Virus record (IMG/VR): IMGVR_UViG_3300049846_001619
Coordinates: 1 to 48,601 of that record
Source: a virus
Direction: 5' to 3' (one strand)
Length of the DNA: 48,601 nt
Shown here: in pieces, positions 1-48,601 of the stretch
Position numbering within the stretch: the stretch's first letter is position 1
Layout of the letters: each line of letters opens with the position of its first letter
Translations under genes and position numbers: made by a program
Notes under the pieces: generated by a model
Databases searched by the model: none
The model's input: the letters and a program-made list of their open reading frames with translations, nothing else
Told to the model about the DNA's origin: nothing

Positions 1-230
1 GCTTTTTCTTCCCAATCTTTAATTTTTTCTTGAACACGTTTCGGAATTTTATAGGTGAGGTCTCTGATAATTCCCGCTTCAACTAGGAAATTTTTTAATT
101 TACTACCCGACACAACCCAGCGTAAAAAAAGGGCTTCCCAATCTAGCCCTTGTGCCCATACCGGGCGATCCCATTTGGCTTTAGGCCCCGATCCAGGACG
201 ATAGCCGCCCGCTCCCTTTGGCGTTTCCAT
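1..230 (-). CDS. Small basic protein cut by the window edge; possible small-terminase-like N-terminus
   Basis: The ATG is at 230 and the frame is open to base 1 (76 codons). Joining base 1 to base 48601 continues the frame for eight residues (ASRDQETA) to a TAA at 48577-48579, giving an 84-residue protein. The N-terminus, with the run GGYRPGSGPK, is of the kind often seen at the start of phage small terminase subunits and other DNA-binding phage proteins. The rest is short, helical and lysine-rich. It lies a few genes upstream of the large terminase once the ends are joined. The functional guess is weak; the reading frame is well supported. Confidence 0.6.
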   Translation of the reverse strand, partial: METPKGAGGYRPGSGPKAKWDRPVWAQGLDWEALFLRWVVSGSKLKNFLVEAGIIRDLTYKIPKRVQEKIKDWEEK

Positions 231-263
231 TTTGTTTTTATTTCCCAATTAAATTATTGGAAA

Positions 264-626
264 TTATTTTACGGCTAAAATTAATTCTCGCAACGATTTT
301 TTCAAATCGGAAAAGTTAGCAGTGACCAAAAGTCCAGGTACCTGAATTTGATAAGCTTCCTGTGTAGAGCTAAAAAGGGCGATTGGCTGGTATCCGAAAG
401 TGCGCGGATCAGTAGCTAGTTGGCTGTACGATTCTGCTAGTGGGTGGGGAGTAAGGCGCGATGGCCAGGCGATTGCTAGCCGCCGTTTGGCCCACAACCG
501 CCACGACAGATTAGCCATGGTCAAGATAGCGGTAGGTGGCTCGGTATCGAGGCCTGGGAAGCCAGCGCGTAGGAGCGGGAAGGCGAAGTGCCCGGCTATG
601 ATGATTAGCTTAGAATGGTTGCCCAA
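264..626 (-). CDS. Hypothetical protein (120 aa)
   Basis: This frame fills the space between two better supported genes and lies 3 bases after the stop of the gene upstream. The longest form begins with TTG at 626 and has no clear ribosome site. An internal ATG at 518 is the other option. I recognise no domain. The N-terminal third is hydrophobic and basic and the last 20 residues look helical and charged. It could be a real late-operon gene or a chance frame, although the tight spacing favours a gene. Confidence 0.45.
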   Translation of the reverse strand: MGNHSKLIIIAGHFAFPLLRAGFPGLDTEPPTAILTMANLSWRLWAKRRLAIAWPSRLTPHPLAESYSQLATDPRTFGYQPIALFSSTQEAYQIQVPGLLVTANFSDLKKSLRELILAVK

Positions 627-629
627 GGG

Positions 630-1061
630 CTAGCGGTCCCCGACCAATTTATACCGCTCCAAAAATTCCCCAAGAGGCATAACCCAGGTTTCTACGTTTC
701 GATAAACCACTGCATCGGTGCAATCGCCGACAAAGCAAGCAACGCAAACGATTGTATAGACATGATTGGGATGGCCCGACCGGTGCTGCCATCGCTGTCC
801 CACAATTGGCTGATTCACTTGCTTATTCACGTTCGCATTCTCCCTAGGCGCCTTGTGTTTGGCAATCAAGGCATTAAATCGTTCGATTGGAGACGGTAAT
901 GGGTCAATCACCTTAGGTCTACTCATCATGGCTCTACCTATTCCAAACGTTATTTTTCCAACCACCCACCCACAAGCCGCGACGAGCAAATACCAAACGA
1001 ACGGTATTTTGTGCTCAATAATATCGAGAACTAATTTCAGGGCCTCTAGTTGTTCACTCAT
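630..1061 (-). CDS. Membrane-anchored protein with a DUF1653-like C-terminal domain
   Basis: The protein has 143 residues. A hydrophobic segment at about residues 21-42 should span or anchor in the inner membrane. Residues 86-143 resemble the DUF1653 fold: a G-x-x-W/Y-x-H start, a Y-x-I/V strand, a VVYRN strand, then W-x-x-P with a closing EFLERY helix. DUF1653 is a small beta domain of unknown function common in bacteria and phages; its fusion to a membrane anchor here is what the sequence shows. The start overlaps the upstream stop as ATGA (1058-1061), so it is probably translationally coupled. Confidence 0.7.
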   Translation of the reverse strand: MSEQLEALKLVLDIIEHKIPFVWYLLVAACGWVVGKITFGIGRAMMSRPKVIDPLPSPIERFNALIAKHKAPRENANVNKQVNQPIVGQRWQHRSGHPNHVYTIVCVACFVGDCTDAVVYRNVETWVMPLGEFLERYKLVGDR

Positions 1062-1291
1062 TGCGTTTGAGCCTCAATCATTGCCTCAAAGGCATCAAAT
1101 ACATCATTCAAAAACGCATTCGATATTTTTTTTAGTGCTTCATAGGCCGCATTCCGTTCATCCTCGGTAATGCCTATTCGTTTCAAATCCGCTAGCACAT
1201 GCTGGTCATTGAGCCCGCCGATGACCTTCCCTAGATCAAAGAGAAATAAGCATACCGTTGCTGTTTCCTCGGCTTTATTTTTTTGTGGCAT
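1058..1291 (-). CDS. Hypothetical small helical protein (77 aa)
   Basis: The ATG is at 1291, and the stop overlaps the next start as ATGA. The protein is acidic and predicted largely helical, with a charged patch (ITEDERNAAYEAL) in the middle. I do not recognise the family. Its place within a run of coupled small genes supports it as real. Confidence 0.6.
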   Translation of the reverse strand: MPQKNKAEETATVCLFLFDLGKVIGGLNDQHVLADLKRIGITEDERNAAYEALKKISNAFLNDVFDAFEAMIEAQTQ

Positions 1292-1303
1292 AGGGTCTAG
1301 CCC

Positions 1304-1633
1304 TCACAATCCAAGCATCGGCCACATAGACCGTGGTGTAGTTTTCCGCATAGCTTCCAAATCCTCTTGGTCTGCCTGCTCATCAAATTCGCCGTCCTTA
1401 ATCCTCTCAATGATCGCGCGTAAGGCTTCCCTAACGACCTTAGGCGTAGCTGGCCTTGCTGCCTCACCTACTAAAAGACCTATGAGCATTGCCTTGGGTG
1501 TCGCGTATTTTTGGTTCTTGTAGTCGTGGAATTCCCCGGCTTTTGCCTCGGTAATGATCGTGCGCAGTCCTAGGCTTTGAAAGCCGGTAGCCTCAAGTTC
1601 TGCCACTAGCTCAACCATCGTGCTTTTTATCAT
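1304..1633 (-). CDS. Hypothetical protein (109 aa)
   Basis: The ATG at 1633 overlaps the upstream stop as ATGA (1630-1633); a second ATG lies five codons in. The protein is helical with a hydrophobic patch (AMLIGLLVGEAAR) in the centre and an acidic stretch (GEFDEQADQEDLEAM) near the C-terminus. No known domain was recognised. It belongs to the accessory cluster at the promoter-proximal end of the late operon. Confidence 0.65.
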   Translation of the reverse strand: MIKSTMVELVAELEATGFQSLGLRTIITEAKAGEFHDYKNQKYATPKAMLIGLLVGEAARPATPKVVREALRAIIERIKDGEFDEQADQEDLEAMRKTTPRSMWPMLGL

Positions 1634-1881
1634 TTGTGTTCATCCTCTATATCTTGAGCCAAAACGTCTCTCGTAACATATCTTTCAGTATCTAAGATCA
1701 AATCCTTCAACATATCGACAGTTTCATAAACGCTCTGCTGCCAAGTCATAAACGATCTTGTTGGTATTGTTTTATCGATTCGAATGATATAGCCAACCAA
1801 TTGCACACGCCTGCCTAGGCTTTCCCAGCGATTCGCTAAGTCCTCATTCGCCCTAATTTTCAAATGTTGTAAATCGCTCAT
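1630..1881 (-). CDS. Hypothetical helical protein (83 aa)
   Basis: A longer in-frame extension to 1929 exists, but the ATG at 1881 forms an ATGA overlap with the upstream stop and begins MSDLQHLKIR, so I chose it. The product is rich in helix-forming residues (RANEDLANRWESLGRR, then a region around YETVDMLKDLILDTE). No family was recognised. Confidence 0.65.
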   Translation of the reverse strand: MSDLQHLKIRANEDLANRWESLGRRVQLVGYIIRIDKTIPTRSFMTWQQSVYETVDMLKDLILDTERYVTRDVLAQDIEDEHK

Positions 1882-2795
1882 CCCTTTGGTTTCCCAGTCA
1901 ATGCCTGCGCCAGTGTCGCCGATGGCCAAAGCGCATGAGCAGCAAAAATCAAACAGGCGTTACCAAATAGATTCAGATAACGGACCTCCGTATGGTCCAC
2001 GTCAAAACATTTCTCAGGCGGATCGACTGAACGATGATTGCGGCACGCTATCGGACGCACGTCGTAAATCGAACAGTCGTTATTCTCTTGTAGAAAAGCG
2101 CATCTCCGCTCTGGCCTAGTAATTTTGCTCGCGTGGTATTCCATGCTCATAGAGCCGTGCAACACTAACTTTACCGGATCAATGACACGATGAGGTTCGG
2201 TAGCTAGCAGGTTCCGAATGACCTTAGCCTCTGCCTCAAACGTCAACACTGGTTGATAGCAACAGCCAGCGCAGCCACGCTTACAGCTAAAGATCTGACC
2301 CTCTGCCGAATCGTCGATAAAGCGCCAGATGAAAGCCAAGGCGGTATGCTCAGGCTTACTGCGTAGCCATTTATAGACGCTGATCGCATAGCCTAGAATC
2401 ATCGTCCTTTGACGCTCGGGACCCTTATCAGCAAACACGCCCAGGCATTCCGGTACCGCGATATTGCCAGTTGGCAACACTTCAAATCCAAATCCTCGTA
2501 GTGTCTTGGTATCTGATTTTTCTAGGGCTTCAGTAAATTTGCGTGCGTATTTTGCTGCTTTGTCTTTGGTCTCGTTCATTTCTTTGAGTAGGTGTTGGTA
2601 TTGTTCTTCGGTCATGGTCATGACTTTGGCTTTCGGGTTTTTGCACTTGTTGCAGGTCACTCTATGCCACTTGGTCGTTAGTTCATTCGGTGTTTGCCAG
2701 CTGCTACCGCAAACGGTTACAGGTCCCGTTTGGAGTACCGCACGTCCGGCTTCGGTCTTGAGTGTTGCTTTATGTATCGATTTTGTTGTCTGCAT
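1878..2795 (-). CDS. YkgJ-type cysteine-cluster protein fused to an N-terminal zinc-finger-like domain
   Basis: The protein has 305 residues. The C-terminal part carries the YkgJ signature (PF03692, putative zinc- or iron-binding): C171, C175, C178-C179, then C232, C241 and C251 in CAFLQENNDCSIYDVRPIAC. YkgJ proteins are thought to bind metal; no reaction is firmly known. Residues 1-55 carry a second metal-site pattern (H8, C29, C48-x2-C51) typical of small free-standing phage zinc-finger proteins. Residues 60-100 look like a charged helix linking the two. The start overlaps the upstream gene by 26 bases. The fusion is seen directly; a role such as metal-dependent regulation is only inferred. 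Confidence 0.8.
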   Translation of the reverse strand: MQTTKSIHKATLKTEAGRAVLQTGPVTVCGSSWQTPNELTTKWHRVTCNKCKNPKAKVMTMTEEQYQHLLKEMNETKDKAAKYARKFTEALEKSDTKTLRGFGFEVLPTGNIAVPECLGVFADKGPERQRTMILGYAISVYKWLRSKPEHTALAFIWRFIDDSAEGQIFSCKRGCAGCCYQPVLTFEAEAKVIRNLLATEPHRVIDPVKLVLHGSMSMEYHASKITRPERRCAFLQENNDCSIYDVRPIACRNHRSVDPPEKCFDVDHTEVRYLNLFGNACLIFAAHALWPSATLAQALTGKPKG

Positions 2796-3021
2796 TGATC
2801 AAGTCTGGCTCTAGGAATTTTTGTGCCCACAAATCGTCTTCGGTCTCGATGATGGCTATGACTGGTTTTTTTTTGTTGGTAGATGAGATTTTGATTTCGT
2901 CTAGTGTCTTGAGTAATTCAATTACGCCGTAAGGCTCTAGGCGTTCCACGATTGCCGAGCCACGCCAAACGTGGATAGCTATAGGGCTAGGGTTTGCGAT
3001 GCGTATGGTGTCGATCATCAA
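2770..3021 (-). CDS. Hypothetical protein (83 aa)
   Basis: The start ATGATG at 3021 overlaps the upstream stop as ATGA. The protein is a mix of short beta strands (AIHVWRGSAIVERL, KKPVIAIIETEDD) and ends in an acidic tail. It overlaps the YkgJ-type gene by 26 bases. No domain was recognised. Confidence 0.6.
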   Translation of the reverse strand: MMIDTIRIANPSPIAIHVWRGSAIVERLEPYGVIELLKTLDEIKISSTNKKKPVIAIIETEDDLWAQKFLEPDLINADNKIDT

Positions 3022-3449
3022 TTTACTATCGCAGTAGTCATAACCGACTGCACTGTTTCCAGGGCCGCCGCAATTTGCTTTTCCATTTGCAGTAGGAACC
3101 CTGTCAAATTTGAATAGGCCAAAATTCTGATTGGCCTCGGACTATGCGTCAATACTCCGATATGTTCATCATCTTCATTTTTCGCATTCCGCAATTTCAC
3201 GCATAGCCGCCAACCATGCGGCTGAATTTTGCACCAGCCTAAAAGGACTTGTTCACTATCATCATTGTCACCGCCAGTCATGACATGCCAACACTCAACC
3301 CCTGGACATTTCGAGTTTAGAAATGCCTCTAGGTCAGCCAAGTGCTTACTAACTTGATCCGAGGCCTCATTGAGTTGTTCGGATAGGCTAGAAATCCTTT
3401 CGTAAACCGTTTGCTTCCTCGGTCGTTTCATCGTCACTTCATTCATCAT
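3018..3449 (-). CDS. Hypothetical protein with N-terminal coiled coil (143 aa)
   Basis: The ATG at 3449 overlaps the upstream stop as ATGA. Residues 15-48 form a likely coiled coil (ERISSLSEQLNEASDQVSKH and on). The middle is a beta-rich domain with several tryptophans and cysteines, and the end is helical again. The layout suggests an oligomer with a small globular core. No family was recognised. Confidence 0.65.
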   Translation of the reverse strand: MMNEVTMKRPRKQTVYERISSLSEQLNEASDQVSKHLADLEAFLNSKCPGVECWHVMTGGDNDDSEQVLLGWCKIQPHGWRLCVKLRNAKNEDDEHIGVLTHSPRPIRILAYSNLTGFLLQMEKQIAAALETVQSVMTTAIVN

Positions 3450-3679
3450 CGCACCACCTTCAGCCGTCTGCTTGTTTCGATTCTGATTTCACGCACCATG
3501 CGTTTAAGAGTTTTCTCAAGGTCCCCACGCTTAACCGAATCTAGGATCAGCTGTAGCGATGCCCCAGCGCCCGCGTAGTATAGGGTTTCATCCCAAGCGA
3601 TTTGGTCTGCTGACCTAGCGTCGATCTCCGCAAAGTCGGCTAGGTATGATTGCAAAATATCGCGCAGCCTAGATTTCAA
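3446..3679 (-). CDS. Hypothetical helical protein with a TTG start (77 aa)
   Basis: The start codon is TTG at 3679, overlapping the stop of the ribbon-helix-helix gene as TTGA; coupling to that gene probably explains use of the weak start. The protein is charged and helical (SVKRGDLEKTLKRMVREIR near the C-terminus). No recognised domain. Confidence 0.6.
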   Translation of the reverse strand: MKSRLRDILQSYLADFAEIDARSADQIAWDETLYYAGAGASLQLILDSVKRGDLEKTLKRMVREIRIETSRRLKVVR

Positions 3680-3849
3680 AGCACTACCCGATCATTTGCA
3701 AATAGGCTCGTAAGGTGCCCACGTAACCACTCCGACGTATTAGCGCAGCCATTGCGTTTGGCCATCGCATCCATAGCCCTTTTAATGTCGGGTAGTAAAC
3801 GCACGCTGACTATCGAGGTTTTTGGCCCTTTGCGTTTTTTCTTTTCCAT
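3676..3849 (-). CDS. Ribbon-helix-helix DNA-binding protein (57 aa)
   Basis: This small gene runs from the ATG at 3849 to a TGA at 3676-3678. A basic N-terminus (MEKKKRKGPK) is followed by a beta ribbon (TSIVSVRLLP) and two helices (DIKRAMDAMAKRNG, then NTSEWLRGHLTSLFAN). This is the Arc/CopG/MetJ layout, in which the paired ribbon enters the major groove. It probably binds operator DNA as a dimer. It lies about 0.65 kb downstream of a promoter carrying a dyad (4501-4518) and could be the factor that reads it; that link is inference. Confidence 0.8.
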   Translation of the reverse strand: MEKKKRKGPKTSIVSVRLLPDIKRAMDAMAKRNGCANTSEWLRGHLTSLFANDRVVL

Positions 3850-3864
3850 TCTTTTCGATCCTCT

Positions 3865-4284
3865 TTAAGGCTGCTCATCTAGGATTTTCAGACCAACTCT
3901 GTCATATTCATTGCGCCAGACGAAACGCCTTACCCCATTTTTTCTTTGAACGCCCATCAAATCATCATCAAAAAGCCAATCACTGCGATACTCAAACTCG
4001 ACTCTGAATCCAATTGTGAGGTCCATCGGCTCATCAATTTCAGTTACACGTTCACAGCCGCAAGCCGTCCGCAGAATGACCGTGCTAGATTCCATAGCTA
4101 ACCGCTTGGTCACGTCATCCCTAAAAATCTTACCATCCCCAGCTTTAACTGAATTTAGATCGATATATGAATACCGCTGCCCAAAAATCCTAGCTACTAG
4201 TCGCGTGTCCTCGACTACGAATTTGACCGAGCTATGCAGGATCTTGACAGGCTTAAAGAGCCAATATTTATTTATCGGATTCAT
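3865..4284 (-). CDS. Hypothetical beta-rich protein (139 aa)
   Basis: I start this gene at the ATG at 4284 (MNPINKYW), which leaves a 17-base overlap with the upstream gene; a longer in-frame extension to 4431 would overlap that gene almost fully. The sequence alternates short strands and charged residues and has a CGCERV motif and an acidic patch (WLFDDDLMGV). No family was recognised. Confidence 0.6.
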   Translation of the reverse strand: MNPINKYWLFKPVKILHSSVKFVVEDTRLVARIFGQRYSYIDLNSVKAGDGKIFRDDVTKRLAMESSTVILRTACGCERVTEIDEPMDLTIGFRVEFEYRSDWLFDDDLMGVQRKNGVRRFVWRNEYDRVGLKILDEQP

Positions 4285-4459
4285 ACGGGCACCAGTTTGG
4301 CCGTGGTTTGATTTTGTCGTGATAACTGAAATCGTGAGCACGGCCATCATCACCGTACTCTGATTCAAATTCTGGATGGTCACAGACATTCCAAACAATT
4401 TCTTCGGGTCCGCCTGCATAATCCGATCCAAGATACTTGCAGCCTGAACAGACTTTCAT
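4268..4459 (-). CDS. Small cysteine-rich protein, zinc-ribbon-like (63 aa)
   Basis: This is the first gene after the promoter at 4489-4517. It has CxxC near the start (C4, C7), a CDHP motif in the middle and RPNWCPYE near the end, so the four cysteines fit one metal site. Small phage proteins with this CxxC / C-x-HP / WCP pattern are common and uncharacterised. The ribosome site AGAGGGGATAGGG lies just ahead of the ATG at 4459. Confidence 0.7.
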   Translation of the reverse strand: MKVCSGCKYLGSDYAGGPEEIVWNVCDHPEFESEYGDDGRAHDFSYHDKIKPRPNWCPYESDK

Positions 4460-4488
4460 CCCTATCCCCTCTCGGCAATTCCGCCTAG

Positions 4489-4517
4489 GTTATCGCCTAT
4501 GTTTACCCGTATGTAAA
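4489..4517 (-). promoter_or_regulatory. Predicted sigma70-type promoter for the late/accessory operon
   Basis: Read on the minus strand, TTTACA (4517-4512, 5 of 6 to the -35 consensus) is followed after exactly 17 bases by GATAAC (4494-4489, 4 of 6 to the -10 consensus). Transcription would start near 4482, about 23 bases upstream of the ATG at 4459. It is the only clear promoter-like element upstream of the long minus-strand operon that runs through the window ends. The -35 lies inside the dyad at 4501-4518. Confidence 0.5.
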
Positions 4518-4518
4518 C
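4501..4518. promoter_or_regulatory. Operator-like dyad GTTTAC-N6-GTAAAC
   Basis: A perfect 6-base inverted repeat with a 6-base spacer overlaps the -35 of the predicted promoter, a usual place for a repressor or activator site. Related TGTAAAC half-sites lie at 7992-7998 and 11300-11328, in the other two large intergenic regions. A phage-encoded regulator is a natural candidate binder; none is proven. Confidence 0.45.
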
Positions 4519-4519
4519 G

Positions 4520-4546
4520 AAAAAACGCACCTAGCCTAGGTGCGTT
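4520..4546 (-). terminator. Rho-independent terminator after the primase-helicase gene
   Basis: On the minus strand an 11-base perfect stem (AACGCACCTAG with CTAGGTGCGTT) is followed by six T. It begins 24 bases after the stop of the primase-helicase gene. It is tightly packed against the next promoter, whose -35 starts 2 bases beyond the T run. Confidence 0.85.
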
Positions 4547-4570
4547 CTTAGTTCATTAATCAGCCGTAAA

Positions 4571-6400
4571 TCAAAAATACGGCTGCTCTAATCGCTCTAG
4601 TAGGTGCAGGCTCGCTGCTGAATCAACTTGCATCATACAGTTTAGCTCTGGTTCAAACTTAAGCCATATCACGCTAGACACGTTCTCTTGTTCAACGACC
4701 CTAGCCTTTTCCACGTCGATCCGCCGCATCATCCCAACCCGGTTAAGAGCTAGGTAATTGTCCGAATCTTGAAGCACCACGCTAAGGCCCTTCTGGCTAC
4801 CCGAATTCACGACCGCATTACGGTCTACTTTTTTCGGCTGCCAAACCGCAATGCCATGAGCGCGGTACTGTTTGACTAGCGTTTGCAGTTCCGCAAAAGC
4901 CTTGACCTTGAGGCTTTGGCCGTTTTCAGTGTCGCCGGTTATGTAATCCCAATTATCGATCACGACCAGCTTGCAGCCATCCTCGCTGAGCATTGTGCGG
5001 ATTTCCTCGATAGTGTCAGCGACCGATACCCGTTTGCCCGCTAGTTCCGAGAAAATCACGTTATCCTTAGCCTTGGCTATCATCGACTCATCAGCGTCTA
5101 AGACTTTGCCGCGGCCGCTGATTTGATCGCTAAGGGTTTTGATCACCTTCCCTCGGTCGCCTTCAAGCTGGATCACGCCACACTTACAGCCCTGTAGCGC
5201 CGCATAGGCTATTATCTCGTTGGCTATAGTCGTCTTACCGATTCCGCTAGGAGCAAGTAGACTGGTTACTTCGCACTCATAAAGGCCGCCTTTGATCCGC
5301 TCATTGAGCGCAGGCCATGCGGTTGTAGTGACTAGGCCTGGTGGGGCCATCTCGGTAGAATCCATTTCAGCTAGGGACTTGCGCTTTCGGCCTTGGGCTA
5401 ATGCCGGTTTGGTCGCCGATAGCACGTCCTCTGCCGTGAGATTTGGTTGAGCCATGAGCCATGCGTTTAGATCCTTGTGCGGTAGGTGCAGTCTCTTAAC
5501 CGCGGTGCCTAGCTTTGCATAGAAACTCTCAACCGCACGCTCGCCAGCCGTGTCGGCGTCCATAGCCAACCAGACCTCGGCGGCCTCAGGCACAAAGCGC
5601 AACAGCGAATGAATGTCAATAGCCGATGCGCCGTTGGGCAGACTTAATGCCGGGATGCCTAATTGATAAGCAGTCATAGCGTCCCATTGGCCCTCGCAAA
5701 CCAAAATCCGTTTAACGGCACCTAGACGCGCCTCTGTTGCGTTTTGATCCTGAGGTAGTACCTTGGCACTATCCAACCATTCCGAGGCCCACACGGGCCG
5801 ACGTAGCCGCCAACAAAGCGGGTTGGTTCCCAGCAGGTGATTGCCGATGGCCGTCTTGGGTCCACCCGTCAACTCAAACCAGTCTGCCGTGGCGGCAGAG
5901 TCCCGGTCGATCACGCGCCGAAGGCGTGCATTGATCCCAACCCAATTGTTGTTGACAAGTGCAAAAAGAGGCCAACGTAAATTTTTAGGGCCACACGTCG
6001 ACACACGCCACGCATCGAGCGTTTCGACCGTAAGCCCACGGCTAAGGCAGTAAGCCAAGAGCTCGGGGTAATGCCCTTGGCTAACTGGTCGCCTAGGCTG
6101 CACGGGCATAGGCGCAGGTGTCCACGGCTTTTCATCAAGGTATGGATCAGGCAGCGGATGGCCAGCTTGTCGGCAAAGCATCGGCCAATTCCCTTTGGCC
6201 TGACAAGCGAAGCACGTCCAGAGGCCTGATACTAAATTGATCGCCAGACTACCGCCACGCTTGGCATGAGCGCAGCACGGCGCAGGTGATACCCGCGCAT
6301 GAGGTCCGCTTTGGTGCGATTCCGTTTTGCGGTCGTAACCGTGTGAATCAAGCCACGCTAAAATTTCACCATCCCTAGGTGCTCTAAACTGTTTCCGCAT
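4571..6400 (-). CDS. Phage primase-helicase (zinc finger + TOPRIM + RecA-like helicase)
   Basis: The start at 6400 (MRKQFRAPRD) follows an AAGGA site and overlaps the upstream gene by 17 bases; it gives 609 residues. A zinc-binding module lies at residues 42-66 (C42, C43 or H45, then C63-x2-C66). A TOPRIM fold follows, with CEG (E236) and DAD (D281, D283). A RecA-like helicase domain has Walker A APSGIGKTT (383-391) and Walker B LVVIDNW (478-484). This is the T7 gp4 type of bifunctional enzyme that makes RNA primers and unwinds DNA at the fork. It follows a winged-helix replication gene in the same operon and is the last gene before a terminator. Confidence 0.92.
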   Translation of the reverse strand: MRKQFRAPRDGEILAWLDSHGYDRKTESHQSGPHARVSPAPCCAHAKRGGSLAINLVSGLWTCFACQAKGNWPMLCRQAGHPLPDPYLDEKPWTPAPMPVQPRRPVSQGHYPELLAYCLSRGLTVETLDAWRVSTCGPKNLRWPLFALVNNNWVGINARLRRVIDRDSAATADWFELTGGPKTAIGNHLLGTNPLCWRLRRPVWASEWLDSAKVLPQDQNATEARLGAVKRILVCEGQWDAMTAYQLGIPALSLPNGASAIDIHSLLRFVPEAAEVWLAMDADTAGERAVESFYAKLGTAVKRLHLPHKDLNAWLMAQPNLTAEDVLSATKPALAQGRKRKSLAEMDSTEMAPPGLVTTTAWPALNERIKGGLYECEVTSLLAPSGIGKTTIANEIIAYAALQGCKCGVIQLEGDRGKVIKTLSDQISGRGKVLDADESMIAKAKDNVIFSELAGKRVSVADTIEEIRTMLSEDGCKLVVIDNWDYITGDTENGQSLKVKAFAELQTLVKQYRAHGIAVWQPKKVDRNAVVNSGSQKGLSVVLQDSDNYLALNRVGMMRRIDVEKARVVEQENVSSVIWLKFEPELNCMMQVDSAASLHLLERLEQPYF

Positions 6401-7526
6401 CCGTGCTTCCTTGCAACGCAACGGGGCCAGTGCGCTGAAACACTTGCGCCCAAGGTTTAATTTCAAAAGCACTCCCAAAGTGCCCTTGCAAAACTTTTTT
6501 TGTATTCGGGTCCAGTAGCCAACCCGATGCCTGCAAATCGTGAATGATTAAGTTTATATGCTTGGCAAAGTGAGAGGGTTTTTTATCCGGAGTGGTCCAC
6601 TGAAAGTGCGCGTATTCTGGCTTGAAAGCTGGTCGATTTTTTTCGTCCATGACCGGCTTACCAGCGCAAAAGAAAACCCACGCCCACGCCAAAGCCTCAC
6701 CGCCATACACGCCAACCATTTTTTCTAACTCACGCCGTTCGCGAGCGATTGCTGGTGCTAGTTGTTGGCGTTGAGCCGACCACGCAGGCCCTTCCGATCC
6801 ATGGCCACGCCTCTCTTGGTACATGGTCCAAATGCTAGCGGCCCCAGATACCCAGCTATCGACAGCAGCACGCCGCTCCGCGGTGATCGCTGTTTTGTTT
6901 TCTTTGCGTTGTACTGATTTTAGTTTGGCATCTTGAATTTTCACGCGGTTTAGTAATTCGTCCTCGGCAATGTCCGTTTGCTCGACGATTGGCTCAGTTG
7001 GCGCATTGTCCACGCTTTCCTTGCCGCCGCCCTCGCCTTCGAGCCAACGGCCCCAGCGACCTAGTGAATCGGCTTTGAACCCTTGCACCGGGAAATCGTA
7101 GGCAGTGCGCTGCACCCAAAGTTTGCCGAAGTGACGACCAAGGGCGCGCGCTGCAAGCAGCGTGGTCTTACCCGCAGCTGCTTTGAGCTCTGGGTGCACG
7201 ATGATTTCCAACGGCAGTTGGCTGTTTTGAGTTTTGGCGGCAACGCCTTTGATCATCCCCGCCCGAGCTAGGGCGTACAAGGCCCGCCGAAGGGTTTTCC
7301 AACTCAGCCCAAGCCGTGCTGCATTTTTGCCCAGGTGAAACTCATGACCACCGAAGCGGCCTGGCTCCCGATCAGTCGTGTCTAAAATTTCAGCAAGGAT
7401 GACTGAGGCCATCACCGAAAAGTCGTGACTGTCCCGACCGTGCTTAGCGCCAAGCAAGCTTATCCGAGTTTCGTACAACAGGGCGTCAAGCCACCGGTTG
7501 AGCCGTGGGTCTAGGTTCGATCGCAT
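6384..7526 (-). CDS. Winged-helix replication initiator-like protein
   Basis: The protein has 380 residues. Residues 65-95 form a helix-turn-helix (LGKNAARLGLSWKTLRRALY, then ALARAGMIKG) of the winged-helix type used by phage replisome organisers. The middle is charged and probably disordered, and the C-terminal 150 residues form a helical domain with many tryptophans. Position directly ahead of the primase-helicase, behind a 0.6 kb non-coding region with nested repeats, suits an origin-binding protein or helicase loader. No sequence signature proves initiation; a plain transcription factor is the alternative. A ribosome site AAGAGAAGAAGA precedes the ATG. Confidence 0.6.
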   Translation of the reverse strand: MRSNLDPRLNRWLDALLYETRISLLGAKHGRDSHDFSVMASVILAEILDTTDREPGRFGGHEFHLGKNAARLGLSWKTLRRALYALARAGMIKGVAAKTQNSQLPLEIIVHPELKAAAGKTTLLAARALGRHFGKLWVQRTAYDFPVQGFKADSLGRWGRWLEGEGGGKESVDNAPTEPIVEQTDIAEDELLNRVKIQDAKLKSVQRKENKTAITAERRAAVDSWVSGAASIWTMYQERRGHGSEGPAWSAQRQQLAPAIARERRELEKMVGVYGGEALAWAWVFFCAGKPVMDEKNRPAFKPEYAHFQWTTPDKKPSHFAKHINLIIHDLQASGWLLDPNTKKVLQGHFGSAFEIKPWAQVFQRTGPVALQGSTDAETV

Positions 7527-7581
7527 TTGTTCTGTCTTCTTCTCTTATTAGTATTCTTGTTTCTGTATCTAATTAGATGAC

Positions 7582-7621
7582 GCCCATTTGGGCTGAGGGC
7601 CTCAGCCCATTTGGGCTGAGG
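7582..7621. repeat. Two 17-bp direct repeats forming a nested dyad
   Basis: GCCCATTTGGGCTGAGG occurs at 7582-7598 and again at 7605-7621. Between and across the copies lies an inverted repeat, GGCTGAG (7591-7597) with CTCAGCC (7601-7607), and each copy contains CCCATTTGGG, itself nearly palindromic. The block lies 56 bases upstream of the winged-helix replication gene and could be its binding site. Confidence 0.75.
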
Positions 7622-7939
7622 GGTAGGGGTCTGGAACCCTACAAGTCGGTCTAAAGAAATCGCTGGCTTACGTGAAAAGTCCCGAAGGCGATTTCCTTGA
7701 TCTTTTTTCGTTTTGACGTGCCCGCGTGTAGAGGTCGCAAATGGCCCTTTGGGGTAGCCGACGGGGTAGATCCGGGTAGCCTTGGATGGTCCGAAAAGTG
7801 AAAACACTTCGACGGGCCAAGCTACTGACCGATTCAAAATCGAATTAAAAAATGATTTTTTTGTTGCGGGATAATTCGAGACGTGTAACATTCGCCCTCG
7901 CTCTGAGTTTCTTTTCGTTCGTGTTGCTCGCACGGCAAG

Positions 7940-7975
7940 CCCGATTAATCCTGGCAAGGTGAGAATCGGGTTTTT
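7940..7975 (+). terminator. Rightward hairpin with T run (possible terminator)
   Basis: CCCGATT (7940-7946) pairs with AATCGGG (7964-7970), with 17 bases between, and is followed by TTTTTGCTTTTT. It looks like a weak plus-strand terminator, yet no plus-strand gene lies upstream of it. It could end a small antisense or non-coding RNA, or be a chance hairpin. Confidence 0.35.
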
Positions 7976-8081
7976 GCTTTTTCTGATTGCGCGTTTACAC
8001 GTACCTCAAAAGCCGGCTAGATGCCGACAGTTTTTTTACTACCCAAACAAACTTTTCTTACCCTCTGCTCAAAAAGCGGGC

Positions 8082-8119
8082 AAAAAAAAATAGTCGCCCC
8101 GTTTGTTAAACGAAGCGAC
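8082..8119 (-). terminator. Rho-independent terminator of the recombination operon
   Basis: On the minus strand GTCGC and CGTTT pair with AAACG and GCGAC in one interrupted stem (8119-8093), followed by TA and nine T (8090-8082). It lies 34 bases past the stop of the gene at 8153 and separates the recombination genes from the replication genes. Confidence 0.85.
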
Positions 8120-8152
8120 CGGCTAAAAACGAAGGCCGGGAAACTGCTCTAC

Positions 8153-8668
8153 TTAAAATGGTACCGTGGAAGGATCAGGCGCATCAAATCCGCCCGGTGA
8201 GCCGCGCAACGGTGCAGGTGGTTCCCCTTGAGCCGCCGCAAATGACGCTTGAATAAACCCACGCACATAGCGTGCATCCTTTTTGTCCTCTTGCACAATC
8301 AACTTGCACGGTCTACCGATCCACTCGCCAATGCGTTCGCGTGCGTTAGTTTCCATTGCCGTATGATCATCGCCTTCAGGCTCAGCTAGCCCAAGGCCAA
8401 CATAGGCTTTGCAAAGGCGTGCCATACCTTCGATATACCATTTCATGGCGTCGGGCCGATTGTCGCAGGACGCCATGGTGTAGTCTGGAACAAACCAATC
8501 GACCTTAACTTCCTTGTCGATTGTTGAGCGCACCATGATTTCCCACTTTAACGCACCGTTCGGCATCGTCACTTCCTTGATCGATTCGATATGGCTCGGA
8601 TCAAAGATGCCGACGGGATGGCGTCCGATGTTTTCCTGAGCTTTTTTGATTTGGTCTTTGAGATTCAC
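8153..8668 (-). CDS. Putative single-stranded DNA-binding or recombination accessory protein
   Basis: I start at the GTG at 8668, which overlaps the upstream stop as GTGA and follows a good AGAGGA site; the product has 171 residues. The body holds mixed strands and helices. The tail is flexible, glycine/proline-rich and acidic, ending PDPSTVPF, like the terminal PF tail by which SSB proteins bind partners. It lies in one operon with a Sak4-like ATPase and a RecB-like nuclease, a setting where phage SSBs are common. I cannot see an OB fold by eye, so the call rests on the tail and context. Confidence 0.45.
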   Translation of the reverse strand: MNLKDQIKKAQENIGRHPVGIFDPSHIESIKEVTMPNGALKWEIMVRSTIDKEVKVDWFVPDYTMASCDNRPDAMKWYIEGMARLCKAYVGLGLAEPEGDDHTAMETNARERIGEWIGRPCKLIVQEDKKDARYVRGFIQASFAAAQGEPPAPLRGSPGGFDAPDPSTVPF

Positions 8669-9018
8669 TTGGTCTTTTCCTCTGGTTTTCTTTTTTGTGA
8701 TTGGTCGTGAGTGTACTTGTCTGGGTAGCGTCTCTTCAGCTTTGCAATGTTGATTCCGCCTAGTTCCTCCATGCTTATTTCTAATGTGTTTCCCAATGCC
8801 GCAACGTACCACAGCACGTCGCCTAGCTCCTCAATGAGTTTCGTTTTATCAACAGCGTGCTTGTGAAATACCGCTTTTTTCACTAGGTCGATGAATTCCC
8901 CTGCCTCACCACAAAGGCCTATCGCGTAGTCGACCAAAGCCGCCTGGTCTAGGTCCAGAGGTTCACGCTCGCGCTTCATGGTCCGCGTGACCGCTTCCGC
9001 GTACTCATTCATTTTCAT
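8665..9018 (-). CDS. MazG-like nucleotide pyrophosphohydrolase
   Basis: The chosen ATG at 9018 shares a base with the upstream stop (TGATG). The 117-residue protein carries the all-alpha NTP pyrophosphatase pattern: GLCGEAGEF-x-D, giving the E-x2-E side of the metal site, then LIEELGDVLWYVA with E-E-x2-D. The closing INIAKLKRRYPDKY is typical of phage MazG-like proteins. These enzymes hydrolyse nucleoside triphosphates to monophosphates and pyrophosphate. In phages they may clean the nucleotide pool or lower alarmone levels; which applies here is unknown. Confidence 0.88.
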   Translation of the reverse strand: MKMNEYAEAVTRTMKREREPLDLDQAALVDYAIGLCGEAGEFIDLVKKAVFHKHAVDKTKLIEELGDVLWYVAALGNTLEISMEELGGINIAKLKRRYPDKYTHDQSQKRKPEEKTK

Positions 9019-9260
9019 CAGAATTCGTACTCCCAATCACGCATTAAAATATCGTCGATCGATGGCGTATATTTTTCAAAATATACCCCATCTTTGTATC
9101 GCCATATTTCGCCATCTTTGACACCTACATAAACAGGGCTTTCGGAAGCGCGCTTAAATCCCGCAGCCGTTGCCCAACCCTTGCGGTACGCAAAGCCGCC
9201 TTGATCAGAATATGCAACGCAAATTTCTAAGGCGGTCTGCATCTTGACATGTCTGCTCAT
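9018..9260 (-). CDS. DUF2829/Tad2-like small protein (candidate anti-Thoeris)
   Basis: The protein has 80 residues. It follows the DUF2829 layout: an N-terminal helix (ALEICVAYSDQGG), then AYRKGW, a beta-rich centre, and a closing YTPSIDDILMRDWEYEF that resembles the family's D-x-LAxDW ending. DUF2829 includes Tad2, which sequesters the cyclic ADP-ribose-type signal of the Thoeris defence; other members are uncharacterised. It sits in the early recombination operon between the ATPase and MazG-like genes, a usual place for counter-defence genes. Family match is moderate; function is inferred. Confidence 0.5.
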   Translation of the reverse strand: MSRHVKMQTALEICVAYSDQGGFAYRKGWATAAGFKRASESPVYVGVKDGEIWRYKDGVYFEKYTPSIDDILMRDWEYEF

Positions 9261-10228
9261 GGCTGAAATTCCTCGCTGTAGCGATAGCCCTTAGCCTTTA
9301 GGCCATCGTCATGAGCCTTAGCCACAACTTCAAACTTGTTCGGATATGGCTTTTTAATGCCCTCTAGGATTGAATCACGGCACTTAGATTCAAGCCTAAA
9401 ATGCGAATGAAATTTTACCAGAAATTCTCCCTCGGCTGATTTGTAGGCATAGCCAACAATCGGAACCCAACCCGACAGCCATTCATTGAGAGAACGCTTA
9501 ATGCTGGGTACGATTTTCTCAACGTCTTTTTCGATGCCTGATTTTGATTCGACTGGCTTGGTTATCGTTGAGACGTGGCTGGTCATCGCAATCGGCATGA
9601 TGGACTTAAGCCTATCGATACCACCCATAAATAGGCCATCAGCCAGCGAGTAGCCGCGGCCATAACTCATATCCGACAGGTCTTTGATGGCGTTATCGCG
9701 GCAAATCTTTTCGACTGCCAGCTTGTAAAGAGCATCTACCGAATCAATCACGATAGTCGTGATGCCTACGGTTTGTAGGTGTTTCGTCTGATAGCCCTGC
9801 CAAATGGCCTTCAGCGCTCCCTCGAATTTCTCCCATGAATCTAGCTTGTGCGGCCAGTATCGCGAGGCTTGATAACAGCCAGGCTCAAACGGCAGGATGT
9901 AGGCCCCAGCATAGCCACCAAAAAACGTGGTTTTGCCGCAGCCCTGGGCACCGTAAATCAGCATGTGTTGATTGCGGAATAGCGCACCAAATGGCGGGGC
10001 ACCGGCTACAGGAAATAGCGCCTCAAGCGGGTTTGTTGGGGCCGCCGCTGGCTTAGGCTCTGGGTGTTCCGGTAGCGCTGCTATTGCCTCTGCTGTTGCT
10101 GCTGTCGGCTTTGGCTCATCGACCGGCGCAGCTGTTGAAACTGCGGCTACAGTTGGCGTTGCTATAGGTGCCGTCTTTGCCCTGGCTATGGGTTTAGAAA
10201 CGATTGCTTTAGCTTTTTGCTGTTCCAC
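9257..10228 (-). CDS. Sak4-like RecA-fold ATPase (phage AAA_24 type)
   Basis: Starts with GTG at 10228, overlapping the upstream stop as TAGTG, behind an AAGGAAGG site. The first 65 of 323 residues are an alanine/proline-rich, probably disordered leader. The core has Walker A GAQGCGKTT (93-101), Walker B TTIVIDSVD (157-165), a SYGRGY motif and a sensor strand AMTSHVS. Phage proteins of this kind (Sak4) act as single-strand annealing or RecA-like recombinases that need an SSB partner. Flanking nuclease and SSB-like genes support that role. The long Ala/Pro leader is unusual. Confidence 0.8.
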   Translation of the reverse strand: MEQQKAKAIVSKPIARAKTAPIATPTVAAVSTAAPVDEPKPTAATAEAIAALPEHPEPKPAAAPTNPLEALFPVAGAPPFGALFRNQHMLIYGAQGCGKTTFFGGYAGAYILPFEPGCYQASRYWPHKLDSWEKFEGALKAIWQGYQTKHLQTVGITTIVIDSVDALYKLAVEKICRDNAIKDLSDMSYGRGYSLADGLFMGGIDRLKSIMPIAMTSHVSTITKPVESKSGIEKDVEKIVPSIKRSLNEWLSGWVPIVGYAYKSAEGEFLVKFHSHFRLESKCRDSILEGIKKPYPNKFEVVAKAHDDGLKAKGYRYSEEFQP

Positions 10229-11055
10229 TATTGGGCCTTCCTTTTTAGGGTTTCATCGCGTCCGGTAATGCAGAGTGTCAAAAATTCGCATGGCCCAAAA
10301 GGACCAATGCAAGCATTGCAGTTATATGGCCATTGGTCCACGTCATCTATTGATAGCTGCTTAGTGATTTCCTCGTTAGTTTTTAGGCGGTTTTCTCGCA
10401 GCATTTCGACTTCAGTATCATCAAACGTAACAATAAACTCGCGATACTCGTTAGCGTCTTTGGTGTAAATGTCTAACACGCGCTCGGCATATTCGGTTGG
10501 CGTTTCGTTTTTATTCTGGCGTGTGAGCGTCTTTTTCACCTGACGATACCGCACGCCTTCAACCTCAAACCCGCGTTTGCGAATACCATCGTAATAAGAT
10601 GCGATTTGATCATTGAGCCGCAGCGATAGCGCGAATAACTGACCGTCCTCAAAACGGCTAGTAGTCTTGTCCTCGATGATCCATAGCTGATCGTCGACTA
10701 CACTAATTGCGTCGATCGTGCCTTGTTCCTCGGCACTTTCGTCATAGACAGCCACCTCACTCAATTGTGTCCGCAAACCATCCGGGAACGCCTTTATATA
10801 GCCGGCGCAGTAAGCATAGACTTGATCAGCTGTATAGGCTGGTAAGTCCGGCGCGGTCGCTAGTTCATAGCTAATCATGCCGCGCATTACTGGCGAATCT
10901 GCACCTAACCGTAAAGCCTCGAGGCCTTTGTGATAGGCCGATCCGATTGTAAGAGCTCGCGAGGGATCGGCAGGCTTTAGGCCTTTGACGAAACCAAAAT
11001 AGACCTTGCGTGGACAGTCACGCCAAGCACGGCGCATAGTCGCTCTAATTCTCAT
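10228..11055 (-). CDS. PD-(D/E)XK exonuclease of the RecB/Cas4 type with Fe-S cysteines
   Basis: The protein has 275 residues. Nuclease motifs in order: GSAYHKGLEAL (motif I His), EEQGTIDAISV (the Asp), WIIEDKTT (the E-x-K) and a later Q-x3-YYDG. C14 (in CPRKVY) and four C-terminal cysteines (C246, C249, C256, C262) match the iron-sulfur staple of Cas4, AddB and related nucleases. It probably resects DNA ends to give single strands for the Sak4-like partner encoded directly downstream. A Cas4-like role in spacer uptake is unlikely, as no CRISPR genes are present. Confidence 0.85.
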   Translation of the reverse strand: MRIRATMRRAWRDCPRKVYFGFVKGLKPADPSRALTIGSAYHKGLEALRLGADSPVMRGMISYELATAPDLPAYTADQVYAYCAGYIKAFPDGLRTQLSEVAVYDESAEEQGTIDAISVVDDQLWIIEDKTTSRFEDGQLFALSLRLNDQIASYYDGIRKRGFEVEGVRYRQVKKTLTRQNKNETPTEYAERVLDIYTKDANEYREFIVTFDDTEVEMLRENRLKTNEEITKQLSIDDVDQWPYNCNACIGPFGPCEFLTLCITGRDETLKRKAQ

Positions 11056-11230
11056 TCGCAGCCCTTTCCCTTTGCCGTCTCAGCCACGTTTCCAAGTCTG
11101 AGCGCTCTACTAGCGTAGCCCTGCCTACTCTGATTGCCTTTAGTTCCCCGGCTGTGATCGCAGCCTTCAGCGTCTTTAACGCCAAGCCGTATTCTTCGGC
11201 TGCTGAAATAATGTTCAGTATACTGGCCAT
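11045..11230 (-). CDS. Excisionase-like / MerR-type helix-turn-helix protein (61 aa)
   Basis: The sequence reads AAEEYGLALKTLKAAITAGE (helix-turn-helix), then LKAIRVGRATLVERSDLETWL (wing and closing helix), the classic HTH_17/excisionase pattern. It is the first gene of the leftward early operon, at the divergent control region, so it probably regulates that region rather than excision; no integrase is present. A ribosome site GGAAGGGG lies upstream of the ATG at 11230. It overlaps the next gene by 11 bases. Confidence 0.82.
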   Translation of the reverse strand: MASILNIISAAEEYGLALKTLKAAITAGELKAIRVGRATLVERSDLETWLRRQRERAANEN

Positions 11231-11355
11231 AAAACGATACCCCTTCCAATTTGCTAAATCCGGATAAATCGCGCTTTAGAGGCGATTTAGTGCTTTACGG
11301 TTTACCCTTGGGTCGGTACGGTGTAAACACAAAAGCCAAGGCAATGGGGAAAAAA
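11231..11355. promoter_or_regulatory. Divergent early control region with paired repeats
   Basis: This 125-bp space separates the leftward operon from the rightward block. It holds an inverted repeat TAAATCGC (11265-11272) / GCGATTTA (11282-11289), a tandem TTTACGG-TTTACCC (11294-11307) and a wider dyad GTTTAC (11300-11305) / GTAAAC (11323-11328). The half-sites match those in the dyad at 4501-4518. TTTACA/TTTACC can be read as a -35 in either direction with 17 bases to TAAACC/TAAACA, weak -10 matches. Both promoters are probably here, but I cannot fix their exact places. Confidence 0.5.
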
Positions 11356-11976
11356 ATGGATGATGATGACGATAAACCGCAACGTGTCGGCGGTAGGCTT
11401 GGTGATACCGATGAACCTAAAATCATCGTAGGGATCGACCCTGGGAAAAATAACGCGCTGGTCGCCCTATCTTTGATTTCGCCTCACGCTAGGGCCTGGA
11501 TGGCCCCGCTGTCGATCAGACAAGGCGTGGCTATCCCAAGACTACCTAGTGATCTATTGCGCCTAGAAACTGCCCCTATCGTCTTTATTGAGCACCTACA
11601 CGGTAGGAAGGGATGGCAAGCAAAGGCCACATTTGGCTTGGGGGGATCTATGATAGCTATGGCTGCGCTCTGTGTAGCTAAGCGATGGCCTATCTACTTT
11701 GTGAGGCCTATGGCTTGGCGCAAGGCTATGGGTGTAAGGCGTGGCAATAAAAATGATGACGAATCGACTAAGGACCGCACTAGAGCACGCTTTGATGAGC
11801 TATTTCCTAATTCCGTTTTACCCCTGAGCTCGAAGCGCGCACGCAAGATCAATCACAATTTGACCGATGCCATGATGATAGCAGCCTATGGCGTGCAGCA
11901 TCTTGGATATCAATTTCAACAATGGAAATTTCAACCCTATTTGCAAGGTGCTGTTCGCATCAAATCAATGGACTAG
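11356..11976 (+). CDS. RuvC-like Holliday junction resolvase
   Basis: I start at the ATG at 11356 because it has a GGGGAAAAAA site spaced like that of the gene at 13653; upstream in-frame starts (11344, 11251) exist. The product has 206 residues, with an acidic leader (MDDDDDK) and then an RNase H-like fold: GIDPGKNNALVAL (D28), VFIEHLHG (E79) and NHNLTDAMMIAAY (D171). These acidic residues match the RuvC metal site. It should cut branched DNA during recombination or before packaging. It heads the rightward early block. Confidence 0.82.
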   Translation: MDDDDDKPQRVGGRLGDTDEPKIIVGIDPGKNNALVALSLISPHARAWMAPLSIRQGVAIPRLPSDLLRLETAPIVFIEHLHGRKGWQAKATFGLGGSMIAMAALCVAKRWPIYFVRPMAWRKAMGVRRGNKNDDESTKDRTRARFDELFPNSVLPLSSKRARKINHNLTDAMMIAAYGVQHLGYQFQQWKFQPYLQGAVRIKSMD

Positions 11977-11997
11977 AGCCGAAAGGGAAGCAGCAAA

Positions 11998-12147
11998 ATG
12001 GCTGAAAATCCGAAACTAGTAACTGTGATCACGGTAGCAGTTTTGTCTGTGATCGCTGTTCCCATTTGTAAATTTGTAGATTGGAACGCGACTAGACGCC
12101 GCCGAAAAACCCCCAACATGATTAACGTGAGGATCATTCGCAAATGA
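11998..12147 (+). CDS. Small single-span membrane protein (49 aa)
   Basis: Reads MAENPKLVTV and then a hydrophobic stretch (ITVAVLSVIAVPICKFV, residues 11-27), followed by a very basic tail (ATRRRRKTP). This fits a small inner-membrane protein with a cytoplasmic basic C-terminus. The ribosome site AAGGGAAG lies ahead of the ATG and the stop overlaps the next start as ATGA. Confidence 0.7.
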   Translation: MAENPKLVTVITVAVLSVIAVPICKFVDWNATRRRRKTPNMINVRIIRK

Positions 12148-12461
12148 ATAACGAGGAATTTTATGCCAAGCGGTTTCAGCGTGAGACGCTTATCAGAATC
12201 GAGGAAGGCACGTCTTTGCATTTTGCTAGCGAGACCTATCACGAGCGACTAGCTGCCGATGGCTTGTGCGTTAAGGTCAACGGAGATTGGCGACTAACCC
12301 CGAAGGCCTGCTCAATGCTGGTGCCAGTTTGCCGTTCAACAATCAGTGATGTAACCCTGGAAGGAAGCTTTAGCTATGGTCATCCGAACCCTGCTCTTGC
12401 CACTGAGTTTAGGACTAAACGCTTGCGTGAGCGCATACGCGAGCGTCACGCCAAAGGATAG
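12144..12461 (+). CDS. Hypothetical protein (105 aa)
   Basis: Coupled to the small membrane protein by ATGA. The protein is charged, with a middle part resembling a small winged or beta-hairpin domain (LCVKVNGDWRLTPKACSML), and it ends in a run of arginines (TKRLRERIRERHAKG). Its last 86 bases overlap the secreted nuclease gene in another frame. No family was recognised. Confidence 0.6.
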   Translation: MNNEEFYAKRFQRETLIRIEEGTSLHFASETYHERLAADGLCVKVNGDWRLTPKACSMLVPVCRSTISDVTLEGSFSYGHPNPALATEFRTKRLRERIRERHAKG

Positions 12462-12864
12462 TTGTGGCTGGCATGATGACTCCGTGTCGTGTGTCCATGT
12501 CGTTGACGTTCACGACGGCGATACAGTCAAGGTCGCTTTACCAAACGTGCCAACCTTTTTTGCCGAAATGCAGGTGCGCTTGGCTGGCATTGACGCGCCA
12601 GAGTTGACTGGTAAGACGCTATGCGAGCGTGTCCTGGCCGTCCAGGCTAGGGAGCTAGCAAAGAGCACGCTGGCTAAAGCTGTCCGCATCGACCTTAGGG
12701 ATATGCGCCACGACAAATATTTTCGCATTCTAGCTAACGTGATTGTGTTTGACGGCAGGCGTGAAATTGATCTAGCCGATGAGGTTCGCAAATCCCCCGG
12801 TGTCGTGGCCTATAGTGGCGACACCAAAAAACCATTTGTGTGCCCGGAAGGAAATAAACCATGA
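12376..12864 (+). CDS. Secreted staphylococcal-nuclease-like (SNase) protein
   Basis: The ATG at 12376 has an AAGGAAG site and lies inside the end of the upstream gene. The first 22 residues form a signal peptide, with LNAC (residues 14-17) as a possible lipobox. The SNase core shows VHDGDTVKV (D47, D49), RLAGIDAPEL (R68, D73, E76) and DKYFRILA (R117), the usual calcium and catalytic residues. The C-terminal strand after residue 130 is shortened compared with typical family members. It probably cuts DNA or RNA in the periplasm or at the envelope, perhaps degrading competing DNA entering the cell; that use is inferred. Confidence 0.85.
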   Translation: MVIRTLLLPLSLGLNACVSAYASVTPKDSCGWHDDSVSCVHVVDVHDGDTVKVALPNVPTFFAEMQVRLAGIDAPELTGKTLCERVLAVQARELAKSTLAKAVRIDLRDMRHDKYFRILANVIVFDGRREIDLADEVRKSPGVVAYSGDTKKPFVCPEGNKP

Positions 12865-13253
12865 ATAGAATGATGCGCCGTGCTTCGCTTGCTAACGGCA
12901 GACGATTGCAAAGGCAGGAATGGAATTTGTTTGCTGATGTAACTGAAACGGCCTACCACAAAACCGAGAGGCTAGCGGCAAACCCAGAATATAGGCCTGA
13001 CCGCATATTTCAGAATAACCACTACATTGTGCAAGTTTTCCATGGTCGCGAGATTCTAGGGTTTAAAGCGCACAAGCTAATGATCAGGCGTTCCGATGCT
13101 CAACCCATAGTGGCCTGGCATGACCTGCAACGAATCAAAGATGAAATCTATTCACCCGATCACGAAGCAATTCAATTTTTCCCGCGTCAGTCTGAGTTGG
13201 TCGACAAAGCGAATATCTACTGGCTTTGGATATTGGAAGGCGTTCAGACATGA
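12861..13253 (+). CDS. DUF7694-like phage protein (130 aa)
   Basis: The start overlaps the upstream stop as ATGA. The pattern N-x2-Y-x-VQV, a strand with LMIRR, then WHDLQRIKDEIYSPDHEAIQ, FPRQSELVDKAN and IYWLWIL matches a widespread uncharacterised phage family in my memory (DUF7694 or a relative). Function is unknown. It is coupled at both ends. Confidence 0.7.
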   Translation: MNRMMRRASLANGRRLQRQEWNLFADVTETAYHKTERLAANPEYRPDRIFQNNHYIVQVFHGREILGFKAHKLMIRRSDAQPIVAWHDLQRIKDEIYSPDHEAIQFFPRQSELVDKANIYWLWILEGVQT

Positions 13254-13504
13254 GACAGCAGTACATGCTATTGGCGTTCAACACTGAAAATCACTTAGAC
13301 ATTCGATTCTGCGACTACACTACGTCGATTGTAAAAGTGCAGGCCTGGGAGCGAGTGCCAAAGATTCAATTTACTGACTCGGGTCACGGTATAATTTTTG
13401 TTGCTAGACTTTCGCAGCAGCGCAGTAGAAAGCCGTGCAATGAGTTAAATATGCGTTGGGATTCTAGGGCTAAATCTTGGTATAGGCCTACCCCCAAAGA
13501 CTAG
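13250..13504 (+). CDS. Hypothetical protein (84 aa)
   Basis: The ATG at 13250 overlaps the upstream stop as ATGA; a longer frame to 13226 is less likely. It is a beta-rich small protein with two strands (QYMLLAFNT, GIIFVARLS) and a basic, tryptophan-rich end. No domain was recognised. It is the last gene before the terminator at 13542. Confidence 0.62.
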   Translation: MRQQYMLLAFNTENHLDIRFCDYTTSIVKVQAWERVPKIQFTDSGHGIIFVARLSQQRSRKPCNELNMRWDSRAKSWYRPTPKD

Positions 13505-13541
13505 CCAACAGACAGACTTAAAGCCGCCTAAACTAATCTAG

Positions 13542-13590
13542 GCTAAATCGCTATTACCATTGGAGTAATACGATTTAGCTTAAGTTTTTT
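13542..13590 (+). terminator. Rho-independent terminator of the first rightward unit
   Basis: GCTAAATCG (13542-13550) pairs perfectly with CGATTTAGC (13571-13579), with an inner TATTAC/GTAATA pairing. TTAAG and six T follow. It lies 38 bases after the last gene of the unit. Confidence 0.82.
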
Positions 13591-13652
13591 CCGCAAATAG
13601 TCGATAAGGGTTTTGTGGGCAGCAGCGAACAAACCAAACCGAGGGGAAAAAA

Positions 13653-13874
13653 ATGAGTTTTGAGCAAGCCAAAAAAAACTGGGTCAAAGCAACTAAAGAA
13701 TCAATTTTGGCTGATCAACGCGGTTTCGGGCCTGATATGGAAGCTGCATGGAAAAAGGTAGGTGAAGCTCTGGAAAAAATGCGTGAGGCAAAAGAAGCGG
13801 CAGAGCAAGAGGCCAAATATAAAGCGTGGTGTGAAAAAGGGTTATTGGATGACGTAGGCGATGGTCAGTCTTAA
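13653..13874 (+). CDS. Small charged helical protein (73 aa)
   Basis: A very strong ribosome site (GAGGGGAAAAAA) precedes the ATG. The protein is almost wholly helical and charged (ALEKMREAKEAAEQEAKYKAW is one long amphipathic helix), with an acidic end (LLDDVGDGQS). It has the look of a small early phage protein made in quantity. No family was recognised. Confidence 0.7.
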   Translation: MSFEQAKKNWVKATKESILADQRGFGPDMEAAWKKVGEALEKMREAKEAAEQEAKYKAWCEKGLLDDVGDGQS

Positions 13875-13941
13875 CAACAAAATGCCGGGCCTTCCCGGCT
13901 TAGATGAAACTGAACCCACAACCGGAAAGGAAAAACAAAAA

Positions 13942-14202
13942 ATGATCACTACAGCAATCGACACTTTTGACGGCATCACTGACCCATCAGCAAGCGAATG
14001 GTTTGCCGAAAATACAAAAGATGCTTTAGCTGTGCAGCGGTATGCCACGGGATCGCTCAACGCGCATCTTAGCGACGCTGATGCTGAGACAGTGCTAGCA
14101 GCTATCAAAATATGGCAGGCATATGACGGTGGCGAGGGCCAAAACTTTTTGCACTACCTCCGCGCTGAATTAGCTGAACAATGCAATCAGAGGATGCCAT
14201 GA
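13942..14202 (+). CDS. Hypothetical protein (86 aa)
   Basis: I chose the ATG at 13942 because GGAAAGGA lies upstream; in-frame starts at 13861 and 13882 would add a low-complexity, proline-rich leader read through a GCCGGG-CCTT-CCCGGC hairpin. The product is an acidic helical protein (LSDADAETVLAAIKIWQAYD in the middle). The stop overlaps the next start as ATGA. Confidence 0.62.
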   Translation: MITTAIDTFDGITDPSASEWFAENTKDALAVQRYATGSLNAHLSDADAETVLAAIKIWQAYDGGEGQNFLHYLRAELAEQCNQRMP

Positions 14203-14390
14203 AAAAACAAACGAAAAAAATCGGCAGACCAGCGCTGGACGAATCGGGCACCGTCAAAGTCTCTGTGCTTATTCCGCTAGATCGTTGGTACGAGATTATG
14301 GCGGTAGCCGCTAAGTCTGGCGATAGCTCAGCCGCAACAACAATTAGGCGTCTGCTGCTGTCGGGTCTCGAAACAAACAAGGCGGGATGA
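14199..14390 (+). CDS. Ribbon-helix-helix-like DNA-binding protein (63 aa)
   Basis: The ATG at 14199 overlaps the upstream stop as ATGA. A basic N-terminus (KKQTKKIGRPALDES) leads into a strand TVKVSVLIPLDRW, then a helix (YEIMAVAAKSGD) and a second helix (AATTIRRLLLSGLETN). This fits the ribbon-helix-helix class of small repressors. It is the second such protein in the window; the other is at 3676. Targets are unknown. Confidence 0.72.
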   Translation: MKKQTKKIGRPALDESGTVKVSVLIPLDRWYEIMAVAAKSGDSSAATTIRRLLLSGLETNKAG

Positions 14391-14419
14391 ACCCGCCAAA
14401 GCCGAAAGGATAAAAATTT

Positions 14420-14650
14420 ATGCTCAAAACCAGAATAATCTACAGTACGCCCGGAACTAGACTGTTAGATTTTGTTCCCGGACGCGATGAGATATTGGAA
14501 GTCACAAAATGTGATTGTGGTTGTGGTAAGCACCGTATCAAAATCGGATGCAAATTCAAAATCGTTGGGAATGAGGAACAAGGCCCGTTTATGTCCGTCG
14601 AAAGGCAAAAACAGTTGTTGGAGAAATTTGCGACAAGAGAAAGATTTTAG
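14420..14650 (+). CDS. Small protein with a CDCGCG cysteine cluster (76 aa)
   Basis: An AAAGGA site lies ahead of the ATG at 14420. The centre reads TKCDCGCGKHRIKIGCKF, with four cysteines and a histidine that could bind one metal ion. The two ends are a short beta region and a helix. No family was recognised. It is the last gene before a bidirectional terminator. Confidence 0.65.
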   Translation: MLKTRIIYSTPGTRLLDFVPGRDEILEVTKCDCGCGKHRIKIGCKFKIVGNEEQGPFMSVERQKQLLEKFATRERF

Positions 14651-14684
14651 GATTGAGTTTTGCCCACCAAAAGAAATTTATCGT

Positions 14685-14728
14685 AAAAAAACAAACCCGC
14701 AGCCGTTTCCAGCTGCGGGCTTTTTATT
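14685..14728. terminator. Bidirectional rho-independent terminator between converging units
   Basis: CCCGCAGC (14696-14703) pairs with GCTGCGGG (14712-14719). On the plus strand CTTTTTATTT follows. On the minus strand TTTGTTTTTTT follows. It ends both the rightward early block and the leftward lysis/late operon. Confidence 0.9.
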
Positions 14729-14755
14729 TGCACATTTGGGGCCTACCTACTCCAC

Positions 14756-15091
14756 CTAATGCGATTTAGTCCCGATCAAAAACCCGATCATGAATGCGCT
14801 GAGTATCGTCCCTATCATGACCTCTACATAGTCATACCATTTCCGCTCCGGCATTTGCGCCTTGTCCTGCCATTCAGCCAGTGCCTTTGCGGTTTCCTCA
14901 GCTTTCGCCGCGCACTTTTCAGATTCGACTAGCTCTTGATTCAACACGTCTAAATCTTGTGCCGTAATGCAAACACAGCCGTCCTCGGTCCTACATTCAC
15001 TTGGACTTAGAGTTTGAGCGTAGCTTGGTAATGATCGCGTCAAGCTTTGCGCGACTATCATGCAGGCCAGCATATTTCTGTTCAATTTCAT
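14756..15091 (-). CDS. Putative outer spanin-like or u-spanin-like lysis protein
   Basis: The ATG at 15091 follows GGAAAGG and lies inside the end of the Rz-like gene in another frame. The 111-residue protein has a signal-type N-terminus (up to about residue 26), a cysteine-bearing segment, a coiled-coil-prone stretch (residues 45-80) and a C-terminal membrane span (about residues 90-108). That order recalls unimolecular spanins, but no clean lipobox is seen, so a two-component arrangement with the upstream gene is also possible. It is the last gene of the late operon. Confidence 0.5.
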   Translation of the reverse strand: MKLNRNMLACMIVAQSLTRSLPSYAQTLSPSECRTEDGCVCITAQDLDVLNQELVESEKCAAKAEETAKALAEWQDKAQMPERKWYDYVEVMIGTILSAFMIGFLIGTKSH

Positions 15092-15275
15092 TCGACCTTT
15101 CCGCTCCCTTCTGTTCCGCTTTCGCTAGTGTAGTTTTGGCTTCCGCATTGGCTGCTTTGGCTTCGCAGTTTTTTGCCTTGGCGACAAGTAAAGCCGGCAG
15201 GATTGACTTAGCGGCATCACATAACGCTAGGGCCGCTTTTAGTATCAGTTCCAGGATTTGGGTTACTGTTTGCAT
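14997..15275 (-). CDS. Putative Rz-like inner spanin
   Basis: The start at 15275 has a strong GAGGA site and lies inside the end of the upstream membrane-protein gene. The 92-residue protein has an N-terminal hydrophobic segment (LELILKAALALCDAA, extending to LPALLV) followed by about 50 residues of charged heptads rich in Ala, Lys and Glu, the layout of Rz-type inner spanins. Spanins join the inner and outer membranes of Gram-negative hosts at lysis. Overlap with the next gene in another frame is typical of Rz/Rz1 pairs. Confidence 0.55.
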   Translation of the reverse strand: MQTVTQILELILKAALALCDAAKSILPALLVAKAKNCEAKAANAEAKTTLAKAEQKGAERSNEIEQKYAGLHDSRAKLDAIITKLRSNSKSK

Positions 15276-15678
15276 TTTGTTCCTCGCTTGCAAGTTGATC
15301 TAATTTCTTTTCGAGTAGAGCAGCTGGCACGCCAACGCCAACCCAGCTGAGACCTTTAGCCATGGTCCACGCAATCTTGGACAGTAAGGCGGCAATCTCA
15401 TCATCACGTTTTGTTTCAGTGCGTTTGGCTATCGCTATCATGCACTCAGCCAGGCCGCGGAATAACAGCATCGCAGCAATCGCCATGGGCACGCCGCCCA
15501 CAAGCCAATCGGGCGCAATCTGGCTGAATCGCCCCCACAATCCGGGGTCTGCAATGTAACTGCCGTCTAGATAGGCAGAGGCATTGGTCGCAGTGTCGGT
15601 AGCCGCGCTTTCATGCGCGAACACCGGAACATAAAAAAGAGTAACAAGCAAAAGCTGTAGCGTTTTCATTTGTTTCAT
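15217..15678 (-). CDS. Putative holin or lysis-cassette membrane protein
   Basis: The protein has 153 residues. A signal peptide or first span (residues 5-22) is followed by a short loop, a strong hydrophobic segment (WLVGGVPMAIAAMLLF and on, about residues 59-83), a third weaker one (around MAKGLSWVGVGVPAALL) and a charged, disordered tail. Position directly after the endolysin and before the spanin-like genes suggests a holin. No holin family signature is seen. The start overlaps the endolysin stop as ATGA. Confidence 0.5.
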   Translation of the reverse strand: MKQMKTLQLLLVTLFYVPVFAHESAATDTATNASAYLDGSYIADPGLWGRFSQIAPDWLVGGVPMAIAAMLLFRGLAECMIAIAKRTETKRDDEIAALLSKIAWTMAKGLSWVGVGVPAALLEKKLDQLASEEQNANSNPNPGTDTKSGPSVM

Positions 15679-16175
15679 AGAACCCCCTTCGGCAGCTGTA
15701 AGCGCTGCCTGACTTCATTCCACACGCTCGGCAGACCACCGCTAGACCTTAAGCGGCGTGCTAAATTTAAGGTCATTCCACATGTTAGCTGAAAGTGTGG
15801 GGCTTCGGGAAAAGCTGAACCTGGTGCCCCTAGCCAAGTCAAACCATGCTTCATACCGATTTGACCGACTAGTTTCCAGTCACCTGTCCACGTCCATGCT
15901 ATCTTTCCGGAAACAATGGGCATGCCTAAAAATGCAACATCAAAGGCTAAGCCGTAGTTATGCCAAGATGCGCCCGCTCGTGCATTCGTCACGATAGCGC
16001 CAGAGGTGAGTCTACCTTGATTGTAAAGTTCCTCTTGGCGAGCATCGCTGCGCAAAGTTTCAAAAATCGCAACATTCAACCCTTGCGCTCTGGCATCCAT
16101 AATAGTTAGGTGGGCCATCGCGACTAGTTCGGGCATTAGCACGTCTAGTGAATCGATGCGCTGCGTGATCCCCAT
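15675..16175 (-). CDS. Endolysin, M15-type L-Ala-D-Glu peptidase
   Basis: The protein has 166 residues. Zinc ligands and catalytic residues of the VanY/M15 fold are present: SWHNYGLAFDVA (H72, D79) and FPEAPHFQL (E124, H127). The preceding FETLRSDARQEELYNQGR is the usual substrate-binding start of the family. It should cut peptide cross-links of Gram-negative peptidoglycan. No signal peptide is seen, so export relies on a holin. A ribosome site TAGGGG precedes the ATG. Confidence 0.92.
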   Translation of the reverse strand: MGITQRIDSLDVLMPELVAMAHLTIMDARAQGLNVAIFETLRSDARQEELYNQGRLTSGAIVTNARAGASWHNYGLAFDVAFLGMPIVSGKIAWTWTGDWKLVGQIGMKHGLTWLGAPGSAFPEAPHFQLTCGMTLNLARRLRSSGGLPSVWNEVRQRLQLPKGVL

Positions 16176-16358
16176 GGTATAATACCCCTAGCCTACCAGT
16201 GATAATTTCGATTGCTGATTTTCAAAACCAAATCTGCCCAAAAGGTCTCTGCTCTGAATTGAAGCAATCGGAAACCGTGCAAGCGTGTCGCCCCGACATG
16301 CGCCCTAGTGAAAATGCACCTTCCTCTAGTCCAACCAAATTAAGCACGGAAAACGGCG

Positions 16359-17285
16359 CTAGGGTTTTGCGCCGGATGCTTCCAATGTTTGACCGCACGC
16401 GAATAGCCATGCTGCTAGTCTACACGCCTCACCACAAGTGACGTAGCTGCCGGCATAACCATCATGGTCTAGGCAAGCGTCAATTGCTGGGTTTAGATCA
16501 CCAGTGAAACGTCCTAGGGCCATGGCAAAGAGCGGGTTTGCTGGGTCTCTTGTGTAGTGTTCCTGTAGGCGTGACAGCATCATATTATCAAGATCAAAAC
16601 CGGCATCGTCGGGTAGGTCATGCGCTATGCGCTCCCTCTTATCGGCAATTGCACGGCTAACTTGAACGCGATGCCAGATATTCATGACCTGCTGAAAGGC
16701 GTCGTAAGCGTCTAAGTCACCGGGATAGCGTTCAGGCCAAAACCGTCTAGCATCCTCGATGCCAGCCAGAGCGTATTGACTTTGGTATAGCCTACCAACT
16801 ATGGCCGGCGTGTAGACGCCTCGGAAATCGCCGGTAGGTGCCCCCATTTGCCAGTTTGATTTGACGCCGTAGGCTATATGCCTCGCCAGCAATTCCTTAT
16901 CGCGGTTGGTCCAAATGTAGGCCAGGAGCACGTTAGCGTCGAGACGTGACCAATCAGACCAAGCTATGTCACCAGCTGGCCCCTCGATGCATGCAGGGCA
17001 AATCCTAAACTTCCCTGGCTCTGATTCGACAATCGTTAGATCAATCGAGCCGTGACCCGCGGCCGCACCGTAAAGAGCTGACCAAAGAAAAGCCTGGTCG
17101 CCTGTCGGTACTAGCCAACCGTTGGGATCGGTCAAGGACTTGGCTTGATCAAGTGACGTGCGGTAGGCCGCCACGAGCTCGCCAGCCCTTGGTGGCGTTG
17201 GCCTAAACGAGCCTTTTACGTCCTCGTTGTACCCGCAACTAACGATTGCCAAGGCCATGGGCATGGCGAGTAGGAATCTGGGCAT
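16359..17285 (-). CDS. Lipoprotein, paralogue of the one at 21648 (308 aa)
   Basis: I start at the ATG at 17285, after an AAAGGA site. Residues 1-18 (MPRFLLAMPMALAIVSCG) are a lipoprotein signal with the cysteine at 17. The body resembles a phage/prophage lipoprotein-type family of unknown function with a W-x-AL start, a KEL-x-RHIAYG motif and a W-x-MG-x-P motif. The other copy at 21648 has the same order (KD-x4-VNQFIDYG, then W and P-x-LV). It may act in the envelope, for example in excluding other phages; that is inferred from lipidation alone. Confidence 0.7.
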   Translation of the reverse strand: MPRFLLAMPMALAIVSCGYNEDVKGSFRPTPPRAGELVAAYRTSLDQAKSLTDPNGWLVPTGDQAFLWSALYGAAAGHGSIDLTIVESEPGKFRICPACIEGPAGDIAWSDWSRLDANVLLAYIWTNRDKELLARHIAYGVKSNWQMGAPTGDFRGVYTPAIVGRLYQSQYALAGIEDARRFWPERYPGDLDAYDAFQQVMNIWHRVQVSRAIADKRERIAHDLPDDAGFDLDNMMLSRLQEHYTRDPANPLFAMALGRFTGDLNPAIDACLDHDGYAGSYVTCGEACRLAAWLFACGQTLEASGAKP

Positions 17286-17776
17286 ATCAAATCCTTTAGC
17301 AATTGGATGCACTCCATGGGTGTCGTAACCCCAAAGTCACGCCCAAGGGGATAGGACTTGCCGCAGATTTCAGCGTAGGCATCAAGGAATGAATAGAGGA
17401 TTTCAGTGCAGATATTCTGTGTGTCACGTTGCAGTTTGTTTCGGCGTGGTAATGGAATTCCAAAAAGTTTGCGCTTAGCAGCTGCGCAAGCGAAATACAT
17501 GAACCCATGACTATCGTAGTGAGCGCCTACCAAATCCCTGATCATCCATTTTGCTAGATCGTTTTCCCGTTCAACCCGCAAATGGATTGCAGCCACGTCT
17601 GAATAATGCGGGTAAACCTTTTCCACGCTTTCAAGGTGAAAGCCATTCCCGTAAAAGTGCATAGCCATCATACTGCGTCCAAAGACAATCAGTAGATGGC
17701 TAGCTGGCTCGCCAAGTCCCCAACGGATTATTTTTGATCCGGCAGTGTTGGCTTTGACTGCGGCAATTTTTATCAT
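17216..17776 (-). CDS. Putative permuted NlpC/P60-type (YiiX-like) cysteine hydrolase
   Basis: The protein has 186 residues. A central SHLLIVFG carries a histidine and a later NICTEIL carries a cysteine, with Y-x-SHGFMYFAC between. The His-then-Cys order is that of the permuted papain-fold family YiiX/YebB. Those enzymes probably cut amide bonds in peptidoglycan or lipids. The start overlaps the upstream stop as ATGA and the 3' end overlaps the lipoprotein gene by 70 bases. No signal peptide; it may be carried in the virion or act in the cytoplasm. The family call is tentative. Confidence 0.42.
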   Translation of the reverse strand: MIKIAAVKANTAGSKIIRWGLGEPASHLLIVFGRSMMAMHFYGNGFHLESVEKVYPHYSDVAAIHLRVERENDLAKWMIRDLVGAHYDSHGFMYFACAAAKRKLFGIPLPRRNKLQRDTQNICTEILYSFLDAYAEICGKSYPLGRDFGVTTPMECIQLLKDLICPDSYSPCPWPWQSLVAGTTRT

Positions 17777-18249
17777 AATGACGTACTACGAGGAATCCTT
17801 AGATAGTCCTCAATGGTATTTATAAATAGCAAAAGGCGTGCATCAGTAATAAACGTCGCATCTTTTGATTCCGTTGGAATAGACCTAGCCTCTGCCATCG
17901 CGTCATAGAGCGAGCCAGTATACAATGCCGATACTACATTAATCATCGCACGCCGCACGTCACCAGTTTTGCCAGCTTGGGTAATACCTAAAGCGATATT
18001 TTCCGCAGCAAATCGGTCGATGATTCCTAACCCAAACCTTTTTGCATCGGCAACAACCTGTTCTAATCGGGACACGCAATACCATTTGCCATCACGAGCA
18101 ACAAAATATGGATCAGCAGGATTAGCCGTTGAGGTTAATTCAGCATGAATCACGGGAAATTCAGATTCAATCGCCTGGTAATTGATCGCAGGCGCTTCAT
18201 AAATTCCTAATGTTTGAAGCGTATCAGCATGGGCAACAATGAATTTCAT
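17773..18249 (-). CDS. Hypothetical protein downstream of the glycine-rich adhesin (158 aa)
   Basis: The start shares a base with the stop of the glycine-rich gene (TAATG). A beta-rich N-terminal half is followed by a helical half (ENIALGITQAGKTGD, MINVVSALYTGSLYDAM, FINTIEDYLRI). Its place directly after the adhesin recalls tail-fibre assembly or chaperone genes, but no signature of those families is seen. Confidence 0.55.
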   Translation of the reverse strand: MKFIVAHADTLQTLGIYEAPAINYQAIESEFPVIHAELTSTANPADPYFVARDGKWYCVSRLEQVVADAKRFGLGIIDRFAAENIALGITQAGKTGDVRRAMINVVSALYTGSLYDAMAEARSIPTESKDATFITDARLLLFINTIEDYLRIPRSTSL

Positions 18250-19367
18250 TAGGACCTCACGCGGAAAATGCGCCCGGTAGAGCCGTTAGAACCAGTTGAC
18301 CCGGTGCCGTTGCCTGCTCCAGCCGTTCCACCGTTCACTTGGACGGTCAGACTGGTCATAGTCGTATCATTTTCAGATAGCAGAATAACTACGCCTCCGC
18401 CGCCGCCGCCGCCGCCGCCGCCGTTAGCTAAAATAGCGGTTGAACCATTGCCGCCGTTCGCTTTTATGGTCCCGTTTCCTGTGATTGTGCGACCAACTAA
18501 AATCATTATGCCGCCGCCAGCGCCACCGCCGCCGCCTGATCCAGCAACACCACTACCGCCGCCGCCGCCGCCGCCTGACCCACCAGTCATAATTGAGTTG
18601 ACTAAATCTCTCGCTACTGTTGCCTGTCTTGGTTGATTTAGGGTTTCGACGCCGCCGTTATTGGTAGTAACCACCGTAACTGTACCTGCTGCGCCACCAG
18701 CGCCGCCAGCGCCAGCGCCGCCAGCGCCGCCTGAGGTTCCCGCTGCTGTAGCTGATGCGCCACCTGCCGAACCTGCCGCCGCACCGCCGCCGTTGCCACC
18801 AGCGCCGGAAGCGCCAACCGTACCAGCAATTAGGGCAGCTGCACCCGTATTAGTGCTGCTACTAGCGCCCGACCTATCTATAGTTCCGAGACAATTAAGA
18901 GTACCCAAAACAAAGACGCGATAGCCTGCCGTCGTCAACGTTACGCCGGAATTAACGGTAAGATTGTTGTAATACATATCACGAACAAGTGTAGTATCGA
19001 CCGTCAATGTAACGTCACCGTCGGTGCCGTTACCGTAAATACCCGCATTATTCCTCGCATTCAATTTTGCAAAGGCATCAAGGATTGAATCAGTCGCTAC
19101 GACATTGCCGTTATTGCTGCCAAGACCTGTGAGCAGTTTTGCCGTAACAACTGTAGATGCGATGCTTGTAGCCGTGGCACCTGGCCCCGTACCAGTCACG
19201 TCACCCGTTAGGCTAGTGACCGAGTTTCCAGGGTTGGAATAGTCCGTGATCGCTCCGGTATCGTCCTTGGACTTTAGTTTTTTGGTAGTAGAATCTACAT
19301 AAACACTAGTTTCACCGCTGCTAGGCGTGGCGACTGATGCTTGATTGGAAATGATGACTTCTGACAT
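18249..19367 (-). CDS. Glycine-rich tail adhesin-like protein
   Basis: The protein has 372 residues. Residues 1-45 form a module shared with the fibre at 19379 (TPSS-x-E, FVDS/YVDS, LK-x-K-x4-G). A segment GNGTDGDVTL then TTAGYRVFVLGTLN follows, a pattern seen in phage glycine-rich proteins. The C-terminal half is packed with glycine, including nine or more in a row, separated by short strands. Such repeats can fold into polyglycine-II lattices, as in the receptor-binding gp38 adhesin of Salmonella phage S16. A host-recognition role is likely by analogy. Confidence 0.75.
   Translation of the reverse strand: MSEVIISNQASVATPSSGETSVYVDSTTKKLKSKDDTGAITDYSNPGNSVTSLTGDVTGTGPGATATSIASTVVTAKLLTGLGSNNGNVVATDSILDAFAKLNARNNAGIYGNGTDGDVTLTVDTTLVRDMYYNNLTVNSGVTLTTAGYRVFVLGTLNCLGTIDRSGASSSTNTGAAALIAGTVGASGAGGNGGGAAAGSAGGASATAAGTSGGAGGAGAGGAGGAAGTVTVVTTNNGGVETLNQPRQATVARDLVNSIMTGGSGGGGGGGSGVAGSGGGGGAGGGIMILVGRTITGNGTIKANGGNGSTAILANGGGGGGGGGGVVILLSENDTTMTSLTVQVNGGTAGAGNGTGSTGSNGSTGRIFRVRS
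18397..18423 (+). repeat. (CCG)9 trinucleotide run inside the adhesin gene
   Basis: Nine perfect CCG units (GGC codons for glycine on the coding strand) lie here, and six more at 18556-18573. In-frame triplet runs can change length by slippage without breaking the gene, so adhesin variants may arise this way. Confidence 0.85.
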
Positions 19368-19378
19368 AGTTTTTACCC

Positions 19379-20965
19379 TTATAAAAATCTGAGTTTTGCA
19401 GTTCCTAGAACTCTAACCTTTGCAGTTCCGGCGATTCTGGTAGAGCCACGAAACCAATCCGCACCAGTCGGCACGGTAACATCTACCGTTACTTCTCTAA
19501 AAACTAGGCAGCTCATGTAGATCAATTTTTCAATCGCTACCTGAACAGTATCACCATTGACTACCGAACCATAGGTTTCCGATGGCGTCGAAACGGTTAC
19601 AGTTGAACCCGCCTGTGTTCCAGTATGATTACCTCGCTGAATAGCATAGGCCTGAACAGCAGAATCAGCCGCGCTTTGAGCAGTGGAAACGGGTTTATTT
19701 GCGTCCGATGTATTATCGACGTTGCCTAAGCCTATGTCTGCTTTATCACCGCTAGTGGCTACCGCCGCAAGCCCTGTGATTGTCGCAGCTGATTGCGTCC
19801 CGGTATGGTTAGCTCGCTGTACTGCATAGGCCTGAACAGCAGCATCGGCTGCGGCCTGAGCGGTAGAAACCGGCTTATTAACGTCCGACGTGTTGTCAAC
19901 ATTACCTAGGCCAACGTCGGCTTTAACAAGGGTCACGACACCAGTTTTGCCGGCAACACTCGACACAGCATCATTACTGCCGACACGCTCCCAGACCGAG
20001 CCGTTGTAAATAACGAGCTCGCCAACCTGGAACGTGATTGGCCCAGAGCCTAGGTCCTGCGTGCCACTAGTTGATACCTTATAGAAATCTCCGGCATTGC
20101 CGGTACCATCGACCAGCGAAGGCGTATTGGCTGATGCTGACCAAGTGCCTTTGTACTGGGTAGCGTCCAGGGTCAGCTGGGAACTTGGAATTTTGCCAGA
20201 GCCGTCAAGGGTAGCTAGTCCGTTAGCTGTGGCTTTTTGTGCCGTAATTCTGGCATCGGCTCGCGCATCAGCAGCGCTGTTGAAATCGCTGATAGTCGAT
20301 GCCGTTTGCGTTCCGGTATGGTTTGAGCGCTGTACCGCATAGGCCTCGGCAGTAGCTACGGCTGCGGCATCAGCTGCCGCCTGAGCAGTGGAAACTGGTT
20401 TATTCATATCGGCGGTATCATCGACGTTGCCTAGACCAATGTCAGCTTTGGCGCCACTGGTTGCCACAGCTGCAAGGCCCGTGATGGTCGCAACTGATTG
20501 CGTTCCAGTATGGTTGGCACGCGCTAAAAGATAGGCGTTAGATTGATTAGCCGTAGCCCCAGCCTGGATATTGTCTAGCTTGTCCTTGTCGGTAGGCGAC
20601 ATAAAGCCAGCCTCTAAAGACGTTGCCACGTCATGCTGGGATGCGCCCTTAGAACCGACGTGACTGACGTTCACCTTATCGCCATCTAGCTCATTGATCG
20701 CGGCTTGTACGTCGGTAGCGCTAATACCGCCAGACGGCACGTTAGAAATTTCACTTGCGGAATAGTCACCGGCTTGTGATGTAACGACACCGTTACGACC
20801 TTCAAACGTAGTTACGCCGGTAGCTGCTGCCTCTATATCGACCACGCTACCGTTTGATTCTTTACGTTTTAAACGGCCATCAGCAGAATCCACAAAGGTA
20901 TTTGATTCGCTACTAGATGGCGTCGGAACACTAGCGGACGTTTGTTTTTTATAGCCAATGCTCAT
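19379..20965 (-). CDS. Tail fibre with internal repeats (528 aa)
   Basis: N-terminal module shared with the neighbouring adhesin (TPSSSESNTFVDS and LKRKESNG). The long middle is built from repeats: NHTGTQ four times, GLGNVD three times, KPVSTAQ three times, all common in side and tail fibres of siphoviruses. A short strand-rich end (VDVTVPTGADWF then RVLGTAKLRFL) closes the protein. It probably forms an elongated trimer on the tail. Spacing between repeats is uneven, so this is not one clean tandem array. Confidence 0.82.
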   Translation of the reverse strand: MSIGYKKQTSASVPTPSSSESNTFVDSADGRLKRKESNGSVVDIEAAATGVTTFEGRNGVVTSQAGDYSASEISNVPSGGISATDVQAAINELDGDKVNVSHVGSKGASQHDVATSLEAGFMSPTDKDKLDNIQAGATANQSNAYLLARANHTGTQSVATITGLAAVATSGAKADIGLGNVDDTADMNKPVSTAQAAADAAAVATAEAYAVQRSNHTGTQTASTISDFNSAADARADARITAQKATANGLATLDGSGKIPSSQLTLDATQYKGTWSASANTPSLVDGTGNAGDFYKVSTSGTQDLGSGPITFQVGELVIYNGSVWERVGSNDAVSSVAGKTGVVTLVKADVGLGNVDNTSDVNKPVSTAQAAADAAVQAYAVQRANHTGTQSAATITGLAAVATSGDKADIGLGNVDNTSDANKPVSTAQSAADSAVQAYAIQRGNHTGTQAGSTVTVSTPSETYGSVVNGDTVQVAIEKLIYMSCLVFREVTVDVTVPTGADWFRGSTRIAGTAKVRVLGTAKLRFL

Positions 20966-20968
20966 GCT

Positions 20969-21292
20969 TCAAATCTCCAACAAATTTCCCCGCACGATCA
21001 AGTGACCGTCGACGGTAAACATTCCAGCGCGATATAGTAAAAGCCTATCAGGTTCCACGATAACCACTTCATCGGCTGGTATTTTAGTGTAGAAAAATAA
21101 CCCGTTGTCTGATGCCTCATTGCACACGTCGATCAATTCACCTGACACAGTTAGATGGCCAAGAACGGATAGGTGCCCACAGAATAACATTTGCTGGCCT
21201 TCGGCAATTTCTATGGTTTGGCCTTCATCGATCAAGCTATATGAAAAATTAGGTGAGCCTTCTAATGGGCTTTCGAGCGCTCGAATGCTCAT
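20969..21292 (-). CDS. Short beta-repeat protein of the tail-fibre cluster (107 aa)
   Basis: The ATG at 21292 overlaps the upstream stop as ATGA; a longer frame to 21352 is less likely. The short repeat GHL-x-V-x-G-x-L appears twice in a row (CGHLSVLGHLTVSGEL) and again near the end (DGHLIVRGNL), giving a small beta-helix or prism-like appearance. It probably belongs to the fibre apparatus. No family was recognised. Confidence 0.6.
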   Translation of the reverse strand: MSIRALESPLEGSPNFSYSLIDEGQTIEIAEGQQMLFCGHLSVLGHLTVSGELIDVCNEASDNGLFFYTKIPADEVVIVEPDRLLLYRAGMFTVDGHLIVRGNLLEI

Positions 21293-21651
21293 GACTTTTT
21301 CCCCAACGCAATCACGGTGCCGAGGCCTGTTGTATTGGTCCCATGCTCCCATCGCACTAGCAAATAGCGGAATGCCAGCCTATCCCTGATCCAAATGCGG
21401 GAACCACTGCTAGCGTGCGGTTTGATTTCAGCACCGTCTATTCTGGTGCCTACTGAATCGAATGACGATAGGTCGGGAACGGATGAGGCATAGAGCGTGA
21501 ACAAGCCATCTAGGGCATTGAGGCCAGACCAAAATACGTGAACTATGCCCATCGGCATGTCCTTGAAGTCGATCACGCTAAAGCCCAAATCGCCTGCCAG
21601 GGATACCTGGGAAGCGACTATGGCCCGATGGCAGTTGGTAGCCTCAATCAT
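21289..21651 (-). CDS. Hypothetical virion-associated protein (120 aa)
   Basis: The start overlaps the upstream stop as ATGA. The sequence is beta-rich (GIVHVFWSGLNALDGLFTLY, later SRIWIRDRLAFRYLLVRW) and resembles small phage structural proteins with a carbohydrate-binding-like layout, but I cannot name a family. Its place between fibre genes supports a tail role. Confidence 0.55.
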   Translation of the reverse strand: MIEATNCHRAIVASQVSLAGDLGFSVIDFKDMPMGIVHVFWSGLNALDGLFTLYASSVPDLSSFDSVGTRIDGAEIKPHASSGSRIWIRDRLAFRYLLVRWEHGTNTTGLGTVIALGKKS

Positions 21652-22616
21652 TTCGCACCAGCAATGAACATTGTTAGGCCGAATTCGGTAGCGGGATGAG
21701 TCACAAAGTCCTCATTCGGGCATGGTAGCCAATCGGGATTTACCTTGTCACCGCTGAGAAAATCGCGCTGATAAAGGTAATCGGTGCAATGATTGTCATG
21801 GTTATTTGGCAAATGGTCTTTGGGCCAGTGCAATTCATCGCCCAAGAGCTCATAAACCCGCGTCATATCGCCGCCAGAATAGAGCGCCACTATTGCCTGA
21901 TATAAGGCATTCTGACGTTCACGCTCTGCAATGGCTTTGATGGTCTGATTGTCGATATCCGAAATGCTGCCGTTGACTTGGCCCTTAAGCCAAATAGCCA
22001 GCATGCGTAGGTGGGCCTCAAAATCATTCGGTATCAAAATCTCTGGAATGTCCGCGAGCGCCAAACCATTTAGCCTCGATTGCATTGCTCGCAATAGCTC
22101 AACTAGCCCAGGTGACGCTATGCAACGGCCTAAATAGTCTGTTGGCGTCGCCGCATGGCAAATCTCCCAGCTATGAGCATTCCCATAGTCGATAAATTGA
22201 TTTACCCATTGCAAATCTTTTTGGACCCATGCGCCGACCATTCGCATTAGCAGGTGGTCTTTAGAAAAGCCTGCCTTGTTCCCTAGGATCTCGTTTTCAT
22301 CATCAGTTAGATCATAATTCCAGCAAGCAGTATGGTCTGGCGATCGATGCAAACGGCCTGATGAATCGCTAAAAACGGATAGGTCAATCGGGAATAGATC
22401 GCCGCATGACAAGGCAAACAAAGACGTGAAACCAGCAGCATCACACGTTTGATTCACGTATCGCTTTGCCTCATAATCTGCCCTGGCCATTTCACAGTAT
22501 GCGCGACGCTGCGATTCCGGCGGGTTTGCCGACGTGCTAGGCGGTGATTCGCTATGCTGTTTTGAGCATGCAAACGTAAATAATAAAAATAGAAATATAT
22601 ATTTCATTTTTATCAC
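21648..22616 (-). CDS. Lipoprotein, paralogue of the one at 16359 (322 aa)
   Basis: The GTG at 22616 overlaps the fibre stop as GTGA; an ATG at 22607 (MKYIFLFLLFTFACSK) is the more usual lipoprotein start. The cysteine of FAC is the likely lipidation site. The body has a CDAAGFTSLF segment, a KDLQWVNQFIDYG motif and paired cysteines. It can be aligned with the lipoprotein at 16359 over several motifs and belongs to the same family, unnamed to me. It lies between two fibre genes. Confidence 0.7.
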   Translation of the reverse strand: MIKMKYIFLFLLFTFACSKQHSESPPSTSANPPESQRRAYCEMARADYEAKRYVNQTCDAAGFTSLFALSCGDLFPIDLSVFSDSSGRLHRSPDHTACWNYDLTDDENEILGNKAGFSKDHLLMRMVGAWVQKDLQWVNQFIDYGNAHSWEICHAATPTDYLGRCIASPGLVELLRAMQSRLNGLALADIPEILIPNDFEAHLRMLAIWLKGQVNGSISDIDNQTIKAIAERERQNALYQAIVALYSGGDMTRVYELLGDELHWPKDHLPNNHDNHCTDYLYQRDFLSGDKVNPDWLPCPNEDFVTHPATEFGLTMFIAGAK

Positions 22617-25600
22617 CGTATTCGACGCGCGGTTAGCCGGTAGCTAATAGAAGGTGTGCCTGTGAAAGTGATATTCGTGCGTAGGTATATTGTCTGTGAG
22701 CTAGATGATGAAAACTGCACATTCGGAAGTGTTGACATAGAGTTATAAGTTGCGGTAGCAGGCGCAAAGTCGGCCTGTGAATAGCCATTGAGAGCGCTTG
22801 TTGCGCTTGAATTTGTTGAAACAAGAAATTCGTTTCTCGATACCGATGTTCCAACTGCAACATACAAGGCTGCGGTAACGTCCCAATCTCCTGCGCTAAG
22901 AGATATTGAGGTAACAGTAAACCACGAGCCCGATCCACCACCATAAGACACATTTTGATTATTAGATGATATTAGCTCACCAACATACCCTGCGGGGCCT
23001 GTGCTCCCGTTGGTTATTCCCGGCACCCCACTAGCACTGACCAGCCCTGCTGAGGTGCCTGGGACTACTATGCCGAAGCCTACGGCTGCGCCGCCTGATA
23101 CTTTGCGGACGCGCCATTTATCAGTGGAGTTTCTAGGATAACTAGCCCCCGCTGTACCATATCCATTCCCGGAGGTTACACGCCCTCCCTTACTGAAGTA
23201 GACATCCGCCTTATTTGAGCCAGAAGCTAAGTAATCGAAGGCTATACCATAATATGAAGTGGTTCCAGCCTGTTGTTGCGTTTCTAATGTCTGGTATCCA
23301 ATAGTCTGTTGTATCGGAAGAAAAGGGCCTCCATTCTCAGCTATCTCTAATACCAATAAGTCATTGGTTTGTATCGGAGAATTGAATTGAACCTGCTTTC
23401 GTCTTTGTGTTGTTCCTGTGGCCGCCGTGATAGTCGGTATCAAGCTGCCGGCTGGTCCATATGCGTAGGAAGTCGTATCGTCAGCGTCCGAAGTGCTGCT
23501 GTTACTCGCGAACTCCACATCATTCTGTGCTAACTGAACCGTCCCGGAGCCGGCCCATTCGGCGATGGGGATCATAACATCCATAGCAACCACATCACCG
23601 CTAGCAGCTGTGACTGGAGTTCCGGTAGTCCACAACGCTATTCCATTTGGTCCATAGAACCGAGGGCCGCCAGTGCCTATTATATAAGTGGCTGTACCCG
23701 TGTAAATGGTCGTGGCGGAAGCATCCCAGAACTCAACTGTACCAATAACGGATCTATCCCCTAATGTAGGGGGAGCTAGGAGTGATTCATTTACCGTGTA
23801 TCCTGTGGGAAAGTTAATAGTAGTCGTACCAGTCGCGGCACCTGCGAACTTACCGGATGCCCTAATGTGCATGGTGTCGCCAATACGTCGCCACTGACCT
23901 GAGAAAGTAGCACTTCCATCAAAACCATTTCCAGTGGGGGTGTAGCTGTTCCACTGTCCAACCACCGCCCCCTGCGGCTGTATCCCCGGTCCTACTGTGA
24001 CAGCATTGAGCGCGATATAGCTGTTGGTCGTGCCTGCTACCCGCGTGATGCGCAGCTCCAGGTTGGCTGCCGTGCTAGTGTCAAAGCTCGTCTGAAATTG
24101 CCCATTGAGTGCTGGGATGCTGGTTACACCAGAAGCGTCTGTGGACAGCGCAATAGCCGTATAAGCGCCGCTGTAGTCCGCTGCTGCGTTGGAGTACAGC
24201 TCAAGCTTGAAGTCGCCAGAGGCATACGCCGTGCCTGTGCTGTAGAGCTGCTGCCACGCTATCTTGAGCTTGCGATTTTGTAGAGCTGTCGGCAGCGTCA
24301 TGCGCAAACGGGTGTAACCCGTGCTGCTGCCGTCGTTGAGAATCTTGATACCGTTGGTCTTAGTAGGAGAGAGCGGTATCTCTGCCGCAGTCGTGGTGCG
24401 CGAGCTGGTCGTACCAGTGCCGCTATCCACCCAATCCCCGACACCGTTGGTGCGGCTCCCATCGAGCGCGGTATCTGCATCGGGGTTGATAACGATGTTG
24501 ATTTCGCCGGCACCAGAACCGCTGCCTACTAAAACCTCGTTACCGAATGAATCCAGCTTGTAGAGCAGGCCATCAGTTTTTGGATAAATTTTATTAAAAC
24601 CTGATGACGGGTTAGAAGGCGTCGAAATTTGTTGCAGATTAAGTGCCGAATCGATCCTAGGCGTGGTCAATGTTGGCGTAGTTAAACTAGGAGAACTAGC
24701 AAATACCGCTGCGCCCGTTCCAGTTTCATCAGTTAAGGCTGTAGCCAGGTTTGCACTTGATGGCGTGCCTAGAAACGTAGCAACACCGGAACCAAGCGAG
24801 GTTATGCCGGTACCGCCATTGGACGCCGAAAGCGTGCCAGTAACTGCTGCGGATTGACTAAGATCAAGAGCACCAAAGGCAGGGGCACCACCACCGGAAG
24901 GAACCCGCAAAGGCTGGTAAGCCGATCCCGCGCTAGTCGCTGTAGGTGCGCCGCCAGTGCCGCCACCTAGTACCACGCCATTCTGTGTTAGAGCTAACGA
25001 GCTCGCTATTGTGTTAGACCCGGAATAGTAGGGCACGCCGCCGCTAGTGCCGCTTGCTAGGCCAGTTCCACCTTGAGACACGCTTAGAGGCGTGGTGAGG
25101 CCCGATAGGCTGGTAATGTCACTATTTACACCGCTTGCCGCAGCGCTAAGATTTGACCTAGCACCGCTAGCCGTACCCGATCCCGTACCGCCTTTTGAGA
25201 CGCTAAGCGTTCCACCAATGCTGTCTAGCGTTAGGTTTCCCTGCTCAACCTTTAGGCCAGACGCACTCTTAGAAAGTGTGGTGCCATCCAATTCAAGGCT
25301 AAAGGTTTGACCGCTTAGCTCAATACCATTGCCATCAGCGAAGTAAAGACCAGTGCCGAAATTTTGAAACCAGACTTGTCCTGAAAAACTGGTTAGCTCA
25401 GTCGATTGGTAGTAACCCTTATTTTCGTTTGTACCTTCCGAAACAATGACGGCAGCGCCATTTAGCTCATTATAGGAATCAGCATCATTTGTCCTAGTAG
25501 GAGCACCAGAGGCATTCACAAAATAAATACCGTTTTCAGACGAAGTAGCTTGGTCCTTGATTAAAATGCGATCATTTGTTGCAACTGTTACACCGCCAAC

Positions 25601-26800
25601 GCTATCACCATTTTCAAATGACGTTGCTAGTGTTCCAGCAGCCGTTGTTGCTGTCCTAACTGGCTGTTTCCAAGCTATACCATTCAGGCCTGAGTCAAAC
25701 TGTTGCTTGGTGACAGGCTCAAGCGGATTCACAGCATCAGCTGCAAGCGTGATCGCTCCAGTCATCACGCCGCCGGACTTGCTTAGCTTTGAATCAAGTT
25801 GCGTTTGAATCGATGACGTTACGCCGTCGACGTAACCTAGCTCAGTATTGCTAACCGATCCCGTTCCTAATTTTGTAGCGTCAATTGCTGCCGAGGCGCT
25901 CACGTCGGCATTCACAATGCTGTTTGATAGGTTCAGCTTGCCATAAGCGATGGCTGCCGAGTTGGATACATCGCCATTTACGATTGAACTAGTCAAATTC
26001 AATTTGCTGTAGGCGATTGCCGCCGATGAATTCACGTCATTATTTACAATCGAATTGCTCAGATTCAATTTGCTGTAGTCAATCGCAGCGCTATTAGCCA
26101 CGTTGGCATTAGCGACCTTACCAAATGACAGAGCGCCGCTGCCGTCGGTTATCATTACTTCGTCGGCATTGCCATCACTTGTAGGCAAGGTCAACGTATA
26201 GGATGAGGCCAGAGACGGCGCAGCAATTTGCACGTAGTCACTGCCGCCGAATTCTTGGAATTTCAACCAGTCATAGACCGTTGAGCTAGTGAGTAGCAGC
26301 GTGGAAAGGCCGGTTATGGTTGAGCCGCTAAAGGTCACGTTAGACGTGCTAGCGGTCGACAAGCCACGCAAACCGGAATGGACTTCAACCGAGAAATCAT
26401 GAGGCCCACCGGAACTAGGTGCTGTTATGTCGATCTTGGTTTTAGTGAATCCTGCCGTTGCCGCGATAGTCCAACCGGATGCCGTAGGGTTTTCAATGCG
26501 TGTTTTTGCTGTTCCTACGCCGCTCCAGAGCACTACCGTCATATCAGAAAACGGCACGTTGAAATTATGCTCATAGGTGGTCACGGCTGAATTGGATACC
26601 GAGGTATATTCCTGGTAGCGCGTGTCCACGTTATTACTGATCTTGGTGTAAATGTCCGCTATGTGCGTGTGTAGCGCTGCGCCGCCAGTATGCCCTAGGT
26701 TCGGATGGTCCAGCTTCATGCGCCCTAGGCTGGTTGTATTGTCAGCGCGTGCCGATAGGACAGCAAACAACGCTAGAACAAACGCAAGATACCTAGCCAT
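22613..26800 (-). CDS. Large tail fibre / receptor-binding protein with a signal peptide (1395 aa)
   Basis: A ribosome site AGGGG precedes the ATG. Residues 1-19 (MARYLAFVLALFAVLSARA) look like a cleavable Sec signal, which is odd for a tail fibre. The body has repeats of the type NSAAI-x-YSKLNL / SIVN-x-DV (four copies, residues about 235-310), SVSQGGTGL-type runs, a fibre segment with KPVRTATTAAG and NDRILIKDQ, and a TPSNPSSGFNKIYPK module related to that of the two neighbouring fibres. The last 600 residues are beta-rich and probably bind the host. It is the longest fibre in the window. Confidence 0.85.
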   Translation of the reverse strand: MARYLAFVLALFAVLSARADNTTSLGRMKLDHPNLGHTGGAALHTHIADIYTKISNNVDTRYQEYTSVSNSAVTTYEHNFNVPFSDMTVVLWSGVGTAKTRIENPTASGWTIAATAGFTKTKIDITAPSSGGPHDFSVEVHSGLRGLSTASTSNVTFSGSTITGLSTLLLTSSTVYDWLKFQEFGGSDYVQIAAPSLASSYTLTLPTSDGNADEVMITDGSGALSFGKVANANVANSAAIDYSKLNLSNSIVNNDVNSSAAIAYSKLNLTSSIVNGDVSNSAAIAYGKLNLSNSIVNADVSASAAIDATKLGTGSVSNTELGYVDGVTSSIQTQLDSKLSKSGGVMTGAITLAADAVNPLEPVTKQQFDSGLNGIAWKQPVRTATTAAGTLATSFENGDSVGGVTVATNDRILIKDQATSSENGIYFVNASGAPTRTNDADSYNELNGAAVIVSEGTNENKGYYQSTELTSFSGQVWFQNFGTGLYFADGNGIELSGQTFSLELDGTTLSKSASGLKVEQGNLTLDSIGGTLSVSKGGTGSGTASGARSNLSAAASGVNSDITSLSGLTTPLSVSQGGTGLASGTSGGVPYYSGSNTIASSLALTQNGVVLGGGTGGAPTATSAGSAYQPLRVPSGGGAPAFGALDLSQSAAVTGTLSASNGGTGITSLGSGVATFLGTPSSANLATALTDETGTGAAVFASSPSLTTPTLTTPRIDSALNLQQISTPSNPSSGFNKIYPKTDGLLYKLDSFGNEVLVGSGSGAGEINIVINPDADTALDGSRTNGVGDWVDSGTGTTSSRTTTAAEIPLSPTKTNGIKILNDGSSTGYTRLRMTLPTALQNRKLKIAWQQLYSTGTAYASGDFKLELYSNAAADYSGAYTAIALSTDASGVTSIPALNGQFQTSFDTSTAANLELRITRVAGTTNSYIALNAVTVGPGIQPQGAVVGQWNSYTPTGNGFDGSATFSGQWRRIGDTMHIRASGKFAGAATGTTTINFPTGYTVNESLLAPPTLGDRSVIGTVEFWDASATTIYTGTATYIIGTGGPRFYGPNGIALWTTGTPVTAASGDVVAMDVMIPIAEWAGSGTVQLAQNDVEFASNSSTSDADDTTSYAYGPAGSLIPTITAATGTTQRRKQVQFNSPIQTNDLLVLEIAENGGPFLPIQQTIGYQTLETQQQAGTTSYYGIAFDYLASGSNKADVYFSKGGRVTSGNGYGTAGASYPRNSTDKWRVRKVSGGAAVGFGIVVPGTSAGLVSASGVPGITNGSTGPAGYVGELISSNNQNVSYGGGSGSWFTVTSISLSAGDWDVTAALYVAVGTSVSRNEFLVSTNSSATSALNGYSQADFAPATATYNSMSTLPNVQFSSSSSQTIYLRTNITFTGTPSISYRLTARRIR

Positions 26801-26803
26801 ATT

Positions 26804-27184
26804 TCAAACCCCTATGATGGAAAAATCAGCAGGTGAAAGCGGTTCTATTTTGTGTTTGCCATCTATAGTAACAGTAACACGTTGGCTAGTGGTCACGATG
26901 GCCGCTCCTATGATCTTTGGCGGTAAGCGAACTTTTCGGATGGAAAAAATATTTGGAACACGCACGCAGCCTAACCATTCAAATCGCACGAAGTCATGCC
27001 CGTCTACTTCCACAAACGGGTAAACGTCGCCGGTTTTGTCGGTAGCCTCAATGAACGCCTTGAGCGGCCGCGGTTGGAAGTGCGCTTTTTTGTCCATAGT
27101 TTCGCCAATGGCATCCCAGACACCGCATCGGGTCTCGTTCAGGTAGTCGAAACGCCAGCGCAGCCTAATATATTTTTTTAGCAT
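26804..27184 (-). CDS. Hypothetical tail-module protein (126 aa)
   Basis: Sits between the tail tip genes and the long fibre, 3 bases ahead of the fibre gene. Basic N-terminus with an aromatic stretch (YIRLRWRFDYLNE) and a beta-rich C-terminal half (IIGAAIVTTSQRVTVTIDG). No family was recognised. Position suggests a small tail tip part or fibre-attachment protein. Confidence 0.55.
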   Translation of the reverse strand: MLKKYIRLRWRFDYLNETRCGVWDAIGETMDKKAHFQPRPLKAFIEATDKTGDVYPFVEVDGHDFVRFEWLGCVRVPNIFSIRKVRLPPKIIGAAIVTTSQRVTVTIDGKHKIEPLSPADFSIIGV

Positions 27185-27193
27185 TATTTGCCT

Positions 27194-27856
27194 TTAGGTA
27201 AATGTATAGGTAATTACCCAATCGAATTGAATAACACCTGATGAAGGCGGATCGGTTTCTAAATAAAGACGCATTTTAACAAAACCAACGTCTCCTAATG
27301 TGCTGTTGCCAGATTCACCAATGGAACCAGCTACCGGCGACACGGCATCGACCGGTAAGCCTGCCACGTTCCGTATCATGGCGTCCTGATGCATCGTGAA
27401 CGCGGTATCTAGGTCTATGCCGGCTGGACCTGAGCCATAATTGCGCCCATAGATTTTGACTTGGGATCGCGAACCCTCGAACGCCGAAATACCGAGCGTG
27501 CCCAAAATATCAGCATCCTGCTCAATGCGTAGGCCGCTTGATAAACCGTCCGAATTATTGCTGCTGTCGCCAGAGGCTAAACCTTTGGCTTTAAGTGCCG
27601 TAAAATCTCCCGCGGCAGTAGCTTGGCCGCCGTAAGTCTGGCTGTATTGAGCAATCATGGTTTTCACGCCATTGATTGCAGATACGCCGTCATGCCGGAT
27701 ATAGAGCGAACGCCAACCACTATTCGCCGATTGCGTTATGATAGGCCCATATTGCCCCTCTATGATCGCTCCAAGGTCGCTACCTGTACCACCGCCTTGC
27801 AGGCCATCACTAACACCGGCACCGCCAAGCGTGGTCGAAATCGTTAGGGCTGTCAT
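27194..27856 (-). CDS. Putative tail tip or baseplate accessory protein (220 aa)
   Basis: The ATG at 27856 overlaps the upstream stop as ATGA; a longer frame to 27946 would run into that gene. The sequence is glycine-, serine- and alanine-rich with regular strands (QSANSGWRSLYIRHDG, QVKIYGRNYGSGPAG) and ends FDWVITYTFT, all consistent with a virion surface protein. No family was recognised. Confidence 0.62.
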   Translation of the reverse strand: MTALTISTTLGGAGVSDGLQGGGTGSDLGAIIEGQYGPIITQSANSGWRSLYIRHDGVSAINGVKTMIAQYSQTYGGQATAAGDFTALKAKGLASGDSSNNSDGLSSGLRIEQDADILGTLGISAFEGSRSQVKIYGRNYGSGPAGIDLDTAFTMHQDAMIRNVAGLPVDAVSPVAGSIGESGNSTLGDVGFVKMRLYLETDPPSSGVIQFDWVITYTFT

Positions 27857-29592
27857 GGTTCCTCCGTTATCGTTGCTGTCGATCCGCCTACCACACCGGA
27901 ATAGCTGGGTGCCCAACCGGGAAACGGTGTCATTTGAAAAGACCAAAGGCGCACTGGAACGCCGTAGCCTGCCGGGTCGTGGCCGAGCTCGCGGATCATG
28001 GCTGGCACGCCAGAGAATTGCAGCGAACCCATCGCGATATTAAGCGAAACAAAATCGCCCACGTCTAATAGGGTAGCTCTTTGCGTTAGTATCACGTCAA
28101 TAAATTCCGGTGCGCCAGTTGCTAGCTTAAGCATTTCCTTCATATTCAATACGACATGATCAAGCACATAAAGGTTCGGGAAGGTTATTTTTTTGGAAAT
28201 CTGTTTACCGAGTTGATCAATAGAGGCGTCAACTTTGAAAATTGCGGTCTGCCTGATTTCAGACTTACTTGCGAAATCGTAGGCGTAGGATGCCCTAACC
28301 CTATTCCAGATATTGCGATCATCGAGGGTAGGTGTCGCGGTATCAGCCTTCACGTCCCACTGGCGCACGACGTAGGCAGGCGTGGCCTCGAATTCGTCTA
28401 AGTGCAGAGCCGATAGGGATAGCTTTAGGTCCTTGTTTTGGTAGAGCTCTAGGCGGACTTGTTCGAGCAACGATAGGGCATAGGTCAAAACCGATTGCTG
28501 CTCATTCTCGCAAATCCGGGACAGAAACCCGGCTATAGCGCTTTCGGCTGGCGAGGCCTTGGCCTGGTAGTAGTCCCAGGTGCTATCGAAATCGCCATCG
28601 ACCGCACCGCCAAATGTCTTTAGTAGGTCTTTGGCTTGAGCCACAGGGTTATAGTCATAACCGGGAAGGCTCTTGCCTGTGACCCTAACCCAAAAAGTGT
28701 CCCCGGATTGGTAGACGTAAGGCGTGCCGTCAAAGGTGAAGGCCTGGACAATTTCAAAATCGCGGTTAGCTGATAGGCCGGTAATATTCCCGGATGGCAC
28801 CAGGCCCCAAGTCTCTGAGCGTTTTACCCATACATTCATAGTGTCGAATGATGCGTTATCATTTTGTGATACTAAAAGGCGCACGTTATCCACGCCAGTT
28901 AGCACCGAAGGCTTGGCCCCATTGACTGGGAAAGCTGGCACCGATGCAGTTTCGCCTAGGTCAAGGCCTGCTGAATCTTTACCACGCTGCAACGGTGATG
29001 CTGTCCAGTCCCCATAGACTACCGGAAGGATAGTACCGGCTAAATTGTCCTCTAGGTCGCTCCACGTCGTTTGCGTGATGGCCGTAGTGGGAAAGTTACG
29101 GTTTAATGAATCTAGCCTATCCCGCGTGCGAACCTTAATTATTGACCGATCTCGCGTCATGCCGCCGATATCAGTTACTCGGCCTGAGTAAATATCCTTG
29201 TATGTCGAGAACACATCACGCAGGCCTAGCCTGATAGTCACGCCTTTACCGATCCAACCTTCAAAGTTAGCGCCGCCTGGCAGGTATTTGTTTAGCCAGC
29301 CATCGACATTGCTGATAGGAAGTTCAAGCGTGGAAAATTCAATTTCCGGTGACAGCCATTCCCCTAGTGTGCGCTTGATGATTGGAAACGTGCATAGGGC
29401 TTTGTAAAACGTACTACCTACATACTTGTTGCGGTCACTCACACGCAGGATGACGGGCGAAGGTATGCCGATTTCAGCTTCAACGTCGGCGACCATTTCA
29501 AGGCCGAAATCAAGATTGCCAGCCATTTCGTCTAGCAAGGCTTGGTTTAGTACTGTTGCCGTGAGGTATGGCCTGCGGTCGTAGGTTCCCAT
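27853..29592 (-). CDS. Tail tip / baseplate hub-type protein (579 aa)
   Basis: It follows a distal-tail-like gene and precedes the fibre genes, the usual place for the tail hub. Its content is beta-rich with DIYSGRVTDIGG, GTILPVVYGDW and LWSFQMTPFPGW, motifs seen in siphovirus tail-tip proteins. The start (ATG at 29592) shares a base with the upstream stop. The hub role is inferred from gene order and general composition; no enzymatic motif is visible. Confidence 0.65.
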   Translation of the reverse strand: MGTYDRRPYLTATVLNQALLDEMAGNLDFGLEMVADVEAEIGIPSPVILRVSDRNKYVGSTFYKALCTFPIIKRTLGEWLSPEIEFSTLELPISNVDGWLNKYLPGGANFEGWIGKGVTIRLGLRDVFSTYKDIYSGRVTDIGGMTRDRSIIKVRTRDRLDSLNRNFPTTAITQTTWSDLEDNLAGTILPVVYGDWTASPLQRGKDSAGLDLGETASVPAFPVNGAKPSVLTGVDNVRLLVSQNDNASFDTMNVWVKRSETWGLVPSGNITGLSANRDFEIVQAFTFDGTPYVYQSGDTFWVRVTGKSLPGYDYNPVAQAKDLLKTFGGAVDGDFDSTWDYYQAKASPAESAIAGFLSRICENEQQSVLTYALSLLEQVRLELYQNKDLKLSLSALHLDEFEATPAYVVRQWDVKADTATPTLDDRNIWNRVRASYAYDFASKSEIRQTAIFKVDASIDQLGKQISKKITFPNLYVLDHVVLNMKEMLKLATGAPEFIDVILTQRATLLDVGDFVSLNIAMGSLQFSGVPAMIRELGHDPAGYGVPVRLWSFQMTPFPGWAPSYSGVVGGSTATITEEP

Positions 29593-30575
29593 TACTTGCC
29601 CTCATGCCAGGATAGCGACAGGTCCACGTAAGAAATATTGCTGCCTGCGTTCTCATCATCAGAAATATCGGTTTCAGTGAATTCCGGCATTTCAGTCAGC
29701 TTGGCAAACACGGCATAGCGCGAGGGATAGCTTGGGCGCGGGATAATGAGGCACTTAGCGCTTGTTCTAGCCCTTGTGGTGTAGTCCTCGATTAGACGAA
29801 TATTTCCTAGCGAGCGATCAAGGCTAGTGAATGACAGAGATAGGAAGCGTTTTAGAGCTCGGTCATTGGATGAGGTAGTAAACCCCTCGGTAGGCAATTC
29901 ATCTTTGTAATGCTGGTAGCCGTGCTTTATTGGGTTTTCAAACTGTTCTTTTGTCGAAAATATTTTGGCATTGCCGAATAGTATGCAGCCGATTTGAATA
30001 TATCCATCAGTGTTGCTCGGATCATCGATAACCAATCGCCAATACCGATTTTGATTTGCGACGCCTATCGGAAAAACTGGAGCTATATAGTACAAATTAG
30101 ATCGCTCTGAAGTCAGAGGAATGGATATTTCAATAGTCGCAAAATTGTCTTTTGACCCCTGCAAAACGACGTTGGCCTCGGTTGTGAGGTTATGATTGCG
30201 AAAGGCTAGCGTGTCTATGGTCACGCCTTGAGTTACGCCAGTATCACAGGTGAGCACGGTACTGATCGCAGCCGAGCGGTAAACTTCTTCCTCTATATCG
30301 GTGTTCAGGTTCTTAGGTAGGAAGTCCCCAGCGGCCTGACTAGTAGCTGTCCAGTTGTTACCGCCTAGCGCTGGTGTGCCCCGGCTAGTGAAGTCCTGAA
30401 GTATTCGCAGCTGAGTTATATTGTAGACGTAAAATGTAGCTTGAAATCCAAGGTTATTTGCCTTGAGCAATTCGGCCTGCATACCATAGGCATAGTCAAC
30501 CGCTGTAGAGCCGTATTCGTCCTCTAAGTAGTCGCTTTCTAGGTAGCCGCGAATCGTGATGACTGGTGAAGTCAT
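29592..30575 (-). CDS. Distal-tail-like protein (327 aa)
   Basis: Begins 5 bases after the stop of the tape measure gene. A beta-rich N-terminus (SPVITIRGYLESDYLEDEYG), a central domain with a discoidin-like look (NNWTATS, NRYWRLVIDDPSN, YIQIGCILFG) and a C-terminal beta part. Distal tail proteins often carry such a carbohydrate-binding-like insertion. Gene order (tape measure, distal tail, hub) supports the call. Confidence 0.6.
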   Translation of the reverse strand: MTSPVITIRGYLESDYLEDEYGSTAVDYAYGMQAELLKANNLGFQATFYVYNITQLRILQDFTSRGTPALGGNNWTATSQAAGDFLPKNLNTDIEEEVYRSAAISTVLTCDTGVTQGVTIDTLAFRNHNLTTEANVVLQGSKDNFATIEISIPLTSERSNLYYIAPVFPIGVANQNRYWRLVIDDPSNTDGYIQIGCILFGNAKIFSTKEQFENPIKHGYQHYKDELPTEGFTTSSNDRALKRFLSLSFTSLDRSLGNIRLIEDYTTRARTSAKCLIIPRPSYPSRYAVFAKLTEMPEFTETDISDDENAGSNISYVDLSLSWHEGK

Positions 30576-30580
30576 GGCAG

Positions 30581-33500
30581 TTAGCTCCTGATGCCTGCTT
30601 TAGACACGACAAACCCGCCATCTTGGCTTTTGCGCTTTAGATGCTGGTCAATCTTTGGAATGACTTGTGATGCAATTTGCTCAGCCGTTAGGTTGGCAGC
30701 ATTGATTTCAATTTTATGAATGACCACGTTAGACGATATAGAACCACCAGCATTGAGTGATTTCAACGCCGGTAAATTATTTTGAGCAGCACGCCTATTA
30801 ACAACAAACTCACCGGGAGTGACCATTGCCGGAACAGTGTCAGTACCGCGAGCAAAACCGCCATCAGCAAAATACTGAATGCTTTTAATTTCCCCGCCAT
30901 GTGCAAAGCCAGGTATTTTTATACCACCACCGCCGCCACCGCCGCCGATGAGGCTTTTCCAGTCGAGCGTGATCAGTTTATTCCACATGCCGGCAGCTAT
31001 ATTTTCACCTAACAGACCGACATTAAGTTGAATCAATTTGTTCCAGAATCCTGAAGCTATATCTGAACCCTTGTTGCCTACACCTAGTTGGTCCAGCTTG
31101 TTCCAGAATCCTGAAGCTATGTCGGCACCTTTATTACCAATGCCTAGCTGCTCAAGTTTGTTCCATAGGCCTGATGCCATATCAGCGCCTTTGTTGCCGA
31201 TACCGAGCACTCCAAGCTTATCCCAGAAACCTTGGCCTATATCACCGCCAGCAGTTTTCATATTTGGCAATGGTGGGAATTTCCACGATGTAACAGGCTC
31301 GAATGCTTGCGATACGGTACTTACTAAAGATGGCGATTTACCGCCAAATATATCGGTTATTGGTTTCCACGCATTGCTTACCGTGGTTGTAAGTGTAGGC
31401 GCTGCACCGCCGAACACCGAAAGCACCGGGCCGAAAGCCGTAGCTATCGTGCCAACAACTAACGGAGTTGGCCCGCCGAATAGTGCCAAGATTGGGGCAA
31501 ACCCTGATGTTAGCGCCGTAAGAACTTGTGGTGTTTTGCCGCCGAAAAGATCGGTTATAGGTTTGAAAGCATCAGTGAGTATCGAGCTAACACTAGCAAA
31601 AGCATCCCTGACCATTTGGCCTAATTGGCCAACCATCGATATGAAGCCTTGCCAGATTTCTAAGCCACGCTGCTTAAACCAATCAGCAACAGGCGACAGA
31701 AACCCATCCCAAATTTCCTTGCCTCGGTCTGCGAACCATTTAGCTACAGGTAAGATAAAACCATCCCAAATTTCCTTGCCTCGGTCTGCGAACCATCTTG
31801 CTACTGGCAAAATGAAGTTATCCCAGATTTCCTTACCTCTTTTAGCAAACCAGTCAGCAACAGTATTGAATGCGTCAACTAGACCGTCCCAAATTTCCTT
31901 GCCGCGTTTTTTGAACCAATCAAGCAGCTTGTTAAACTCATCAACAAACGATTGCCAAATCGTTTTGCCAGCTTTCTTTGCAGCCGTGTCTATGTCTTGT
32001 ATCAATCCGCTTATCTGATCAAAAATATTTCCACCTGTCGCCTCATCGACAAGATCTTTCACGCTGAACAGGTTGGACTTGTCGCCCGTAAATGCTTCCT
32101 TGATCGCCTTACCTGCATCCTTCAGTTTGTCAATATCCGGTATCTCAATTTTCATACCGCCGAATAGAGCAGCGAAGCCTTTGCCGATGCCCTTGATCAA
32201 GCCTATTAGGCCATCACGTATGCCGCGTAGGATGGCCCCAGCAATGCGCTCTAGTCCGCCATCCATTAGCAGGTGTTTGACTAGGCTCGCGACGATACGA
32301 CCGGAAGCATAAATAAGGCCTGTTGTGATCGCCTCAGCAATAGGTCCTGCATTGTCCGCTAGGGCTTCCGCAATGGCTGGCATGGCCTGGACCAGGGCAT
32401 CAAAAACGCGAGGCAAGGCCTCAGCCAAAGCCCGAATGATGCCAGGTAAGCCTTTGGCCAGCTGATCTATGATATCTGGTAAGGCGGCCATCAAGATCAC
32501 CAGACCGTCAGCCACAGCCTTTATGATCATCGGCATGGATTTCACGATTGCCGTCGTCAATGAAGGTGCGGCATTTGCCAGAGCGCGAGCTATCTCAGGT
32601 GCGGCAGCTGCAAACTTAGCCGCAATATCCGGAATTTTAGAAATCACGTGCTGAATGGCTTTTGGAAATGAATTCAAAAGTGTTGAGAGTGATTTCTCGA
32701 TGCGCTTAAAGGCGTCTGTCCAAACGTCGGTAAAGCCTGCCAGGCCTTCCAGCATGTCGGCTGCGCCTGATGCAAAGGCACCGCCTAGCATGTCTGCGCC
32801 GAATTCAAAGGCATCGTCGATGTTGTTGACTAAGAAGGTCACGCTTGCGTCAAATGCGTCCCAGATAAATAGGCCTACTTCTTTAGCGCCAGATTCAAGG
32901 CTATCAAGCGTTTGCGAAATAATATCGCTAGTCGATTGAGAGAAAAAATCGGTAACTGCTAAACCAGCTTCAAACCCAAATTGATCAGCTGTTAAAGCTA
33001 TATTTTCGTAAATGCTGTTTAGTGGTGCATATTCCTTTGAATCTTTTGGTTTCGATGCCGATGCTTTATTGGCGGCTTCAATCTGTTTGAATATGGATAT
33101 ACCTTTTGCGAACGTCTCAGAAAACTGATTGTCAAGTGCATCCTTTGTCTTATCCATTTGCCTTATCAGGTTCCCGAATATCGTCCCGCCTTCGGCTTCG
33201 TCAATCTTTGCAGCTCCAAGTTGTTTTATTAATTCTCTGCGTGCATACAGTGCCTCAAGCGCTTCGGCATTATTGATCCTATCGATTTGTAGTTCGGAGA
33301 TTTTTTCCTCATTCAATTTTGTCTGCCAAAGCATTTCTTCTTCTGCTAATTCAACAGCATCCATACCCATTTTGTTTAGCTCGCGTTGCACGTCCTCTAG
33401 GCTTGCATTTGCGTCTAGATATTTTTGAGTTGAAAGGGCACCTTGTTCCCGGATGATCCCCTGATTCTTTAGTTCCTGTGTTGATTCTAGTATGGCTTGT

Positions 33501-35176
33501 AGTTGTTTTTTTTGCTGCTCCGTCAAGTCTTTACTGGCTGTCACCTTTTGACCGAGCAAAATTAGATTCTGTTTTTCTGCAAAGTTTTTAAGCGTTATTT
33601 TTTCATATTCAGTCGCCGATAGTTCAGCCAGCCTAAAAGCTGATTCGTTTCGTTTCTGCTCTACCTCTGCAATGAGTTTTAGAGCAGCTTCGGCTTGCTG
33701 TAGGTCTGGACTAGCCTTTTTGCGATTCATGTTTCCAGTGCCGTGGCCAGCATGTTCTATAGCCGATTGTGCCTCTAGGTAGGTCTTTTTAAATTCGCCG
33801 ATTGCGCCTTGGATTGTTTCGATAGCATTACCAGTAACACCAAAATCTAAATTCTGAGAGGCTTTATCTGCCTTATCGGCTAGCTCATCTAAATCAGCAT
33901 TGATTTCCTCTATTGGTCTGCTGAATCGTGAAAGCCCTGATTCCGCGACAGCCTTGCTGATTTCCAAAACACCGCCATAAAGTGCGGTCCAGACGACCGT
34001 CCAAACATCGCCTAGCTTAGTAAAATTTCTCGTGATCAATTCCACAGTAAAAGCAATTGTTGCCAAACCCGTGATTATCAGCGCGTTTGTAGTTACAAAA
34101 ACAAGAGCCTGCGCGGTGTAGGCGGCTATCGCAGTTACTAGGGTAAACATAGCTGATGACAGCCGGCTGACAATTCCTAGTCCTTTGTCGAAAGCAGCCC
34201 AAAGCATATTGACCGCTGCGACCTCGGTAAACACGTTCATGATACCAATGAGGTATAGGAAAGCAGCGCCTACAAGAGCAATCTCAGCTGCTATCGCCTT
34301 CCAGTCTATTGCGGAAAACGCAGCAAACAGAGCCTTGCCAATGTCCATTATCGTTTTGCGAATCTCAATTATTTCGGCTTTGGTTGACTTGATTGCGGCT
34401 GTTAAATCTCGCGCCATTTGTATGGCAGCTTCCATAAATGGCGTGCCTGCTGTTGAATCCTCGCCATGGATCAGGGTAACGAATACTTCGCCTAGAGCGA
34501 TCTTGAGCAACTTTAGTTGCTTGTGGAATTGCTCGCTTTGTCCATGTCGTGTTCCGGCTTCCGCTTCCGCAAAATGTTCTACCTGTGTCGCGAGGTATTC
34601 AATAGCCTTGCCGCCGTCGTGACCTTCCTTTGTCATAGACTTTAGCTCTGGAAACATCCTAGCCAAGCCACGTGTCATGCCACCATTGAGCATGATTAGT
34701 TTTTCAAACGATTGGTTCACGTCCTCGCGCAAAACGGTCGAAAGCCCTACTGCTGTCTTGATCATCAATTTAGTTTTGTCGTGATTCAATCCAAGGGCCT
34801 GGGCATGGCGCAGCATTTCAGTTACCTGGCCCTTTGTTATCAGAGTATTTTCTGCAAGTGATGTAGTGAATTGGCGGAAGTCTTTTATATTTTCCTCTGA
34901 ATACTGCCCGGTGATTTGCATGGCCGTAACTAGTTCATGCTGGGCTTCCGCTACTTTTTCGTAAGCGCCTATAGATTCCTCTACCGTCGATTTAACTACC
35001 GCCCATGCCTTAGATGCCAACTCTAGCGCTTGATTTAACCCGGTGGTCAATAACGCTAAATCCGCAAGCCTGTTCGACGTTGCCTTAGCTTGGTCTGAAA
35101 TCTTTTCAAGCTGTGGTGACGCTTCATCCTGAACCCGGATGCTTTCAACGAACTCAGCGTCAGAGCGTATGGCCAT
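30581..35176 (-). CDS. Tail tape measure protein (1531 aa)
   Basis: The longest gene of the window. The N-terminus is helical (about 600 residues of coiled coil and hydrophobic stretches), with several hydrophobic helices between residues 290 and 390. Three different tandem repeats lie in the last third: a 19-residue WFxxRGKEIW unit, a 22-residue FGG unit and a 20-residue GNKGAD unit. The C-terminus has the DTVPAMVTPGEFVVN motif typical of phage tape measures. By the rule of about 0.15 nm per residue it would set a tail of roughly 230 nm. It follows the frameshifted chaperone gene, as expected. Confidence 0.93.
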   Translation of the reverse strand: MAIRSDAEFVESIRVQDEASPQLEKISDQAKATSNRLADLALLTTGLNQALELASKAWAVVKSTVEESIGAYEKVAEAQHELVTAMQITGQYSEENIKDFRQFTTSLAENTLITKGQVTEMLRHAQALGLNHDKTKLMIKTAVGLSTVLREDVNQSFEKLIMLNGGMTRGLARMFPELKSMTKEGHDGGKAIEYLATQVEHFAEAEAGTRHGQSEQFHKQLKLLKIALGEVFVTLIHGEDSTAGTPFMEAAIQMARDLTAAIKSTKAEIIEIRKTIMDIGKALFAAFSAIDWKAIAAEIALVGAAFLYLIGIMNVFTEVAAVNMLWAAFDKGLGIVSRLSSAMFTLVTAIAAYTAQALVFVTTNALIITGLATIAFTVELITRNFTKLGDVWTVVWTALYGGVLEISKAVAESGLSRFSRPIEEINADLDELADKADKASQNLDFGVTGNAIETIQGAIGEFKKTYLEAQSAIEHAGHGTGNMNRKKASPDLQQAEAALKLIAEVEQKRNESAFRLAELSATEYEKITLKNFAEKQNLILLGQKVTASKDLTEQQKKQLQAILESTQELKNQGIIREQGALSTQKYLDANASLEDVQRELNKMGMDAVELAEEEMLWQTKLNEEKISELQIDRINNAEALEALYARRELIKQLGAAKIDEAEGGTIFGNLIRQMDKTKDALDNQFSETFAKGISIFKQIEAANKASASKPKDSKEYAPLNSIYENIALTADQFGFEAGLAVTDFFSQSTSDIISQTLDSLESGAKEVGLFIWDAFDASVTFLVNNIDDAFEFGADMLGGAFASGAADMLEGLAGFTDVWTDAFKRIEKSLSTLLNSFPKAIQHVISKIPDIAAKFAAAAPEIARALANAAPSLTTAIVKSMPMIIKAVADGLVILMAALPDIIDQLAKGLPGIIRALAEALPRVFDALVQAMPAIAEALADNAGPIAEAITTGLIYASGRIVASLVKHLLMDGGLERIAGAILRGIRDGLIGLIKGIGKGFAALFGGMKIEIPDIDKLKDAGKAIKEAFTGDKSNLFSVKDLVDEATGGNIFDQISGLIQDIDTAAKKAGKTIWQSFVDEFNKLLDWFKKRGKEIWDGLVDAFNTVADWFAKRGKEIWDNFILPVARWFADRGKEIWDGFILPVAKWFADRGKEIWDGFLSPVADWFKQRGLEIWQGFISMVGQLGQMVRDAFASVSSILTDAFKPITDLFGGKTPQVLTALTSGFAPILALFGGPTPLVVGTIATAFGPVLSVFGGAAPTLTTTVSNAWKPITDIFGGKSPSLVSTVSQAFEPVTSWKFPPLPNMKTAGGDIGQGFWDKLGVLGIGNKGADMASGLWNKLEQLGIGNKGADIASGFWNKLDQLGVGNKGSDIASGFWNKLIQLNVGLLGENIAAGMWNKLITLDWKSLIGGGGGGGGIKIPGFAHGGEIKSIQYFADGGFARGTDTVPAMVTPGEFVVNRRAAQNNLPALKSLNAGGSISSNVVIHKIEINAANLTAEQIASQVIPKIDQHLKRKSQDGGFVVSKAGIRS
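31020..31215 (-). repeat. Tape measure 20-aa (60-bp) tandem repeat, about four copies
   Basis: On the coding strand the unit reads LGIGNKGAD then IASGFWNKLDQ with small changes; the fourth copy is divergent (LNVGLLGEN). The units fall at about residues 1320-1397 of the tape measure. Confidence 0.85.
31290..31575 (-). repeat. Tape measure 22-aa tandem repeat, four copies
   Basis: The unit has the frame F/W-x-P-ITDLFGG-x-x-P-x-L followed by a nine-residue strand (for example FAPILALFGG, WKPITDIFGG). The copies fill about residues 1200-1295 of the tape measure. Confidence 0.85.
31625..31925 (-). repeat. Tape measure 19-aa tandem repeat, about five copies
   Basis: The unit is WFADRGKEIWDGFILPVAK with variation. 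Two copies are nearly identical in DNA (31706-31739 and 31763-31796, 57 bases apart), suggesting recent duplication. It covers about residues 1084-1183. Confidence 0.88.
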
Positions 35177-35188
35177 TGGGTTTGCTCC

Positions 35189-35611
35189 CTATTTCTTTTT
35201 ACCGAAGACCGATTCAAGTACGGTCTTTGTCCAGTCCCGCACGTCAGCCCATACTCTTTGATAGGTGCGATCACGCCACCGCGTAAGAAACGTGGGTAGG
35301 ACTTCGTTCAGCATATCAGATTGATCAGATAGGCCCCCGGCGGTAGGCCCTAGTCCCGTTTCGGTCAACACTAGGCACGCATTGAATAGCTCGCCCATTT
35401 CCTCAGACCAACGGGCCTTGCCAGGGCAAAAAGGAAGCCGTAGGCCATACTGATCCACGGCTATAGGCTTGTCTGCCAACTGGTTGTAACCAGGCTCTAG
35501 GCATCGCCTGGCCTTGGCTACCTTCATGGACTTGACAGTGCACGCCGCGCAATCGAATTTCTTACGGGCATCGTCGGATGCCCAGTGTAGATCGACCAAC
35601 GCGGCTATGAT
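35189..35611 (-). CDS. Tail assembly chaperone, -1 frame extension (lambda T-like part)
   Basis: This frame has no ribosome site for its first start codon (TTG at 35599) but joins the upstream gene by a -1 slip at 35611-35617, reading K-K then IIAALVDLHW. The extension adds 140 residues, with a cysteine pair (CAAC) and a C-x3-K/R-W motif (CPGKARW). The full fusion is about 295 residues. In lambda-like tails such a minor fusion product recruits the tape measure; the same is inferred here from position and the slip site. Confidence 0.82.
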   Translation of the reverse strand: MIAALVDLHWASDDARKKFDCAACTVKSMKVAKARRCLEPGYNQLADKPIAVDQYGLRLPFCPGKARWSEEMGELFNACLVLTETGLGPTAGGLSDQSDMLNEVLPTFLTRWRDRTYQRVWADVRDWTKTVLESVFGKKK

Positions 35612-36075
35612 TTTTTTGCTTCGGACCTAGTAGCAGTGAGGACTTGCGCCTGGTAGCAGGCGAATATGTCGGCTACTGCGCCAATGCGATCTAGGTAGGC
35701 TAGGGTTTCGTCCGCAGGCTTGCCCTGGATATTTGCCTTATAGATCACCTGTTCCTCTAGGGGTAACTCTGGCGGGTTTTCGATACCCTTGAGCGTGAGC
35801 CTAGCCACGGTGAATTGCCAGGTGCCTAGGGCCACGGCTGGCGCACCTTCCGCCGACGTACCGCCCATCATAGCGTTTTTTATTTTCTCAGCATCCGAAC
35901 CCTTGAGCTCTAGGTTAAGAATCAGCCGGGAAGGCGTTTCGCTCAGCTGTAATTCTGATTCATCAAGGCTTTTAAGGTATGAATCGTAGGCGTCACGGTT
36001 TTTTATTGCATCGTCATTACGGCAGACCAATTTAATGCACGATAAATCGCGTTTGCGTTCCATTCTAATGGCCAT
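35605..36075 (-). CDS. Tail assembly chaperone (lambda G-like)
   Basis: Starts at the ATG at 36075 behind AGGGG; a longer frame to 36117 runs into a terminator. The 156-residue protein is helical and charged, with a LEEQVIYKANIQGKPADET segment and a DRIGAVADIFACYQ helix common in small tail chaperones. It ends EAKKS just after the slippery A AAA AAA at 35617-35611. It lies between the major tail protein and the tape measure. Confidence 0.78.
   Translation of the reverse strand: MAIRMERKRDLSCIKLVCRNDDAIKNRDAYDSYLKSLDESELQLSETPSRLILNLELKGSDAEKIKNAMMGGTSAEGAPAVALGTWQFTVARLTLKGIENPPELPLEEQVIYKANIQGKPADETLAYLDRIGAVADIFACYQAQVLTATRSEAKKS
35611..35617 (-). promoter_or_regulatory. Programmed -1 frameshift site (A AAA AAA)
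   Basis: On the coding strand the zero frame reads GCA AAA AAA TCA TAG, which matches X XXY YYZ with all A. Slipping back one base reads AAA ATC ATA GCC into the open downstream frame. The zero-frame stop follows one codon later. Such sites are usual in tail chaperone pairs. Confidence 0.85.
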
Positions 36076-36104
36076 GGCGTTTCCCCTAAGTATGATTGGT
36101 AGCC

Positions 36105-36138
36105 AAAAAAATAGCATACCTGGCGGGGCCAGGTATGC
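36105..36138 (-). terminator. Rho-independent terminator after the major tail protein
   Basis: On the minus strand an 11-base perfect stem (GCATACCTGGC with GCCAGGTATGC, 3-base loop, 36138-36114) is followed by TA then seven T. It lies 27 bases after the major tail gene, which is normally made in excess of the downstream proteins; partial termination here would serve that. Confidence 0.9.
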
Positions 36139-36165
36139 AGCCGAAAGGATGTAACACGAATGAAA

Positions 36166-37773
36166 TCAGCCGTACCGTAGCTTGAGTGGATCTTTTTTAC
36201 CAGTCCCGGACTGGTAGAGCGTACCTTCAAGGGTCACGGTGGTTACACCGCTATCCGGGACCTCGATATTGGGCACTGACGGGATCCACTTGGGAGCGGT
36301 GATTTTCAAGAATCGTCCGCTTGCTTCATCGCCCAACACGATTTGCGGTGAGAACCCGCTAAATTCCCTGGTCCTTACCACCTGTCCAAAGGTCTCATTG
36401 GAAAGGTCAAAGGTCATGGACAGCGTGGCCGTCATGCGCGCCGCGGCCGCAAAGCCCTTGTTGGCGTCCGCCCCGAAACGGTTATCAAAGTCCGTGTGGT
36501 CGTTCGCAATCTTAAGGTTGGACGCCGTAAGGTCAACAGCCGACAGCGACGAATGCAGCTTAGCCGAACCCACTAGGTCGGTGTAGATGGCATCACGAGC
36601 CGTCTGGCCAACTGCACCTGGGTCCCACGGTACGATATAGCTATCATCAGCGACCGTAACCGCTGCACTGAGCACGACCGTTTCCAGGGAATCGTCAACC
36701 GAGACGACATAGAGCGAGCCATCCTGACCAGCCGTAATGGTCCTACCGTCCACGCCAACCATCATCACACGACCGTTGGCCTCGAAGCGCTCTGACTCAC
36801 CAGCATTCAAGATCACGTCGGTTGACCCTGATACCGCACCATTTAACTGGCCAATGCCAGCAATAAAGCTTTTGGCCGCCTTGCCGCTATATTTGACCGT
36901 AGCAGGGCCATCACCAGGAAAGTCTAGTTCCATGTCGCGGACGTAACCGCCAGTGAAATACTCGCCGAAGATAGTCGACACGCGAACCATCGACATGCTG
37001 ATGATTGGCAAGTCCTGCTCAAAATCGATGAAGGTTGCGCCAGTCGTTTTGCGCCCTAGTGCCGATTCAATGAGCAGCTGCACGGCGGTATCAATCGACG
37101 CGCCAGCGCTTCCGCTCATGTTGACGTAGGTACTGAAATCGAATTCTGCGACCTTCTTTTTCCTGATGATGCCGGTATGGAAACGACCCGAACGATGAGC
37201 ATTGGATTCAACCGGCTGGTTGTAGGTCATCCCGCCCGTAGTGTAGAGCAGGAAATCCTGATCATCAGTGCCAGCGCTTTCGGTACCGCCGTTGGCCGTA
37301 CCGAGTTTCAAATCATCGGCAATGTTGTTGGACGTGCCGTTAGCAATAACGACTGTCGCCGCAATGCCAGTTGACTGGTTCCAAACCGTGTACTGATCGG
37401 GGCCTGCGCCGTTGAATTGAACCCACACCCTAGCGTCCTGGCCATCAGCTGCCAGAGCGCTGTTGATCGCGGTTTCCAGTGCTGCCGCAATCAGGTTTCC
37501 GGTGTTGAGGCCTGCAACGGCAATCGAGGCCGTAACTTGAGTACCGCCCGAAACAGTAGCCTTTAGCGTCGCTGGCGTTGCCGCCGCGGTAATGTCGGTA
37601 CTGGCACTGACACCGCCTAGGGATTTGCCCTGCGTGCCGATAGTCGGCGGATTGAAGACCCTAGGCGTGGTCTCACGCTTGAGGTAGATCGCGCCGTCGA
37701 TGCCGAGGTTAAACCCCTGCTTATCGCCGCTATAAATTTGCGCGTAATTAGTTTTTGAGCGAAACTTGGCCAT
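36166..37773 (-). CDS. Major tail tube protein, with an inserted domain (535 aa)
   Basis: A ribosome site AGGGG precedes the ATG. The position between tail completion genes and the tail chaperones, and a C-terminus of beta strands (VTTVTLEGTLYQSGTGKK), fit a tube subunit. At 535 residues it is much longer than most tube proteins. A segment near residues 65-170 (ATLKATVSGG, AAALETAINSALAADG) looks like an added beta domain of the kind seen in some tail sheath and decoration proteins. Confidence 0.75.
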   Translation of the reverse strand: MAKFRSKTNYAQIYSGDKQGFNLGIDGAIYLKRETTPRVFNPPTIGTQGKSLGGVSASTDITAAATPATLKATVSGGTQVTASIAVAGLNTGNLIAAALETAINSALAADGQDARVWVQFNGAGPDQYTVWNQSTGIAATVVIANGTSNNIADDLKLGTANGGTESAGTDDQDFLLYTTGGMTYNQPVESNAHRSGRFHTGIIRKKKVAEFDFSTYVNMSGSAGASIDTAVQLLIESALGRKTTGATFIDFEQDLPIISMSMVRVSTIFGEYFTGGYVRDMELDFPGDGPATVKYSGKAAKSFIAGIGQLNGAVSGSTDVILNAGESERFEANGRVMMVGVDGRTITAGQDGSLYVVSVDDSLETVVLSAAVTVADDSYIVPWDPGAVGQTARDAIYTDLVGSAKLHSSLSAVDLTASNLKIANDHTDFDNRFGADANKGFAAAARMTATLSMTFDLSNETFGQVVRTREFSGFSPQIVLGDEASGRFLKITAPKWIPSVPNIEVPDSGVTTVTLEGTLYQSGTGKKDPLKLRYG

Positions 37774-37791
37774 AAAATATATCCCCTAAAT

Positions 37792-38529
37792 TTATTTGAA
37801 TTGAATTACCGCATAGTCATTTGCCGATGCCTGCGCTGACACACGCACACGCCTTAGACTATCGGGCGTACAGGAAAGGCATTCAACGCACTTGCCCTTC
37901 CCTAGCCTCACACCATCGGTCTCTGTGTCGGTAGCTTTACCTACCGCTAGCCATGTCGAAGTATTCACGGCGTAATTACAAATTTTCCAACCCTCAAGGC
38001 CAGCCACGATGCTAGCCGATGCGATGGCAACGGCAGAGCTAACGCCTTGGGTTTTCGAGACTGAAAACCCGGACGTGCCTATGTTGCCATCAGTCGCCGA
38101 ACCTTTGGCAACACTAGTCACTATGACGTGCGTTGTAGCACCTGTTATCGTGAAATAGGTTGAGTAAGGCGCGGTATTAAGCGCAGTGCGCGTGTTACCT
38201 GCAACAGTCGATGCCGTGTCATTAGCCGAAATATCGACTTCAACTAACGTACAGCCACTAATTGCGGTTGGCGCAGTAGATCCGTTGGCCACGTCATACC
38301 AAGGCTGATAGCAATGCGCGTCATCAGCGTCATAGAAATAAAAATAGGTGCCACCAAGGCTACCCGATGAATCGCCGACAGCCGTAAAATCGGAAGCCTC
38401 GGCTACCGTTGGCGTGGCTTGGCTTTTGGTCTGCGTAACCGAGGTAACTGTCTTACCCGGTGCGCTGGTCTGCGCCGTAGCAGCAAGCGGTAAGGCGAGC
38501 AAAATAATATTCAAAAGCAATTTTTTCAT
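37792..38529 (-). CDS. Signal-peptide-bearing cysteine protein, paralogue of the next gene (245 aa)
   Basis: I start at the ATG at 38529, behind GGGAG; residues 1-20 (MKKLLLNIILLALPLAATAQ) form a Sec signal. The middle is a beta domain (ANDTASTVAGNTRTALN and on). The last 80 residues carry C-x2-C-x2-C (KGKCVECLSC) and VNTSTWLAVGKATD; I count over half of these residues as identical to the gene at 38563. No name is known to me. An exported protein inside the tail gene block is unusual. A virion or envelope role is possible; neither can be shown. Confidence 0.65.
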   Translation of the reverse strand: MKKLLLNIILLALPLAATAQTSAPGKTVTSVTQTKSQATPTVAEASDFTAVGDSSGSLGGTYFYFYDADDAHCYQPWYDVANGSTAPTAISGCTLVEVDISANDTASTVAGNTRTALNTAPYSTYFTITGATTHVIVTSVAKGSATDGNIGTSGFSVSKTQGVSSAVAIASASIVAGLEGWKICNYAVNTSTWLAVGKATDTETDGVRLGKGKCVECLSCTPDSLRRVRVSAQASANDYAVIQFK

Positions 38530-38562
38530 GATCAAAAATCTCCCTTTTCGTTAATAAGGCGA

Positions 38563-38946
38563 TCAGTTTTTGTATTGAATAATGGCGTAGCCGTTGGATG
38601 CCGCTTGGGCCTTGACCCTAGTAGCCTTCAAGGTCGCAGCATTACAATTCGTGCAGACATAGCACTGGCCCTTGTCAAGCATCACGCCATCGTCCGCTAC
38701 GTCGGTCGCCTTGCCCACGAGTAGATAGGTCGACGTATTCACCGCATCGTTGCAAATCTGCCAGCCGAGCAAGCCAGGGCTAACCGATGCAGCCGATATG
38801 GCCAGAGCCGAGGTAGTGCCTACGGTTGTATGTGTGTGGGTTAAGGTGTTCACGCGGGTATTTTGAAAAAATACCGCTTGGGCCTGAGCACCGCCGACGC
38901 TGAAAAGAAAACAGCAAGCCAACAACACTTTCATCAAACGATGCAT
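38563..38946 (-). CDS. Signal-peptide-bearing cysteine protein, paralogue of the previous gene (127 aa)
   Basis: Residues 1-22 (MHRLMKVLLACCFLFSVGGA) form a signal peptide. It is followed by a threonine-rich strand and the same C-terminal domain as the gene at 37792: GWQICNDAVNTSTYLLVGK, then GQCYVCTNC (C-x2-C-x2-C) and IIQYKN. It lacks the extra middle domain of its paralogue, which points to a duplication followed by insertion or loss. A ribosome site TAGGGG precedes the ATG. Confidence 0.65.
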   Translation of the reverse strand: MHRLMKVLLACCFLFSVGGAQAQAVFFQNTRVNTLTHTHTTVGTTSALAISAASVSPGLLGWQICNDAVNTSTYLLVGKATDVADDGVMLDKGQCYVCTNCNAATLKATRVKAQAASNGYAIIQYKN

Positions 38947-38956
38947 ACCCGAACCC

Positions 38957-39427
38957 CTATAATAAAAATGGTTTAGTCCGATAATGGACGATCACACGCG
39001 CTGTTGCAACTCGGTTGCCCTCGATCATGTGTAGGTCGGTCTCATCGCCAAGGCTTTCCAGCTGGTAGATTGATGGATGTATTGAGCGGAATTGGTCCAT
39101 GACTGTTGCCGTGGGGCTATTGGCCCATAGGCCCTTGGCGATATTCCGCAGAATTAAATTCATGCGCTCATCGGTCGATGTTTCCACGTCGAAAATCTGA
39201 ATTCTTAGGGACCATTGTACCTCAATCGCCCCATGCAAGTGCTTGTGGTTTTGTCCGTCGTCCAGCAATAGGACGGCTGGTAGCTGTTCCGGTGCTAGCT
39301 CCATGCCCATCGGTATATCATCGTAATAGACCGCTTTAAGGTCTATCGGATAACCGTTGGATGACTTGACTGTTTCGAGCCTAGCCTTTACTGCCTTGCC
39401 AATGTCAGACCGCAGGGAAGTACCCAT
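38957..39427 (-). CDS. Tail terminator-like protein (156 aa)
   Basis: Begins at the stop of the tail completion gene (TGATG overlap). A mixed alpha/beta protein with a pattern common to minor tail/terminator proteins: helix (IGKAVKARLETVKSS), strands (AVLLLDDGQNHKHLHGAIEV) and a long central helix (DERMNLILRNIAKGLW). Position between the HK97 gp10-like gene and the tube protein gives the call; no invariant motif is known. Confidence 0.65.
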   Translation of the reverse strand: MGTSLRSDIGKAVKARLETVKSSNGYPIDLKAVYYDDIPMGMELAPEQLPAVLLLDDGQNHKHLHGAIEVQWSLRIQIFDVETSTDERMNLILRNIAKGLWANSPTATVMDQFRSIHPSIYQLESLGDETDLHMIEGNRVATARVIVHYRTKPFLL

Positions 39428-40107
39428 CAGGTATGGTCCTTATCCAAGCGCTTCAATTCCAACTCAGCATGGCCCTTGTGGGCCTTAAGTGCTTCGCGTA
39501 CAGCTGGCCTTATGTAAGGACGTTCCGGCATTTCGACGTGCTGTCGTAGGGCAAACATCGCAATGACCTTTTCCTTTACCTTCCTTGCCTTGCTACGGTT
39601 TCGCATAGACACTATGGCCACTGGCCCCTTGCGGCCTGGGATGATCGCAAACCGTGCCGCAGCATTGGCTTGCCTTTGCTTCATAGCATCGACGAAATCG
39701 CTAGGGCTCATGTTGCGGTAAGGCGAACCTGGCCCCGTCGTCTTAGGTCCTAGTAGTGGTATCCAAAGGTTCTTGGCTTTGCGCGGTACAATCGGCCCGC
39801 CGTATTCATGTATGCGCCCATAAGGCCTAGTGCCAGCATTTCCCTTTTTAGACCGCACGCCGACCACGCCCTCGGCAATGTCATCGCCACTTGAGTTAAG
39901 CACGTAGCCCGAAAAAATCGAATTCATCAGATTGCCGGTCTTAGGCCTGATCCTAGTTCCCTTGAACACGTTGCGGGAGTTGATCTTAGCCAGCTTTTCA
40001 CCTAGCTGTACTGTTCGGATCAATGCCGCGATATGCGCCCGCCTGGTCGTGTCACCTATTCGGCTGATCACGCCTGCGAGCTCGCGGATTTCATAGATCC
40101 TCGCCAT
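39427..40107 (-). CDS. HK97 gp10-like tail completion protein (226 aa)
   Basis: The helical N-terminus (AALIRTVQLGEKLAKINSRN), the basic middle with YGRIHEYGG, and the C-terminal ERPYIRPAVREAL motif match the HK97 gp10 family. These proteins join the head connector to the tail. The gene lies between the head-tail connector and the tail terminator, in standard order. Confidence 0.82.
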   Translation of the reverse strand: MARIYEIRELAGVISRIGDTTRRAHIAALIRTVQLGEKLAKINSRNVFKGTRIRPKTGNLMNSIFSGYVLNSSGDDIAEGVVGVRSKKGNAGTRPYGRIHEYGGPIVPRKAKNLWIPLLGPKTTGPGSPYRNMSPSDFVDAMKQRQANAAARFAIIPGRKGPVAIVSMRNRSKARKVKEKVIAMFALRQHVEMPERPYIRPAVREALKAHKGHAELELKRLDKDHT

Positions 40108-40110
40108 GGA

Positions 40111-40731
40111 CTAGCTCCGACGAATTGCCATTTCACCTTTGGCCCCTGCTGGCCATTCTGAAAAACGGAAGTCAGCGAGAAGGCCGATAGCCTCGGTTGG
40201 CAGGCCTGCCTTGGCGTCCCATGCGCCACGGTAGCTAATTGATTCGCCTTCCTTGGATTTGGCCGTAACACCTACGCCCTGGCGAGCTCTAAGGCGGAAG
40301 TAACCCTCAACCCCGAGCTTGGTCGCTAGCTTTACCCGTTCCGGTACCGCGGCATAGCCCCAGGTGTAATCAAGCCGCACATACCCGCGCTGTAGAGGCA
40401 GGCTTAAAAAGCGAAAGCGGATTTCCGATTCATCGTGATTGTACTGATCGATGCCGACCACGCTTCCGCCGCTACCGTCAGCCGCTACGCCTACCACTAT
40501 TTGCTGGACCGAAATGACTGGCCAGTTTTCAAACATGATCACGTCATTTCTAACAGCGTCGTGAATCTCCCCGGTGAGCACTTGAGGACCGTCAAAACGG
40601 GTTTCTGTGTAAGCGTCGATACACTCGCCCACGGTATTGATCAGGTCGGTTAGTAGTGTGGTCGTTTCCGGTGAAAGTGGTGCAGGTAGACTAAGCCATG
40701 CTGCCGCCTCACTTGTGGTGATGTAACCCAT
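40111..40731 (-). CDS. Head-tail connector protein, gp6-like (206 aa)
   Basis: Begins GYITTSEAAAWLSLP and continues with LLTDLINTVGECIDAYTE, the two-helix start of phage connector (gp6/DnaQ-like tail adaptor) proteins; LRLDYTWGYAAVPERV-type text in the middle is typical. The C-terminal half is less conserved. Gene order (capsid, small head gene, connector, completion) agrees. Confidence 0.78.
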   Translation of the reverse strand: MGYITTSEAAAWLSLPAPLSPETTTLLTDLINTVGECIDAYTETRFDGPQVLTGEIHDAVRNDVIMFENWPVISVQQIVVGVAADGSGGSVVGIDQYNHDESEIRFRFLSLPLQRGYVRLDYTWGYAAVPERVKLATKLGVEGYFRLRARQGVGVTAKSKEGESISYRGAWDAKAGLPTEAIGLLADFRFSEWPAGAKGEMAIRRS

Positions 40732-40746
40732 GATTAACCTCTAAGG

Positions 40747-40784
40747 AAAAACCCGGTAGGACAAGAAAACTTGCGCCTACCGGG
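40747..40784 (-). terminator. Rho-independent terminator after the head genes
   Basis: On the minus strand CCCGGTAGG pairs with CCTACCGGG (stem 40784-40776 and 40760-40752) with an inner CAAG/CTTG pair, followed by five T. It follows the gene at 40807 and separates highly expressed capsid genes from the connector. Confidence 0.85.
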
Positions 40785-40806
40785 CCTAGGGATCAACTCG
40801 CTTGCA

Positions 40807-41154
40807 CTATGCCTTGGTCTGAACCTTCCCGGCCATCGACTTGTTAGCCGGCTGCTTTTCCTTGGTAGCTTCCGCGTCCTCGGTAGCTACTGGATCACCG
40901 CCTTGGCTTAAAATCTTGTACCGGAAATCAGCACTTTCCATTTTCACACTGTCCGGTGCGATACCAGCCGGGCCAATTCCGATGATTCGGTAATGTGCTG
41001 GATCGCGCTCAACTAAGTCTCGCGCTACGTCAATTGGCAGTTGAACCTTAGCACCGTTTTTCAACGGATGAGCGCCTGCCTCGGTAAGCCGAGCCAAAGC
41101 CTTAGGGCCTAGGCCATATACCTCGACAGCGCATGTTGAAACTTTACTTTCCAT
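40807..41154 (-). CDS. Hypothetical head protein (115 aa)
   Basis: Located just after the major capsid gene with a GAGGGGACC ribosome site. It contains AKVQLPIDVARDLVERDPAHYR, similar to a small head/connector-associated protein fold, and a lysine-rich C-terminal tail. No definite family. Confidence 0.6.
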   Translation of the reverse strand: MESKVSTCAVEVYGLGPKALARLTEAGAHPLKNGAKVQLPIDVARDLVERDPAHYRIIGIGPAGIAPDSVKMESADFRYKILSQGGDPVATEDAEATKEKQPANKSMAGKVQTKA

Positions 41155-41180
41155 GGTCCCCTCTACAATCAGCCTAGCTA

Positions 41181-42530
41181 TCAGCCAGCCGTTTCAATGT
41201 TGACGGCAACGATGATCGACTTTTCGGTTGCCGTTTGCGGGATCGCGCTGAAGGTGTGGCGCTTCTTACCACTCATCAGCATTTTATCGCTAGATGGCAA
41301 GGAAGGTGCCGCCCAAACGCGGATCGGTGCGCGCAGGTGGCGCATCAAGCGGCTTTTCTTGACCAGCGCTGCCCACGTCTTGGTTTGCCCGGTAGTCGTA
41401 TAGACACCCGTGCTTGCCAAGTCCTCGCGTACCCACTCCGACGTTGAAGCCTTGACGCCAAAGATTGGCGGCATAGAGCCAGTGACGTTGGACGCTGGAG
41501 CGCCGAAAGCAAACGCCGTGAACAATTCCGGTATAGCACCAGTCACAACTTTGTTTTCGACATACGGCCCAAGAATCCAAGCAAGGTCGCCTTTCTCAGA
41601 GGCATACTTGCCCATTTTTGTGAGCATATTTTCAAAGAGCAGCTTGCTTGGTGCATCGCCACCGTGGTCAACCACAGAGCCGTTAGCTGTGTTGTCTAGG
41701 CCCAGCTTTCGAATGCCCTTGTAGGCCTTGCGGAAGTCGGTACCTGCGGTAACGTCGGCGTCCATGTGGCTTCCGGTCGTGTCGCCGTCCAGGTAAGCGC
41801 GTTCCTCGGAACGGGCCACGCCAAAGACAATCTCCTTGCGGATCTTGTCGATGACAGCCGGTGCGCTGTCTTGGTTCAAGTCCTGGGTCAATTCGGTATG
41901 CACCACGTTGTCCTTGGCCGCAATCAGGTAGTTTGATTGCGTGTTGGATTGTACACCGAAAGTCGCGGCATCGGTTTCCAAACGACCGAACAAGCGGGTA
42001 AGGATACCCGTGACATTTTCCGAAGCCGAGGCCATCGGCAATTGATCGAACAAATCGCCGATCAAAAGCGGCAATTCGTATTCCTCAAAATAAAACCGCA
42101 CGTTCACGGTTTGAATGAAAGTTGAGAAATCCGTAACATTGAAGGCCTTGAGCATCGACTCAAGGCGATCCTTGAACAGCGGAACAGCCTTCATTTGTTC
42201 CGGTGTCGGGTAAGCTGTTTTGAACGCCTGCATTGCTTGCAGTTCAACGTCCGAAATCAGCTTTTTCATGTTGAACAGGAAAAGCCTAGTCTCGTCCGGC
42301 ATCCCGCCAACCGAGGACTTAGAGCCGAAGTTGAGGCACATACCAACCGGCGTGTTGGTATTCACTTCCCGATGGCCAAACACGTCGGCATAGCTCTTTG
42401 CACCGAAAGCCTTGGCGACTTCAAAATGGCGTTCAAAGTGCGCCTTGCCGCCTTGTGCTGGTGCCTGCCGACTTTGCAGGATGCCATAGAGTTTGGTGCT
42501 GTTGTCTAGCAAATCTTTTGCAGCGCCCAT
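41181..42530 (-). CDS. Major capsid protein (449 aa)
   Basis: Follows the protease gene and precedes the connector. The mixed alpha/beta sequence contains YELPLLIGDLFDQLPM, typical of the N-terminal arm region of HK97-fold capsid proteins, and VWREDLASTG-type strands later. An N-terminal scaffold/delta part is likely to be cleaved by the protease upstream. No canonical single motif marks the fold; gene order and length are the main evidence. Confidence 0.78.
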   Translation of the reverse strand: MGAAKDLLDNSTKLYGILQSRQAPAQGGKAHFERHFEVAKAFGAKSYADVFGHREVNTNTPVGMCLNFGSKSSVGGMPDETRLFLFNMKKLISDVELQAMQAFKTAYPTPEQMKAVPLFKDRLESMLKAFNVTDFSTFIQTVNVRFYFEEYELPLLIGDLFDQLPMASASENVTGILTRLFGRLETDAATFGVQSNTQSNYLIAAKDNVVHTELTQDLNQDSAPAVIDKIRKEIVFGVARSEERAYLDGDTTGSHMDADVTAGTDFRKAYKGIRKLGLDNTANGSVVDHGGDAPSKLLFENMLTKMGKYASEKGDLAWILGPYVENKVVTGAIPELFTAFAFGAPASNVTGSMPPIFGVKASTSEWVREDLASTGVYTTTGQTKTWAALVKKSRLMRHLRAPIRVWAAPSLPSSDKMLMSGKKRHTFSAIPQTATEKSIIVAVNIETAG

Positions 42531-42568
42531 TTCGTATATCCCCTTCCCTCATTCGAGGAAAAATTATG

Positions 42569-43765
42569 TTAGTGCTTTTCGACAATCGCCTTGAGCGTAT
42601 CGCTATGCGCCTTGGCAACGTCCACCAATTCGGCGAGCGTTTCGCCTTGGGTTTTCAAATCGCTTTCCAACTTGGCGATGCGAGCCTTGAGGCCTTTTTT
42701 ATCGTCCTCATCATCGTCCATCGAATCATCAGGCTTTTTGCCCTTGGCAAGTGTTTCAATCCCGGTAAGCAGGGATTTTTGGCCATCGGCGATTGAATTG
42801 ATTCCTTTTGCAAGGTCATTCATCGACGCACTCAAGGCTTTCAACAGGTCCTTAACCTCATCCATTTTCGCCGCCCTCTCATTTGGGATTAAAATAAACT
42901 TACCATCGCCCCCCAATTGAGGGAAGCCTATCGCACTTTTTCTTTTACCTAGGATAGCCTTGATTCCATTTTCCACGTCAAACGTTTGAAGGGTATCAAT
43001 TGAGAAATCATTTTCTAAGCCTTGAGCTATCGTATAGGTATGCTCGGTTTCGTCAATACGATCGGTTGCGAAACCGTGTTCCTTGAGCCAGGCAATTGCC
43101 GCAGCCCTAGTTTTAAATCGCGTCTTGGCTAGCTCAAGCGAGCGAACGCTTTGCTGCTCAAGGTTTTTGATCCCCTTGATATCAAAAATCGAGCTAGCAT
43201 TGCATGGCACGGCAACGACCGATAGCTCTAGCAGTTCCCAGGATTCAATCACCGCAGGATCAACAATATCACCGGCATCATTGTAAGCTGGCATTCGGAT
43301 CTTTTGCGGGATGAACCCAACCGATACCGCACGCAGGATGCGCTGGGCTATCAGCGAGCGGGTTTCGACCTGCATCGGCGTAAGCGGTGCCGCAGCCGGA
43401 TCACCACACCATGCCTCAAACTTCACGCCGTCGTTTTCCGGCTTGAGCGAAGTCACATTGCCGATAGGCCAATCATGACAATGCTGGCGCAAGAGCACCG
43501 GGTTTTTGCGAAAGGGCGCATCGATGAGGCCAGTAGGCTCTAAAACCTCTGTCATCCTATCGACTTCCTTGGCGTTGGCCACGCCAGCAAGGAACAGCTT
43601 AGATTTTTCGTCGAATTGTTTAATCGAAAAATCAGCGGGCTTGGTCGCTAAACGGTGTTCTTTTAAATCGGATTTGACCAGAACTAAATGGCCTTTGCCG
43701 TCAATCCGAAAGCCGTTCCAGCGTTTTGCGTATTCGGCCATCAATTCATCAATAGACTTTTTCAT
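42569..43765 (-). CDS. Prohead protease fused to a scaffold-like domain (398 aa)
   Basis: The HK97 U35-type serine protease has a histidine segment (LLRQHCHDWPIGNV, H95 or H97), a serine segment (AVSVGFIPQ, S148) and ELLELSVVAVPCNA. After about residue 200 comes a small strand-helix insert (WLKEHGFATDR). Residues 280-398 form charged helices (LLKALSASMNDLAKGINSI and on), probably a coiled-coil scaffold for capsid assembly. Protease-scaffold fusions are known in some phages; the exact layout is worth noting here. Confidence 0.85.
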   Translation of the reverse strand: MKKSIDELMAEYAKRWNGFRIDGKGHLVLVKSDLKEHRLATKPADFSIKQFDEKSKLFLAGVANAKEVDRMTEVLEPTGLIDAPFRKNPVLLRQHCHDWPIGNVTSLKPENDGVKFEAWCGDPAAAPLTPMQVETRSLIAQRILRAVSVGFIPQKIRMPAYNDAGDIVDPAVIESWELLELSVVAVPCNASSIFDIKGIKNLEQQSVRSLELAKTRFKTRAAAIAWLKEHGFATDRIDETEHTYTIAQGLENDFSIDTLQTFDVENGIKAILGKRKSAIGFPQLGGDGKFILIPNERAAKMDEVKDLLKALSASMNDLAKGINSIADGQKSLLTGIETLAKGKKPDDSMDDDEDDKKGLKARIAKLESDLKTQGETLAELVDVAKAHSDTLKAIVEKH

Positions 43766-43769
43766 TTAA

Positions 43770-46265
43770 TTATTGCCCTTCCAAAATTGAATCAGCGTTA
43801 GAGGTAGCCGAATCGGGTATCACTGTGACCATTGAGCAACGGCAGTTGATAATGCCCGATGCCGGTGCGGTTGGGTCTCTTGGGTAGCGTAGTTCATAAG
43901 CCACGCCCGTCTTACTATCGACCACATGCCAACTTTCATTACCGCCGATCGGGCTACCTTCGAGTTCGGCGTGTTCCTCGCGAGCGTCCGGGTTTAGGCC
44001 TACGTCGCCTTGGTGTATCCATTGCTTTTGGACTTCGGAAAACACCTGGCCTAATACCTCGTGGTTCCATGCTAAGCCTTCCGATATGGCTGTTAGTAGT
44101 TCAGTGCGAACAATCGTACGCGATTGATTGCGGTAGGCCTCACCAAAATCATCCCGAATGGTCCTGGCTATCTGCTCGTAGGTTTTGCCATCCCTTTCCC
44201 CATCCTCGATGATTTGCATGACCTGTTCGGTTTTGGTTTCGTCTAAGCCTACAAACCGGCTAATGGAACGGCGCTTGAGGGTTTCGCGTTTGCCGTCCCG
44301 TCCACGTTCCCGCAGGTAGTCTACCGCTTGCCGGTCTGTCTCATTGATACCTGGAAAGGCTGCACTGGCTGGCTTGCGTGCTTTGGTTACTATATCACCG
44401 GTCGCCTTGACCTGACTAAGGGCTAGGCTAAAGCCACGCTCCATAGCTGTCTGCAAGGTCGGTATAGCCTCATCGGTCCAAAGCTGTTCACGCTCATGCT
44501 TGCGGGACGCTAAGGCCTGGCGAACGTCGGTACGCTTGAGCAAAGCATTCTTGGCTGTCAATAATAGGTCATCGATATACCGCTCATAAGCACGCTCGAA
44601 AGCCTTGGCCAGCTTGGTCTCTGCCCGGTTTTGGCTGCTGACCACCGAGCCCTTGAGCCGCTGAAACTCAGCTGCCTTGGCCGTCCCATCCTCTGCCTTT
44701 TTCCTCATGCCGATTTCAGCTGCGACCGATTCCTCTAGGATGACACGCTTGCAGGTCTCGCGGTCATAGACGGCTATGTCGTTTTGCTCGATGCGCCATT
44801 CGTCTGCGAGCTCATCGACCGGGGCCGCTTTATAGCCACGCATGCGGCACCAGTCTTGGGCTTTGGTCACGTCGAATTGGGTCTTGGCAAAGTAAAGGCA
44901 TTGGACTTCGTAGCCATCGGGTATGGCTATAGACCGCACCGAAACAGCAGAGGACGCTAGGGCTAACTGCGGGGCACCAGCTGCCTGGACCTTGCCAGCA
45001 AATGCCTGACCAGCGCCGTCGGGAAGGGGATCAGACCGCCAAACAGTCTGGCGGATTTCGTCAATATAGAAATACGGTGCCATGGCTTCCGCACGCTCTT
45101 TAAGCGCGGAAACAAAGCCTTGCACAGCCTCGATGCCAGAGAAATCAGACTTTACCTCTACCTTGCCGCCGTAGGTGTCGCGGACTAGCGCCGAGGCGTT
45201 CCAGCCGTCAGCCTGGAATAGCGACATGGGTACTAGCAGGTTTGACCACATTGACCGCTCTTGCTGCTCAGCCGTGGCCCTGTTCACGTCCTGGACTAGA
45301 CCGAGCATGGAAGGCGGTATGCCGATGGTTGCTAGGATGACATTCCGATTGTCGCGCACCTTTTCTAAGTGCTGGGCCTCGGCCATGGTTAGGCCTGCTG
45401 CCTTCCAGGTCGTGCCTTTGGGCAGGAACAGCGTACGCCACCAGTTAGAGCGCCCGGTGAAGGTCGCTTCAAAGGTTCGCATCAGCCTTTGAAAGCGTGA
45501 CTTCGATAGGTCCTCTGTTACCTCTACAACGCCAGTTGCCGTTCCGCCTTTGAGGTAAAAGGACATATCAAATTCGCTAGCGTACCGATCGACCAGCAAA
45601 GGCCTTGCCGCTGCAATGAAAGGCGATAGGCCGTAAAAAGGGTTATAGGGGTTAGGGTACTTGGTATGGACTATCTGACTGTAGGGAAAGCGTGCCGCCT
45701 GCATGGTGTTACCATAGGCATACACGTCCACGGTTTCGATCCGGGTAGCGTCCTGGCTGTAATTGAAGTTGACCAACTCAACCGGCGCAATCCCGGCTAT
45801 CCGCTTCATGTCCTTTTCTAGGATCAAAAGCGAGTTACCGCCTAGCATCACGTCTAGGCCTAAGAGCCAACGAGTAGCAAAGGCCGAGTTGGTAGGCGTA
45901 CCGGAATTAATCGTTTTAAATAGGGGATGATTGGGCAATTCCTTGTCGGTACCGGCCTGGTAAACTTTGAAGGGCACCTGCGATAGGGTCCGAGCAACTA
46001 GGGTTGCTGCTGCAAAGGCCCACGGCTCACGGGCATAGAGCGATTTGATTCGCCCGGCATTAGAGCGTATTTCGTATTCAGTCCCGAAGTACCCGCCTTG
46101 GTCATCGACGTTATCCCAGGCAACGAAATTGGCGTAGCTCATCGACTTTTGGAGCTCGCCTTGCAGCCGCAGCTGTAGGGCATGGATGGCGCTAAAATCG
46201 TCCTCGCGGACTTCGAGCGTCCTAGGCGGCAAGGCTATCTGGGCTTTTTTCTGAAACCACGCCAT
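43770..46265 (-). CDS. Portal protein fused to a MuF-like head morphogenesis domain (831 aa)
   Basis: The first 430 residues match phage portal proteins (LVARTLSQVPFKVYQAGTD, then LEKVRDNRNVILATIGIPPS and NRATAEQQERSMW). A cysteine-bearing middle (residues about 440-510, with DVTKAQDWCRMRGYKAAPVD) is followed by helices. The last 120 residues are MuF-like: a helix with TELLTAISEG, WIHQGDVGLNPDAREEHAEL and YPRDPTAPASGIINCRCSM (about residues 715-815). MuF proteins are often separate genes downstream of the portal, so the fusion is unusual. Confidence 0.88.
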   Translation of the reverse strand: MAWFQKKAQIALPPRTLEVREDDFSAIHALQLRLQGELQKSMSYANFVAWDNVDDQGGYFGTEYEIRSNAGRIKSLYAREPWAFAAATLVARTLSQVPFKVYQAGTDKELPNHPLFKTINSGTPTNSAFATRWLLGLDVMLGGNSLLILEKDMKRIAGIAPVELVNFNYSQDATRIETVDVYAYGNTMQAARFPYSQIVHTKYPNPYNPFYGLSPFIAAARPLLVDRYASEFDMSFYLKGGTATGVVEVTEDLSKSRFQRLMRTFEATFTGRSNWWRTLFLPKGTTWKAAGLTMAEAQHLEKVRDNRNVILATIGIPPSMLGLVQDVNRATAEQQERSMWSNLLVPMSLFQADGWNASALVRDTYGGKVEVKSDFSGIEAVQGFVSALKERAEAMAPYFYIDEIRQTVWRSDPLPDGAGQAFAGKVQAAGAPQLALASSAVSVRSIAIPDGYEVQCLYFAKTQFDVTKAQDWCRMRGYKAAPVDELADEWRIEQNDIAVYDRETCKRVILEESVAAEIGMRKKAEDGTAKAAEFQRLKGSVVSSQNRAETKLAKAFERAYERYIDDLLLTAKNALLKRTDVRQALASRKHEREQLWTDEAIPTLQTAMERGFSLALSQVKATGDIVTKARKPASAAFPGINETDRQAVDYLRERGRDGKRETLKRRSISRFVGLDETKTEQVMQIIEDGERDGKTYEQIARTIRDDFGEAYRNQSRTIVRTELLTAISEGLAWNHEVLGQVFSEVQKQWIHQGDVGLNPDAREEHAELEGSPIGGNESWHVVDSKTGVAYELRYPRDPTAPASGIINCRCSMVTVIPDSATSNADSILEGQ

Positions 46266-46266
46266 T

Positions 46267-47673
46267 TTAAAGTGCTCCCCAATCCTCTAGGACTTCATCG
46301 TCAAATTGTTCGCCGAATTCGTTGGCGTCCAAATTATCATCGTCTGGTTGTTCGTCATCTAATTCGATTAGCTTACCACTGAGCGCATCTTCGATCATAT
46401 CGATACCGAATCCGGCATTTTGGGTATGAAGGGCACCGGACACGGCTAGGGCAGCAGCCCAATGGCAGTCGTCATGGTCGCCGCCCGCTGCCGAGTAAGT
46501 GTGTAGGCCTGACTTGGTCACGGCCACTTCAAGGTTGATTAGCTCATGCTCAAGGCGCGGTATCCGAGGGGACCTAAACCAATGGGTTTCAATTCCCTGG
46601 ATCATCCGGCTTACCATTTCCTGTTTAGAGGCATTAGTGAACACGACCGGGCTAATCGACCAATCCCCGGTGTGACGGTCAAAGACCTTGCTAATTTCCT
46701 CGCCTACCGCGTCACCAATGCCGGTGCGGTCATAACGGATTTCATTACCTTCGCCTCTAAACCGGCTGGCAAAGCGGCCTAGTATCTTAGCCTGGTCGCC
46801 GAAAGTCTTACGGCGCATCCTTAGGAAGCCGACCGTTTCGCCATTGTCAGCCACGGCAAAAAATACGGTGTAGTCATTCCGCTTAGCCAAGTCCACGCCG
46901 ATCACTACGGGACGGCGCAATAGCTCGGCATCCGGATGAATCCAAAAGCCAGGCTTATCGACCACTAGATCATCACGCCACACGCCAGAAAGGTCGCCAT
47001 ACACGGTCGAATCAGAGACGAATTGGGCTAGGTAATATTGCTGGAAAAGCAAAGGCGGCAATAGCCTGCGTGCCCGCTCTACTGCCTCGGGTTTGATGTA
47101 CGGGCTGTCTATGGTCTTTAGCGTGGCTTGGCAAAGGAAGGGATCACCGGCTACCGCTTTACCGAATAGGTCGTAGTACCAAGTCCTACCTCTAGGCGTA
47201 CCCGTGACTATGCCGCGGCCGTCGGTCTGGGTGATGGTCGTGAATAGCGAATGCCATAGCTGGCTTTTTTGTTTGCCTGCCTCATCGATCACGAATGAAT
47301 CGATAGCATCGCCTTCGACCGTGGTCTCTGCATCCCTACCGTGCAGGAATTTTACAAAGGAATGATTGGCTAGGCTGATTTCTAGCGCCGAATCGCGAAA
47401 CGATATGCCGTGGATATCGGGGCACATGGCCTTCATGTACCGATAGCCGACCTTGCACTTGTAGAGTGTGGGAGCGATCCACACGCCATAGAGGCCATGG
47501 TTGAGTAGCTGGCTTTGCAGCATCCAAAGGGATGAGCCAAAGGACTTCCCGACCTTTACGCCGCAGGGAGCGACTAGAACCCTCGCATCAGGGTTACGTT
47601 CTTCCCAATCGGTGAATATCTCTTGGGCTGGGTGTGGCTCAGGTAGGATGATCTTGGCGGTAGCTGTTTGCAT
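46267..47673 (-). CDS. Terminase large subunit (468 aa)
   Basis: ATPase: Walker A VLVAPCGVKVGKS (32-44), Walker B SFVIDEAG (126-133) and a TGTPRG coupling motif (158-163). Nuclease: first acidic residue in VIGVDLAKRNDYTVF (D261) and a late acidic cluster GGDHDDCHWA. It should package DNA into the head and cut the concatemer. A 35-base overlap with the upstream gene couples them. The packaging mode (cos, pac or other) cannot be told from sequence alone. Confidence 0.92.
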   Translation of the reverse strand: MQTATAKIILPEPHPAQEIFTDWEERNPDARVLVAPCGVKVGKSFGSSLWMLQSQLLNHGLYGVWIAPTLYKCKVGYRYMKAMCPDIHGISFRDSALEISLANHSFVKFLHGRDAETTVEGDAIDSFVIDEAGKQKSQLWHSLFTTITQTDGRGIVTGTPRGRTWYYDLFGKAVAGDPFLCQATLKTIDSPYIKPEAVERARRLLPPLLFQQYYLAQFVSDSTVYGDLSGVWRDDLVVDKPGFWIHPDAELLRRPVVIGVDLAKRNDYTVFFAVADNGETVGFLRMRRKTFGDQAKILGRFASRFRGEGNEIRYDRTGIGDAVGEEISKVFDRHTGDWSISPVVFTNASKQEMVSRMIQGIETHWFRSPRIPRLEHELINLEVAVTKSGLHTYSAAGGDHDDCHWAAALAVSGALHTQNAGFGIDMIEDALSGKLIELDDEQPDDDNLDANEFGEQFDDEVLEDWGAL

Positions 47674-48172
47674 TTATCGCCTCGATCAATTCAGCAAGGC
47701 AACGCCTTACCGCATCATGTGTGGGCACGTTTTGTTTTAGACAGCGATCAAGTATTGGCTCTGCCTTTTCCTTACCCATAAACCGAGACAGTAGCACCAG
47801 GCTAATTAGGTTCCGATCATGCGCCAGCTTGGCCCAGAATCCCGCGCTACCATGTTGCTGTATCATCAGCTTTTCAGCTTCAGAAACCGGCACGCTAAGC
47901 CAAATCGATTCTTCAGCATCGCAAAAGGCAAAAGACCTAGCTGGCCCCTGGAATGGTTCCGCGTCATCCTCTGGCATCGGGTCGGTTTCACTAACCCAAC
48001 TCGAACAAGGCTCATGGCGTGCGACGAAGGCTAGGAAGTTTTGGAGTTGTTCCCATATATCTCCCTCAACCATATTGCTTGGGTCTATGTCTATTTGTGT
48101 CATGCTTGCCATTTGTCGAAACGGTCCTGTTATCAGGTAAGATGACGTGCTTGTATATCCTGGTTCACTCAT
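47639..48172 (-). CDS. Unidentified protein upstream of the terminase; small-terminase candidate (177 aa)
   Basis: Starts at 48172 (ATGA overlap with the upstream stop); an in-frame ATG at 48103 (MTQIDIDPSNM) also exists. It is an acidic, helical protein with an ATP-free, mainly alpha appearance. Direct position before the large terminase would suit a small terminase, but no DNA-binding motif is visible by eye. The gene at the window edge (1-230) is a rival for that role. Confidence 0.55.
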   Translation of the reverse strand: MSEPGYTSTSSYLITGPFRQMASMTQIDIDPSNMVEGDIWEQLQNFLAFVARHEPCSSWVSETDPMPEDDAEPFQGPARSFAFCDAEESIWLSVPVSEAEKLMIQQHGSAGFWAKLAHDRNLISLVLLSRFMGKEKAEPILDRCLKQNVPTHDAVRRCLAELIEAINANSYRQDHPT

Positions 48173-48408
48173 GTTTCAAAATCATCAGTCGCAAAAAAGT
48201 ATTTGATTTGCTTTGTCATAAACACCCTATCCCTATCGTCGAATATGCCTGGTGTGATCCTGCGAATTAGCCTAGAGCCTGCGGTTTTGCCGGTCTCTAG
48301 TTCCACGTCTACCTCTGGCAAATTTTCGATGTAAGACTTGAGGTAGGTATAGACGTAAGCGGGATCACGCTCTGTTTCGATGGTGAGGAAAAAGTGAACA
48401 CGCTTCAC
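48169..48408 (-). CDS. Hypothetical protein (79 aa)
   Basis: The start overlaps the upstream stop as ATGA, and so does its own stop with the next start. A strand-helix-strand layout (VHFFLTIETERDPAYVYTYL) and an aromatic C-terminus (IKYFFATDDFET). No family was recognised. Confidence 0.6.
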   Translation of the reverse strand: MKRVHFFLTIETERDPAYVYTYLKSYIENLPEVDVELETGKTAGSRLIRRITPGIFDDRDRVFMTKQIKYFFATDDFET

Positions 48409-48596
48409 TTGATTGTTACCTTGCCCACTGCCGGTAGGGCTTCCGCTGTCTTTCTGATGCCAGCTGCCTCGGTCAGTATCTGTTGCAGTTGGGCGCTATC
48501 GTTAGCGATCCAACGCTTGCCGGTCTTAGGATTGCGGACGATATAGCCGTTTTCTACCGAATCGATTTCCAGGACCTTAGGCGGTCTCTTGGTCAC
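48405..48596 (-). CDS. Hypothetical protein (63 aa)
   Basis: Starts with GTG at 48596, inside the end of the gene that crosses the joined ends of the window (see 1-230). A beta-rich start (VLEIDSVENGYIVRNPKTGK) with a short helix follows. No family was recognised. It is coupled to the next gene by ATGA. Confidence 0.6.
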   Translation of the reverse strand: MTKRPPKVLEIDSVENGYIVRNPKTGKRWIANDSAQLQQILTEAAGIRKTAEALPAVGKVTIK

Positions 48597-48601
48597 GGCT
48601 A

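Follow-up and report, generated by a model that had tools for sequence, protein, structure and literature searches.

An uncultured siphophage group encodes one to three small proteins between two tail genes, at a point where well-studied relatives have none, and the question raised by this locus is what proteins with apparent export signals might do inside a tail operon. The stretch of DNA analyzed here (the window) is IMG/VR virus record IMGVR_UViG_3300049846_001619, 48,601 bases from an uncultured phage.

A paralogous pair between two tail genes

The late gene block of the window lies on the minus strand. In reading order it includes the large terminase (46267), a portal with a MuF-type end (43770), a protease region (42569), a probable capsid protein (41181), a head-tail adaptor (40111; phrog_442, E 1.2e-15), a neck protein (39427), and the tail terminator (38957). 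The two proteins under study, P1 and P2, come next, and behind them lie the putative tube gene (36166; 535 aa), two small genes, and the gene for a tape measure protein of 1531 aa. The phage is taken as a siphophage because no sheath was recognized in the window. Its large terminase is 30% identical to the closest isolate match, and the host could not be named because a search with the putative tube protein returned no match among isolate phages and genomes. The features referred to below are as follows.

38957 to 39427, minus strand: tail terminator, bordering the slot upstream (phrog_5078, E 1.4e-4; phrog_4204)
38563 to 38946, minus strand: P1, predicted-exported 127-aa protein with signal peptide and jelly-roll domain, four invariant Cys
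38881 to 38946, minus strand: P1 signal peptide MHRLMKVLLACCFLFSVGGAQA/ (rule-based prediction)
38644 to 38664, minus strand: P1 C-x2-C-x2-C motif, CYVCTNC (the fourth invariant Cys is C65)
37792 to 38529, minus strand: P2, predicted-exported 245-aa paralogue with an extra middle domain (ATG start at 38529)
38473 to 38529, minus strand: P2 signal peptide MKKLLLNIILLALPLAATA/ (rule-based prediction)
38050 to 38412, minus strand: P2 middle domain, residues about 40 to 160, predicted fold like the tail-sheath outer domain
37870 to 37890, minus strand: P2 C-x2-C-x2-C motif, CVECLSC
36166 to 37773, minus strand: 535-aa putative tail tube (major tail) protein, bordering the slot downstream (position, size, conservation)
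36114 to 36138, minus strand: terminator-like 11-bp stem and T run directly after the tube gene and before 35605-36117 (pattern match only)
22613 to 26800, minus strand: tail-fibre-type protein, 1395 aa, with signal peptide MARYLAFVLALFAVLSARA/D at 26744-26800, before a conserved N-terminal domain

A preliminary description of this DNA had reported two signal-bearing reading frames with about 80 C-terminal residues in common, more than half of them identical. Both are indeed present at 37792-38946 on the minus strand, and their homology is evident at the sequence level: BLASTP aligned P2 with P1 over 81 C-terminal residues, 47 of them identical (58%; E 9e-31 in a single comparison), including the conserved C-x2-C-x2-C site, which reads CVECLSC in P2 and CYVCTNC in P1. 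For P2, the ATG at 38529, behind AAGGGAG, was preferred over the listed TTG start. The middle domain said to have been gained or lost in one copy is specific to P2 (about residues 40 to 160) and, in a tree of 31 domains, is confined to P2 branches. P1-type and P2-type copies cluster in that tree mostly by position and not by phage, with few branches strongly supported, suggesting that the duplication is old. P1 and/or P2 found no relatives in Pfam, PHROG, isolate phages, or plasmids, in line with the earlier statement that the family had no known function, and a first genome scan with the shared domain was empty.

Of the two genes that flank the pair, the terminator has a family match (phrog_5078, E 1.4e-4); the tube is a candidate by position and size only. 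The putative tube protein has an insert-type domain at about residues 45 to 170 and matched no Pfam or PHROG family.

Distribution of the cassette

Relatives of P1 and P2 were found in about 20 viral contigs, one to three copies to a slot, and every relative with a readable neighborhood lies between a terminator and a tube homologue. The tube protein as a query retrieved 34 loci. Several loci show the same contig, and such cases enter the counts only once where this is noted. The gene-neighborhood survey called for in the preliminary description thus recovered a conserved slot, kept with one to three copies in about 17 tube-bearing contigs and empty in 13 of the 34 tube loci (three near-identical), where terminator and tube are 3 to 122 bp apart. 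No cassette was found elsewhere in the records with an empty slot, most of which are fragments. Since these 13 loci have the same tube and an empty slot, the cassette is accessory, present in zero to three copies at one site; nor is it needed for the tail, being absent in close relatives such as L031 (tube 67% identical). The tube tree implies about five changes of cassette state, at least four of them on well-supported branches. The slot is likewise empty in lambda, T1, and N15, where only 2 to 7 bp separate the terminator from the major tail protein directly behind it, and exported proteins are accordingly as unexpected at this site as had been claimed.

Where the cassette is present, the mature parts of the proteins have dN/dS values of about 0.04 to 0.13 (synonymous sites being near saturation), indicative of strong purifying selection.

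Predicted export, cysteines, and folds

The N termini of both P1 and P2 satisfy a home-made signal-peptide rule (not SignalP) based on a charged start, an uncharged hydrophobic run (h-region), and an AxA-like site. The rule was positive for 30 of 31 distinct family members versus 33 of 409 other ORFs (8%) in the same loci and, at a score of ≥30, for 29 members versus 7 other ORFs (<2%). The sole member missed, in L037, lacks only the positive charge. Among 112 annotated genes of lambda, T1, and N15 used as a control, a score of ≥29 flagged only Lom, RexB, Rz, Cor, u-spanin, and lysozyme, all of them envelope or lysis proteins, and no virion gene. By the same rule, the n-, h-, and c-regions and the AxA site expected of Sec/signal peptidase I substrates are kept across orthologues, the signal-peptide residues drifting (pN 0.39 to 0.60) while their character persists. 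The family alignments contain no conserved lipobox Cys at the cleavage site, the sites being of AxA type; an LLAC in P1 of the window falls near the start of the h-region and shows no conservation. We regard the predicted export of P1 and P2 as well supported by sequence.

The cysteines point in the same direction. Four are invariant across the 31 distinct members; in domain numbering these are C26, C56, C59, and C62, kept in 18 of 18 domains from the window and its relatives and also in a more diverse set of 17 domains. The mature proteins have an even number of Cys in 30 of 31 cases (four, six, or eight, with a single case of five), as expected of oxidized exported proteins folding in an oxidizing compartment, and the extra Cys of P2 lineages come two or four at a time, at positions that differ between lineages. 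The tube, terminator, and tape measure proteins of the window have none. Cysteine parity favors disulfides for the extra pairs, while the invariant four could form either two disulfides or a metal site; no relative with a solved structure was found for a zinc-versus-disulfide comparison.

The P1 model (mean pLDDT 84.7) is good from residue 31 onward, at 87 to 96 by block, and predicts a jelly roll for the domain common to P1 and P2. In Foldseek searches of the PDB, the Bacillus endospore appendage proteins Ena1B and Ena2A lead the list weakly (E 5.1e-4 to 9.3e-4). Ena1B gives a VIA Z of 7.4 over 87 residues, other jelly rolls score alike, and many short phage proteins match the P1 fold better than Ena1B and Ena2A do. 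The PM2 spike protein P1 and the remaining jelly rolls matched in the PDB (Z up to 8.2) were set aside as reflecting a common arrangement, not kinship. A 121-aa signal-bearing protein in L064 (16915-17280), with no Cys and encoded behind the fibre gene, outside the terminator-tube slot, resembles the common phage jelly-roll type by eye.

For P2 the model is poor overall (62.5), with the middle domain mostly at 75 to 90. That domain has a predicted fold resembling the outer domain of phage tail sheaths: it matches the cyanophage A-1(L) sheath (8kee) with a Z of 9.0 over 90 residues and a further run of sheath chains at Z 7 to 7.6. In sequence searches, three of seven members hit phrog_165 (tail sheath; best E 0.0017). 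A common origin with the domain of the tube protein was not supported by hhalign (probability 0.8%). The same type of middle domain is present, too, in phage proteins that are unrelated and have no signal peptide, L014 4365-5297, which resembles a head-tail connector, and L013 7719-8456; from these occurrences it looks like a mobile virion domain. In L058, a P1-type predicted-exported protein (7791-8537) has its jelly roll split by a 119-aa insert that is 64% identical to residues 47 to 167 of the same phage's tube protein. Only L058 shows a domain common to exported protein and tube, and its insert suggests that domains pass between tail and exported proteins.

Predicted signal peptides are also found on tail-fibre-type proteins of the clade. 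Of all control ORFs, the 1395-aa fibre gene of the window has the strongest signal peptide, and within a set of fibre N-terminal domains from the window and 15 relatives, four have one (the window, G027, G025, and G022, the last three from loci L077, L078, and L079). These four signal peptides end exactly where the N-terminal domain begins in the other relatives (11 distinct; two near-identical), which have none. Each relative genome searched has a single fibre N-terminal domain, and no alternative start of the G025 fibre leaves that domain whole. Further predicted-exported proteins lie directly behind the fibre gene at L065 13947-15185, L065 15169-16047, L069 5072-7110, L071 13764-14907, and L074 13338-13802. 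They include a 412-aa fibre-type protein in L065 (phrog_4492 tail fiber, E 2.7e-42) and one in L074 matching Pfam Collar (E 1.2e-12); L069 6070-7110 is Cys-rich. P1 and P2 are, on these predictions, one piece of a clade-level pattern in which proteins of tail-surface type bear signal peptides.

Other lipoprotein-like and predicted-exported genes also occur in the clade. Two lipoprotein-like proteins of the window, 21648-22616 and 16359-17312, have TFAC and IVSC sites, weak mutual similarity (24% over 143 residues, E 1e-5), and no Pfam or PHROG match; L068 14737-15621 is a 33% relative of the former.

Candidate roles and known systems

Our tentative preference is that P1 and P2 are exported, disulfide-bonded tail-surface modules that bind the tail when lysis mixes the compartments. 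As an optional add-on at one site, they would be made late, together with the tail proteins; late expression is suggested by a pattern search in which the coding strand around the cassette proved free of promoter-like sites and by the terminator-like stem after the tube gene (N15 has an annotated putative terminator at the same place). They would cross the inner membrane via Sec, be cleaved by signal peptidase I, and fold in the periplasm with disulfide bonds, each as a Cys-clamped jelly roll, to which P2 would add a sheath-outer-domain-like unit in front. There they would wait, outside the cytoplasm, until opening of the membrane by the holin lets the compartments mix, and then bind the tail exterior, and other exported tail-fibre-type proteins of the clade would join the tail alongside them. 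Tailed-phage virions assemble in the cytoplasm, so that joining after lysis needs an extra assumption. Homology, the fixed slot, signal peptides, paired Cys, and purifying selection are read from sequence and the folds from prediction, whereas Sec export, disulfides, late expression, and virion binding are inferred. The wider proposal, which we favor less strongly, is that Sec carries part of the clade's tail surface (P1, P2, and the fibre-type proteins) out of the cytoplasm, that some of this material is oxidized in the periplasm, and that it joins the virion only at lysis, as an extracytoplasmic last assembly step.

Superinfection exclusion or receptor masking, unlikely on its own count, is nearly as likely as joining of the virion. 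In that case P1 and P2 would remain periplasmic or sit on the outer surface, where they would prevent further phage uptake or keep progeny from sticking to debris and infected cells; T5 Llp and T1/N15 Cor have such an effect with a different fold. Cor and Llp, superinfection-exclusion lipoproteins, are likewise small, exported accessory proteins encoded beside tail genes and hold an intramolecular disulfide (PMC9586334), and the accessory distribution of the cassette, for which the tube tree requires at least four gains or losses, would suit such a role. P1 and P2, however, are larger, have virion-type domains, often come as two or three adjacent copies that differ from one another, and have a cleavage site without a lipobox. 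Superinfection-exclusion proteins are usually early, and P1 and P2 have no coding-strand promoter of their own. We place tail joining above exclusion because the parts are tail-surface modules and because in four phages a signal peptide precedes the sole recognized copy of the fibre N-terminal domain. "Virion surface or envelope modifiers," as first proposed, is still the right pair of options and is partly supported.

A self-assembling extracellular or periplasmic fibre or sheet of disulfide-linked jelly rolls, like the Bacillus endospore appendages, is suggested by the Ena1B and Ena2A matches at the head of the PDB list but improbable, as a Z below 8 is within the background of unrelated jelly rolls that score alike, mature P1 lacks the N-terminal connector Cys, and no member has an Ena-type Pfam match. 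It is just as hard to credit P1 and P2 with envelope remodeling or help in lysis after export (as an enzyme partner, scaffold, or metal-binding protein): they are Cys-rich, predicted to be exported, and in the late block of a clade with other exported and lipoprotein-like genes, but they are not near the lysis genes (the endolysin is at 15675-16175), their folds are of structural type, and beyond the Cys no conserved motif suggests catalysis. Least probable of all, despite the tail-operon position and virion-type folds, is that the hydrophobic N-terminal stretch is not a functional signal peptide and that P1 and P2 decorate the tail as ordinary cytoplasmic proteins, given signal-peptide character in nearly all members with the cleavage site placed immediately ahead of the mature protein, the even Cys counts, and a rule silent on lambda, T1, and N15 virion genes.

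In the textbook view, tailed phages are assembled wholly in the cytoplasm. With exported disulfide-type modules in a tail operon of phages that also have signal peptides on tail-fibre-type proteins, it becomes testable whether some of the virion is finished outside the cytoplasm or whether tail-type domains have instead been recruited for altering the envelope of the host. Whichever proves right, a family without annotation would gain a function. P1 and P2 hint at an undescribed late step in tail making or in host-envelope change.

Among known systems, the endospore appendage proteins (Ena1B, Ena2A, and Ena1C) may share with P1 a jelly roll with conserved Cys but differ in Cys pattern. No mature P1-type protein has a Cys before the ICN position, and so an N-terminal connector Cys for intermolecular disulfides is lacking. 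Eleven members gave no Ena-type Pfam match at E 1 and no sequence match. Closer in predicted fold are phage jelly-roll proteins in BFVD (A0A6J5MA51; Gordonia phage Bakery A0A514DGU0), with TM-scores of up to 0.78 on target; compared by predicted fold, they are about 10 to 22% identical to P1, unannotated, and about 90 to 100 aa long, many of the hits listed being of 85 to 100 aa with little room for an added signal peptide. The outer domain of contractile sheaths (cyanophage A-1(L), Milano, PhiTE, Mu) shares its predicted fold with the P2 middle domain, which in contrast sits on a signal-bearing protein in a phage without a recognized sheath. In the literature searched, with incomplete coverage, no case turned up of a tailed phage exporting tail proteins through Sec. 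A precedent exists for disulfides on phage tails, in Agrobacterium phage Milano, whose tail is linked by intersubunit bonds of sheath, tube, and baseplate; the text consulted mentions no export of these parts (PMC10811340). Cor (T1, N15, phi80) and Llp (T5) are the nearest to P1 and P2 as small exported phage proteins beside tail genes. They are, however, lipoproteins encoded next to a fibre or receptor-binding gene (after the fibre genes for Cor in T1 and N15), whereas P1 and P2 have sites of signal peptidase I type, a predicted jelly roll, and a gene position between terminator and tube.
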